Under the pieces are notes generated by a model that did no database searches, was not told where the DNA came from, and was given only the letters and a program-made list of their open reading frames with translations. 50,189 bases of DNA. Source: an uncultured Chlorobiaceae bacterium (lineage in GTDB: Bacteria > Bacteroidota > Chlorobiia > Chlorobiales > Chlorobiaceae). Positions 1 to 50,189 of this stretch are shown piece by piece (the first letter of the stretch is position 1; the number at the start of each line of letters is the position of its first letter). The stretch lies in the NCBI GenBank assembly GCA_903824045.1, contig CAIJVD010000005.1, forward strand, positions 1 to 50,189, given 5' to 3'. Made by a program: the position numbers and the translations under genes.

Positions 1-39
1 ATATCACCGGAAGATTCAGTTAACCATTTTACCAAGCAG

Positions 40-729
40 ATGCCAATGTCAGAACGCCCGGTTCATGAGCTTATAAAGGAACTTGAGAGAGTGCTGGTGC
101 AGCTCTCCGACAAGGTTCTGGAGAACTTCTTCAACGCCCTGAAGGCTCTCAGAGAGGAGGATGCAGAGGGCGCACGACGCATCAGGGCGGTGGACGACGA
201 GATCGATCTTGCCGAGGTCACCCTTGAGCAGCGCTGCCTTGCCTTTCTGGCATTGCAGCAGCCGGTTGCCCGAGATCTGCGCACGATTGTGACCATTATC
301 AAGATCAACGACGACCTTGAGCGCATTGGCGACCTGGCGGTGCACATCATCGACCGTATGCCGGAGATCAGCCCCGAGATGCTCGACTCCTTCGAGTTTG
401 AGAAGATGGGGGTGCATGCCGGCCAGATGGTAAAGATGTCGATCGAGGCCTTTGTCTCAAAAGACCGGGCCCTGGCCGAAAAGGTTCGTGCGCTCGATGA
501 AGAGGTCGACATGATGCACCGCACCGTGTTCAAAAAGGTTACACAGCTGATGAAGAGCCCCGGCTCAAACGTCGATCAGCTGATTTCGGCGCTCAGCATC
601 TCTCGCTACATTGAGCGCATGGCCGACCACGCTACTCGCATCGCCATTGAATCTATCTACCTGGTGACCGGTGAGATCGTTCGCCACCGGGAGGGTCTCA
701 ATGAGAGCTTTACCGAACTCCTGCAGTGA
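40..729 (+). CDS. phoU: PhoU-family phosphate regulatory protein
   Basis: A 229-residue all-helical PhoU protein. The family is cytoplasmic and links the Pst phosphate transporter to the PhoR sensor, keeping the Pho regulon off when phosphate is plentiful. Both three-helix repeats are visible: each carries the family metal-site pattern, as LERIGD near residue 94 and IERMADHA near residue 192. The stretch LALQQPVARDLRTI is typical of PhoU. The frame is open back to the left edge of the window, so the ATG at 40 is a choice, not a proof; ATG 46 is also possible and no clear ribosome site precedes either. A pst operon would be expected to the left of the window. The next gene encodes a second PhoU-fold protein. 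Confidence 0.92.
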   Translation: MPMSERPVHELIKELERVLVQLSDKVLENFFNALKALREEDAEGARRIRAVDDEIDLAEVTLEQRCLAFLALQQPVARDLRTIVTIIKINDDLERIGDLAVHIIDRMPEISPEMLDSFEFEKMGVHAGQMVKMSIEAFVSKDRALAEKVRALDEEVDMMHRTVFKKVTQLMKSPGSNVDQLISALSISRYIERMADHATRIAIESIYLVTGEIVRHREGLNESFTELLQ

Positions 730-782
730 GTGGTCAGCTTTTGTGCAGGCCCAGGAGCCGCATGCAGTTTTTTTTTGCAATT

Positions 783-820
783 AATCCTTCGGGACTGCTA
801 AATTGAAACTACGAAGGATT
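783..820. promoter_or_regulatory. 9-bp perfect inverted repeat between the two PhoU-type genes
   Basis: AATCCTTCG at 783-791 is repeated as its exact reverse complement CGAAGGATT at 812-820, with 20 bases between. It ends 36 bases before the next gene. A run of nine T (768-776) lies just upstream and may belong to termination of phoU. The arms are long enough for an operator or an RNA stem; there is no T tract after the second arm, so it is not an ordinary terminator. Its role is inference. Confidence 0.4.
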
Positions 821-856
821 TATCGTCAACAATCATAAGCAAGGTGTTTTAACCCA

Positions 857-1588
857 ATGGCCACAATGTTAGGAAAGCTTTTCGGCGATTCGTCGAAATC
901 TACAGCAACCCCCCAGGCGTTTACCATCAAAATTGATCCGGCAAAGTTTGGTCTTGCAACAAAGCCGGAGGAGACGGTCCATATCCAGCTTGAATCACTC
1001 AAGCAGAAACTTACCAAGCTCTCCTCGAACGTTGAGAACAACCTGATGCTCAGCATCCGGGCTTCAACCAAGCATAACGTCGAGCTGGCCTCATCGGCCT
1101 TCAAGTTCGATGAAGAGTATATCCGCAAGGGCAAGTTTGAGGTTGAGTATCGTACGCTTGCCTATGCTTCGTTCCAGAATCTTGAGGAGAAGGATCTCAA
1201 GGCGGTCAGGGATGCGCGCATGATTCTGCGTGAGCTTGAGAAGCTGGCCCAGTTCGCGCTTGATATCGCCGACAAGACCGAATATGTGCAGTTTGCAAAT
1301 GTCCAGGAGCTCCACAAGGATGAGTATGGACTGAAGCCCATGGGTGACATTACGGCAGAGATGATCAAGAAGGCGGTAGAGGCCTATGTGAGCGGCAACT
1401 CGAAACATGCCAGTGAGACGCTCGTCATGATGAATGAGATCCAGAGCCTTTATGAGAACGCAGTCTCGAAACTCAAGTCATCGGTGAATGACCAGAATAT
1501 CACCAATCATACCGGCACGCTCTCGATCATCGAGCATGTGAAGGCATCTGCGGATGTAGCCTGTTCTATCGCCAGCCATTTCTGCTGA
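857..1588 (+). CDS. Divergent PhoU-like helical protein
   Basis: A 243-residue soluble, largely helical protein. After an N-terminal stretch of about 55 residues that looks unlike PhoU, the rest follows the PhoU plan of two helical repeats (about residues 55-150 and 160-240), with KDLKAVRDARMILRELEKLAQFALDIADK matching the position where PhoU has its metal motif, but without the full ExxxD clusters. It follows phoU directly and is preceded by AAGGTG at 841-846, a plausible ribosome site ten bases before the ATG. The likely role is phosphate signalling or binding of an anion transporter partner; this is inferred from fold and neighbour only. A terminator follows at 1621-1650. Confidence 0.7.
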   Translation: MATMLGKLFGDSSKSTATPQAFTIKIDPAKFGLATKPEETVHIQLESLKQKLTKLSSNVENNLMLSIRASTKHNVELASSAFKFDEEYIRKGKFEVEYRTLAYASFQNLEEKDLKAVRDARMILRELEKLAQFALDIADKTEYVQFANVQELHKDEYGLKPMGDITAEMIKKAVEAYVSGNSKHASETLVMMNEIQSLYENAVSKLKSSVNDQNITNHTGTLSIIEHVKASADVACSIASHFC

Positions 1589-1620
1589 GAGCGGGTTTCG
1601 TCTTTTTACTGTTTTGTGTG

Positions 1621-1650
1621 ATAAAGAGCGAACATCGGTTCGCTTTTTAT
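1621..1650 (+). terminator. Rho-independent terminator after the PhoU-like gene
   Basis: AGCGAAC at 1627-1633 pairs with GTTCGCT at 1638-1644 across an ATCG tetraloop, and further A-T pairs extend the stem into the T run at 1644-1648. It lies 33 bases after the stop of the PhoU-like gene and separates it from the efflux genes. Confidence 0.75.
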
Positions 1651-1747
1651 CGTTTAATGGAGTGTGAGTTGTGACCGCTTTTCGAGTTTCCATAGTGCAG
1701 CCCCGGGAGGCATGTAGCCTTTGTGAACATTTTTTGAATTTCGAATA

Positions 1748-2851
1748 ATGAAGAGTGACCGATCGAAAGCCGGATGGCCCCGTAGGAGCAAGCTCACAGC
1801 CGTTCTGCTGTTTATTGTTGCCTCCCTTCTGACTTTCTGGTTTTTTCAGCGTCGTGAGCCTGTGAAAGTCAAGCCCCAGGGGGTTTTCGACCGTATTCCC
1901 GTCTCTGTGACCACTGTGTCGAAGGCTGCCGTGCGTGACAGCTTCAGCATTGTCGGCACCGTCGAGGCCTTCAGGGAGGCTGATATCTATGCCGAGACCG
2001 CAGGGATTGCGCGCAAGGTTCTTGCCGGGCCGGGTGAGAGGAAAAAGGCTGGCGACGGACTGATAGTGGTTGATGATGAGCTTGCTTCGGCTCGGCTGAA
2101 GAGTGCTGATGCCCACTACCGCCAGTCATCAAGGGATGCGGAGCGCTACCGGAAGCTCTACAGCGAAGGCGCCGTCGCCCTTTCGGCCTTTGAAACCGCC
2201 CAGCTCCAGAAGGAGGCAGCGGAGGCTGAATTTACCTCGGCTACACGCAAATTCAGGGACACGAAGGTTTCGGCCCCTTTTTCGGGGGTTGTTACCGCAC
2301 GCTTTGTCGAGCAGGGTGAACTGGTACGCGAGGGGATGAAGGTTGCGCACATGGTCGATATGGCGAAGGTGAAGGTGATCGTTTTCGTGCCGGAGCGGCA
2401 GCTTTCAAAGTTTCATCCGGGTCTTTCTCTCACCATCACCAGCGACCTCTATCCCACAGAGCGTTTCAAGGGAACGGTTGCTGCTGTGAGCGACAAGAGC
2501 GGGCGTGACCATACCTGCAAGGTTGAAGTGGTGCTTTTGAACCCGCCGAAAAGCACACTCCGCTCGGGCATGTTCGCCCGAGTGCTCTACGAAGGGGGCG
2601 GGAGCAGGGAGGCGCTTCTTGTGCCCCGTAGCGCGCTTGTTGGCGGAATCAGGCGTCCGGAGCTTTTCGTGGTTCAGGGCGGCAAGGCCCTTTTGAGGAG
2701 GGTTGTGGCAGGTCTTGAATTCCAGAAACAGGTCGAGGTGCTCGAAGGGGTTGCAGCCGGTGAAGAGGTGGTTACAAGCGGCCAGGAGGAGCTAAAGAGT
2801 GGCTCACAGGTCACCGTTATCAGCGAGAAAAAGAGCCAGGCAAAACCATGA
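1748..2851 (+). CDS. RND efflux periplasmic adaptor (membrane fusion protein)
   Basis: A 367-residue adaptor of the AcrA/MdtA type, which bridges an inner-membrane RND pump and an outer-membrane channel. A single N-terminal membrane segment lies at about residues 16-34. It is followed by the barrel-sandwich start (DIYAETAGIARKVL), a short coiled hairpin (about 110-165), the second lipoyl half (TKVSAPFSGVVTARFVEQGE), a beta-barrel domain and a membrane-proximal domain ending near 355. The length is normal. The stop overlaps the start of the pump gene by four bases (ATGA), so the two are translationally coupled. No lipobox is present, so it is anchored by its membrane helix. The substrate cannot be read from the sequence. 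Confidence 0.93.
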   Translation: MKSDRSKAGWPRRSKLTAVLLFIVASLLTFWFFQRREPVKVKPQGVFDRIPVSVTTVSKAAVRDSFSIVGTVEAFREADIYAETAGIARKVLAGPGERKKAGDGLIVVDDELASARLKSADAHYRQSSRDAERYRKLYSEGAVALSAFETAQLQKEAAEAEFTSATRKFRDTKVSAPFSGVVTARFVEQGELVREGMKVAHMVDMAKVKVIVFVPERQLSKFHPGLSLTITSDLYPTERFKGTVAAVSDKSGRDHTCKVEVVLLNPPKSTLRSGMFARVLYEGGGSREALLVPRSALVGGIRRPELFVVQGGKALLRRVVAGLEFQKQVEVLEGVAAGEEVVTSGQEELKSGSQVTVISEKKSQAKP

Positions 2852-5800
2852 CGCTGACCGAACTCTCCATAAAACGGCCGACCCTCATTGTCGTTCTCTT
2901 TTCGGTGCTTGCCATCCTCGGCCTCTTCAGCTACCGTCAGCTGCAGTATGAGCTGCTGCCGAAAATGACCCCTCCCGTTGTTACGGTTGCGATTCGATAC
3001 CCCGGAGCATCTCCTGCGGAGGTCGAGACCTCCTTGACAAAGCCGGTTGAGGAGGCGGTTTCGGCCATCGAAAAGATCTCCGCCATCACCTCGACCTCAA
3101 CCGAAGGTCTTGCGATCATCACCATCGAGTTTTCAAACTCGGCCAATATCGACAAGGCGCTTCAGGACGCCCAGAGGAAGGTCAACGAGGTTCGTGACCG
3201 TTTTCCGACCGAGGCAAAGGAGCCGGTTATCAGCAAATTTGCGCTTGACGAGGCACCGGTGCTCCGTATCGGAGCTACCGCTTCCATGCCTGACGGCGAG
3301 TTCTACACCATGCTCAAGGATGTGGTCAAACCCCAGCTTTCGAGCATTGCCGGGGTTGGCCAGGTCTATCTGATGGGTGGCCGGGAGCGGGAAATACGGG
3401 TTAATATCGATCTTGAACGACTTCAGGGCTACGCCCTTACGGTTTCCGATGTGCTCAAGGAGGTCGGCAAGGCTAATCTTGACTTTCCGACCGGCAAGAT
3501 CGACGATCGCGACGGGCAGTTCGTTGTTCGACTGTCGGGCAAGTTCGCCTCACTCGAAGAGCTGAAAAACCTCGCCCTGCGCTCCTCCGCAGCCTCCGGA
3601 ACGGTCTCTCTCGGCGATGTTGCTGAGGTCGAAGACGGATTCAAGGAGATCTCTACGCTTACAAGAGTCAACGGCCGGAGCGCTGTCGGCATTGTCATCA
3701 TGAAGCAGAGCGATGCCAATACGGTCGATGTGAGCCGCCTTACCCGCACGGTGCTCTCCAAACTCCAGAACCTCTACAAGGATAAAAACCTCGCTTTTGA
3801 TATTGCGCAGGATGCTTCCACTTTTACCGTTGAAGCCGTCGGCGCTGTGCAGGAGGATCTCTTTCTTGCCGTTCTTCTCGTTGCGCTCGTCATGCTGCTT
3901 TTCCTGCACAGCCTGCGCAACTCGCTGATTGTGCTTATCTCCATCCCGACCTCGCTGGTCACCACCTTTATAGGGATGTACCTTTTCGGGTTCTCGCTGA
4001 ACCTTATGACCCTGCTCTCACTTTCGCTTGTCGTCGGCATCCTTGTTGATGACTCGATCGTCGTTCTCGAGAACATCTACCGCCATCTCGAACGGGGCGA
4101 CGAACCTCGTCAGGCAGCTCTTCTCGGCAGAAACGAGATCGGCTTTACAGCACTCTCCATTACGCTTGTCGATGTGGTCGTCTTCCTTCCTCTCTCTCTG
4201 GTCAGCGGCATTGTCGGCAACATCCTTCGCGAGTTTTCCGTGGTCATGGTTATCTCCACCATGGTCAGCCTTCTGGTCTCCTTTACCCTGACCCCGCTGC
4301 TTGCCTCCCGATTCTCCAGGGTCGAGCATCTCTCGGGAAGCAACCTCTTCTCTCGCTTCGCCATATCGTTCGAGCAGGGGTTCCAGAAGTTCCGGCAGCA
4401 CTATCTGGGGCTGCTTCAGTGGAGCCTCTCGAATCCGCGCAAGGTCTTTTTCAGCGCCACAGCCCTGCTCTTGGCCTCCTTCAGCCTTCCTGCTCTCGGT
4501 TTGATAGGCGGCGAGTTTATTTCGGTCTCCGATCGTGGCGAGTTTTCGGTGATGATGGAGTTCGAGCCCGGCACCCGGCTTGAAGATACCAACCGCCTGA
4601 CGAGGATGGTCGAAGGCCGTCTCTCCCGTATTCCGGAGGTGAGGAAGGTGCTTGCCAATGTCGGCGTGTCGAGTGAAGGCTTTTTCAACCAGAGCGCCGA
4701 CAACATCTCCGAGCTCAACGTGAAGCTTGCGCCAAAGGGGGAGCGCTCCCGCTCTACCGATCTCCTCATGCAGTCGATTCGTGAGGGGCTGAAGGATATT
4801 CCGGGGCTCAAAACGAGCATCAATCCCATCGGTATTTTCGGTACGGCCAACGAGACACCGGTTGCCGTTATTATCAGCGGCCCGCTCAGGAGCCAGGTTA
4901 CCCGCGTTGCCGAAGCCCTGCGCGACAGCCTGAAAACAGTTCCGGGAACTGCCGACGTCAAGCTGACCTCGCAGCCTGGAAGTCCCGAGATGCGCGTTGT
5001 CATCGATCGCCAGAAAATGGCATCCTTCGGCCTGACCATCGCCGATGTCGGAGCGGCTCTGCGTACCGGTTATGCGGGTGACGACTCCGGCAAGTACCGG
5101 GAGGGGGAGAATGAGTATGATATCAAGGTGAAGCTCGACAGCTACTACCGCAAGGATACCGGCTCTCTTTCGGGCATCACCTTCCGCACTCCCGGGGGCG
5201 ACCAGGTCCGCCTCGACCAGTTTGTCGACTTTGTGCAGGATCGCGGCTACAGCCAGCTCCAGCGCAGGGACCGCAACAACGCAGTGTGGGTCAAGTCGCA
5301 GGTGATCGGCCGTCCGGTGGGCAGCGTCGGTCAGGATATCGAGCGCATCATCATCAACATGCAGAAAAAGGGCATCATGCCCTCAACGGTGAGCCGTGCC
5401 TATGAATCGGACCTGAAACGGCAGGGGGAGTCATTTGGCACCCTTCTGGCGGCATTCATGGTGGCTATTATCTTCGTCTATCTGATCATGGTTGCCCTCT
5501 ACGACTCCTATATCTGGCCGATGGTGGTCATGTTCTCCATTCCGCTGGCTATCATCGGGGCGCTTTTCGCTCTCGCCCTGACCGGCAAGTCGCTCAGCAT
5601 CTTCACCATCCTCGGCATTATCATGCTTGTTGGTCTCGTTGGCAAAAACGCCATTCTTCTGGTTGACTTCATCAACAAGTTCCGTAGCGAGGGGATGGAG
5701 CTCACCAGGGCTATCATCGAGAGCGGCAATGAGCGGCTACGTCCAATCCTCATGACCACCCTTACCATGATTTTCGGCCTTCTGCCGATCGCACTCTCAC

Positions 5801-5961
5801 AAAGCTCCGGCTCAGAGTGGAAATCCGGCCTTTCCGTTGCGCTTGTCGGTGGTCTCATCAGTTCGATGTTCCTCACACTGCTCGTTATCCCGGTTGTCTA
5901 CGTCTGGTTTGACGGCTTGAAGGTGAAGCTCTCATCGCTTGCAAGAGCGAAAGGGAAGTAG
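2848..5961 (+). CDS. RND-family efflux pump (HAE1/AcrB type)
   Basis: A 1037-residue inner-membrane proton-driven exporter, close to the normal length for AcrB relatives. The duplicated plan is clear: one helix, a large periplasmic loop and six helices, twice over. Proton-relay residues are present: Asp401-Asp402 in GILVDDSIVVLEN and Lys933 in GLVGKNAILLVDF, so the pump should be active. The adaptor lies immediately upstream with a four-base overlap. No TolC-like outer-membrane gene occurs in the window, so the channel must be encoded elsewhere. The sequence looks more like the broad-substrate HAE1 group than heavy-metal CusA pumps, but substrates are unknown. Confidence 0.95.
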   Translation: MTLTELSIKRPTLIVVLFSVLAILGLFSYRQLQYELLPKMTPPVVTVAIRYPGASPAEVETSLTKPVEEAVSAIEKISAITSTSTEGLAIITIEFSNSANIDKALQDAQRKVNEVRDRFPTEAKEPVISKFALDEAPVLRIGATASMPDGEFYTMLKDVVKPQLSSIAGVGQVYLMGGREREIRVNIDLERLQGYALTVSDVLKEVGKANLDFPTGKIDDRDGQFVVRLSGKFASLEELKNLALRSSAASGTVSLGDVAEVEDGFKEISTLTRVNGRSAVGIVIMKQSDANTVDVSRLTRTVLSKLQNLYKDKNLAFDIAQDASTFTVEAVGAVQEDLFLAVLLVALVMLLFLHSLRNSLIVLISIPTSLVTTFIGMYLFGFSLNLMTLLSLSLVVGILVDDSIVVLENIYRHLERGDEPRQAALLGRNEIGFTALSITLVDVVVFLPLSLVSGIVGNILREFSVVMVISTMVSLLVSFTLTPLLASRFSRVEHLSGSNLFSRFAISFEQGFQKFRQHYLGLLQWSLSNPRKVFFSATALLLASFSLPALGLIGGEFISVSDRGEFSVMMEFEPGTRLEDTNRLTRMVEGRLSRIPEVRKVLANVGVSSEGFFNQSADNISELNVKLAPKGERSRSTDLLMQSIREGLKDIPGLKTSINPIGIFGTANETPVAVIISGPLRSQVTRVAEALRDSLKTVPGTADVKLTSQPGSPEMRVVIDRQKMASFGLTIADVGAALRTGYAGDDSGKYREGENEYDIKVKLDSYYRKDTGSLSGITFRTPGGDQVRLDQFVDFVQDRGYSQLQRRDRNNAVWVKSQVIGRPVGSVGQDIERIIINMQKKGIMPSTVSRAYESDLKRQGESFGTLLAAFMVAIIFVYLIMVALYDSYIWPMVVMFSIPLAIIGALFALALTGKSLSIFTILGIIMLVGLVGKNAILLVDFINKFRSEGMELTRAIIESGNERLRPILMTTLTMIFGLLPIALSQSSGSEWKSGLSVALVGGLISSMFLTLLVIPVVYVWFDGLKVKLSSLARAKGK

Positions 5962-6000
5962 CGCCCTCTACCCATAATTCAATGTATCCTGCTGTTTGCC

Positions 6001-6402
6001 ATGCGCCTGTTTTCAGCTCAGTCGAGGGTTCTTCTGCTTTGCCGTGCGATGCTTGCCTTCTCCTGGATCTACCAGGGAGCGGTGCCGAAGATTCTCTGCC
6101 GGAGCAGCGGGGAGATCGAGCTTATCGGTCATATTATTCCCCTCTACCAGTGGGCATGTCTGGCGGTGACATGGATGGGCGTGGCCGAAATCGTTTTCGG
6201 TCTTCTCTTGCTTCTGTCGAGAGGGAGTTGGCTCTTATGGTTCAATATCGTAACTTTATCAGGGCTGCTTCTTTACGTTGCACTGCTCGAACCAGGCATG
6301 TTCACGTTGCCGTTCAACCCCCTGACGCTGAATCTTTCACTGATCACGCTTTCGGTGATCGGACTGGTGGAGTTGAAGAAATCTAAACCGGATCATGCAT
6401 GA
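6001..6402 (+). CDS. DoxX-like four-helix membrane protein
   Basis: A 133-residue protein with four predicted membrane helices (about residues 8-25, 45-72, 76-97 and 105-123). The segment FSWIYQGAVPKI near the first helix is typical of the DoxX-like family PF13781. The family's activity is not established; relatives are linked to quinone or sulfur redox chemistry. It starts 39 bases after the efflux pump and its stop overlaps the next start by four bases (ATGA at 6399), so it is coupled to the oxidase-like gene. No strong ribosome site precedes the ATG. A longer overlapping reading frame from 5982 in another phase has no recognisable protein character. Confidence 0.75.
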   Translation: MRLFSAQSRVLLLCRAMLAFSWIYQGAVPKILCRSSGEIELIGHIIPLYQWACLAVTWMGVAEIVFGLLLLLSRGSWLLWFNIVTLSGLLLYVALLEPGMFTLPFNPLTLNLSLITLSVIGLVELKKSKPDHA

Positions 6403-7697
6403 AGCCGCGACGTTTTGACCTTGAGTTGCGCTCGATTGCGGGGCTTTTCCTCTCCTTTTCCGTAACCGTTATAGCCCTTGCCTCTTTTCTCGGAGCGGCC
6501 GGTGCCCTGAGTGCCAACCACTTCCTGCTGAAGCTCCATCCCTATCTCTTTTTTGTCGGATTTGGCAATGTTGCCATTCTTCTGCTCAATCGATATCTGA
6601 CCGCAGCGATCTATCCGGAGCTGAAGATCGACCTCAGAAAACAGCTTCGCTATCTCGCCGCAGTGCTACTTGCGCTGGTGATGATCACTGTTGCAGTGGC
6701 CTTTGAGCTGCCGCTCCTGAAGGCGCTGACCGGGCTCATGCTCATGGTCGTTGTTGCAAGCCCGCTCCGTGAGATTTTTACGACTCTCTCAGTGACGAAA
6801 ATCTGGAAGGAGGTGTCGGTTCGCTACTACATTTTCGATGTTCTCTTTCTGCTCAACGCCAATCTCGGGCTCATGACCCTCGGCCTCAAGGAGGCTTTTC
6901 CCAATTGGGGTGTCATTCCGTTTTTTGTGACACAGTCATCCTATTTCCTTGGTTCCTCGTTTCCCCTGAGCATCAGCGTGATGGGCTTCCTCTATGCCTA
7001 TGCCTGGAGCCGTTCATCGAAACGCGAGCTGATCAGAAAGCTCTTCAGCCTCTGGTTCTATGTGTTTGTCGGGGGGGTTCTGCTCTTTTTGATCGTTATT
7101 CTCGCCGGATACTATTTCGGGATGATGCTGGTGAGCCATACGCTCCTGTTGGGAGTGATTGCGCTGCTGATCGCTTTTGCCGGCTATCTCTACAACTTCT
7201 ATCGCAGAAACTTCCCGCATCCGGCGCTTGCCTTTCTGCTTAGCGGTCTGGCCCTGCTCTTTGCGACCAGCGCCTACGGCATCATGAACATCTACTTTAT
7301 CAAGGGCATCCCTTTCGGTTCCACTCCGCCCATTCCGCAGGAACGGATGTGGATCTACCACTCTCACACCCATGCGGCGCTGCTCGGCTGGATCACCTTC
7401 TCCTTTATCGGCATGCTCTATATCGTTATGCCGGCCATTGCACGCTCAAACTCGCTTGAAACCCTCAGAAGCAAGGATGCGCTCTCTTCACTCCTTCCTG
7501 AGAGCGTTATGCGCAAAGCCTTTGTGCAGCTTACCCTCTTGCTTTTGTCGGCAACTGGAGTTTTGGTTGCGTTTTTTCTTTTGAACGATATGCTGCTCGC
7601 GCTCTCAGGAGTTCTCTATGGCGGTAGTGTCTATTATCTGAAGGTCAATCTCGACCGGGAGCTTTTTGCCGGAAACAGGGGAGCTGAAACGAACTGA
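6399..7697 (+). CDS. Polytopic membrane protein with heme-copper-oxidase-like His motif
   Basis: A 432-residue protein with about 12 predicted membrane helices. Near the C-terminal third it has a His-x-His-x-His cluster (His321, His323, His325) followed by ALLGWITFSFIGMLYIVMP. This resembles helix X of cbb3-type oxidase subunit I and nitric oxide reductase NorB, where a His-x-His pair binds two hemes. His41 or His47 near the second helix could be the partner low-spin heme ligand. I cannot see the paired histidines expected for a copper B site, so it may be an oxidase-fold heme protein without oxygen chemistry, or an NnrS-like protein. It is coupled to the DoxX-like gene by an ATGA overlap. 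The assignment comes from the motif only. Confidence 0.6.
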   Translation: MKPRRFDLELRSIAGLFLSFSVTVIALASFLGAAGALSANHFLLKLHPYLFFVGFGNVAILLLNRYLTAAIYPELKIDLRKQLRYLAAVLLALVMITVAVAFELPLLKALTGLMLMVVVASPLREIFTTLSVTKIWKEVSVRYYIFDVLFLLNANLGLMTLGLKEAFPNWGVIPFFVTQSSYFLGSSFPLSISVMGFLYAYAWSRSSKRELIRKLFSLWFYVFVGGVLLFLIVILAGYYFGMMLVSHTLLLGVIALLIAFAGYLYNFYRRNFPHPALAFLLSGLALLFATSAYGIMNIYFIKGIPFGSTPPIPQERMWIYHSHTHAALLGWITFSFIGMLYIVMPAIARSNSLETLRSKDALSSLLPESVMRKAFVQLTLLLLSATGVLVAFFLLNDMLLALSGVLYGGSVYYLKVNLDRELFAGNRGAETN

Positions 7698-7754
7698 ACG
7701 GTTCAGGCTTTCGCTTTTGTTCATTGCCGGCTGTCAATCGGGGAGAGTAGTGCT

Positions 7755-8624
7755 ATGGGATCTGTAAACCGGCCATATGTGACGGTTACCATACCGATGT
7801 ACAATAACGCCAGATTTATTGGTGAGACGATAACATCAGTGCTCAGCCAGAGCTTCAGCGATTTCGAACTGCTGATCTATGACGATCACTCCATCGACGG
7901 ATCATGGGAGATAGCATCCTCATGGAGCGACCCGCGCATCAAGCTCATCCGGAACCGGAAAAATCTCGGCCCTGAGGGAAACTGGAACCAGGCCATCAGC
8001 AATGTTCGGGGGAAGTATGTCAAGCTTGTCTGCGCCGATGACCTGCTTTTGCCGGGCTGCCTTGAAAAGCAGGTTGCTGTTTTTGATGACCCCTGCAACA
8101 AGGGGGTAAGTCTGGTCAGCTGCCAGAGAACCATCATCGATGCTGACGGAAAGACGCTGATAAAGAGGGTGAATTTTATGGAGGGCGGGCGCAGCAGGAC
8201 TCCCGATGTGGTCAGAAAGATGGTTCGAATGGGTACCAACATTATCGGCGAACCGGTCTGCGGGCTCTATCCGGCGGAACTGATTGCCAAAACCAGAGGC
8301 TACAGCGCCATTGTGCCCTATACCACCGATCTGGAGTTCTGGATGCAGCTGCTGCGCCATGGAGAGCTCTATGTTATTGATGACCCGCTCTGCGCCTTCC
8401 GCATCTCCAGCCTCTCCTGGTCATCGCGGATCGGCGAACTCCGCTACCAGCAGTTTATCGAGTTCATGATGCAGGCGGCGGCCGACGAGCGTAATGAGGT
8501 CACTGAGCTTGATCTCTTTATCGGAAAGATCAATTGCGCCATACAGTCGATGACCAGCCTGATGGGATTCAAGTTTTTTGCGCCTGCACCCTCCGGGCGG
8601 CAGGCCGAAGCGGGATATGCATGA
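7755..8624 (+). CDS. Family 2 glycosyltransferase
   Basis: A 289-residue GT-A fold enzyme that would move a sugar from a nucleotide-sugar donor to a surface glycan or lipid. The N-terminal nucleotide-binding half is clear: [25 protein letters not shown], then [12 protein letters not shown] and a CADD motif in the place of the family DxD metal site. The C-terminal part after about residue 230 is less conserved. GGAGAG just upstream of the ATG is a good ribosome site. It sits alone, not in a recognisable polysaccharide cluster, so donor and acceptor are unknown. Confidence 0.9.
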
Positions 8625-8667
8625 TCCTGTATGCTGAAATGACTACCAATTATAATGAAATACAATC

Positions 8668-9426
8668 ATGAGACTTTGTGAACGCATTGCGCTCGTTACC
8701 GGAGCGGCGGGGGGGATCGGCAGGGCGACGGCTTTATGCCTGGCCGGGGAGGGTGCAGTGGTGGTGTTGAGCGACCTCAATGCTGCTGGAGTTGCCGAGA
8801 CACTCGATCTTGTGGAGCGTTTCGGGGGATCCGGAATTTCCATTACGGCAGATGTGATGCATGAGCGGGATATTACCGGGCTTTACCAGCGTATCGCGGA
8901 GCTGTACGGGCGCCTTGATATTGTCGTGAATATTGCCGGCGGTGACCGGGAGCCAGGGGCCGATGTGGAGGATATCGATTACGAGCGGATGAGCGCAAAC
9001 CTCGATCTGAATTTGAAGTCCTGCATTATTTCATGCCGTGAAGCGGCCCGGATGATGAAGCCGCAGGGTTACGGCAGGATTGTCAACATGAGCTCCCTGG
9101 TCTACCGCGGGAGTCCAAACCAGTTCAGCTATGCGGCCTCCAAAGGTGGCATCTACGCCTTTACCCGCTCGCTTGCCATGTCGCTCGGCCGATTCGGCAT
9201 CACCGTCAACGCGCTTGCTCCGGCACTCGTTGAGGTGCCCGCTTTTGTCGCCGCGCTTGGCGCCGAACGATGGGAGCTGCTGCGCCAGGATTGCGCCGCG
9301 CGCTACCCCCTCGGCAGGGTGGCAACACCCGAGGATGTGGCACGCTGCGCCCTCTTTCTTGCCTCCGATGATGCGGCATTCATTACCGGCCAGATTCTCG
9401 AGATCTCTGGCGGGGCGAGACTGTGA
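8668..9426 (+). CDS. Short-chain dehydrogenase/reductase (FabG-like)
   Basis: A 252-residue NAD(P)-dependent oxidoreductase of the classical SDR family. It has the cofactor-binding TGAAGGIG at residues 11-18, a variant of the NNAG motif (NIAGG), the catalytic set Ser142/Ser143, Tyr155 and Lys159 (YAASK), and the common C-terminal FITGQILEISGG. Asp37 or so at the end of the second strand (LSDLN) suggests NAD rather than NADP preference; this is an inference. There is no fatty-acid gene cluster beside it, so it need not be the main FabG. The start codon lacks a clear ribosome site. Confidence 0.9.
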   Translation: MRLCERIALVTGAAGGIGRATALCLAGEGAVVVLSDLNAAGVAETLDLVERFGGSGISITADVMHERDITGLYQRIAELYGRLDIVVNIAGGDREPGADVEDIDYERMSANLDLNLKSCIISCREAARMMKPQGYGRIVNMSSLVYRGSPNQFSYAASKGGIYAFTRSLAMSLGRFGITVNALAPALVEVPAFVAALGAERWELLRQDCAARYPLGRVATPEDVARCALFLASDDAAFITGQILEISGGARL

Positions 9427-9459
9427 GCCATCAGCCGGAGATTTTTTCCGGGGGAATTG

Positions 9460-9480
9460 CAAACCTTTGAATCAGGTTTG
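9460..9480. other. Stem-loop in the gap before the FAD/FeS gene
   Basis: CAAACCT at 9460-9466 pairs with AGGTTTG at 9474-9480 across a seven-base loop. It lies in the 132-base gap after the dehydrogenase and is followed only by TTAACTT, so termination would be weak. A second small pairing (CCGGA...TCCGG, about 9435-9451) lies just before it. Confidence 0.35.
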
Positions 9481-9558
9481 TTAACTTCATGCCCGTATCA
9501 TCTTCTCAAGCAAGAGTTGCCCTGAAGGCTTTGGCAGGAACCATTTCTTTTCCCTTTC

Positions 9559-12500
9559 ATGACCTTAACGAGTGATCCCGAAATAGCGAAATCAGCAACG
9601 GCTGTGCCGCGTGAGATACCCTTCAACTATACCTCCGCCGGAGACCGTCAGGCGATATCGTTTCTCATGGGGCCGGAGATTGTGCGTATGCTCGACGAGC
9701 TGCGTGAACTTCGTGTTACCGGACGTTCTGCGCGTCTGCTCATGGGCATTGTCGGCGAGATTCTCATTCATAGACGCAACCCCTATCTTTTCCAGGAGCT
9801 GGTGGATTCGCCAGCCCGTCGCCGCCGCCTTTTTGAGCGGGCAGCGCAGGAGCTTGATACCATAGAGGGATCGGCAAACGGCGAAACCCGCGTTACGGTG
9901 ATTGTGACTGCCGTTCGGGAGCAGCTTGAGCGCTTCCGCTCCGCAGTTCGCAAAACCCCTGAACTTCGCCGCCGCCTGAAGCGGGAGCTCGGTGCTGTTG
10001 TAGGCCAGAACAATGTTCTCTTTGACCCCTTCTCTCTTGCGGCTCATGCAACCGATGCCACCGACTGGAGGCTTCATCTTCCTTCTGCGGTGGTGACGCC
10101 CGACCAGGAGTCGCAGGTGGCGCCGCTTATTACGGCCATTGCAACGATGGGGATGAACATCATTCCCCGCGGGGCGGGCACCGGCCTGACAGGTGGAGCT
10201 GTGCCTCTGCGCTCGCGCTGCGTGATTGTGAACATGGAGAAGCTCAACCGGGTCAAGGGTATCACCACAAGGGAGTTTCAGCTTGAAAACGGCCTGATCA
10301 AGGATGCTTCGGTCATCGAGGTCGAGGCCGGAGTTGTCACTGAACGGGCGATGGAGGAGGCCGATGAGCATGGCCTTGTCTTTGCCACCGATCCAACGAG
10401 CGAGTGGTCGTGCACCATCGGCGGCAACATCGCCGAAAATGCCGGCGGCAAGATGGCTGTCCGGTGGGGCACCTGCATCGATAACCTGCTCGAGTGGCGC
10501 ATGGCGATGCCTTCCGGCGAAAACTGGACGGTGAAGCGGGTCGATCACAGGCTTCGCAAAATCATGCACGAGGATACGGTAACCTTTGAGATCTGGAGCG
10601 ATTCGGGCAAAAGGCTTGAGCGCATTGAGCTGCTCGGTACCGATATCCGCAAAAAAGGGCTCTGGAAGGATATTACCAACAAGGCCCTCGGCGGTGTGCC
10701 TGGGCTTCAGAAGGAGGGAACCGACGGGATCATTACCTCTGCTCTCTTTGTGCTCTATGCGAAGTACCCCGAAAAGCGGACACTCTGCCTTGAGTTCTTC
10801 GGTCCGGACATGGATGAAGCCAGCCGCGTCATTGTTGAGCTGTCGAAGATATTTCCGCTTCTGAGTGAGCGCAGTGAGGCGTTGCTTGCCCTTGAACATT
10901 TTGACGACGAGTATATCAGGGCGATCGACTACAAGGTGAAGGCGCCGAGGGCTCAGACGCCGAAAGCGGTGCTCCTGATCGATATTGCTGGCTACACCTC
11001 CGATGATGTTGATTCCGGCGTCAGGCGGGTGGAGGAGCTGCTCGAGACCCATCCCAACACCCTGATGTTCGAGGCGGGGGACGAGGGCGAAGCGGTGCGT
11101 TTCTGGGCTGACCGCAAAAAACTCGGAGCGATCGCCAGAAGGACCAATGCTTTCAAGCTGAACGAGGATATTGTCATTCCGCTTGAAGCGCTTGCCGAGT
11201 TTTCACGATATATCGACGCGCTCAATATTGTTGAGGAACGCTATGCCCAGCGCCGCTTTGTCGAGCGCGCCGCCGAACTTCTCTCAACTGCCGCTGTCAG
11301 CGGCGACGGGGGGCGTTTCGCTTCCAAGATCCCGGCCGGTATCGAGCTCTGCCAGATTTTCGGCGACAGGATCACCGGCGAGGCACCCGAACTCTTGCGT
11401 TCGCTCGCCACGGTGCAGGAGCTTGCAAGGGAGCTCGGAGAGCTTGTGCAGGGTTATCCGCAGGTTGAGGCTGCCATTGAGGGTGCATTTCACCATGCCC
11501 GGGACCGCAGGATCGTTCTTGCCACACACATGCATGCAGGAGATGGCAATGTCCATGTCAATGTTCCGGTTCTCTCCAACGACCGGCCGATGCTTGAGCG
11601 TGCCGACAAGGTGATCGACCGTGTCATGGAAAAGGTTGTCTCGCTTGGCGGAGTTGTTTCCGGCGAGCACGGAATCGGCGTCACGAAGCTGAAATACCTT
11701 GACAAATCCATTATCGAGGAGCTGAACAGGTATCGCTGCAAGGTCGATCCGAAAGGGATCATGAACCCCGGAAAGCTCAACGATCTGGAGGCTCTCGACC
11801 ATATCTTCACCCCTTCGTTCAACCTGCTCGAACTTGAGGCGCATATTCTGAGGAGGGCCCAGATCGAGGAGCTCTCCAAGAAGGTCAACTACTGCATCCG
11901 GTGCGGCAAATGCAAGACGGACTGCTGCGTCTACTACCCCTCAAGGGGGATGTTCTACCACCCACGCAACAAGAACCTTGCCATCGGCTCGCTTATTGAG
12001 GCGCTGCTTTTTGACGCCCAGCGTGAACGCACGACCGATTTCGCCCTCTTGAAGTGGCTTGAGGAGGTTGCCGATCACTGCACCATCTGCCATAAATGCC
12101 TCAAGCCCTGTCCTGTCGATATCGATACCGGCGAGGTCTCGGTGCTTGAGCGTGAAATCCTTACGGAGTGGGGTTTCAAGCACTCTTCGCCCGTTACCGA
12201 AATGACGCTCCGCTATCTCGACAGCCGTTCGCCGTCCTTCAATGCGTTCTTCCGCAAAACGGTGCTTCGGGCAGGCGGAGCCCTCCAGAGAGCAGGATGC
12301 AGGCTCAGTGCCCCGATTCAGCCGGAGAATGATCCGCCCGCCTTCTATCCGCTGAGGCTGCTCCGCTCGTCGGTGCCCCCGGTACCCGAACGCACGCTGC
12401 GTGACGTGCTGCCGGAGTGCGGTCCTGACGAGGTGCTTGTTTTTGAGCCGTCGGGAGAGGTGAAAAGCAATATTTTCTATTTCCCAGGGTGCGGTTCCGA

Positions 12501-13215
12501 GCGGCTGAACTCGACCATCTCGATGGCGGCGATCCATCTTCTGCTGGAGCTTGGAGTGCGTGTTGTGCTTCCGCCACCGTTTCTCTGCTGCGGCTTTCCC
12601 GCCCATGTCAATGCGAAGGCGGAGCAGTATTCGAGCATCGTGCTTCGCAACACCGTTCTCTTCAGCCAGATCCGGGAGATGTTCTCCTATCTCCATTTTG
12701 ATGCCTGTGTGGTGACCTGCGGAACCTGCATGGAGGGTCTTGATGCCATTGAGACCGGCAAGCTGTTTGGCAGCCGCATCGTCGATATTGCCGCCTATGC
12801 GCTTGAAAAAGGGCTGAGGGTTGAGGGGGAGGAGAGCTGCCTCTACCACGCCCCCTGCCACGACTCGCTTGCCGGCAGGGCGCAGGAGACCCTCAAGGCT
12901 CTTGGCGGATTTGGCACCGTTACACCGGTACCCCACTGCTGTTCGGAGGCCGGCACGCTGTCACTCTCTCGCCCCGATATCACCGACTCCATGCTGCACC
13001 GGAAACGGGATGCCATTATGGAGGTCAAGCGCCAGACCGAGAGCACCTGCATCCTGACCAACTGCCCCTCCTGTGTTCAGGGACTGGGGAGGAATCTTGA
13101 TCTCGGTGTTAAGCCTCTGCATATTGTCGTTGCCCTTGCTGAAAAGATCTCCGGTTCCGACTGGAGGGTGCGCATGCTGGAGCAGGCATCGAGTGCGGCC
13201 AAGGTGAGTTTCTGA
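9559..13215 (+). CDS. DUF3683 FAD-linked / 4Fe-4S / CCG-domain fusion dehydrogenase
   Basis: A 1218-residue fusion that reads as a D-2-hydroxyacid (lactate or glycolate type) dehydrogenase with its own electron chain. The N-terminal about 100 residues match DUF3683 (REIPFNYTSAGDRQ, TGRSARLL, RRNPYL). An FAD-binding PCMH domain follows (PRGAGTGLTGGAVP) with the C-terminal oxidase domain carrying HMHAGDGNVHVNVPV and GEHGIGVTK. Two ferredoxin-like clusters begin at Cys779 (CIRCGKCKTDCC) and Cys841 (CTICHKCLKPCP). Two cysteine-rich CCG domains follow (FPGCGSERLN near 978, FLCCGFPAH, APCHDS, HCCSEAG), as in GlpC, GlcF or HdrB. It stands alone with a terminator behind it. The physiological substrate and acceptor are not shown by sequence. 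Confidence 0.9.
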   Translation: MTLTSDPEIAKSATAVPREIPFNYTSAGDRQAISFLMGPEIVRMLDELRELRVTGRSARLLMGIVGEILIHRRNPYLFQELVDSPARRRRLFERAAQELDTIEGSANGETRVTVIVTAVREQLERFRSAVRKTPELRRRLKRELGAVVGQNNVLFDPFSLAAHATDATDWRLHLPSAVVTPDQESQVAPLITAIATMGMNIIPRGAGTGLTGGAVPLRSRCVIVNMEKLNRVKGITTREFQLENGLIKDASVIEVEAGVVTERAMEEADEHGLVFATDPTSEWSCTIGGNIAENAGGKMAVRWGTCIDNLLEWRMAMPSGENWTVKRVDHRLRKIMHEDTVTFEIWSDSGKRLERIELLGTDIRKKGLWKDITNKALGGVPGLQKEGTDGIITSALFVLYAKYPEKRTLCLEFFGPDMDEASRVIVELSKIFPLLSERSEALLALEHFDDEYIRAIDYKVKAPRAQTPKAVLLIDIAGYTSDDVDSGVRRVEELLETHPNTLMFEAGDEGEAVRFWADRKKLGAIARRTNAFKLNEDIVIPLEALAEFSRYIDALNIVEERYAQRRFVERAAELLSTAAVSGDGGRFASKIPAGIELCQIFGDRITGEAPELLRSLATVQELARELGELVQGYPQVEAAIEGAFHHARDRRIVLATHMHAGDGNVHVNVPVLSNDRPMLERADKVIDRVMEKVVSLGGVVSGEHGIGVTKLKYLDKSIIEELNRYRCKVDPKGIMNPGKLNDLEALDHIFTPSFNLLELEAHILRRAQIEELSKKVNYCIRCGKCKTDCCVYYPSRGMFYHPRNKNLAIGSLIEALLFDAQRERTTDFALLKWLEEVADHCTICHKCLKPCPVDIDTGEVSVLEREILTEWGFKHSSPVTEMTLRYLDSRSPSFNAFFRKTVLRAGGALQRAGCRLSAPIQPENDPPAFYPLRLLRSSVPPVPERTLRDVLPECGPDEVLVFEPSGEVKSNIFYFPGCGSERLNSTISMAAIHLLLELGVRVVLPPPFLCCGFPAHVNAKAEQYSSIVLRNTVLFSQIREMFSYLHFDACVVTCGTCMEGLDAIETGKLFGSRIVDIAAYALEKGLRVEGEESCLYHAPCHDSLAGRAQETLKALGGFGTVTPVPHCCSEAGTLSLSRPDITDSMLHRKRDAIMEVKRQTESTCILTNCPSCVQGLGRNLDLGVKPLHIVVALAEKISGSDWRVRMLEQASSAAKVSF

Positions 13216-13230
13216 GCTGTAAATACCCTG

Positions 13231-13260
13231 ACGGCAGCTTGAGAGCTGCCGTTATCGGTT
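13231..13260 (+). terminator. Terminator after the fusion dehydrogenase
   Basis: ACGGCAGCT at 13231-13239 pairs perfectly with AGCTGCCGT at 13244-13252 across TGAG, then TATCGGTTTATTTT. The stem is strong and the T tract interrupted. It begins 16 bases after the stop codon. The remaining gap to 13504 (about 240 bases) holds no gene that I can see; it is presumably the upstream region of the receiver gene. Confidence 0.7.
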
Positions 13261-13504
13261 TATTTTGGAAGTGAAGTGTGTTTTTTGTAAATACCAGAAG
13301 CTGGAAGGTGACCCCCAATCACTTGTTTGTATCCGGCGATCATTGCAGGGCTGATTCTGTGCGTTTTTATAACAGCCGACAATAAACCAGGTTGAGATCG
13401 ATCGTTTCCTTACTGGCAGGGCGGCAGCTCTCTTTTCATGAGTTTTTTTCTCAAACTCTCCGCGGTTTCTTGCCCGATTCACAGGAAAGGCTTTTTCATG
13501 TTAC

Positions 13505-14083
13505 ATGAACCCTCCCCCGGTATCAGGAACGCTGGTTATGGAATGCGAAAATAATCGATCACAAAGCATTGTCGAACTCCGCAGGAACAGGGAGCAGGAG
13601 TTCAGAGAGCGGCCAACCCTCCCGTACATTCTGTTGAGAAGCGAAGATCGCGCTGCTCTGGAACCTCCAGTTGCAACAGCCGACAGGTTCTGCCGCGGCA
13701 GCGAAACAATTCTTCTTGTCGATGATGAACCGCTTGTTCTTACTATCACCCGGAGGTTTCTTGAGAGCTTCGGGTATCGGGTTCTGAGTGCGCAAAGCGG
13801 AGCGGAAGCAGAGTGTGCTGTCGAGGCCTTTAGAGGCAGCATTGATCTTCTGTTGACCGATATTGTTATGGCCGCCATGAACGGAAAAGAGCTCTCCCTG
13901 CGGCTTGCCGCAAAAATACCCGACCTTAAAATACTCTTCATGTCCGGTTACCCCGGAGATGTGTTGAGAGGTGAGTGCATGCTTGAAGAGGGGGCAGGGT
14001 TTCTGCTCAAGCCGTTTACCCGCATCGATCTCTCCAAACGGGTACGTGAGGTGCTCGACAGCGAAAGGAGGCAGGAGGCCTAA
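13505..14083 (+). CDS. Stand-alone response-regulator receiver protein
   Basis: A 192-residue protein. Residues about 65-185 form a CheY-like receiver: acidic pair Asp73-Asp74 (LLVDDEP), phospho-acceptor Asp119 (LLLTDIVM), Ser/Gly after the fourth strand (FMSGYPG) and Lys169 (LLKPF). It most resembles the C-terminal receiver of hybrid sensor kinases. There is no output domain. The first 65 residues are not recognisable, and a second ATG at 13538 would shorten them. No kinase gene is nearby, so the phosphodonor is unknown. Such proteins usually act by protein contact in phosphorelays. Confidence 0.85.
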   Translation: MNPPPVSGTLVMECENNRSQSIVELRRNREQEFRERPTLPYILLRSEDRAALEPPVATADRFCRGSETILLVDDEPLVLTITRRFLESFGYRVLSAQSGAEAECAVEAFRGSIDLLLTDIVMAAMNGKELSLRLAAKIPDLKILFMSGYPGDVLRGECMLEEGAGFLLKPFTRIDLSKRVREVLDSERRQEA

Positions 14084-14219
14084 GCTGCAACATATCCCTA
14101 TCTTCTTGTCTTTCTGCCCCCATTTTCTGGTAACTTCCGCATTACCACTTTTCGCCAAATGGTGCTACATTGAGGTAGTCGCTGCGCGCGCCATACCACA
14201 ACCAGAAAAGGAGAGTGCC

Positions 14220-14393
14220 ATGTCCACAGGTTCCACATTGCAGCTTGCTCTTGATGCTATCGAGGATGCCCGCAAGCGCCTGCAGAGGGCGAAGGATGAT
14301 GCCGACGATGATTATGAGATACGCCAGGCCCTGAAGCATCTTGAGGATGCCACCGACTATATTCGCAGGGCGTCCTCAGAGCTTCAGAAATAG
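14220..14393 (+). CDS. Small acidic helical protein, 57 aa
   Basis: A short gene with a strong ribosome site (AAAAGGAGAG, seven or so bases before the ATG) and a stop ten bases before the next start. The product is charged and helical throughout, with a heptad-like run (LDAIEDARKRLQRAKDDADD) and no cysteine, signal or membrane segment. The translation is open further upstream in frame to 13971, but that part overlaps the receiver gene and is not coding. I do not recognise a family. The spacing puts it in one transcript with the HAD phosphatase and thioredoxin genes. Confidence 0.7.
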   Translation: MSTGSTLQLALDAIEDARKRLQRAKDDADDDYEIRQALKHLEDATDYIRRASSELQK

Positions 14394-14402
14394 GAGTTCA
14401 TC

Positions 14403-15095
14403 ATGATCGAGGCGATCCTTTGGGACAATGACGGCCTTCTGCTCGATACCGAGTCGGTTTTTTTTGATCTGACCAGAGAACGTTTTTCCGATTGCGGCAT
14501 AGAGCTGACCGAAGCGTTCTGGTCGGCCGAGTATCTTGGCAACGCGCTCTCAAGCAGGCAGATTGCCGCCAGACTCGGCATGGACCCGGCTCTTGTCTCT
14601 CCGCTTCTTGAGAGGCGAAACTGCGACTACCTTGAGCGAATTAGCCGGAATGTGGCGGTGCGGCCCGATGTCAGGGAGACCTTCGAAGCACTTTCAGGCA
14701 CGTTCAGGTTCGCCATGGTGACGGGGAGTGCCCGGAGCCAGATCCATATCATGCACAGCCAGACCGGTCTGCTCGATTATTTTGAGGTGATCGTTACCGA
14801 TGACGATGTTGAAAAACCCAAACCCCATCCCGAACCCTACCTGAAGGCGCTCGAACGGCTTGGCGTTGCTCCCGGGGCCGCTCTTGCCGTTGAGGACTCC
14901 CTGCGTGGCTTTCAGTCGGCGGTTGCCGCCGGTATTGCCTGTCTGGTTGTGCCCAACCGCCTCACCAGGGTCCAGCGCTTTGAAGGGGCGCTCGGCGTCG
15001 AAGAGAGTGTTTCGGGTCTCCTGAAACATTTGCAGGGTGCGCCACGGCCAGTTGAATCAGTTACCACAAGAAATACAATCAATGCAATCCTATGA
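14403..15095 (+). CDS. HAD-superfamily phosphatase (phosphoglucomutase/phosphoglycolate-like)
   Basis: A 230-residue HAD subfamily IA enzyme. The nucleophile motif is DND (Asp8, Asp10) in ILWDNDGLLLDTE; motif II appears as MVTGSARS, and motifs III/IV as KPKPHPEPYLKALERLG and AVEDSLRGFQSAVAAG. The alpha-helical cap lies between about residues 16 and 85. This group includes beta-phosphoglucomutase and sugar-phosphate or phosphoglycolate phosphatases; the substrate cannot be chosen from sequence. AGGAG precedes the ATG and the stop overlaps the thioredoxin-TPR start by four bases (ATGA). Confidence 0.88.
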   Translation: MIEAILWDNDGLLLDTESVFFDLTRERFSDCGIELTEAFWSAEYLGNALSSRQIAARLGMDPALVSPLLERRNCDYLERISRNVAVRPDVRETFEALSGTFRFAMVTGSARSQIHIMHSQTGLLDYFEVIVTDDDVEKPKPHPEPYLKALERLGVAPGAALAVEDSLRGFQSAVAAGIACLVVPNRLTRVQRFEGALGVEESVSGLLKHLQGAPRPVESVTTRNTINAIL

Positions 15096-15898
15096 GTGTC
15101 GAACCGCTGTTTGATTTTCAGTGCGATGTGCTCGAGCCGAGCCATGAGTTTCCCGTTCTTGTCGACTTCTGGGCTGAGTGGTGCGCTCCTTGCCGCATGC
15201 TCACTCCGCTTCTCGAAAAGCTTGCCGAAAAGGCCGGCGACCGATGGAAGCTTGTCAAGATCAATACCGAGGAGCATCCCGAACTTGCTGCCCGCTACAA
15301 GGTCAAGAGTATTCCGAATGTCAAGCTTTTTGTGAAAGGCCATGTGCTGCACGAGTTTTCAGGAGCCCTGCCGGAACATCAGCTTGCCGAGTGGCTGAAA
15401 AAGCATATTCCGAGCCCCTATGAAAAGGAGATCACGCTTGCCTCGGAGTGCATGAGTGAGGGCAATCCGGTCATGGCAACCTCACTGCTCGAGGGAGTGC
15501 TGCACAATGAGCCGGATAACCTGAAAGCCTTGGCACTGCTGGTTCGAATGCGGCTTTTTACCCATCCGGAGGATGCAATCCGCCTAAGCCAGCAGTTCGA
15601 AATCGAACCGGAGTATGCCCAGTTCTCAGAGACGGTACGATCACTCGGGCGGCTTCTGGCTCTCGATCCTGAGCGCCTCTCTCTTGGTGAGGTCAGAACG
15701 GACTACGCTGCCGCTATCCGGCTGCTCAGAGAGGAGCATTTCGATGGCGCTCTCGAGGGTTTTATCGGTGTGCTGAGGCGTAACCGCGACTATGATGACG
15801 ATGGCTCACGCAAAGCATGTATTTCGATCTTTCGTTTTCTCGGCGAAGAGCATGAGATAACACTCAAGCACCGCCGGGCTTTTGACCGGGCGTTTTAA
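15092..15898 (+). CDS. Thioredoxin-TPR co-chaperone, CnoX/YbbN type
   Basis: A 268-residue protein with an N-terminal thioredoxin domain (residues about 5-110) and a C-terminal TPR-like part (about 120-265). The active site is intact, WCAPC with Cys31 and Cys34, and the cis-proline (SIPNVKLF) is present. In E. coli CnoX the domain order is the same but the first cysteine is missing, so this version should have true thiol-disulfide activity. The family holds oxidised clients and passes them to GroEL or DnaK. It is translationally coupled to the upstream HAD gene. No signal peptide, so cytoplasmic. Confidence 0.88.
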   Translation: MSVEPLFDFQCDVLEPSHEFPVLVDFWAEWCAPCRMLTPLLEKLAEKAGDRWKLVKINTEEHPELAARYKVKSIPNVKLFVKGHVLHEFSGALPEHQLAEWLKKHIPSPYEKEITLASECMSEGNPVMATSLLEGVLHNEPDNLKALALLVRMRLFTHPEDAIRLSQQFEIEPEYAQFSETVRSLGRLLALDPERLSLGEVRTDYAAAIRLLREEHFDGALEGFIGVLRRNRDYDDDGSRKACISIFRFLGEEHEITLKHRRAFDRAF

Positions 15899-15928
15899 GA
15901 GGAGCGGCAACCCCACGATCATGCAGCA

Positions 15929-16528
15929 ATGAAGGAAAAGCCCAAAACGGTTATAGGCGTCGATCTTGACGGGGTCTGCGCAGATTTTTATGGACGCATG
16001 CGCCAGATCGCCTCAGAGTGGTTCGAGTGCCCGCTCGACGATCTTACGGAGGAGGTCTCCTACGGCCTATCGGAGTGGGGGGTGAGTGGAAAAAGCCAGT
16101 ACGAAAGCCTTCACCGGTTTGCCGTTACCCAGCGGGAGCTTTTCAAGACCATGCCGATGATTCCCGGGGCCCGCAAATACCTCCGCATGCTCTCCGATGA
16201 GGGGTACAGGATCCGCATCATCACCCACCGTCTCTTCATTCACTACTTTCATGCCTCAGCAGTTCAGCAGACCGTCGATTGGCTCGACAGCCATGGCATA
16301 CCATACTGGGATCTCTGCTTTATGAAGGAGAAGGAGCAGGTTGGTGCAGATATCTATGTCGAGGATACCGCCGACAATATCACCCAGTTAAGGGAGAACG
16401 GGCTCTATACCATCTGCTTTGCCAACAGCACCAATCGCCATGTTCAGAGGCCGAGGGCAGAGTCATGGCAGGAGGTTTACGACCTTGTCAAAGCATTCCC
16501 CGAAATAAGAAGAGAGCCTTCTGACTGA
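15929..16528 (+). CDS. 5'(3')-deoxyribonucleotidase (NT5C family)
   Basis: A 199-residue HAD-fold phosphatase of the NT5C family, which removes phosphate from deoxynucleoside monophosphates and helps balance nucleotide pools. Motif I is DLDGVCADF with Asp12 and Asp14; motif II is IITHR; the late acidic motif is [16 protein letters not shown]. The length is normal. It follows the thioredoxin gene by 30 bases in the same direction. It is the last recognisable gene before the gene-poor stretch. Family members also act on other phosphomonoesters, so the precise substrate is uncertain. Confidence 0.85.
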
Positions 16529-16609
16529 GTCTGATCGAGATACATTTTCGCAAGATTTTATTCAGTGTTAGCTCTGAGTGAACAATTCCCAAGTATTCGT
16601 TATTCGTGA

Positions 16610-17073
16610 AAGGGCAGGTATAATAGATTTCCGGAAGAGCTGCTTTTCCAGGTTCTCCTTAACTTAAGCGTTGACTTGAGCCTGCCCGACGATCCTGATT
16701 TGCATGAAAGGGTATCGTATTATGCGTATATTTCGCCAAATAGATAACCTGACGCAATAGTCATGGGCGCCTCTATGTAATTTGTTCCGAAAACCGATTA
16801 CTTCGTTGGGTGGTGTTCGGAATCCTCATGGACTAAGCGTACGCTCCGATTTCTGCGCTCTATCCGTCTTGTTCTCGGGATTCTCACGACCTCGAAAGCA
16901 AAAACCGCAAAAAGCTGTTTGACCTTCTTAAACATGCTACCCGTAACTGCACTGCTCCCTATGAAAAAAGGAAAATATCCTTTGAACTTCTGGGTTTGCT
17001 GGATGCAGAAATATTGCGAAAACATCTTCCAGGTCTTGAAAGGAGTTGGCGTATTCTCGACAAAAACCTGTGA
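16610..17073 (+). pseudogene. Possible gene relic in two broken frames
   Basis: Two frames read like protein but lack an ATG. The first (16610-16747) contains RFPEELLFQVLLNLS followed by LPDDPDLHERVSYY. The second (16837-17073), in another phase, contains NRKKLFDLLKHATRN, then ISFELLGLLDAEILRKHLPG and ends ERSWRILDKNL before a TGA. The amino-acid mix is that of a normal folded protein, not of random AT-rich DNA. The frames are separated by about 90 bases with stops in the relevant phases. I do not recognise the family. A decayed or rearranged gene is the simplest reading; chance cannot be excluded. Confidence 0.3.
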
Positions 17074-17214
17074 TTAACGGGATTTTTCCCATAACAAGGA
17101 GCTAAGTTTCCTTATCGGGATTCCAATGGGGCTATGACATGTACCATGAAATTCAAGTTCAAAGTTTAGCCTTGTTAAACCAGCGCATTTGACTCTGTTG
17201 TTGATTCTTTTTTC

Positions 17215-17244
17215 TGGTCAGTTTAGCTCACAAACACCTATACT
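17215..17244 (+). promoter_or_regulatory. Candidate sigma-70-type promoter
   Basis: TATACT at 17239-17244 (five of six against TATAAT) with TGGTCA at 17215-17220 (four of six against TTGACA) and an 18-base spacer. It lies 21 bases before the ATG of the 88-codon frame. This is a pattern match only. Confidence 0.3.
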
Positions 17245-17265
17245 ATTCAGCCCGGCAAGGCATCT

Positions 17266-17532
17266 ATGCCCTTGGAATTCACAGGTTTTAGGAGTGCGGA
17301 GTTTCTTTTGTCCGATTCACAGCTGAAAGAGAGCATTCGCGAGGTTCAGCTGCGCCAAAACTTCCCGCTTTCTGCAGTATTGATTTCGAGTGTCAACTGT
17401 AAGGTAAATCTCGATATCGAAATGGAACCCTGTACTTTCTCTCTGCATCCGATATCGATTTCCAGGATTTCACATTGCCATAAGCCTTCGGATTTTTTAT
17501 TTGGTGATATAGCTGAAACACGATGGCAGTGA
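17266..17532 (+). CDS. Unrecognised 88-aa reading frame
   Basis: An ATG frame of 88 codons, preceded by AAGG about eight bases upstream and by a possible promoter at 17215-17244, and followed by a terminator-like hairpin at 17612-17638. The product has no clear membrane segment or signal peptide; it begins PLEFTGFRSAEFLLSDSQLK and has four cysteines, including HCHK near residue 73. I recognise no family, and the codon use is less G/C-ending than in the neighbouring genes. It could be a real orphan gene from transferred DNA or a chance frame in a decayed region. Confidence 0.3.
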   Translation: MPLEFTGFRSAEFLLSDSQLKESIREVQLRQNFPLSAVLISSVNCKVNLDIEMEPCTFSLHPISISRISHCHKPSDFLFGDIAETRWQ

Positions 17533-17611
17533 GTTTATTGCGGGAGATAAAAATCTATTTCTGATTGTTCTTGCAAGTTGAGATGCACCAACCGCTCACG
17601 GCCTCAAACGC

Positions 17612-17638
17612 ATCTGTTTATTCGACAGATTCTTTTTA
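17612..17638 (+). terminator. Terminator-like hairpin
   Basis: ATCTGT at 17612-17617 pairs with ACAGAT at 17625-17630 over a seven-base loop, followed by TCTTTTTAT. It is a modest six-pair stem with a good T tract, 80 bases after the 88-codon frame, and would end transcription entering from the left before the H-NS gene. Confidence 0.4.
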
Positions 17639-17841
17639 TCTCACCTTGAAAAATCGGTTTTACTCTATTGCTCTATCGCTTTGTTTTGCCTGGGATCAGG
17701 TTTCTTTTCCGGAGAAAGAGTGGTAAAAGAAAAGAGGTGGAAGTGAAAAGAAAAAACTATTACTGAATTAATGATTTATTTTATACCTTCGTAAATAAGT
17801 AATTGAATTCTTTATTAAACGATACGATCGCGGAGAGTCTT

Positions 17842-18162
17842 ATGTCAACACTTGCGGATATCAAAAATCAGATTGCCGAGCTTGAGAAGCAGGCAAAACA
17901 GCTTGTCAGCAAAGAGCGCAAAACGGTGATTGCTGAACTCAGAGAGAAGATGGCTCAGTACGGCATTACTGCCGAAGAGCTTGGAAAGAAAGGCAAGGCT
18001 GCCAAAGCAGGACCAAAGGCAGCTCCTACTGTTCGGTACAGAAAGTCTGATGCCGAGACCTATAGCGGACGTGGCCCGAAACCTGCATGGGTTAAGGCTG
18101 TTGAAGCAGCTGGCGGAAAGCTTGAGGATTTCAGGGTGGAGTCGAAATCGACCCTCTTTTAA
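17842..18162 (+). CDS. H-NS family nucleoid protein
   Basis: A 106-residue DNA-binding protein of the H-NS family. Residues about 1-50 form the coiled-coil oligomerisation part (ADIKNQIAELEKQAKQL). A Lys/Ala/Pro linker follows (about 55-68), and the C-terminal domain has the AT-hook-like YSGRGPKPAWVKAVEAAGG in the position of the H-NS loop that enters the minor groove of AT-rich DNA. I chose the ATG at 17842 because GGAGAG precedes it; an upstream in-frame ATG at 17803 adds 13 unlikely residues. H-NS proteins silence AT-rich, often foreign DNA, and this gene borders the AT-richer stretch. A strong terminator follows. Confidence 0.88.
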   Translation: MSTLADIKNQIAELEKQAKQLVSKERKTVIAELREKMAQYGITAEELGKKGKAAKAGPKAAPTVRYRKSDAETYSGRGPKPAWVKAVEAAGGKLEDFRVESKSTLF

Positions 18163-18191
18163 TTGCACGCTTTCGGGTAACAAATAGTGTT

Positions 18192-18228
18192 AACGTAAAA
18201 AACCGGCCTTCGAGCCGGTTTTTACGTT
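18192..18228. terminator. Bidirectional terminator between H-NS gene and methyltransferase gene
   Basis: A long stem, GCCGG arms flanked by A6/T5 and then AACGT/ACGTT, spans 18192-18228. The A run on one side and the T run on the other let it work in both directions, which suits its place between two convergent genes. Confidence 0.85.
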
Positions 18229-18272
18229 TAGAATCAAGGCGCCTTACCTGGTTTGGCTGCACCGAGCTTTCT

Positions 18273-19493
18273 TCAGCGGGTCAGATAGAAGCAGGCGAAC
18301 TTCAGGTAGCCTGTTTCCGGCATGGAGAGCAGCACCGGGTGATCAAAGGGCTGAGAGTTTTTATGGATAAGGCGGAGCTGGCATCCGGCCGAGAGCGCTG
18401 CCTGGTGGACGGTCTGCAGGAAGTCCTCTTCTGAAACATGGTGGCTGCATGAGGCTGTGGCCAGAAATCCGCCGTTTTTGACAAGCTGCATGCCGAGCTT
18501 GTTGAGCCTCTTGTATCCCTTCAGTGCTCCGGGGAGGTTTTTGCGGCTTTTGGTGAAGCTCGGGGGATCGAGAATGACCAGATCGAAAGACTCTTTGGCC
18601 TCATTCATCTGTTCAAGCATGTCGAAGGCATCGGCGGCAACAAGACTGTACTCTGTGAAATTGTTCAGGCGTGCGTTGCGGTCGGCCCGCTGAAGCGCTT
18701 CCTGAGATGCATCGACCAGAATGGCCGACTTTGCTCCTCCCTGAAGTGCGTTGAGGGCGAATCCGCCGTCATTGGTGAAGACGTCAAGCACCTCAGCTCC
18801 TTCGGCAAACCTCCGGATAACTCTGCGGTTTTCGCGCTGGTCGAGGAAGAAACCGGTTTTCTGTCCCTCAAGGAGGTCTACTTCAAAGGAAATACCTGCG
18901 TCGTGGATGGTCTGGAGTGTCCCTGGCCTCTCGCCAAAAACAATACTCTTGTGGAGTGTCAGCCCCTCGAGTTCACGCAGGAGTGACTCATTGCGCACGA
19001 CGATGGCCTCCGGATGCAGCATCTCCTGCAGGACTTCACTGATCAGCGGGATGTGGCGGTCCATGCCGGCCGAGAAGGCCTGCAGGACCAGCCCCTCGTT
19101 GAAGCGGTCCACGATGAGTCCGGGAAGGCCGTCCGACTCTCCATGGACGAGCCGGTAGGCGTTGGTCTCTTCCGGGCTGTAGATCTTGTCGCGCAGCTTG
19201 AGCGCTTCAAAAAACCGTTTCATGAAAAAATCCCGGTCGATCTCCTCATCCTGACGGGAGAGGAGCCTGAAAGAGATAAGCGAATTCGGGTTAAAAAAGC
19301 CGACGCCCATGAATTTCTTGTCATGAGTAAAGAGCTTTACGGTTTCACCGGCGGCTATATCGCGAGGAACGTTTTCAAGTTCGTTGCTGAACACCCAGAG
19401 GTGGCCTTTCTGTATTCTGTGGTGTTCTTTGGGCTTGAGATAAAGGGAGTGCATGGGCTGAAAAATGGCTTGTGGTTTTGTATTGCGCTGCAT
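18273..19493 (-). CDS. RlmI-like 23S rRNA (cytosine-5) methyltransferase
   Basis: A 406-residue SAM-dependent methyltransferase of the COG1092 family, whose E. coli member RlmI makes m5C1962 in 23S rRNA. An N-terminal PUA RNA-binding domain (about residues 15-90; [13 protein letters not shown]) precedes a Rossmann methyltransferase domain with [16 protein letters not shown] as the SAM loop, LDPPSFTKS as the motif IV region and [14 protein letters not shown] holding the likely catalytic cysteine. The length fits. An internal Met at residue 14 ([11 protein letters not shown], start 19454) may be the true start; neither has a clear ribosome site. It converges on the H-NS gene. Confidence 0.88.
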
Positions 19494-19631
19494 TATACAT
19501 TAAACTTAACAATTAAAGGCAGCACTTTAATGGATTTTGGAGAGAGAGTCCTCTCTTTGGGGGGGCCTTTAGCCGCTCAGCTTATCGATGATTGTCTTTT
19601 GATAGAGAGAGAAACTTAAAGGGATGGAGTG

Positions 19632-20489
19632 ATGAGAAGCAAGGGAGTGGTTTTGTGGGGGGTTGTGCTGCTTCTGTTGGGCACCGGGTGTTCAGAGTTT
19701 CGGACGGCGGGTAGGGTTGAGTTGCCTCTCGAACAGACGGCGATGATTACCGAGCATGCGGCGCTCTACCGTGAAGTGGCAGCGGCCTTGCCATATATTG
19801 AAACGGTTGATGGTTACGCCGATGTCTGGATCAAGACCCCTAAACGTCAGAAGCGAGTATACTGCAACATCAGGGTAAATCGTGGCCGTGAGGCTCGCAT
19901 GATTGTCAGCTACGGCATTCTCGGTTGGCCGGTGGCAGACATGTTTTTCAGCCGCGACTCCCTCTATGTGCACGATATGCTCAACAACAACCTTTTCCTG
20001 GGCAGCAACAACGATCGGAATCTGGAGAAAATCATCGGGGTGAACTCCGGCTACAAAATGCTTACCGAGGCCCTTCTGGGGGCGGTGAGCACTCCTGAAC
20101 CGGAAAGTGCCATCCGTTCAGTGAAGAGGGGGGGCGGCCAGCTCCTCTTTACCGTTGAACTCCCGAACGGCACTAAAGAGCTTGTTGTAGACCCTGTTCA
20201 AAGGACCCTTACCGCCCTTCTGTTGAAAAACCGCCAGGGCAAAACAGTAACCGAGCTCCATTTCAGGAGCTTTGAACGTCTTCTGGTGGCGGGGCACACT
20301 GCTCTGGTACCCAAAGAGATTGAGATGTTGCTCTACAATACCGAAGTAGAAGGTGCTGCGGGCCATCAGCTGGTGATCGCCTACGACGAGCGGGTGTTCA
20401 ACAAGGGGGTTCTTTCGAGCCGGTTTGAAATTCCGAAAAGGGCAAGGGTGTTCAACCTTGATGATGCTGAGACTCTTCCCTGGATGTAA
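19632..20489 (+). CDS. DUF4292-type outer-membrane lipoprotein
   Basis: A 285-residue secreted protein with an N-terminal signal (VVLWGVVLLLLGTGCS) ending in a lipobox Cys at about residue 20. The remainder is beta-rich and carries features of DUF4292 (DGYADVWIKTPKR, MIVSYGILGWPVADMFFSRDSLYVHD, VNSGYKMLTEALLG). The family is common in Bacteroidetes and Chlorobi and is thought to be related in shape to LolA/LolB-like lipoprotein carriers; its role is unproven. A GTG three bases earlier could also start it. It is flanked by minus-strand genes on both sides, so it is probably its own transcript. Confidence 0.78.
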   Translation: MRSKGVVLWGVVLLLLGTGCSEFRTAGRVELPLEQTAMITEHAALYREVAAALPYIETVDGYADVWIKTPKRQKRVYCNIRVNRGREARMIVSYGILGWPVADMFFSRDSLYVHDMLNNNLFLGSNNDRNLEKIIGVNSGYKMLTEALLGAVSTPEPESAIRSVKRGGGQLLFTVELPNGTKELVVDPVQRTLTALLLKNRQGKTVTELHFRSFERLLVAGHTALVPKEIEMLLYNTEVEGAAGHQLVIAYDERVFNKGVLSSRFEIPKRARVFNLDDAETLPWM

Positions 20490-20537
20490 TGCGAGTGACG
20501 GAAAGTGGTGGTGAGATGGGCGAGCATGCTCAATTCC

Positions 20538-20566
20538 TGGCAGGAGACTCCCGGAGCGTCCTGCCA
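20538..20566. other. Stem-loop between DUF4292 lipoprotein gene and sodB
   Basis: TGGCAGGA at 20538-20545 pairs exactly with TCCTGCCA at 20559-20566, and the 13-base loop can pair further (CTCC/GGAG). There is no T run on either side, so it may be a Rho-protected 3' end or part of termination for the two convergent genes. Confidence 0.5.
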
Positions 20567-20584
20567 AGATGAGCCAGTCTGGAA

Positions 20585-21187
20585 CTATTTCGCGGCGCTG
20601 AAGTTCTGTGCGGCAAACTCCCAGTTCAGGAGATTGTCGATGATGGTCGCAACATAATCCGGCCTGCGGTTCTGGTAGTCGAGATAGTAGGCGTGCTCCC
20701 ACACATCGACGGTCAGAAGGGGTTTCTGGCCGCTTGTTGCGGGCGTCTGGGCGTTGCCGGTCTTGACAACCTTCAGGGTGTCACCGTCGAGCACAAGCCA
20801 TGCCCATCCGCTGCCGAACTGTGTGGCGGCGGCACTCTTGAGCTCCTCCTTGAATTTGTCGAAGCTGCCGAAGTCCTGTGTGATTTTTGCTGCAAGCTCT
20901 CCGGATGGTTCACCGCCGCCGTTCGGCTTGAGGCTGTTCCAGTAAAAGGAGTGATTCCATGCCTGTGCGCCGTTGTTGAAGATCCCCACCTTCTGCGGAT
21001 CCGCTGCACTCTGGGCAATGACCTCTTCAATGCTGAGGGCATCAAGCGGGGTGCCTGCGACAAGGTTGTTGTAGTTGGTGATGTAGGTCGCGTGGTGTTT
21101 TCCGTAATGAAACCCGAGAGTTTTTGCGGAAATATAAGGTTCCAGAGCGGTTTCTGCGTATGGAAGGGCTGGTTGCTGGTAAGCCAT
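20585..21187 (-). CDS. sodB: Fe/Mn superoxide dismutase
   Basis: A 200-residue cytoplasmic superoxide dismutase that turns superoxide into oxygen and peroxide. All four metal ligands are present: His27 (GFHYGKHH), His79 (WNHSFYW), Asp161 and His165 (DVWEHAYY). The length and signature fit the iron-type group, including Ala-Gln pattern FNNGAQAWNH with a Gln at the metal-facing position, which is usual for Fe enzymes. No signal peptide. It stands alone with a 160-base AT-rich upstream gap shared with the divergent lipoprotein gene. In a strict anaerobe it would serve in oxygen defence. Confidence 0.95.
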   Translation of the reverse strand: MAYQQPALPYAETALEPYISAKTLGFHYGKHHATYITNYNNLVAGTPLDALSIEEVIAQSAADPQKVGIFNNGAQAWNHSFYWNSLKPNGGGEPSGELAAKITQDFGSFDKFKEELKSAAATQFGSGWAWLVLDGDTLKVVKTGNAQTPATSGQKPLLTVDVWEHAYYLDYQNRRPDYVATIIDNLLNWEFAAQNFSAAK

Positions 21188-21347
21188 GATGTGTTTTCAG
21201 TTATAGATTGTATGAGGATTGTTCAGGAGAATAAAATGAATGATGAAATGATTAAACTTACGATTCATGGATTAAGTTTCTTGAATCCGAAAAATTCTTT
21301 CATGAACAGGTATTTTAAGAAAATATCAATAAAGGAGTTGCCGGCAA

Positions 21348-21695
21348 ATGAAGTTGCATGATGCAATCCGAAAATCTCTTTTCGCTCTTGTTTTCGCCCT
21401 GGCTCTCACGGGCTGTAACCCGAACAGTTCATCGGTTCTCGACCAGGACGATGTCCGCTTTGCAGGATTTTACAGCGATTATCTGCTCGAATCCGGCGTG
21501 ACAGAGGGAGATGAAGGCCTTAAGCCCGCCACTCCCGCAACTGCCGAGCTCGATACGCTCCTTGCGGGTCACTACCTTACCCGCGAGCGTTTCAATGTCA
21601 AGATCACTGCATACAGAGCGAATCCCGAACGCTGGCGTGCAGTGCTCCTGCTGGTCAGAGAGAACATCCGGAAGAAAACTGCATCGGGCCGATGA
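21348..21695 (+). CDS. Small putative lipoprotein
   Basis: A 115-residue protein with a signal sequence (SLFALVFALALTGC) and a lipobox Cys at about residue 23. The mature part is short, charged and helical at its end (LTRERFNVKITAYRANPERW). I recognise no family. AAAGGAG stands 12 bases before the ATG. The stop overlaps the coaE start by four bases (ATGA), so translation is coupled, although no functional link to coenzyme A is apparent. Confidence 0.72.
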   Translation: MKLHDAIRKSLFALVFALALTGCNPNSSSVLDQDDVRFAGFYSDYLLESGVTEGDEGLKPATPATAELDTLLAGHYLTRERFNVKITAYRANPERWRAVLLLVRENIRKKTASGR

Positions 21696-22339
21696 AGCAC
21701 AATCACCCTTTTCTTGTCGGCGTGACCGGTGGGCTTGGTAGCGGAAAATCGAGCCTCTGTACCATTCTTGCCGGCATGGGATGTGCGCTCTTCGAAGCCG
21801 ACCGGGTGGCTAAGGAGCTGCAGCTTCACGACCCTGAGGTGATCGAGGGGATCAAGCTGCTTTTTGGTGCTGCGGTCTACTCCTGCGGCGAATCTGGCAA
21901 ACCGGTGCTCGACAGGAAAGCAGTCGCCTCAGCGGTATTCTCCTCTGCTGAAAAGCTTGAAGAACTCAACCGGCTTATCCATCCGAAGGTCTTCACCGCG
22001 TTTGAGCGTGCGGTCCTTGATGCTGAACGGGAGGGAGTGAAAATTCTTCTCAAGGAGGCGGCCATTCTTTTTGAGTCCGGTGGAAGCCGGCAGCTCGATG
22101 CAGTGGTGGTGGTTGCGGCTGATATGGAGCTGAGGGTTCAGCGGGCAGTGGAGAAGGGGCTGGGCAGCCGTGACGAGGTGATGCGCCGCATTGCCACACA
22201 GTGGCCTCAAGAGAGGCTCATCGAGAGGGCCGATTATGTGATTTTCAACAATGGCACCTTCCAGGAGCTGCAAACGGAGGGTCGGGAGCTTTTTGAAAAG
22301 CTGCTTCTTGCGGCTGCCTCACCCCGAGATAGCCGCTGA
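21692..22339 (+). CDS. coaE: Dephospho-CoA kinase
   Basis: A 215-residue P-loop kinase for the last step of coenzyme A synthesis, ATP-dependent phosphorylation of dephospho-CoA. The Walker A motif GVTGGLGSGKSS is at residues 10-21, followed by EADRVAKEL, the LIHPKVF segment and LLKEAAILFESG, all typical of CoaE; the lid and base-binding parts lie in the last third (RIATQWPQERLIERADYVIFNNG). The length is normal. It is coupled to the upstream lipoprotein gene, and its last 21 bases overlap the end of the convergent esterase gene. Confidence 0.95.
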   Translation: MKHNHPFLVGVTGGLGSGKSSLCTILAGMGCALFEADRVAKELQLHDPEVIEGIKLLFGAAVYSCGESGKPVLDRKAVASAVFSSAEKLEELNRLIHPKVFTAFERAVLDAEREGVKILLKEAAILFESGGSRQLDAVVVVAADMELRVQRAVEKGLGSRDEVMRRIATQWPQERLIERADYVIFNNGTFQELQTEGRELFEKLLLAAASPRDSR

Positions 22340-23344
22340 GAGAGCCGGCAGCGAGACCCGGTAGCGGTAGGCGGTGTCGCTGTGTGTGTCCATGAACTCC
22401 TCGTAGCGGTGGGCAATCCCGAAGCGCTCCGCCTTTGCCGAAAAGATTCTGTTGCTGAACTGAAGGTTGTACTCGTCAAGGGTGCCACAGTCGAGAAAGA
22501 GCAGTTCGAGCGAGCGCAGCGCCTCCTGATATCGCTCCTCTTCGATCATCATGACGGGGTCGAAACCAAGCCACTCCTGCCATACCGCTTCAAGTGTTTG
22601 GCAGGTGCGTGGATTGAAGGGAAGCCTTACGTTTCCGGGAGCATCTCCCTCTGGATCGGGCGAGTAAGCGGCGGACATTGCGACGATGTCGAGGAGAGGA
22701 AACTCTCTCTGCGGTTTTTTCAGCGCGCTCTGGTAAGCGGCAAGAAATGCGCGGATATCTCCATCATAACCGGCAAGGACTTTTGCGGCAGCAGGGAAGT
22801 TCGGCTTGTAGCAGAGTTCGAAGCCCATGTCTCCGCTGTGACAAGCCACCGCAGAAAAGAGCTCTGGTCGGCGCATCGCGAGACGCAGGGCACCGAAACC
22901 GCCCGATGACTTTCCGGCAACAGCCCTGTGAGGGCGGTCGCCGAGAGTGCAGAGGGTGCCATCAATGAAGGGGATCAGCTCATCGAGAAGGTAGCTCTCA
23001 TAACGCCCGGTTGCCGCTGAATCGACATACTGCGACCCCCCGTACCCTGTCATGCAGTCCGGCATGACAATGATCGTTTCCGCCATGCTGCCCTCAGCCA
23101 TCATCGCTTCAGCCATTTCGGGAACGCTCGGCCGGCCGAAGCTGTAGTTCAGGAAGCTTCTGCCCGTGGATGCGAAGCCAGCCAGAAGATAGATGACCGG
23201 GAACGCTCTGCGGCCGTCGTAGGAAGGGGGCAAAAAAACGGGCACACGACGTTCGGCAGGGTCTCCGAGCGGATTTCCTCTCAGTGTCGTGCCAGGCGGG
23301 GCAACTTCAATGACCCGTGATTGTCCCGGTACTAATTCCATCAT
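22319..23344 (-). CDS. Esterase D / S-formylglutathione-hydrolase-like alpha/beta hydrolase
   Basis: A 341-residue alpha/beta hydrolase of the putative esterase family (PF00756). The nucleophile elbow is AGKSSGGFGAL, with an early oxyanion region (VIYLLAGFASTGRSFLNY). The acid is probably the Asp in LFLDCGTLDEYN and the His lies in FMDTHSDTAYRY near residue 325. No signal peptide is seen. Its start overlaps the stop of tatC by four bases, so it is translated with tatC. The substrate is unknown; family members include esterase D, enterochelin esterases and mycolyltransferases. Confidence 0.85.
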   Translation of the reverse strand: MMELVPGQSRVIEVAPPGTTLRGNPLGDPAERRVPVFLPPSYDGRRAFPVIYLLAGFASTGRSFLNYSFGRPSVPEMAEAMMAEGSMAETIIVMPDCMTGYGGSQYVDSAATGRYESYLLDELIPFIDGTLCTLGDRPHRAVAGKSSGGFGALRLAMRRPELFSAVACHSGDMGFELCYKPNFPAAAKVLAGYDGDIRAFLAAYQSALKKPQREFPLLDIVAMSAAYSPDPEGDAPGNVRLPFNPRTCQTLEAVWQEWLGFDPVMMIEEERYQEALRSLELLFLDCGTLDEYNLQFSNRIFSAKAERFGIAHRYEEFMDTHSDTAYRYRVSLPALSAAISG

Positions 23345-24222
23345 TGCTTCAGTGCGTTTTTGCGGCGGTTCACATGGGCTGAAATCCAGATGCTGATCTC
23401 ATAGAGCAGGATCATCGGCAGGCCGATAACCATCTGGGTGAAGATATCGGTCGAAGGGGTTACCACAGCCGCCACGATCAGGAGGGCGACGATGGCATGC
23501 TTGCGGTAGAAGCGCATGAAGGCCGGAGTGAGCAGCCCTATTTCCGAGAGCACATAGGAGATAAAGGGGAGTTCGAAAACCAGACCGGCGGTTAGGAGCG
23601 CGCCGATAAAGAAGCTGACATAGTCCTGTACCGAGATGTTGTTTTTGATCAGGGGTGTGCCGAAGCCTGCAAAAAACTGGAGCGTGACGGGCAGGAAGAC
23701 GAAATAGCCGAAGGCCAGTCCGGCAAAAAAACAGAGGGAGATGAAGAGGATTGCAAAGCGGCCGGCTTTGCGTTCATGATCATGCAGCCCAGGAGCCACA
23801 AACTGCCATAACTGCCATGCCAGGAAGGGAAACGAGATGACAAATCCGGAAAAAAAGACGGCCTGGAAGTAGAGCGTGAGCTGCCCGTAGGGGACAAGGT
23901 TCTGCAGTACAAGGCCCTTGCTGCTTCGCGTCAAGGGGCCGATAAGCACCTCATTGACGAGGAAGTCGGCCTGCATGGCGCAGATGGAGGTGACGAGGAG
24001 CAGCGCAACTGCGGACTTGATGAGGCGTGAACGGATCTCCTCGAGGTGGCCCATGACACCCATGCTGTTTTCTGACTCCGTCTCTCCAGCTGCGCTGTCA
24101 AGAGCAGCAAAGTGGGGGTCGCCGGTGAGTGGCGCCACGGCTTCCGCGCTCTGTTCATGCAGGCGTTCTGTTGCTTTTTCCGGACTCTCCGGAGGGGGTG
24201 TTGAGCGGTTTTCCTCTGTCAT
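23341..24222 (-). CDS. tatC: Sec-independent translocase subunit TatC
   Basis: A 293-residue inner-membrane protein that recognises twin-arginine signal peptides. The six-helix TatC core starts near residue 57 with MGHLEEIRSRL and contains the expected FLAWQLWQFVAPGLHDHERK and FVFLPVTLQFFAGFG. Ahead of the core lies an acidic, Pro/Ala/Glu-rich extension of more than 50 residues that ordinary TatC lacks. I start it at MTEENRS (24222); a longer frame reaches 24282 and a shorter start is MGVMGHLEE (24063). No ribosome site decides this. No tatA is adjacent. The next gene, the esterase, is coupled by a four-base overlap. Confidence 0.93.
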   Translation of the reverse strand: MTEENRSTPPPESPEKATERLHEQSAEAVAPLTGDPHFAALDSAAGETESENSMGVMGHLEEIRSRLIKSAVALLLVTSICAMQADFLVNEVLIGPLTRSSKGLVLQNLVPYGQLTLYFQAVFFSGFVISFPFLAWQLWQFVAPGLHDHERKAGRFAILFISLCFFAGLAFGYFVFLPVTLQFFAGFGTPLIKNNISVQDYVSFFIGALLTAGLVFELPFISYVLSEIGLLTPAFMRFYRKHAIVALLIVAAVVTPSTDIFTQMVIGLPMILLYEISIWISAHVNRRKNALKQ

Positions 24223-24517
24223 TAGTGCGGTTTGAAAGGCAAATGCATGGATGGGGAGAATTTCGATCCCAAAACATAGCAACTAAGATGGTTGCGGCCA
24301 AGAAAATCTTTTTTCGGTTACTGTTCGGCCATTGTTCGATCACTGAGGGGATTAACAGTTCAATTATCAATCAGATAGAATTTCAGGGTTACACCTTCGT
24401 TACGTATCTTCCCTTCAGGAAGCTTCATCGGGGTTCCTGACGCGCTCGTTTTGCGACTTCTCCGGTAATTCAGGAAGCTGCCAGTTTTCAAGAGCCTCAC
24501 CATGAGGGTAGCTCATC

Positions 24518-25513
24518 ATGTTAAAGTCCGGGGAATTGGTGAATATCAAGGATGTTACCATATCGGTAGCCGATGAAGTCCAGGTGTTTCAGCAGCGCTA
24601 CAAAGCGGTGCTTCACTCCCAGAATACGCTTGTCGACAAGGTTACCCGGTATGTGCTCCGCCAGCAGGGAAAACAGATACGTCCGGCTCTTGTGCTGCTT
24701 GCAGCCAAGCTTTGCGGGGGCGTGAACGATTCGAGCTACCGCGCGGCCATCATGGTCGAGCTGCTCCACTCCGCAACACTGATTCATGACGATGTTGTTG
24801 ACGGTGCGGAGATGAGGCGTGGGATCGCCTCTATCAACGCTTTGTGGAAGAACAAGATATCGGTGCTTATCGGTGACTATCTGCTTTCCAGGGGACTTCT
24901 CTACTCTCTTGAGCACAAGGACTACGGGTTTCTGCATCTGGTATCGGAAGCGGTTCGCCGTATGAGCGAGGGTGAGATGCTCCAGATCCAGAAAACGCGC
25001 AGTCTCGATATCTCGGAAGCGGATTATTTGAGCGTCATTTCAGACAAGACAGCCTCTCTGATCTCCTCTGCTTGTGCCATGGGCGCCCTAAGTGCTACCG
25101 CTGACGAACGCATGGTTGCCTGCCTGAAAAGTTACGGAGAGTACCTTGGTCTTGCCTTCCAGATCCGGGATGATCTGCTCGATTATACCGGGGACGAAAA
25201 AAAAACCGGCAAAGAGCTTGGTATTGACATCAGGGACAAGAAAATTACCCTGCCGTTGATCTATGCCCTTCTTCATGCACCCGCTTCCGAGCAGAAAACG
25301 ATTCGCTCCATTCTGAAGAGCTCCGCAAAGAGGGCAATCAGACGCTCAGAGGTCATGGCCTTTGTCAGAGAGAAAGGGGGATATGATTATGCGGCCAAGG
25401 TTGCTGAGGGTTTTGCGGAAAAAGCGGTGGCATCGCTCGCCTCTTTTGCCGACAGCCCTGCAAAAACCTCGCTGCTGCAGCTTGTGGACTTTGTCATGAA
25501 GCGGCAGAGTTAG
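24518..25513 (+). CDS. Long-chain polyprenyl diphosphate synthase
   Basis: A 331-residue all-helical prenyltransferase that lengthens allylic diphosphates with isopentenyl diphosphate. Both aspartate-rich motifs are present: DDVVD at 91-95 and DDLLD at 218-222, plus KQIRPALVLL and the KTASLISSAC region. Just before the first motif the residue five places upstream is small (Ala86), which in this family goes with long products; a menaquinone or chlorobiumquinone side chain is therefore likely. I use the ATG at 24518 with GAGGGT upstream; a GTG at 24539 with GGGGA is an alternative. Confidence 0.9.
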   Translation: MLKSGELVNIKDVTISVADEVQVFQQRYKAVLHSQNTLVDKVTRYVLRQQGKQIRPALVLLAAKLCGGVNDSSYRAAIMVELLHSATLIHDDVVDGAEMRRGIASINALWKNKISVLIGDYLLSRGLLYSLEHKDYGFLHLVSEAVRRMSEGEMLQIQKTRSLDISEADYLSVISDKTASLISSACAMGALSATADERMVACLKSYGEYLGLAFQIRDDLLDYTGDEKKTGKELGIDIRDKKITLPLIYALLHAPASEQKTIRSILKSSAKRAIRRSEVMAFVREKGGYDYAAKVAEGFAEKAVASLASFADSPAKTSLLQLVDFVMKRQS

Positions 25514-25554
25514 GCCCCTCAGGGAACAAGGGAAGAGAATAAACCGGTTACTCT

Positions 25555-26301
25555 ATGGAGATGAAGAAAAAAGCGATTGTGATCGCTCTGTTGCTTTTAG
25601 GCGTCATTCTTATCATCGACAAGATTGTCATGCCTTTGTACATATCTCAGGGAAGCGTCAGGGTCGTTCCCGATGTCACCACCATGAAGTATGATGACGC
25701 AGAACGCAGATTGCGGCACTCCGGACTGGAGGCTCGCAAAAGCTACTATGTCAAGTATATCAGTAATGTTGATTCCAATGTTGTGCTTTCGCAGATGCCG
25801 GGAGCCGGAATGGAGGTAAAGCCCGGCAGAAATGTCTATCTGGTGCTCAACCGGAGGGACAAGCCGACCTTTTCGATGCCTGACCTGCTCGGTCGTCCGG
25901 AAATGGATGCCCGTCAGTCGACGGCACGTCTTGAGCTGACGCTTCAGAGCGTCCAGCAGAGCCCGGTAACAAGGCAGGAGGATGACGGAAAGGTGCTGAG
26001 CCAGTCTATTCCTCCACAGACCGTCGTCACCGCCGGCTCGGTGGTATCCATCATTGTAGGTCGTTTCCAGGAGTCTTCAGAAGGCTCCAAAAAGGTCATT
26101 GTTCCCGACCTTCTCGGCAAGTCCCTCTCTCAGGCCAGGCAGGCCATAGCCGGCGCTGGTCTTGTTACCGGCAAGGTGACGACCGAATATTCAGCCATTC
26201 TTATTCCCAACACGGTCATCAGCCAGAAGCCTGCAGTCAGCAGCTACGTCTCCCCTGGCCAGCCGGTTGAGTTGACGGTCGTGACCTCTGCGCCCGAATA
26301 G
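25555..26301 (+). CDS. Membrane-anchored PASTA-domain protein
   Basis: A 248-residue protein with a short cytoplasmic start, one membrane helix (about residues 6-28, IVIALLLLGVILIIDKIV) and three PASTA repeats (about 38-102, 106-170 and 178-245). Each has the VPDV/MPDLLG...A...L pattern and ends with a GxxV strand. PASTA domains bind peptidoglycan fragments and usually belong to penicillin-binding proteins or Ser/Thr kinases; here neither domain is attached. It follows the prenyl synthase by 41 bases. A role at the cell wall is inferred. Confidence 0.88.
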   Translation: MEMKKKAIVIALLLLGVILIIDKIVMPLYISQGSVRVVPDVTTMKYDDAERRLRHSGLEARKSYYVKYISNVDSNVVLSQMPGAGMEVKPGRNVYLVLNRRDKPTFSMPDLLGRPEMDARQSTARLELTLQSVQQSPVTRQEDDGKVLSQSIPPQTVVTAGSVVSIIVGRFQESSEGSKKVIVPDLLGKSLSQARQAIAGAGLVTGKVTTEYSAILIPNTVISQKPAVSSYVSPGQPVELTVVTSAPE

Positions 26302-26395
26302 CAGTAACCGCTTGGAAGTGGTGCCGGAACTTCTTACTATTTAACGTGGAATGGCAGTAACGAGATAGTGCTTGAAAACTGAAAGAGCGTAAGCT

Positions 26396-26725
26396 ATGGC
26401 CGAAGAAATTTCAACTGCTCCTGCAGCAAATCCCAAGAAAGCACCTGGTGCAATGCCGGGCGTTGTGAAGATTCTCCCTTTGCTTGCAGCCCCATTGGCA
26501 CTGCACGCTTTTGTCGGTGTTGTTGCAGGCGGTATAGGTGTTGCGATTGCCGGTGCTGCCATAGGTCCAAAAGGAAGAAACCTTCTGAAGAGTTCCGGCA
26601 AGGCACTTGGCGAGATGTTGCCGGTAGCGAAATCTGCATTTTTGGCTGCAACTGCAACTGCAACTGCAACTGCAAATAAGGAAACTGAAAAAATCACATC
26701 AGAGGCCCCTTTATTAATCAAGTAA
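26396..26725 (+). CDS. Gly/Ala-rich small membrane protein A
   Basis: A 109-residue protein with an Ala/Pro-rich start, a hydrophobic stretch at about residues 24-62 rich in GxxxG-like spacing (VVAGGIGVAIAGAAIG) and a charged tail. Near the end lies an Ala-Thr repeat encoded by five copies of CTGCAA. It shares the pattern ILPLLAAPLALHA...GGIG with the next protein (IVPLIGAPLALGA...GGLG), which suggests paralogues. I do not recognise the family. Such glycine-zipper helices often oligomerise in membranes; that role is inference. Confidence 0.6.
   Translation: MAEEISTAPAANPKKAPGAMPGVVKILPLLAAPLALHAFVGVVAGGIGVAIAGAAIGPKGRNLLKSSGKALGEMLPVAKSAFLAATATATATANKETEKITSEAPLLIK
26646..26675 (+). repeat. 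Five tandem copies of CTGCAA
   Basis: Exact six-base units run from 26646 to 26675 inside the first Gly/Ala-rich gene and encode alternating Ala and Thr. Because the unit is two codons, copy-number change would alter length without shifting the frame. Confidence 0.9.
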
Positions 26726-26737
26726 CCACAAACAGCA

Positions 26738-27025
26738 ATGTCTCAGGAAAATGTCAAGGTGGATCCCGATATAGAAAAAGGGGTTAAAAGCGGAGCAATG
26801 ATTGTGCCCCTGATTGGCGCTCCTTTGGCTCTGGGGGCGATTGCCACGCTGGTTGTTGGCGGATTGGGGCTCGGTGCTCTTGCTACAGCTGCGGTTACAA
26901 CCGCTGTCGGGGTCCCGGTTGTTGGCAAACTGGTGAAAAACTTCCAGAAGCAGCGGGACTCTCAGCTCAATCCTCCAAATCCGCTTGCGCCAAAGGGTGA
27001 TGAAGCGGGTGACTGGAGTCAGTAG
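26738..27025 (+). CDS. Gly/Ala-rich small membrane protein B
   Basis: A 95-residue protein starting 12 bases after the preceding gene. A hydrophobic region at about residues 19-62 (IVPLIGAPLALGAIATLVVGG, then LGLGALATAAVTTAVGVPVVG) is long enough for two helices joined by glycine-rich turns; a basic segment (KLVKNFQKQR) and a Pro-rich tail follow. No clear ribosome site precedes the ATG, so translation may depend on the upstream gene. It resembles protein A in its hydrophobic part. No family recognised. Confidence 0.6.
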   Translation: MSQENVKVDPDIEKGVKSGAMIVPLIGAPLALGAIATLVVGGLGLGALATAAVTTAVGVPVVGKLVKNFQKQRDSQLNPPNPLAPKGDEAGDWSQ

Positions 27026-27043
27026 CCGTTCTGGAGAGCGCCC

Positions 27044-27217
27044 TTACCGGTAGTTTGCTTTTTTATACTCCTCGCGAAGCCCCTTGATGCCGGTTGTTCG
27101 GTCATTTCCGTCGCTGATAATGCCGAAATACTCCAGAATGATGCGGATGACAAACCAGAGGCCGGCAAACAGAATCGAAATTGATCCCCAGAGGGTGGTA
27201 ATGTATTTTTTAGCCAT
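27044..27217 (-). CDS. Small membrane protein, 57 aa
   Basis: A 57-residue protein with one clear membrane helix, perhaps two (about residues 7-30), and a charged C-terminal tail (GLREEYKKANYR). The Met at 27217 (MAKKYITTLWG) gives a compact protein with a basic N-terminus; the frame continues upstream to 27259 but that part is encoded by the terminator hairpin and is unlikely to be coding. It converges with the gene for protein B, 18 bases apart. No function can be given. Confidence 0.5.
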   Translation of the reverse strand: MAKKYITTLWGSISILFAGLWFVIRIILEYFGIISDGNDRTTGIKGLREEYKKANYR

Positions 27218-27234
27218 AACAAGTGATGAGATCC

Positions 27235-27282
27235 CTTGCAAAAAAAAAGCCACTCCCAAAAAGAGTGGCCTTTTTTTGCAAG
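27235..27282. terminator. Symmetric bidirectional terminator
   Basis: GCCACTC at 27249-27255 pairs with GAGTGGC at 27263-27269 over CCAAAAA, with a run of A before and a run of T after, and the pairing extends outward through TTGCAA arms. It ends transcription of the DUF2934 gene on the minus strand and isolates the 57-residue membrane protein gene. Confidence 0.85.
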
Positions 27283-27294
27283 GGCGTTTGCGGT

Positions 27295-27624
27295 TCAGTC
27301 CGTAAGTGAATCTTCCGCTTCAATCCAGTCTTCATTATGGGAACCATGCTGACGGCCTCTCTGTTCCCAGCGGTAATATGCAGCGATCCTGATATGCTCT
27401 TCGCTTGCAGCAGGGGCACTGGCTTCTGAAGCTTTTTTGCTCTTTGTGGCCGATTTGGCTTTTACAGGTTTCGCTTCAGCCGCTTTCGCAGGCTTGTTTG
27501 TGGCGGCTTTCTTTGCCGGCTTTGCAGCTTCGGCCGTGGATTCCTTTACCGGTTTAGCTGTAGCAACTGCCTTCTTGGCAGGTGCTTTCTCTGCGGCCGC
27601 CTTTTCAGTGGTTTTTTTAGCCAT
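27295..27624 (-). CDS. Histone-H1-like Lys/Ala-rich protein with DUF2934 domain
   Basis: A 109-residue protein. Residues about 1-72 consist almost wholly of Lys, Ala, Pro, Glu and Thr in PAKK/KPAK-like units, as in eukaryotic histone H1 tails and some bacterial nucleoid proteins. Residues about 75-108 match DUF2934 (IRIAAYYRWEQRGRQHG followed by DWIEAE). The tail suggests DNA or RNA binding; the DUF2934 function is unknown. The start is ATG with GGAAAA upstream. A strong terminator follows. In this window it is the second nucleoid-type protein after H-NS. Confidence 0.8.
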   Translation of the reverse strand: MAKKTTEKAAAEKAPAKKAVATAKPVKESTAEAAKPAKKAATNKPAKAAEAKPVKAKSATKSKKASEASAPAASEEHIRIAAYYRWEQRGRQHGSHNEDWIEAEDSLTD

Positions 27625-27784
27625 TGTTTTCCGGGTCTATTTTGTCAAAGGTTCAAGTAAACAGTTTATAATAATGAAGATAAAAAATATTCATGATTCA
27701 AGGTGACATGAATCGCGATTTTTTACATCTGAATAGTCTGATTCATCTCTTTTTCCGGCTTCTTGCCAAAATTTAATTTTTCCA

Positions 27785-28804
27785 TTACGGTTTTGCGCCG
27801 GCACCGTATGCAATGAAGATGATAATGGTCGCGGCTTCGATAATCATGAAGATATCTTTCGGAACATAGGCGTTGACCGACAGTCCGCCGTATTCAAGAA
27901 ATCCGAAGAAGAGTGCGGCAAGAATGGCCCGGAGGGGACGGGCCCTCGCAAGCAGGGCAACGGCAATGCCAGTGAAGCCGATCCCGCCGGTCATTGATGC
28001 CTCATAGCAGTGCCGGTAACCAAGCACAAGGTTTGCCGCTCCGAGTCCCGCAAGAGCGCCGCCCCCCGCCATCGCCCCGAGCGTGTGGCGTTCCTGGTTG
28101 ATTCCTCCGTACCTTGCCGCATCGGGCTGAAGACCCGATGCCCTGAGCTCGTATCCTGCTCTTGAATGGTAGAGCATCACCTGGAGGAGCAGAGCGGCGC
28201 CCAGAGAGATCAGGATACTGATGTTTGCCGGTGAACTCTTGAACCATCCGAAGAGGGCGCTGAGGGTCGGAAGCGTCGCGGAGGCAATAACCGGAGCGGT
28301 CCGGACGGTAGAGGGGAGCGCGAAATGGTAGGTGAGGAGATATCCAGTTATCGCCTGTGCAATAAAGTTCAGCATGATGGTCGAGATCACTTCGTTGACG
28401 GCGTATCGCATTTTGAGCACTCCCGCCAGAAGCGCCCATAAGGCTCCGGCCGCCATAGCCGCAAAGAGTGTCAGAGGAACTGAGAGAGGGGCCGGCAGGT
28501 CAGGCGAAAGCATTGCGCCTGTCACTGCTGCCGCAAAGGCGCCCATCTGGAGCTGCCCCTCGCCGCCGACATTGAAGAGCCTTGCCTGAAAGGGGAGTGC
28601 TACGGCGAGGCCCGCCAGTATAAGGGTCGTCATTCTGAAGATAACCTGCCCTGATCCGTAGGGCGAGGCGAAGGTGGCAGCTGTCATTTTACCGAAAATC
28701 ATCACAGGATCTCTTCCGGTGAGGGCGATAATGAAGGCGCTGAAGAGGAGTGCCGAGAGAATCGACAGCAGGGGAGTAACTATGGCGGAGCTCTTTTTTT
28801 CCAT
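27785..28804 (-). CDS. BMP-type nucleoside/sugar ABC transporter permease
   Basis: A 339-residue inner-membrane permease of the BPD_transp_2 family with about nine to ten helices. It has the family signature LFNVGGEGQLQMGAFAAA and VNEVISTIMLNFIAQ, as in B. subtilis YufP/NupP of the guanosine transporter. It lies 21 bases after the ATP-binding gene in the same operon. A full system needs a second permease (YufQ type) and a BMP lipoprotein; neither is in the window. Confidence 0.88.
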   Translation of the reverse strand: MEKKSSAIVTPLLSILSALLFSAFIIALTGRDPVMIFGKMTAATFASPYGSGQVIFRMTTLILAGLAVALPFQARLFNVGGEGQLQMGAFAAAVTGAMLSPDLPAPLSVPLTLFAAMAAGALWALLAGVLKMRYAVNEVISTIMLNFIAQAITGYLLTYHFALPSTVRTAPVIASATLPTLSALFGWFKSSPANISILISLGAALLLQVMLYHSRAGYELRASGLQPDAARYGGINQERHTLGAMAGGGALAGLGAANLVLGYRHCYEASMTGGIGFTGIAVALLARARPLRAILAALFFGFLEYGGLSVNAYVPKDIFMIIEAATIIIFIAYGAGAKP

Positions 28805-28825
28805 TGTTCAGCCAGAGGGAGATGT

Positions 28826-30391
28826 TCAGGTGATGTGAAGGCCGATCTCTTTCAGAAAATCCTGTTCAGAGAGCCGTTTCTGCTCGGTCTCATCGCGGCT
28901 GAATTCGTGGCGGATCTCTCCCCGGTAGATGCAGCCGATCCTGGTTGAGAGGGCGACAATCTCATCCAGCTCGCTTGAGACGAGCAGTATCGCCATGCCC
29001 TCAAGGCGCGCCTCAATGATTTTGCGGTGTATTGTCTCGATTGAGCCGATGTCGACTCCCCGGGTCGGTTGAGCGAGAATCAGGAGCTTGATGGCTGGCC
29101 GGGTGAGTTCGCGTGCGGTAACCAGCTTCTGCTGATTGCCTCCCGAGAGTGACGAGAGTGGCTGGGTAGCCGGATTGTCGCACTTGATGTCATAGTCGGC
29201 AATTACCCTTCCGGCAAAATTGCCGAGAGCGGCACCGTCGAAACCTATCCGGCGGTGGAAGGCGCTCTCATGATGGCGACCGAAAATGAGGTTTTCAGTG
29301 AGGGGGAACTCTCTGATGACGGCGTGGCGCAGACGGTCTTCGGGCACGAAGGATACCCCCATTGCGGCAATCTCTCGGGGGCTCTTTCCTCTCATCGGTT
29401 CTCCCTGGAGCAGAGCCTCTCCCCGGATGATGGTGCCTGCTGCTGAAAGCCCCCAGAGCGCCTGGAGAAGTTCACTCTGCCCGTTGCCTTCGACTCCGGC
29501 AATCCCGTAGATCTCCCCGGCCCTGATGTTCAGCGAAAGGTTGCGGACGCTCTCTTCGTTGCCGGGTGTACGATAAGAGAGGTTGCGGAGGTCAAGGACA
29601 ATTTCGCCGGGGTTTGCAGGGGGATTATTGACACGGAGAAGGACGCTTCGCCCGACCATCATGCGGGCGAGTTCAGGCTTGGTGACTGTTGCCGCCGCCA
29701 TGGTGCCGGTGAGGGCACCTTTTCTCATAACGCTGATGGTGTCAGCGATGGCAAGGACTTCGTCAAGCTTGTGGGTAATGAGTAGAATGGTCTTGCCTTT
29801 CCGGGAGAGCTTTCGGAGTGTGGAGAAAAACTCCTCTGTTTCCTGCGGCGTGAGGAGGGCCGTCGGTTCATCGAAGAGCATGATGGAGGTGTCGCGGAAG
29901 AGGAGCTTGAGGATTTCGACGCGCTGCTGAAGCCCGACACTCAGGTTTCCGACCGTAGCTTCAGGCTCTATGCCCAGACCGTAGGCTTCGGCGTCACGCC
30001 GGATGCGCTCATTGATCTGACTCATGTTGAGGCGGCCGAAGAGGGGGCGCTCTTCATGGCCAAGCATGATATTTTCCGCTACACTCAGTTCCGGTATGAG
30101 CATGAAGTGCTGGTGGACCATGCCGATTCCCAATCGGATGGCATCGCGTGGGGAGTCGAAGCGGACCCTCTTGCCCCGGATTTCGAGATCGCCCTCTGTT
30201 GGCCGGTAGATGCCGTAGATGATCTTTGTTAGGGTACTTTTTCCGGCTCCGTTTTCGCCGACCAGGGCGTGAATGGAGCCCCCCATGATGTCGAGCGAAA
30301 TATTGCTGTTGGCTTCAAAGCTGCCGAACTTTTTGGTTATGGCGGAGAGGCGAACTGCAGTGGCGCCCCGGGCAGGATGCTTCGTGCTCAT
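28826..30391 (-). CDS. BMP-type ABC transporter ATP-binding protein (double ABC domain)
   Basis: A 521-residue protein with two ABC domains, like YufO/NupO and sugar importers such as RbsA. The first domain has Walker A GENGAGKST, signature LSVGLQQRVEILKLL and IMLFDEPTALL. The second has the degenerate Walker A GVEGNGQSELL and signature LSGGNQQKLVTARE, which is normal for this family. Substrate is probably a purine nucleoside, by family. Its ATG overlaps the stop of the BchC-like gene by four bases, so the two are translationally coupled. Confidence 0.92.
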   Translation of the reverse strand: MSTKHPARGATAVRLSAITKKFGSFEANSNISLDIMGGSIHALVGENGAGKSTLTKIIYGIYRPTEGDLEIRGKRVRFDSPRDAIRLGIGMVHQHFMLIPELSVAENIMLGHEERPLFGRLNMSQINERIRRDAEAYGLGIEPEATVGNLSVGLQQRVEILKLLFRDTSIMLFDEPTALLTPQETEEFFSTLRKLSRKGKTILLITHKLDEVLAIADTISVMRKGALTGTMAAATVTKPELARMMVGRSVLLRVNNPPANPGEIVLDLRNLSYRTPGNEESVRNLSLNIRAGEIYGIAGVEGNGQSELLQALWGLSAAGTIIRGEALLQGEPMRGKSPREIAAMGVSFVPEDRLRHAVIREFPLTENLIFGRHHESAFHRRIGFDGAALGNFAGRVIADYDIKCDNPATQPLSSLSGGNQQKLVTARELTRPAIKLLILAQPTRGVDIGSIETIHRKIIEARLEGMAILLVSSELDEIVALSTRIGCIYRGEIRHEFSRDETEQKRLSEQDFLKEIGLHIT

Positions 30392-31350
30392 ACCCAGCTA
30401 AGCACGGTCTTGATGGCCTCCTTGCTGTCAAGCGCAACGCGGTAGGCCAGCTCGAACTGGGAGACGGGAAAGACATTGGTGAAAAACTTTTCACTGTCGA
30501 GGACGCCGCATTCAAGCAGGGCGGATGCTCTGGCTATATGGTCGATGGCGGTGATGGCGGATGAGACGATCACCGGTTCCTTATGGTGAATAAGGCGGTA
30601 GTCATAGCCAAGAACTTCATAATTGGCCATCAGCAGCACTGTGGCGCGGGGTTTCATCATGCGCATGGTTTTTTCGATCATCAGGATCCTTCCTGTGGTT
30701 TCGATGACCAGATCGTATGCGTTGTCGAACTCCGCAGTGAAGTCGCTGATGTCAAGGGCGATATGCTCGGCGTGCGAAAGCTGGCCTCTGATGCTGAAGG
30801 GGTCGACCGCATCAACATGAAGGCAGCCGAGAGAGTGAAGATACTCCGAGACCATGAGCCCGACTGAACCGAGACCGAGCAGCAGAACCCTCGTTGAGGG
30901 TCCGGGGGATACTTTGTCTATGGCGCTGATCACATAGGCAAGCAGCCCGATGAGCAGGTCGCGGTGGATGGGAGGACGGTTGAGCGCAAAGACGTTCTCA
31001 GCGGCGGTTGGAATGATCTCGGCATGGCAGCCGTAATAGGGCTCAATGCCTGTCCATCGGTCACCCTTGAAGGCATAGACGAACTCTCCCTGCCGCAGGT
31101 TCTTTACACCAGGCCCGGTTTCGATGATCTGGCCGATCGATTCGCTGCCGGGCATAAGCGGGTACTTGAATACCCTGCTGGAGACGGGCTTGTTGGCGAG
31201 CAGCAGCCGGTCGAAGCCCGGCGTTATGGTGCTGGCGATGGTTTTTACCAGAATGTCACCGGGGCCGGTGGCATCATAAGGCGCACTCTGCAGCTTGAGC
31301 TTGTTGGCTTTCTGCAGGACAATGGCTTGAGCTTCCCCCTTCATGGTCAT
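30388..31350 (-). CDS. bchC: BchC-like bacteriochlorophyllide dehydrogenase (MDR family)
   Basis: A 320-residue medium-chain dehydrogenase without the zinc-binding cysteine set. Its plan follows BchC, which oxidises the 3-hydroxyethyl group of bacteriochlorophyllide a: YPLMPGSESIGQIIETGPG near the N-terminus, a YYGCHAEII stretch, the cofactor loop LLLGLGSVGLMVSEYL and the BchC-like end AYRVALDSKEAIKTVLSWV. It would fit a phototroph. It could instead be another zinc-free MDR enzyme, since no other bch gene lies nearby. It is the second gene of a minus-strand run and overlaps the ABC ATPase gene by four bases. Starts at 31350 or 31344 are both possible. Confidence 0.6.
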   Translation of the reverse strand: MTMKGEAQAIVLQKANKLKLQSAPYDATGPGDILVKTIASTITPGFDRLLLANKPVSSRVFKYPLMPGSESIGQIIETGPGVKNLRQGEFVYAFKGDRWTGIEPYYGCHAEIIPTAAENVFALNRPPIHRDLLIGLLAYVISAIDKVSPGPSTRVLLLGLGSVGLMVSEYLHSLGCLHVDAVDPFSIRGQLSHAEHIALDISDFTAEFDNAYDLVIETTGRILMIEKTMRMMKPRATVLLMANYEVLGYDYRLIHHKEPVIVSSAITAIDHIARASALLECGVLDSEKFFTNVFPVSQFELAYRVALDSKEAIKTVLSWV

Positions 31351-31379
31351 AGGAGCTAATAAGGTCTTAATGGTTTATT

Positions 31380-31721
31380 TCAGAGATTGAACAGGGCGCC
31401 GAGCAGCCATGAGATCGCGCTGATGACTACCGATCCGGCAACGGCCCACCAGAATCCGTCGATGGAGAAGCCGCCAACGATGGAGGCAGAGAGCTGCAGG
31501 AGCAGGGCGTTGATGACAAAAAGGAAAAGGCCGAGCGTGACGATAATGAAGGGAATGGAGAGGAGTACCATCACCGGCCGGACAATTGCGTTGACGAGGC
31601 CGAGAACAAGGGCGACCAGAATTGCGGCGCCGTAGCTTTTTATGTGAATGCCCTCAAGCATGTGTGCTGTGGCGTAGACGGCAGTGGCATTGATCAGCCA
31701 CTGAACAAGAATTCGCATCAT
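31380..31721 (-). CDS. YvlD / phage-holin-4 type membrane protein
   Basis: A 113-residue protein with four predicted membrane helices of the PF04020 family (YvlD in Bacillus). Typical parts are LVALVLGLVNAIVRPVMVLLSIPFIIVTLGLF and the final WWAVAGSVVISAISWLLG. Despite the family name, chromosomal members are not phage holins and have no proven function; some are linked to envelope stress. It begins the run that continues with the BchC-like gene 29 bases on. The gap of 143 bases to radA should contain the promoter. Confidence 0.88.
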   Translation of the reverse strand: MMRILVQWLINATAVYATAHMLEGIHIKSYGAAILVALVLGLVNAIVRPVMVLLSIPFIIVTLGLFLFVINALLLQLSASIVGGFSIDGFWWAVAGSVVISAISWLLGALFNL

Positions 31722-31864
31722 GAGATATCCGTTTATTGGCGGTTACGGAGTTCCAGCAGAGCGCTCTCTCCTGCCACGTAATGTAAGAAAGTCCTCACTG
31801 ATACGTCAAGAAACTCTTCAGGGAAACGACGAAAAAAAAGTTTGTTCGGAGGGGAGCTGTGCAG

Positions 31865-33232
31865 TCAGATATCGAGCTCGGCCAGGGCGTCCTGCAGTGT
31901 TTTGAAGCCGGCGATGGTGATCGGGAGTTTTTTGAGCGATGGCTTGAGTTCTCGAGTGTTTGCTTCGGGCAGCACGATTCGCTTGAAGCCGAGATGCGAG
32001 GCCTCCCTGATGCGTCGTTCACTGTCGCTTATGGCTCTGAGCTCTCCGGAAAGACCGATCTCTCCACAGCAGACAGTCGCGGCGTCAACCGGGCGGTTCA
32101 TGAGCCCCGATGCCACTGCGGCGGCGATGGCGAGATCTGCGGCCGGCTCGACCAGTTTGAGGCCGCCGGCGATTTTAACAAAGACATCCTGTCCCCAGGT
32201 CTCCATCCTGAGCCTTTTTTCAAGCACGGCAAGGATGATTGACATTCGTTTCAGGTCGAACCCTGTGCTGATGCGCTGAGGCATCGAGTAGTTGCTCTTG
32301 GTCACCAGTGCCTGCACCTCTACCAGAAGGGCTCTCGAACCCTCGATGGCGGCCAGAATGGAGTTTCCCGGAACATCGGTCCTTCGGCCGGAAATGAAGA
32401 ACTCCGAGGGGTTTGAGACCTCTTCAAGGCCGCTCTCATCCATGCGGAAGACACCGATCTCATTGGTTGGGCCGAAGCGGTTTTTGACCGAACGCACAAT
32501 CCTGTATCGCTGGTAGCCCTCTCCCTCGAACTGAAGGACGGTGTCGACCATGTGTTCCAGGGCTTTGGGGCCGGCAAGGGCGCCCTCTTTGGTGATGTGG
32601 CCGATGATCATGAGGATGACGTTCTGCTGCTTGGCGGCCCGGATCAGCATTGCGGCGCACTCCCTGATCTGGGTAATGGTTCCGGCGGAACTCTGGTACT
32701 CTTCGGAATAGATTGTCTGGATGGAGTCGACGATGACCAGTGCCGGCCTCTCCTCTTCGATGACCTCAAGGATGCGCTCAAGCTTGACCTCGGGGATCAG
32801 CCAGAGGTTGTCGGCCTTGATGGAGAGGCGGAGTGCGCGTTCGCGGATCTGGTTCGGCGACTCCTCTCCGGAGATGTAGAGCACTTTGGCTGGCGCAAGC
32901 CTCGGGGCGAGCTGGAGCATGAGGGTTGACTTTCCGATGCCCGGCTCTCCGCCTACCAGCACGACAGAGGCCTGCATAAGGCCGCCGCCGAGTACACGGT
33001 CGAGCTCGCCGATACCGGTCAGCGTGCGCTGAAACTCGGTTGGTGCAGCGTCATTGAGGTTTTGCAGCAGGGAGCGGTGAGCGGGATTGCTATCCTGGCG
33101 CTTTTTTTCGGCAGCCTCCACGCGGGTTTCCTGCAGTGTGCCCCAACTCTGGCACTCGAAGCACTTGCCCTGGTATTTCAGGGAGACGGCGCCGCAGTTG
33201 GAGCACACATACCGGGTTGTCGACTTTGCCAT
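31865..33232 (-). CDS. radA: DNA repair protein RadA
   Basis: A 455-residue RecA-like ATPase that drives branch migration in recombinational repair. The N-terminal zinc finger has Cys10, Cys13, Cys24 and Cys27. Walker A is GGEPGIGKST, Walker B lies in PALVIVDSIQT, the RadA-specific KNRFG motif is intact, and the C-terminal Lon-like domain covers about residues 285-455. I chose the ATG at 33232; a TTG at 33241 would add three residues. It lies six bases after folD with no clear ribosome site, which suggests coupling. Confidence 0.96.
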   Translation of the reverse strand: MAKSTTRYVCSNCGAVSLKYQGKCFECQSWGTLQETRVEAAEKKRQDSNPAHRSLLQNLNDAAPTEFQRTLTGIGELDRVLGGGLMQASVVLVGGEPGIGKSTLMLQLAPRLAPAKVLYISGEESPNQIRERALRLSIKADNLWLIPEVKLERILEVIEEERPALVIVDSIQTIYSEEYQSSAGTITQIRECAAMLIRAAKQQNVILMIIGHITKEGALAGPKALEHMVDTVLQFEGEGYQRYRIVRSVKNRFGPTNEIGVFRMDESGLEEVSNPSEFFISGRRTDVPGNSILAAIEGSRALLVEVQALVTKSNYSMPQRISTGFDLKRMSIILAVLEKRLRMETWGQDVFVKIAGGLKLVEPAADLAIAAAVASGLMNRPVDAATVCCGEIGLSGELRAISDSERRIREASHLGFKRIVLPEANTRELKPSLKKLPITIAGFKTLQDALAELDI

Positions 33233-33237
33233 CGCGG

Positions 33238-34125
<888 letters not shown>

Positions 34126-34446
34126 GATGATGTGTCCTTGTTTCAGTTCTTCAGTCGATGAGCCGGAAGGCTCTGAAATGTACTGTACTATAGCTATGAA
34201 AAATTCGGCTAAGCAGCAAACCTCGAAAAACGATAGTTTCTGTTGACGCCATCTGCTGCTTGAATGTAACAGGCTTTCTCTCTTTTTCAATCCTCCATGC
34301 GTTTTTTTATCTCATTGTTGCAGAGTGCAATCTGCATTGATTACTTTCTTTAGGTTTTACGGTCTGAAGCGATTGTTTGTGCAGGAGCCCTCCGGCCAGT
34401 ATCGCCGGTGCGTTGTCTATTTTCAAGTATTATTCTGCTGCTGGTT
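34126..34446. other. Divergent intergenic region folD / DUF3109
   Basis: About 320 bases between two divergent genes. I see no gene or strong hairpin. Weak promoter-like words occur in both directions: TATAGT on the minus strand near 34187-34192, and TTGACG at 34243-34248 on the plus strand with a poor -10. Presumably it holds both promoters. Confidence 0.4.
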
Positions 34447-35019
34447 ATGTCACTGGTTTCAATTGGAGATGTGCTTCTCGACAAGGATGTTCTTGAGGCT
34501 TTTTTCTCGTGCGATCTCAATGAGTGCAAGGGTTGCTGCTGTGTGGAAGGGGAGCTTGGTGCGCCCTTATCGCTTGAGGAAGCAGATGCGCTACGCCATG
34601 CCCCTGAAGAGCTGCTGAGGATGCTTCCTGAAAAAAACCTGAAGTATCTGCGTCGCCACGGAGGGGTTGAGGAGTATCAGGGGCGGCTCTATTCAAGGAC
34701 AATTGAGGCTCGTGAGTGCGTTTTTACCCTTCAGCGTGACGGCGTGACCTTTTGTGCAATTGAGATTGCATTTCGCGAGGGAATATGCGGTTTTGACAAG
34801 CCGGTATCCTGCAGGCTCTTTCCGATCAGGATTAGGAAGAAGTTCGGTCTGGATTATCTTGTTTATGAACAGCATGCAATGTGCCGCTCTGCCCGCAAGA
34901 GGGGAGGGGAACTACAACTGCCGCTTATTGATTATGTAAGGAGTGCTCTTGAGGCACAATTCGGTAACGAATGGCTCATGAGCCTGACAAATTTTCTCGA
35001 CTCTTCATCTATCAGGTGA
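34447..35019 (+). CDS. DUF3109-family cysteine-cluster protein
   Basis: A 190-residue cytoplasmic protein. It has the DUF3109 start (FSCDLNECKGCCCVEGELGAPL) with a dense Cys cluster, then CVFTL, FCAIE, GICGFDKPVSCRLFPIRI and a late Cys (HAMCRSARKRG). The cysteines resemble YkgJ-type zinc/iron-binding proteins, so a metal or Fe-S cluster is likely; the function is unknown. The family is frequent in Bacteroidetes and Chlorobi. I chose the ATG at 34447 because family members begin just before this point; a GTG at 34408 is in frame. Its stop codon overlaps the rpoN start by one base. Confidence 0.82.
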   Translation: MSLVSIGDVLLDKDVLEAFFSCDLNECKGCCCVEGELGAPLSLEEADALRHAPEELLRMLPEKNLKYLRRHGGVEEYQGRLYSRTIEARECVFTLQRDGVTFCAIEIAFREGICGFDKPVSCRLFPIRIRKKFGLDYLVYEQHAMCRSARKRGGELQLPLIDYVRSALEAQFGNEWLMSLTNFLDSSSIR

Positions 35020-36470
35020 TGCCGGACATCAAGCTCCAACAGAAACAGAAAACCCTGCTCGCCGCCCAGCAGATTCTCGGCAGCCAGCTGCTGCAGTTGC
35101 CGCTGGTGAATCTTGAGGAGCGTATCTATGAAGAGCTGCAGGAGAACCCTCTTCTTGAGCTTGCCGAAGAGCGCAAGGATACTGCCGGCGACATAGTTGA
35201 TGACCATGATCATAGTGGGGATCAGGAGATGTTTGATTCGGTGGAGCGGTTCTCGCGCAGCTCTCTCAAGGAGCGTTCCGACGCTCCTGCTGCTGGTGAG
35301 TATAGCGAGGGGCGCCTTAATTTTGCTTATGAAAGCGGCTCGAAAGAGCGCTTCTTTCAGGCCGTTCAGCATGACAGTTTTCACGAGACACTCCTCAAGC
35401 AGCTTGCCCTGCATGAGGACGCAGGGAGGCGGGAGGTACAGATTGCCATCGAAATCCTCGGCAACCTCGATTCAGACGGCTATTTTACAGAGAGCATTGA
35501 TGTTGTTATCGACAGCCTTCAGCTTGAGGGGCTCGAGGTCAGCGAAAGCGAGGTGAAGCGTGTGCTTCGAAAGATACTCTTTCTCGATCCGCCCGGAGTC
35601 GCGGCCAGGGACCTTCGTGAACGGCTGCTCGTGCAGCTTCAGGCCTCCGAGAGCCGGTTTGCACCCAAGGCCTTTCAGACTGCGGTCGTCATTCTTCAGG
35701 ACCATTTCGATGATTTTCTTCACCGGCGTTATGACCGCCTGCTGAAAAAAATCCCGGAGTCTGCGGACTGTGTCGAGACGGCGGTGTCGGCGCTTACCAA
35801 TCTTGACCCCCATCCTGGAATTTTCCATGACGAAGGGGGCCACTACATCACTCCCGATTTTATTGTGACCTATGAAAACGGTGCTCTGACGGCGGTGCTC
35901 AACGACAGGAGTACGCTTTCGGTAAGGGTTACTGACCGCTATCAGGATCTTCTGAAGGACCGGAAGGGGCCGAAGGAGGACAAGCAGTTCATCCGTCAGA
36001 ACCTGCAGAGGGCAAAGGAGTTCACCAGTGCCATTGAGACCCGTCGCCAGACACTCATGAAGGTCATCGAGGCGCTCATGAAGCACCAGTACGCATTTTT
36101 TGTTTCCGGTCCGGAGTTTGTGGTGCCACTCGGCATGAAGACGCTCGCTGCCGAGACGGCGCTCGATATTTCGACTATAAGCAGGGCGGTCAACGGCAAG
36201 TATGTGCAGACCTGCTTCGGGGTGTTTGAGCTTAAGTATTTCTTCAGCGGGGGGCTCTCTATGGAGGAGGGCGAGGACCTGTCGAGCAAGATTATCCGTC
36301 AGTATATTGCTGAATTTATCCGTCTTGAGGATGAGAACCGTCCACTCGGCGACGATGCCCTTACGGAACTTCTGACGAAACGTGGCGTGCATATCGCCCG
36401 TCGAACGGTTGCAAAATACCGGGAACAAATGCAAATTCCAGTTGCAAGGCTAAGAAAAAAAATATTTTAA
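35019..36470 (+). CDS. rpoN: RNA polymerase sigma-54 factor
   Basis: A 483-residue sigma-54. Region I is visible at the N-terminus (QKQKTLLAAQQILGSQLLQLPL), followed by the Gln-poor acidic region II, the core-binding and helix-turn-helix parts, and the C-terminal RpoN box ARRTVAKYRE that reads the -24 promoter element. The true start is the ATG at 35019, sharing one base with the stop of the DUF3109 gene (TGATG). The frame continues upstream but overlaps that gene. Sigma-54 needs AAA+ activators; none is in the window, and I found no good -24/-12 site between genes here. Confidence 0.96.
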   Translation: MPDIKLQQKQKTLLAAQQILGSQLLQLPLVNLEERIYEELQENPLLELAEERKDTAGDIVDDHDHSGDQEMFDSVERFSRSSLKERSDAPAAGEYSEGRLNFAYESGSKERFFQAVQHDSFHETLLKQLALHEDAGRREVQIAIEILGNLDSDGYFTESIDVVIDSLQLEGLEVSESEVKRVLRKILFLDPPGVAARDLRERLLVQLQASESRFAPKAFQTAVVILQDHFDDFLHRRYDRLLKKIPESADCVETAVSALTNLDPHPGIFHDEGGHYITPDFIVTYENGALTAVLNDRSTLSVRVTDRYQDLLKDRKGPKEDKQFIRQNLQRAKEFTSAIETRRQTLMKVIEALMKHQYAFFVSGPEFVVPLGMKTLAAETALDISTISRAVNGKYVQTCFGVFELKYFFSGGLSMEEGEDLSSKIIRQYIAEFIRLEDENRPLGDDALTELLTKRGVHIARRTVAKYREQMQIPVARLRKKIF

Positions 36471-36473
36471 TTG

Positions 36474-37022
36474 ATGAAGAACCAGCAAAGACCCCAGATC
36501 CGTTCGACAACCGTTCTGGGCGTTTTGAGAGATGGCAGCGCCGCTCTCGGCAGTGATGGCCAGATGACGCTTGGCAATACCATCCTCAAGCACTCTACAC
36601 GCAAGATCAGAAGATTATATCAGGGCAAGATCATTGCCGGTTTTGCCGGCGCAACGGCCGATGCCGTAACCCTTCTCGACCGGTTTGAGGAGAAGCTTGA
36701 GGCATTCAACGGCAAGCTTGACCGTGCAGCGGTGGAACTGGCCAGGGAGTGGAGAACAGACAAGTATCTCAGGCGCCTTGAGGCGATGCTGGCCATTGTT
36801 ACCAAAGAGAAGGCTCTGATCATCTCGGGAACAGGTGATGTCATTGAGCCGGAGGACGGCATTGTGGCCATAGGAAGCGGAAGCATGTATGCTCTTGCTG
36901 CCGCACGAGCCCTCATGAAGCATTCGGGCCTCACTGCCAGGGAGATCGTCGAGGAAAGTTTGAAGATCGCTTCTGATATCTGTATTTATACGAACGATCA
37001 TATCGTCATCGAGGAGGCTTGA
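36474..37022 (+). CDS. hslV: ATP-dependent protease subunit HslV
   Basis: A 182-residue threonine protease, the peptidase half of HslUV. After a ten- or eleven-residue propeptide the chain exposes [21 protein letters not shown], with the catalytic N-terminal Thr, and continues with [21 protein letters not shown] and [16 protein letters not shown]. The propeptide is longer than the single Met of E. coli HslV, so processing is expected. It starts four bases after rpoN and is followed by hslU, the classic order. A TTG at 36471 is the only other start. Confidence 0.95.
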
Positions 37023-37071
37023 GGGCTGCCGTACCCTCTCCTTCACCTTAATTACAATCTACCGCATAGAA

Positions 37072-38553
37072 ATGACCACGAAGAGTGAGCTGAATGTTTT
37101 TGCACTGCCGGAAGGAACTCTCCCCGCAAAAGGTTCTATAGCCTCGCATAACCTGACTCCGAACCAGATTGTCGCCCAGCTCGACAAGTATATCATCGGC
37201 CAGAAGGATGCGAAGAAATCGGTTGCCATAGCCCTGCGTAACAGGCTGCGCCGACAGAATGTGAGCGATGATCTCCGCGACGAGATCATGCCCAACAACA
37301 TCATTATGATAGGCCCTACGGGCGTAGGCAAGACCGAAATAGCGCGCCGGCTCGCCAAGCTTGCCAGGGCGCCGTTTGTGAAGGTTGAGGCATCGAAATT
37401 CACCGAGGTCGGCTATGTCGGTCGTGATGTGGAGTCGATGATCCGTGACCTCGTCGACCAGTCTGTGGCGATGGTCCGAAGCGAGAAGAGTGAAGAGGTT
37501 CGTGAAAAGGCAGCACTGCTTGCCGAAGAGCGGCTGATTGACATTCTTCTGCCCCCTGTCGCCCATTCGGATGATGAGGCTGGTGACGAGGAAGGCGAGG
37601 CTGCCCAGGGGCTGGTAACCACCTCTGAGGAGAAAGATCCCTCTTTGGAAGCCAATCGCAGAAGCAGAAAAAAGATGCTTGAGCGCCTTCGCAGCGGCAA
37701 GCTTGAGGATCGCCAGATCGAAATGGACATCAGCGGCGATGGCTCGCAGGGCGGGATGATGCAGATTTTCGGCCCCCTTGGCCAGATGGAGGAGATCGGT
37801 GGCATCATGCAGGATCTTATGAACGGACTCCCCCGCAAACGCAAGAAAAGAAGGGTTTCGATAGCCGAAGCCCGCAAGCTGATCGAGCAGGAAGAGGTAC
37901 AGAAGCTTATCGACATGGAGAGCGTCGTCAAGGAGGCGATCAACAAGGTCGAGCAGTCGGGTATCGTTTTCATCGATGAGATTGACAAAATAGCCTCTCC
38001 ATCGACCGGTTCAGGGGGCAAGGGACCCGATGTAAGCCGGGAGGGGGTGCAGCGCGACCTGCTTCCGATTGTGGAGGGTTCAAATGTTGCGACCAAATAT
38101 GGCATGGTCAAAACAGACCATGTGCTTTTCATTGCTTCAGGCGCCTTTCATGTTGCCAAGCCATCCGATCTCATCCCTGAGCTTCAGGGTCGGTTCCCGA
38201 TCCGGGTCGAGCTGAAAAGCCTGACGGAAGAGGACTTTTTCCTCATCCTCACCCAGCCGAAGAACGCGCTGATCAAGCAGTACACCGCACTGCTCGAAAC
38301 CGAAGGGGTTGAACTGGTATTCAGCGAGGGCGCGATTCGCCAGATTGCCAGAATTGCGGCCCAGGTCAATGAGAGTGTCGAAAACATCGGCGCACGCAGA
38401 CTGCACACGATTCTTACCAATCTGCTTGAGGAGCTGATGTTCAATATCCCGGAAAACGTTTCAGACGACAGGGTGGAGATCGATGAGGAGATGGTCCGCG
38501 AAAAGCTGAGTCATGTTGTCGCAGACCGTGATCTCAGCCAGTATATTCTGTAG
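37072..38553 (+). CDS. hslU: HslU ATPase subunit of the HslUV protease
   Basis: A 493-residue AAA+ unfoldase that feeds substrates to HslV. Walker A GPTGVGKT is at residues 81-88, followed by [22 protein letters not shown], the inserted I domain (about residues 125-290, acidic and variable, with a Met-rich part [11 protein letters not shown]), Walker [13 protein letters not shown], and the C-terminal domain with NIGARRLHT and the HslV-docking end DLSQYIL. The length is slightly longer than the E. coli protein (443), mostly in the I domain. It follows hslV by 49 bases. Confidence 0.96.
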
Positions 38554-38624
38554 GGCACCTTTTGAAACAGTTGTTCGGGCCGCTTCCCCCCTTGGTGAGG
38601 GCCCGGGCTATCACTTTGCATGCC

Positions 38625-39056
38625 ATGTCAATCCTTGTTCTCAACGGCCCGAACCTCTCGAGGCTCGGAAAACGCGAGCCGGAGGTATACGGTCTCACGA
38701 CGCTTGAAGATATCAACCGGGGGCTCCGGGAGAGTTTTCCGGAGAGATCCTTTGAGTTCTTTCAGTCGGAAGATGAGGGCGCGCTGCTTGAAAAACTTTT
38801 TCAGATTGAGGACCAGGGCGGATGCATTGGCGTCGTTCTCAATGCCGGAGCGCTTACCCACTACTCCATAGCACTTCGCGACGCTATCAGTGCCGTGCAT
38901 GTGCCGGTCGTTGAGGTCCATCTTTCAAATATTTACGCCAGGGAGGAGTTCCGCCGCAGATCGGTCATTTCTGAAGTCTGCGCCGGAGTTATAAGCGGGT
39001 TCGGGGCAAACAGCTACCATCTCGGAGTCAGAGCCCTGCTTGGGCTCGCGGGCTAA
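38625..39056 (+). CDS. aroQ: 3-dehydroquinate dehydratase, type II
   Basis: A 143-residue enzyme for the third step of the shikimate pathway. The type II motifs are clear: ILVLNGPNLSRLGKREPEVYG with the catalytic Tyr at the end, LNAGALTHYSIALRDAI, and EVHLSNIYAREEFRRRSVIS with the catalytic His. I chose the ATG at 38625, two residues before the conserved LVLNGPN; the frame runs upstream to 38562 without family sequence. It is 71 bases downstream of hslU and converges with the TPR gene, 17 bases apart. Confidence 0.95.
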   Translation: MSILVLNGPNLSRLGKREPEVYGLTTLEDINRGLRESFPERSFEFFQSEDEGALLEKLFQIEDQGGCIGVVLNAGALTHYSIALRDAISAVHVPVVEVHLSNIYAREEFRRRSVISEVCAGVISGFGANSYHLGVRALLGLAG

Positions 39057-39073
39057 AGAGGGGGCTCCAGGAT

Positions 39074-39871
39074 CTATTCCTGGGAGAGTTTTTTGATGAG
39101 CGCCTGCATCTCTTCGAGGCGTTTTCGATCGCTTGCCATAATGACCGGCTTGTCGAGAGCGCTTTTCATCAGCCTTACGGCCTCTTCCTTATTACCCCGG
39201 TCGATACAGATCAGGGCAAGTTCATGGTAGTTGCGAATAATGCGTGAGTCTATGCTGATCGCTTTTCTGAACGCCCTTTCCGCCAGATCGTAATTGCCTT
39301 TTGGCACCTCACCGATGAAGGCGTTGCCCATCATGCGCCTGAACCACCCTATTTTTGCGGCTTCACGATAGTAGGACCCGAGCATCGAGAGCGCAGTTTC
39401 ATCATTCGGGTTCAGCCTTATGGCGGTATCGAGCTCGCGCTTGATCTCATTGGCGCGGGAGATCTTCTCCTTTGTGCCGATCTTGTCTGCCGTGATACCA
39501 AGCGACACGGCGAACCATGAGTGCCCTTTTGCCAGAGTGCTGTCAAGGCTGATGCATGTTTTGGCATACTCCGTCGCCTTTCGGTAGTGCTTCAGGCGAT
39601 CCTCGCTTTTAGCCTGCTCAACAGCCTCACCGAGGCTCACCTGAAGGCGGGCAAGCTTCCAGTATATCTCGGCATCGGATGGATTGCGCTGCAGTTCAAC
39701 GGTATAGATTGAATCAGCTTTCGGGTAGTTCATTGCCCAGTAAGCCATATCTCCTCTATGGATATTTTTACCGGGGTGCTCCGTTCCAAACGAAGCTGCA
39801 ATCGGAGTGATAAAGAGCGCAGTCAGTATGAAGAGAGTCCGTAATGGAGAGCGATGTAAACTTTTCGGCAT
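39074..39871 (-). CDS. Exported TPR protein
   Basis: A 265-residue protein with an N-terminal signal (LRTLFILTALFITPIAASFG) and TPR helices through the mature part, including YPKADSIYTVELQRNPSDAE, LDTAIRLNPNDETALSMLGSYYREAA and AERAFRKAISIDS. The layout, with a longer insertion GWFRRMMGNAFIGEVP, resembles the bacterial relatives of RMD1-type TPR proteins. The start is the Met at 39871; upstream in-frame codons overlap the preceding gene. It follows the DoxD-like gene by seven bases and probably works in the periplasm as a scaffold. Confidence 0.82.
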   Translation of the reverse strand: MPKSLHRSPLRTLFILTALFITPIAASFGTEHPGKNIHRGDMAYWAMNYPKADSIYTVELQRNPSDAEIYWKLARLQVSLGEAVEQAKSEDRLKHYRKATEYAKTCISLDSTLAKGHSWFAVSLGITADKIGTKEKISRANEIKRELDTAIRLNPNDETALSMLGSYYREAAKIGWFRRMMGNAFIGEVPKGNYDLAERAFRKAISIDSRIIRNYHELALICIDRGNKEEAVRLMKSALDKPVIMASDRKRLEEMQALIKKLSQE

Positions 39872-39878
39872 GGTTTTC

Positions 39879-40385
39879 TTACTTATACCAGATAGAGTTC
39901 GGGTGCCTCTCATGCAGCTTTCCGTCGAGGCCCAGCCATCGGCCGGAAGGCAGAAGCATCATGAGGAGTGCATACACCATAAAGGGGGGAAGTGTCAGAT
40001 TGTAATAACCGCCAGCGGCAAAGTTGAGTACCAGAAAGAGCGCGAAAGCCGCATTTGCCCTGACGGCAACGCCAAAAACAAGCCCAAGGCCGATGATGAG
40101 CTCGCCGATGGTGACTATCCATGCAATCGGAAAGGCCATCGGGATGGCGAACTGCTCCAGATAGATCGCCTGGAATGATCCCGCAGGCAGTTCGGCAAGT
40201 CGTTTGGAAAAAAAATCGTGCATGAGATCGCTCCATAGCCAACCTTTGACAAGCTTGTGCCAGAAGCCGTAGAGAAAGAATGATGCGAAGAGATACCGGC
40301 CGGCAAGAAAGAGGATAACCCCGGAGGATTTGAGCAGATGCCCTTTCATCCAGTTGCGCTCCATTCGAAATTCATTTGTCTTCAT
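39879..40385 (-). CDS. DoxD/DoxX-type membrane protein
   Basis: A 168-residue protein with about four membrane helices. The middle, YLEQFAIPMAFPIAWIVTIGE followed by GLGLVFGVAVRANAAF and FAAGGYYN, is typical of DoxX and of DoxD, the small subunit of thiosulfate:quinone oxidoreductase in Acidianus. In a sulfur oxidiser a sulfur redox role is attractive, but there is no DoxA partner here, and DoxX proteins in general have no proven single activity. The Met at 40385 gives a good membrane-protein start. It pairs with the exported TPR gene downstream. Confidence 0.8.
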   Translation of the reverse strand: MKTNEFRMERNWMKGHLLKSSGVILFLAGRYLFASFFLYGFWHKLVKGWLWSDLMHDFFSKRLAELPAGSFQAIYLEQFAIPMAFPIAWIVTIGELIIGLGLVFGVAVRANAAFALFLVLNFAAGGYYNLTLPPFMVYALLMMLLPSGRWLGLDGKLHERHPNSIWYK

Positions 40386-40488
40386 GCAATAATGCCAGGT
40401 TTGTTTGCAGGAAATTCTTTGGGCTGAATATACGGATATTTTCCGAGAGCTTTCCCGAAAGGGCGGGTGCCTTTTTTTTTGACAACGC

Positions 40489-42921
40489 TTACATGAGGTT
40501 TTGCGGATCGACATCAACGATGACGATGACTCCCGAAGAGCGGAAGCGTGAGGTGACTTCGTCGGTCATCTGCTTGACGAATGAAGAGGAGAGTTTGCCT
40601 TCGAAGAGCTTGACAATTACCTGGAAGCGGAACCGCCCCCTGATTTTTGCAATGCCTGCGGGTGCCGGGCCGAGGACGCACCCGATTGCTGCGGGGAGAT
40701 TCTGCTCAAGAATCTCTTTGCAAGAGAGCGCAGCCGCCTCGGCCACTTCAGCATCGGCGGCGCTGCACTCGAACTTTATCAAACGTGATGACGGGGGATA
40801 GCGGAGCTCTTCTCTTGTTGCTCTCTCCTGAAGAAAGAACTCTTCATAGGATCCCTTGATAACGGCAGTGAAGAGGTCGCTCTCCTTGTTGTATACCTGC
40901 AGATAGACCTCTCCGGGCTTTGAAGCGCGTCCTGCCCGGCCAGCGACCTGGGTGAGCAGCGAAAATGTCCGCTCGGAAGCCCTGAAGTCGGGAATGTTGA
41001 GGCCGATATCTGCCATAAGCACACCAACCAGCGTTACTGCCGGAAAGTCGAGCCCTTTGGCGACCATCTGGGTGCCGAGCAGTATACGGGCCTTTCGGTC
41101 GTGAAACTCCTTGAGTATCCTGCCGTGAGCCCCCCTTGTGGAGGTCGTATCCATATCCATGCGAAGGATTCGCTCCTCGGGAAAAAGGGTCTGCAGCTCC
41201 TCTTCGATGCGCTCTGTTCCGCTCCCCTTGAAAAAGAGTTCAGTCGAAGAACAGCTGGTGCATGTGGCGGTGAATCTTTGGGTATGGCCGCAGTAGTGGC
41301 AGCGCAGATGCTGCTCCCGGGCATGGTATACCAGGGGAATGTTGCAGGATTTGCAGGTCGGCGTGTGGCCGCAGGAGAGGCAGAAGACGCTCCCGGCAAA
41401 GCCCCGACGGTTCTGCAGGAGAATGACCTGCTCGTCTCTTTCGAGGCGAAGAGCGATCTGGCGGTAGAGCAGTTCCGATATTGATGCCGATGCCTTCGGA
41501 CTCTCTTTCATCCAGACCAGCCGGATGTGAGGCATCGTCGCCCCGTCTACCCGCTCCGGGAGGCGGAGCAGAGCGTATTTGCCGTTTTTCGCGTTGCTGT
41601 ATGACTCAAAAGAGGGGGTTGCCGAGCCGAGCAGGCAGAGGGCTCCGCTGAACATGGCGCGCATGACTGCCGTGTCGCGACCATTATAGCGGGGCAGGCG
41701 GTCCTGCTTGTAGGCGCCGTCATGCTCCTCATCGACGATGATCGCTCCAAGGTTGTCGAGAGGGGCAAAAACTGTCGAACGCGGCCCAAGCGCAATCTTT
41801 GTCTTTCCGAGGCGGAGCGAGTGCCAGGCCTCATATTTCTCCTGGTTGCTCATCCCGCTGTGCAGAATGGTAATATCATCATTGAAGTGCTGGCGGAACC
41901 TGGCGGCGGTTTGCGGCGTGAGGGATATTTCCGGTACAAGCACTATGGCAGTTTTGCCTGCGGCAAGTACTGTTTTGAGGAGCTCGATATAGACCAGAGT
42001 CTTTCCGCTTCCGGTTACGCCATGAAGCAGGAATGTGGTGTATTGGTTCTTCTCAACTGCCGATCGCAAGGCTTCAAGGGCCTGCTGCTGCGCCTTCGTC
42101 AGCTCTTTGGCGCTATCTTCGGATGGTGGGAATGCAGAGGGGAAGCTGGAGTTAATCTCCATCTGCACCTTTTCCAGAAACCCTCTCTTTACCAGCGCGT
42201 TAAGTGTCGGTGGCGAGCTTTCGATCGATTCGGCAAAGGCGCATTGGCCATTCAGCGCCATAATCGCTTTCAGTGCCTCAAGCTGCTTTGGGGCGCCCTT
42301 GAGACTCTCCTCAGCGCTCTCCGGGAGTGCGGGGCTGATACGGTAGGCGGTCCTCTCTTTTGGTTTTGTCGATGAGAATTTTTTGGAGAGCAGCAGGTGC
42401 CCGCCGCGTTCGAGCTCCGAAAGCGTTCGGTAGAGCTGTTTTTTTCCGAGCTGTCGCTGGAGCTGAGGCAGTGTCATCCGCTTCCTGGCGCTCAGAATCT
42501 GCATGATGGATCGGCGCAGGGCGGTGTTGACGACCTTAGGGGCTTCCGGCTTAAGGGCGAAGCCGGTCAGCTCGACGACGTCATGTACCGTGGTTCTGAC
42601 GGCTGCCGGAAGGGCGGCCGAAAGCGTGTCGATTCTTCTTGTCAGGTAGTATTCGGCCATCCAGCCGGTGAGCTTCAACAGGGAGTCACAGAGGACGGGG
42701 TTGCCGTCATGGAGCAGATCGGTAATCTCCGCATCCGTTGCCTCAGCGCCTGCTTCATCTGAAAGGTCCAGGATATAGCCTGTCGATACGGTCGCACTTC
42801 CTTTTTTTTGTGAGACCAGCACCATGCAGCCCCTCTTGATCTCGTGTTGCAGGGCATCGGGCACCGGAGCGGTGAAGGGTTCACCTCTGAAGAGTTTTTC
42901 GGCGACGAGCGTAGCGTGCAT
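40489..42921 (-). CDS. priA: Primosomal helicase PriA
   Basis: An 810-residue replication-restart helicase. The N-terminal 3' DNA-binding part covers about residues 1-100, a winged helix lies about 130-190, and the helicase core starts near residue 270 with Walker A GVTGSGKT and the motif DEEHD. Eight cysteines in the middle (CLSCGHTPTCKSC, LRCHYCGHT, TCTSC) form the two PriA zinc sites, and LGTQMVAKGLDFP is present. I chose the Met at 42921; the longer frame to 42954 is encoded by the upstream terminator. The gene is isolated from adk by that terminator. Confidence 0.96.
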   Translation of the reverse strand: MHATLVAEKLFRGEPFTAPVPDALQHEIKRGCMVLVSQKKGSATVSTGYILDLSDEAGAEATDAEITDLLHDGNPVLCDSLLKLTGWMAEYYLTRRIDTLSAALPAAVRTTVHDVVELTGFALKPEAPKVVNTALRRSIMQILSARKRMTLPQLQRQLGKKQLYRTLSELERGGHLLLSKKFSSTKPKERTAYRISPALPESAEESLKGAPKQLEALKAIMALNGQCAFAESIESSPPTLNALVKRGFLEKVQMEINSSFPSAFPPSEDSAKELTKAQQQALEALRSAVEKNQYTTFLLHGVTGSGKTLVYIELLKTVLAAGKTAIVLVPEISLTPQTAARFRQHFNDDITILHSGMSNQEKYEAWHSLRLGKTKIALGPRSTVFAPLDNLGAIIVDEEHDGAYKQDRLPRYNGRDTAVMRAMFSGALCLLGSATPSFESYSNAKNGKYALLRLPERVDGATMPHIRLVWMKESPKASASISELLYRQIALRLERDEQVILLQNRRGFAGSVFCLSCGHTPTCKSCNIPLVYHAREQHLRCHYCGHTQRFTATCTSCSSTELFFKGSGTERIEEELQTLFPEERILRMDMDTTSTRGAHGRILKEFHDRKARILLGTQMVAKGLDFPAVTLVGVLMADIGLNIPDFRASERTFSLLTQVAGRAGRASKPGEVYLQVYNKESDLFTAVIKGSYEEFFLQERATREELRYPPSSRLIKFECSAADAEVAEAAALSCKEILEQNLPAAIGCVLGPAPAGIAKIRGRFRFQVIVKLFEGKLSSSFVKQMTDEVTSRFRSSGVIVIVDVDPQNLM

Positions 42922-42932
42922 GGCAGTGAATG

Positions 42933-42966
42933 AAAAAAAGCCAGTACCGGGCACTGGCTTTTTTTA
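42933..42966. terminator. Terminator between adk and priA
   Basis: GCCAGT at 42940-42945 pairs with ACTGGC at 42953-42958 across ACCGGGC, and A7 and T7 runs extend the stem on both sides. On the minus strand it lies 23 bases after the adk stop and immediately before priA, so it ends the rlmN-adk transcript. Confidence 0.85.
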
Positions 42967-42988
42967 TGGAAGAGCATTTTGCAGATGT

Positions 42989-44411
<1,423 letters not shown>

Positions 44412-44434
44412 AAGATTATAAAGACGGTTATAGA

Positions 44435-45520
44435 TTATTGCGGTTCCGGATGCCGGACTGCGCTTGCAGCAAGTTGCCCGCAGGCCGCATTTATGGATGT
44501 TCCGTAGCTTTTTCTGACAGTTACATGCAGGCCTGAATCCTGGAGGTATTGCTGGAACCTGTCCCTGACGGCGGAATTCACAGGCTTGAATTTAATATTA
44601 ATGATTGAATTGTAATCAATCAAATTTATTTTGCACAAAAAGCCGTGTGCAAACCGTGCCAGTGTTTTGGCGTCTTCCGCTGAATCGTTGATTCCGTCAA
44701 GGAGCATGTAGACGAGGGTGACCGGCATGCCGGTTTTTGCGGTATAGTCGGCAAGCGCTTTGCGGAGTTCCCCGAGAGGATAGTTTCTGGCGGCTACCGG
44801 CATGAGGGTTTCGCGTTTCTCCTGGTTGGCCGAGTGAAGCGAGACGGCCAGCTTTGTTTTCATGCCGCAGGCTGCAAGCCGGCGGATTTCCGGTATGACG
44901 CCGACTGTCGAGATGGTTATTTTTTTACGGGAGAGGCTGAAGCGGTAGTTTCTCGAGGTGAGGGTTTCGATGGCTTCAATGACGTTGTCGGTATTCATCA
45001 GCGGTTCGCCCATTCCCATGAAGACGATATTGGTGATCTTTTCCAGCGGGTCTCTGGTTGTGGCGATGTCGTTCAGGGCGTAGACCTGTGCGGTCATCTC
45101 GCCTGCGGTGAGGTTTCTCTTCAGCCCTGTTTTTCCTGTTGCACAGAATGCGCACCCGAAGGCACATCCCGCCTGGGATGAGACGCAGGCCGTCAGCCGT
45201 CCGGCTGCACGGATGAGTACGGTTTCAACCAGCTCGCCGTCGTAGAGTTTCAGGAGGAGTTTCTCTGTGGGGTTGCCGCATGCCTCCTCTGTACACTCCT
45301 GGTGGCTGACCGTCACGGGCGTCTGAATGACAAACGCCTCGGCAAGTTTCCGCCGAAGTGCAACTCCGAGAGTGCTCATTGCCTCAAAATCTCCTGCGCG
45401 GTGACTGAAGAGCCACTGGTGAATCTGTGCGGCCCGGTATTGAGGTTCACCCATTGAGGCCAGGGCGTTCTTGAGTTCAGCAAGGGTGAGGTCGAGTATG
45501 TTCGGCAGCGGTTCAGTCAT
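44435..45520 (-). CDS. rlmN: Dual-specificity rRNA/tRNA adenine-C2 methyltransferase
   Basis: A 361-residue radical-SAM enzyme that methylates A2503 of 23S rRNA and A37 of some tRNAs. The iron-sulfur cluster cysteines are Cys119, Cys123 and Cys126 (GCAFGCAFCATGK). Other signatures are NIVFMGMGEPLMN, ISTVGVIPEIRRLA, LAVSLHSANQEKRETLMP, and the late methyl-carrying Cys in SYGTSINAACGQLA. I chose the ATG at 45520; a TTG at 45535 is the alternative. It leads the minus-strand run rlmN, unknown gene, adk. Confidence 0.96.
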   Translation of the reverse strand: MTEPLPNILDLTLAELKNALASMGEPQYRAAQIHQWLFSHRAGDFEAMSTLGVALRRKLAEAFVIQTPVTVSHQECTEEACGNPTEKLLLKLYDGELVETVLIRAAGRLTACVSSQAGCAFGCAFCATGKTGLKRNLTAGEMTAQVYALNDIATTRDPLEKITNIVFMGMGEPLMNTDNVIEAIETLTSRNYRFSLSRKKITISTVGVIPEIRRLAACGMKTKLAVSLHSANQEKRETLMPVAARNYPLGELRKALADYTAKTGMPVTLVYMLLDGINDSAEDAKTLARFAHGFLCKINLIDYNSIINIKFKPVNSAVRDRFQQYLQDSGLHVTVRKSYGTSINAACGQLAASAVRHPEPQ

Positions 45521-45535
45521 TGCGGAGAGAATCAA

Positions 45536-45783
45536 TAGGTGTTTGCAAGTATAGGGATTGCCTGCGGGAGCGTTGACTACTGTCGGAATGGTGTCAGAAC
45601 CCGCCGGTCTTGGCGGAATATATACTCTTTTGCTTGTCCGTTATAAAAAAAGTACTTTATGAGTGCAACGGTGTGAGGTGTAGCGGTGGGGGTCTTTGAA
45701 CTGAAAACCGCAGCTATTGTTTTTTTTTCAGAGGGGAAAAAGCATAGATTGGCATAAATTTTTGATAAAGTCAGAGCGAAGGA
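45536..45783. other. Divergent intergenic region rlmN / DHH gene
   Basis: About 250 bases between divergent genes. It contains a short hairpin CCGCC/GGCGG near 45601-45616, A7 and T9 runs (45645-45652 and about 45720-45729), and no reading frame of note. It should hold promoters for both directions. Confidence 0.4.
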
Positions 45784-46866
45784 ATGATATTACCAGAGCG
45801 TGGACGGACCCTTAAAGCCGAAGAGTGGTCTCCCGTAATTGATGAGCTTCTTGATGGTCAGCAGATAGTCATTACAACCCACGAAAATTCCGATGGTGAC
45901 GGTCTCGGTAGCGAGGTGGCTCTGGCGCTTGTGCTCAGGGCGCTCGGCAAGGAGGTCTCGATCGTCAATCCCACCGAGGTACCTCCGAACTACCAGTTTC
46001 TCAAGGAGCTCTATCCGATAACCATGTTTGACGGTCGGGATGAGACGGCAATCCAGGAGCTTGCGTTGTGTGATGTCGTGGTTCTTCTCGATGCCAACCT
46101 GCGCGACAGGATGGGCTCACTCTGGCCTCATGTGCTTTTTTCCAAGGAGCTTGGCAGCCTCAAGATCGTCTGTGTTGACCATCATCTCGAGCCTGATGAT
46201 TTTACCGATGTGATGGTTTGTGAGAACTATGCATCATCGACCGGCGAGCTCGTTTATGATCTTCTCACCGCCCTTCAGGCGCGCGTCGGGCGGGAGCTTT
46301 TTACTCCCCAGATAGCCGAGGCGCTCTATGTTGCGGTCATGACTGATACCGGCTCTTTCCGGTTTCCCAAAACCTCTCCTTATGTCTATCAGCTTGCCGG
46401 CGATCTTGTCGGCAAGGGTGCCGATGCTTCGGAGATCTATGACAGGATTTTCAACTCCCTGAGCCCCCCGGCCCTGAAACTGCTCGGCGCCGCTCTCAGT
46501 GCCATCACCATTCTCGATGAAGGTGAGATTTCCTGGCTCTTCATATCGCTCGACATGCTCAAGTCGACCGGAAGCAAGCTCTTTGATACTGATCTCATCA
46601 TCCGTTATCTTCTGAGTGTTCCGACCGTCCAGATTGCCGTTCTCATGGTAGAGATGCAGGACGGAAGGACCAAGGCGAGTTTCCGTTCACGCGGCTCCAT
46701 CTATGTCAACCAGCTCGCCAAAAAGTATGGCGGCGGTGGCCATATGAACGCTGCTGGATGCCTCTTTCAGTTCTCCTCCGACAAGGCCCAGAAGTTGCTT
46801 CTTGAGGATGTGAGGCTGTTTCTCGAAGAGTCCAAAGCCAATCGCAACAAGCTTAATCACGAATAA
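45784..46866 (+). CDS. DHH-family phosphoesterase, NrnA-like
   Basis: A 360-residue DHH/DHHA1 protein of the NrnA type, which removes nucleotides from very short RNAs (nanoRNA), and in some species cleaves pAp or cyclic-dinucleotide products. Motif I is ITTHENSDGDGLGSEVAL, then VVLLDAN, the name-giving VCVDHHLEPDDF and MTDTGSFRFP; the C-terminal DHHA1 domain ends with KYGGGGHMNAAGC. All metal-binding residues are present. AAGGA lies directly before the ATG, closer than usual. It is followed by pepA nine bases on. Confidence 0.9.
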   Translation: MILPERGRTLKAEEWSPVIDELLDGQQIVITTHENSDGDGLGSEVALALVLRALGKEVSIVNPTEVPPNYQFLKELYPITMFDGRDETAIQELALCDVVVLLDANLRDRMGSLWPHVLFSKELGSLKIVCVDHHLEPDDFTDVMVCENYASSTGELVYDLLTALQARVGRELFTPQIAEALYVAVMTDTGSFRFPKTSPYVYQLAGDLVGKGADASEIYDRIFNSLSPPALKLLGAALSAITILDEGEISWLFISLDMLKSTGSKLFDTDLIIRYLLSVPTVQIAVLMVEMQDGRTKASFRSRGSIYVNQLAKKYGGGGHMNAAGCLFQFSSDKAQKLLLEDVRLFLEESKANRNKLNHE

Positions 46867-46875
46867 TCCCCTTCA

Positions 46876-48384
46876 ATGAAAATAGCTGTAACAACACTCG
46901 ATCTTTTGAAAGTCGGCGCAGATCTGCTCGCGCTGCCGCTCAGCACTGCGGACCTCAAGAAGAGGGCTCCGGCACTCTTTGATTCTCTCGGCCTCGACCG
47001 CCAGGCGCTCAAGGATTTCAAGGGGGATGCCGGTGAGTTTCTTCTGCTTTATGGAGGCACAGTGAAGTGTGCTGCTGAAAGGATTGCTCTGCTCGGGACA
47101 GGAGAGGGTAGCTCTCTTGATGAGTGGAGAAAGGCTTCGGCTTCACTTGGCGCCCGTGCTGTCGATATGAAGGTCCGGAATATCGCCATTGACTGCTCAA
47201 CCATTGAGGCCGATGCCGTATCGGCCAAAGAGAGCGTAGCAGGGCTTGCCGCCGCAATTGCGGAGGGGTGCATGGCTGGTTCATACCGGTTCGACAGGCT
47301 GAAAAGCGGCAAGCTCGACAAAAAGAAATCCCCTAAAAAGTCACAGGAGCTTGCATCGCTTCTTCTGAGGGTTGAGTCCGCGGCATGCGATGCGGCCAAA
47401 CATGGTGTTCTGGAAGGAGAGATTGTCGCCTCATGCCAGAAGGCAGCACGAGATATGGTGAACCTGCCCGGCAACTATCTCCAGGCGGAGGATATTGCGA
47501 AGGCCGCCCAGGAGTCAGGGAAAAAATATGGTTACAATGTGACGGTCCTCCACAAGAAGGATATTGAGTCTCTCCGGATGGGCGGTCTTCTTGCGGTCAA
47601 CCAGGGCAGCTTTCACCCGCCGACATTCAGCGTGCTTGAGTATAAGCCGAAAGGGAAGCCGAAGGCCGTGATTGCCCTTGTCGGCAAGGGTGTCACTTTC
47701 GATTCCGGCGGCATATCGATCAAGCCATCCGAGAACATGGGGGAGATGAAGTCCGATATGGCAGGAGCAGCAAGCGTCATCGGCGCAGTTGAGGCTGCGG
47801 CCCGGCTCGCTCTTCCGTTGCACATTGTCGGGCTGATTCCAGCGACGGACAATATGCCGGACGCTACCGCCCAGAGACCTGGCGATGTCATTACAACCTA
47901 TTCAGGCATCACGGTCGAGGTGGGCAATACCGATGCCGAGGGGCGCCTCATTCTTGCCGATGCGCTGAGCTATGCCCAGAAGTACAAGCCGGATGTCATC
48001 ATCGACCTTGCGACCCTGACTGGTGCCTGTATTGTCGCGCTCGGCTACTCCGTGGCCGGTCTCTTCAGCAATGACGACAAGCTTGCCGACGAGATCTTCC
48101 AGGCCGGGGAGCACTCCGGCGAAAAGGTTTGGAGACTGCCGCTCTGGGAGCTCTATAACGAGCAGATAAAATCCGATGTTGCCGATGTCCACAATACCGG
48201 TGGACGCGGCGCCGGAACCATCACTGCGGCCAAGTTTCTCGAAAAGTTCATCGATGGCCATAAAAAGTGGGCGCATATCGATATCGCCGGCCCTTCGTTT
48301 GCGCCGAAGAGCGCCGGCAAGGTCAGCGGCGGAACAGGATTTGGCGTCAGCCTGCTTGTTGAATTGCTGAAGAGATGGTCATAA
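46876..48384 (+). CDS. pepA: Leucyl aminopeptidase (M17)
   Basis: A 502-residue cytosolic metallo-aminopeptidase of family M17. The N-terminal about 165 residues are the variable macro-like domain. The catalytic domain has two-metal-site residues in GKGVTFDSGGISIKPS, MKSDMAGAASV and the family signature NTDAEGRLILADAL, plus DLATLTGACIVALG. The length is normal. It works in peptide breakdown and would complement HslUV. It begins nine bases after the DHH gene and probably shares its transcript. Confidence 0.95.
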   Translation: MKIAVTTLDLLKVGADLLALPLSTADLKKRAPALFDSLGLDRQALKDFKGDAGEFLLLYGGTVKCAAERIALLGTGEGSSLDEWRKASASLGARAVDMKVRNIAIDCSTIEADAVSAKESVAGLAAAIAEGCMAGSYRFDRLKSGKLDKKKSPKKSQELASLLLRVESAACDAAKHGVLEGEIVASCQKAARDMVNLPGNYLQAEDIAKAAQESGKKYGYNVTVLHKKDIESLRMGGLLAVNQGSFHPPTFSVLEYKPKGKPKAVIALVGKGVTFDSGGISIKPSENMGEMKSDMAGAASVIGAVEAAARLALPLHIVGLIPATDNMPDATAQRPGDVITTYSGITVEVGNTDAEGRLILADALSYAQKYKPDVIIDLATLTGACIVALGYSVAGLFSNDDKLADEIFQAGEHSGEKVWRLPLWELYNEQIKSDVADVHNTGGRGAGTITAAKFLEKFIDGHKKWAHIDIAGPSFAPKSAGKVSGGTGFGVSLLVELLKRWS

Positions 48385-48444
48385 GTGAATCTCTTATCGG
48401 TCTGGTGATCTTTTGTGCATCATTCAAAATACAATGAACCGACC

Positions 48445-49149
48445 ATGATCGCTGTTCGGCAAAACCCAGTCGTGATCATTCCGGGAGTTCTTTTCTGGGA
48501 CTCCCTCTATACGGTCATGCAGGACGCTCTTGCAGAATATCTTCCCAGGGAGAAAATCGCCATCGCTCCGGTATCGCTTGTCGACTGGGTGGGATTTCCC
48601 CCCTCACCGGAGAGATCAACAAATCGGGTCATGAAGGCTGTCGATCGGGCAGTGAGGGCGATGGCCCGTAAGTTTCCCGGTGAAAGGGTGACGCTCATAG
48701 GGCATAGCGGGGGAGGGAGTGTTGCCATGATCTACCTTCTTGGCCAATCTTTCCAGGGTGACCGCTATCAGCCAGGAGACCTGGTCGGCAGGCTTGTTGC
48801 TCTTGGTACGCCGTTCAATACCCATGAGCATTATGCGAAGATCAAGACCGATTTTATTTTCCGGCATCTCTCAGCGGATTTTTTTCAGAGGTACAGTGTT
48901 GTTTCTGTCGTCAGTGATAAGTATCATGGCAAGTTAAAGGGAAGCATCGTCGAGAAAATGTGCTTTCAGTTCTACAAAAACGTTCTTGAGGATGGCAATG
49001 TTGCCGGTGACGGAATTGTTCCGGCAAAAAGCTGTTTTCTTGAAGGCGCTGAAAATGTTACTATTCCAGATGCAGAACATCTTCCAACGCCGCACACCAG
49101 GTGGTATGGCACAAAAGAAGGGGTTGAACAATGGATTCAGTGGCTCTGA
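48445..49149 (+). CDS. Lipase/esterase-like alpha/beta hydrolase
   Basis: A 234-residue alpha/beta hydrolase. The nucleophile elbow is [16 protein letters not shown]; the acid is probably Asp in [12 protein letters not shown] and the His in [13 protein letters not shown]. The start [15 protein letters not shown] and the later [14 protein letters not shown] resemble lipases and PGAP1-like esterases found in cyanobacteria and plants. No signal peptide. The ATG at 48445 is preferred; a GTG at 48415 would add ten residues. It overlaps the next gene by 19 bases. The substrate is unknown. Confidence 0.82.
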
Positions 49150-49976
49150 ATAATAGCCGTCAGGGGGTTGCAAGGGCAGTATTCTTCGCATTTCTGATTT
49201 TGCTTTCGGCTTGCAGCCAGGAGCAGCAGAAGTCCGACCAGCAGCAGCATGTGGAGTCAATGATGGCTATTCTTGCCCAGGTTCAGAAGAATCTTGGCAG
49301 AATCCAGCAGAAAGAGGCTGTTGTTGAGCGCCTCTCTACCGGCATTGAGAGCCGGGACAAGGAGAGTGTTGAGCAGATCGGCAAGGATATTACCGCAGGA
49401 ATCCGCTTTATCGATTCAACGCTTGCGGCAAGCAAGAGCATGATTCGCAAGCTTGAGGAGGAGAACCGGGCCTCATCATACAAGGTCGAATCTCTCGACA
49501 AGCTGGTCATGGAGATGAAAATTGCCATCAATACGAAGGATGGCGAGGTCAATGCGCTTAAAGGGCAGGTTCAGAAGCTCAACGGGCGGGTCTCCTCACT
49601 CATGGCGACAGTAGACGTGCTGGACGAGTATATCCAGGACCAGGAGGCCCAGCTCTATACCGTCTATTACATTGCCGGAACCTATGATGACCTTGTCGCC
49701 AAGGGGATTCTTGTACGCGGCAATCCGCTAGGAAAACTTTTCGGCAACGACTACCGGCTCGCCCCAGACTTCAATGTCAAGCTGCTGAAAAAGGCTGATA
49801 TGACCGAAACAAGGGATCTCTTTTTCGACAGGCCCCTGAAGAACCTCAAAATCGTGACTCCGCATACGGCTGGATCTTACGAGCTTGTCGGCGGCAAGAC
49901 CTCATCGCTGCTGCTCATCCGCGATGAAGCCCTTTTCTGGCAGAAATCCCGCTGCCTTGTCATCGTTATGGAGTAA
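49131..49976 (+). CDS. Coiled-coil lipoprotein
   Basis: A 281-residue exported protein. The signal ([14 protein letters not shown]) ends in a lipobox Cys at about residue 28. Residues about 30-165 are a long Gln/Glu/Lys-rich coiled coil ([51 protein letters not shown]). The remaining part is a small beta-rich domain ([52 protein letters not shown]). The same plan occurs in Bacteroidetes and Chlorobi lipoproteins of unknown function. It overlaps the lipase-like gene by 19 bases. Confidence 0.78.
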
Positions 49977-49995
49977 TTCGGATAATAACTACCGG

Positions 49996-50016
49996 CCCTG
50001 ACCTTCCCGATCAGGG
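49996..50016. other. Stem-loop before ugd
   Basis: CCCTGA at 49996-50001 pairs with TCAGGG at 50011-50016 across nine bases, then TGATAAATAAAA. With no real T run it is at best a weak terminator for the lipoprotein gene or a leader structure of ugd. Confidence 0.35.
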
Positions 50017-50039
50017 TGATAAATAAAACGCCCTCTCCC

Positions 50040-50189
50040 ATGAAGATTACCATATTCGGCTCCGGTTATGTCGGACTTGTCACCGGAGCCTGCTTTGCTG
50101 AAGTAGGCAACGATGTTCTGTGCGTCGATATCGACCAGCAGAAGATCGATCGGCTCAAACAGGGCGATATTCCAATCTTTGAGCCGGGC
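50040..50189 (+). CDS. ugd: UDP-glucose 6-dehydrogenase, 5' part
   Basis: The first 50 codons of a gene cut by the right edge. [20 protein letters not shown] with the Rossmann Gx[18 protein letters not shown] and IFEPG are the standard opening of Ugd, which oxidises UDP-glucose to UDP-glucuronate for surface polysaccharide. The related GDP-mannose dehydrogenase begins similarly, so the choice of substrate rests on the close match to Ugd. Confidence 0.88.

Follow-up and report, generated by a model that had tools for sequence, protein, structure and literature searches.

In true members of the heme-copper oxidase superfamily, helix VI bears a CuB or FeB ligand, and the three CuB histidines lie on helices VI and VII. 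NO reductases carry a glutamate on helix VI, and NnrS is linked to heme and NO. In CcoN of the cbb3 oxidases, we take the first histidine of the GHVH motif to be the high-spin heme ligand and the second to be the low-spin heme ligand. DoxDA, as described in an excerpt of PMC6335251, is a membrane-bound thiosulfate:quinone enzyme. According to an extract of PMC3084760, a classifier of the superfamily discarded sequences lacking any of the six ligand histidines, so that proteins like the one described here would fall outside such a census. Chlorobi-specific proteins are listed by locus only in the sections of PMC1887533 consulted, and no description of the gene pair reported here was recognised in the open-licence literature searched.

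The stretch of DNA analysed here, which we denote as the window, is contig C5:1-50189 (50,189 nucleotides) of a 2.09 Mb genome of an uncultured Chlorobiaceae bacterium. It contains two adjoining genes, P1 and P2.

6001..6402, + strand: P1, DoxX_3 family protein of 133 aa
6399..7697, + strand: P2, 12-helix protein of 432 aa with a predicted heme-copper oxidase fold

P1 matched PF13781 with an E value of 1.1e-26 (93.7 bits, cut-off 25), and the end of P1 and the start of P2 share the bases ATGA. P1 lay directly upstream of P2 in all 51 loci checked, some of which come from the same genome, and the P2 start codon fell within a range from 23 bases upstream to 25 bases downstream of the P1 end, the two reading frames overlapping in 30 loci. 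An earlier sequence-only reading of this DNA had proposed a DoxX-like protein translationally coupled to a 432-residue protein with His321, His323 and His325, and the neighbour, the close coupling and the three histidines were all confirmed. That reading also suggested a two-subunit membrane redox unit, which might handle quinones, sulfur compounds or nitric oxide. P1 and P2 are likely to form a complex. We read P2 as a subunit I homologue that keeps the ligands of two hemes but has no copper site, and P1-P2 as a two-subunit membrane redox unit, a reading that we hold with even confidence for and against.

The structure of P2 was predicted with AlphaFold2 from 22 related sequences, free of templates. 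The model showed 12 transmembrane-length helices (pLDDT 72.7, pTM 0.77), and its pLDDT fell below 50 at residues 175-187 and 299-323; the beginning of helix VI, His321 and His323 lie in these stretches. In a Foldseek search, ranks 1-3 were cbb3 subunit I chains (E 3.3e-3 to 3.5e-3, probability 1.00) and rank 4 was an unrelated receptor (E 0.097); nothing was found at E <= 0.001, and the rmsd was near 8.7. VIA-align, taken as a second look at Foldseek's list, aligned 392 residues of the model with cbb3 subunit I at Z 26.6, and gave Z scores of 25.7 for cNOR and 21.6 for qNOR. The best 50 matches, down to Z 18.9, all belonged to the heme-copper superfamily, and helical bundles may by chance reach a Z of about 13. 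Lysine and arginine residues of P2 numbered 22 on the even loops (inside) and five on the odd loops (outside), suggesting an N-in topology as in oxidases, which sets His47 and the histidines of helix X in the periplasmic half.

By sequence, P2 was assigned to no Pfam or NCBIfam family and matched no PDB entry. PF00115 was detected by hmmscan in none of 22 members of the P2 family; weak matches at helix X of P2 were found in two of 14 genomes of f1, the bacterial family to which the window belongs (E 8.1e-4 and 8.2e-4, 17-18 bits), and P2 scored 17.2 bits against PF00115, below the cut-off of 34.8. In hhalign comparisons with a profile of ten CcoN sequences, P2 scored 39.3 (E 2.7e-4) over helices IX-XII, with an HH-suite probability of only 42%. 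All 100 column shuffles scored lower (maximum 28.1), the reversed alignment scored 15.3, and unrelated membrane proteins (two MFS transporters and the RND pump of the window) scored 11.2-15.6. The alignment set SHTHAALLGW of P2 over GHVHMGTMGW of CcoN; forced full-length profile alignments of P2 were unreliable outside helix X. An ungapped scan placed helix X of CcoN at P2 318-347 (z 7.5; next best 3.0). Helix II of CcoN went first to helix X of P2 (4.49) and second to residues 44-71 (z 4.28), where His47 coincides exactly with the histidine of helix II. Helix VIII went first, narrowly, to residues 242-268 (3.02 vs 2.97), helix XII reached residues 397-419 as second choice and helix IX its correct place as third, while helices I, VI, VII and XI missed their expected places in P2.

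Similarity to NorB was far lower, with E values of 0.047 (qNor) and 0.1 (cNorB) that were close to the reversed controls. With NnrS, represented by one sequence, no profile match was obtained (hhalign 12.8 vs 16.8 for the reversed control), nor was there a Pfam PF05940 hit. By profile score, the closest characterised relative of P2 is thus cbb3 CcoN (39.3 vs 35.5 for a second oxidase-like family, f89, described below). The oxidase fold suggested in the earlier reading is supported by both the model and the CcoN profile, and structure prediction led to the heme-copper superfamily rather than to a family without heme. Of the helix X resemblance noted there, the part concerning cbb3 held and the part concerning NorB became much weaker, and the comparison with NnrS that it proposed gave no match.

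If P2 had no oxidase fold, its match would reflect a generic 12-helix resemblance. The modest Foldseek E value of 3.3e-3, the rmsd of 8.7, the mean pLDDT and the lack of COX1 Pfam hits by hmmscan (0/22) would fit such a case. However, the sequence profile independently supports the fold, unrelated membrane proteins scored far below P2 against the profile, and the best 50 structural matches, with Z of at least 18.9, were all superfamily members, making this explanation extremely improbable.

The conservation of P2 was examined in 58 distinct relatives. P2 has seven histidines, of which His41 varies and the following six are identical in 58/58 sequences.

6537..6539, + strand: codon of His47, helix II, proposed low-spin heme ligand
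7137..7139, + strand: codon of His247, helix VIII
7218..7220, + strand: codon of His274, predicted inner side before helix IX
7359..7361, + strand: codon of His321
7365..7367, + strand: codon of His323, helix X, proposed ligand of a second (b3-like) heme
7371..7373, + strand: codon of His325, helix X, proposed low-spin heme ligand

With 134 of 432 positions of P2 invariant, the chance of at least six of seven histidines being invariant is 0.004. The register of SHTHAALLGW over GHVHMGTMGW puts His323, under the first histidine of the CcoN motif, on the high-spin ligand position and His325, under the second, on the low-spin ligand position. Together with His47, whose register with CcoN helix II is that of the second-best place in the scan, the heme ligands of a subunit I are accounted for, with His47 and His325 for the low-spin heme and His323 for the high-spin heme. 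P2 therefore very probably binds heme, judging from these ligand positions. Variation of His321, His323 and His325 among homologues, which had been named in advance as evidence against the sequence-only reading, was seen in no sequence; that reading had overlooked His47, the ligand on helix II.

Heme ligands without a second metal, conserved throughout the family, would also suit a protein that transports, inserts or stores heme on an oxidase scaffold without electron transfer. Such a protein would have no need for two separate heme sites, and no heme-biosynthesis or cytochrome-assembly gene was found among the scanned neighbours of P1-P2. We consider this role quite unlikely.

Unlike the heme positions, the site of the second metal has no counterpart in P2.

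6912..7010, + strand: helix VI region of P2, residues 172-204, without metal ligands

Residues 172-204 contained no histidine, cysteine, aspartate or glutamate in any of the 58 sequences. Histidines occurred in six of the 58 within residues 205-240 and in 15 within residues 167-238, at no conserved place in either case. The CuB/FeB site is therefore absent from every P2 compared, in line with the earlier statement that no histidine pair for CuB could be found. P2 is thus a homologue within the superfamily that lacks this site, not an O2 or NO reductase of known type. Eight residues of helix VI (Thr178, Ser180, Tyr182, Ser186, Ser187, Ser191, Ser193 and Tyr199) were invariant in 58/58, and a helix so rich in invariant Ser, Thr and Tyr implies a strong constraint, which speaks against decay. 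The loss of the CuB/FeB site in all 58 sequences is what would be expected of a cofactor-free relic or structural pseudo-oxidase, but neither the histidines in the heme positions nor the wall of helix VI vary across the family, and we give the relic explanation little credence.

The partner protein P1 has its own conserved residues, including two cysteines.

6097..6099, + strand: codon of Cys33 of P1, predicted TM1-TM2 loop
6157..6159, + strand: codon of Cys53 of P1

Among 56 distinct DoxX proteins linked to P2, Cys33 and Cys53 each occurred in 55, the exception to Cys33 having Cys34, and His44 was present in 49/56. At both places, cysteine was missing from all seven stand-alone DoxX_3 proteins compared; two came from a different family of the order, two from other Bacteroidota, two from Pseudoalteromonas and one from Niallia. 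The loop with both cysteines is predicted to be outside, in the periplasm, judged by charge. A structural model of the DoxX protein was poor (pLDDT 57.7, pTM 0.40). In the DoxX partner of one genome (G102, locus L170), Cys53 is replaced by Phe and His44 by Tyr, and Cys33 is kept. Elsewhere in the order, in a different family, two genomes carry a lone DoxX_3 gene (L137:5200-5643 and L138:5396-5836) with neither an adjoining P2 nor the two cysteines.

Of 394 Bacteroidota genomes searched with a profile, 81 contained P2, and every one belonged to family f1 (two genera), which we infer to be Chlorobiaceae; none of the genomes listed in that search carried it outside f1, the listing leaving 293 genomes that had no match unnamed. 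A scan of genome_contigs found only two Chlorobium MAG loci (74-76% identity), from which we take the organism to be a green sulfur bacterium, and no P2 was found in viral_contigs or in plasmids. Five f1 genomes in the draw had no P2, and the same five had no P1 at E 0.001. In G217 and G366, two of these genomes, the contig stops 4.4 and 4.6 kb past the second phoU, roughly at the expected start of the pair. The downstream glycosyltransferase was matched weakly (29-39%) in four of these five genomes and not at all in the fifth. At least two of the absences resemble assembly gaps, and the joint absence of P1 and P2 was therefore not counted as support for the pair.

The usual gene order was phoU, phoU, RND adaptor, RND pump, P1, P2, glycosyltransferase and SDR. 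The glycosyltransferase followed P2 in 20/20 stretches of twenty kilobases. The RND genes were absent from view or more than 4 kb away in eight of these, indicating that they are not part of the P1-P2 unit. Two other features of the surroundings were observed. An exported-looking pentapeptide-repeat ORF lies between P2 and the glycosyltransferase in 10/20 stretches (L112-L118, L121, L123 and L125); the one scanned was PF00805, and L124 holds only an 85-aa remnant. At 9559-13215 of the window, and downstream in many stretches, a single ORF of 1218 aa combines DUF3683, FAD-linked oxidase, 4Fe-4S and CCG domains.

P2 was also present in three f1 genomes, out of 14 tested, in which PF00115 revealed no true heme-copper oxidase, the genome of the window being one of them. 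P2 is therefore not simply a cbb3 accessory. The genome of the window has a cytochrome bd. In genome G052, a PF00115 gene (C1:1691936-1694491) has two in-frame stops and is possibly decaying; an intact PF00115 gene lies elsewhere in that genome.

A second family of oxidase-like proteins of 430 aa (f89) was located at L089:2188-3477, L090:2309-3622, L185:8235-9590 and L186-L197. Of 198 Bacteroidota genomes, 13 contained it, with no f1 genome among those listed. Conserved histidines of f89 (n=12 sequences) are His47, 58, 190 and 192, with His190 and His192 in 12/12 and none in helix X, and one member matched PF00115 with 36.2 bits. The profile of P2 scored 35.5 against that of f89, above all 100 shuffles (maximum 24.9) and second to CcoN. 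The existence of f89 in addition to P2 suggests that copper-less oxidase-fold proteins may recur. A separate short protein at L092:2456-2917 (154 aa, four helices, SAHTHIILIG, PF00115 E 1.6e-6) is also oxidase-like and lies upstream of a 542-aa NorB-like gene.

The f89 family keeps an NO-related role among the rivals for P2. P2 could be an NO or O2 scavenger or sensor, like NnrS or f89, that protects an anaerobic phototroph, with P1 stabilising it or supplying electrons. In the absence of CuB, a heme would be expected to bind NO or O2, one f89 member lies near a DUF542/hemerythrin protein in one cluster, and pSymA of S. meliloti carries, 1.9 kb away from NnrS, an f89 homologue that has no Pfam family. 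However, no NO or nitrogen-oxide gene was seen among the neighbours of P1-P2 (phoU, RND, glycosyltransferase and SDR), and P2 has no profile match to NnrS. A protective role of this kind seems unlikely to us.

Our preferred reading remains a P1-P2 redox unit, which probably does a different redox job from the known oxidases; whether the pair has a redox function at all we judge about evenly poised. Under this reading, His47 and His325 would hold a low-spin heme and His323 a second heme. The three CuB/FeB histidines would have been lost, and the former ligand helix VI would now form an invariant wall rich in Ser, Thr and Tyr. P1 and P2 would form a redox unit near the periplasmic face, with the cysteine pair of P1 in the predicted periplasmic loop. 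The low-spin heme might exchange electrons with the P1 thiols (or menaquinol) and relay them to the second heme, which, being free of copper, may serve as a one-electron site or bind a small ligand such as O2, NO or a sulfur compound. A bolder and rather doubtful extension is that the pair is a heme-copper-fold enzyme of anaerobic phototrophs whose chemistry takes place at a copper-free heme in a Ser/Thr/Tyr pocket and which exchanges electrons with a DoxX dithiol, and hence a branch of the superfamily that is coupled to thiols or sulfur and carries out a new reaction. If the preferred reading is true, heme ligands without a second metal would mean that the oxidase scaffold has been re-used for other chemistry, and the P2 family would be a natural test of a heme pair without CuB.

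Among known systems, DoxDA resembles the pair in that P1 is of the DoxX-like kind. However, neither P1 nor P2 hit the DoxD and DoxA Pfam models up to E 5, and the partner of P1 is an oxidase-fold protein, so P1-P2 was rejected as a DoxDA. NnrS (PF05940), like P2, is a polytopic membrane protein; the lack of a Pfam hit and the hhalign score below its reversed control spoke against P2 being an NnrS. The f89 proteins share with P2 the PF00115-like character, the copper-less pattern and the profile score, but their H-x-H is in mid-protein (190/192), a region where P2 has no histidine (172-204), rather than in helix X, and no DoxX was seen beside the two f89 loci read. The cNOR and qNOR enzymes share the fold of the P2 model, whereas P2 has neither the FeB histidines nor an acidic helix VI residue and its NorB profile scores lie near the reversed controls; the lack of His, Asp and Glu throughout 172-204 led us to reject P2 as an NO reductase. 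As an O2 reductase subunit I, P2 has the predicted fold and the heme ligands but not the CuB histidines or a sufficient PF00115 score, and it was rejected as an O2 reductase. P2 differs from cbb3 CcoN in the missing CuB histidines of helices VI and VII and in its PF00115 score; the two are alike in the 12-helix fold of the model and in the helix X HxH and helix II histidine, which stand in register.
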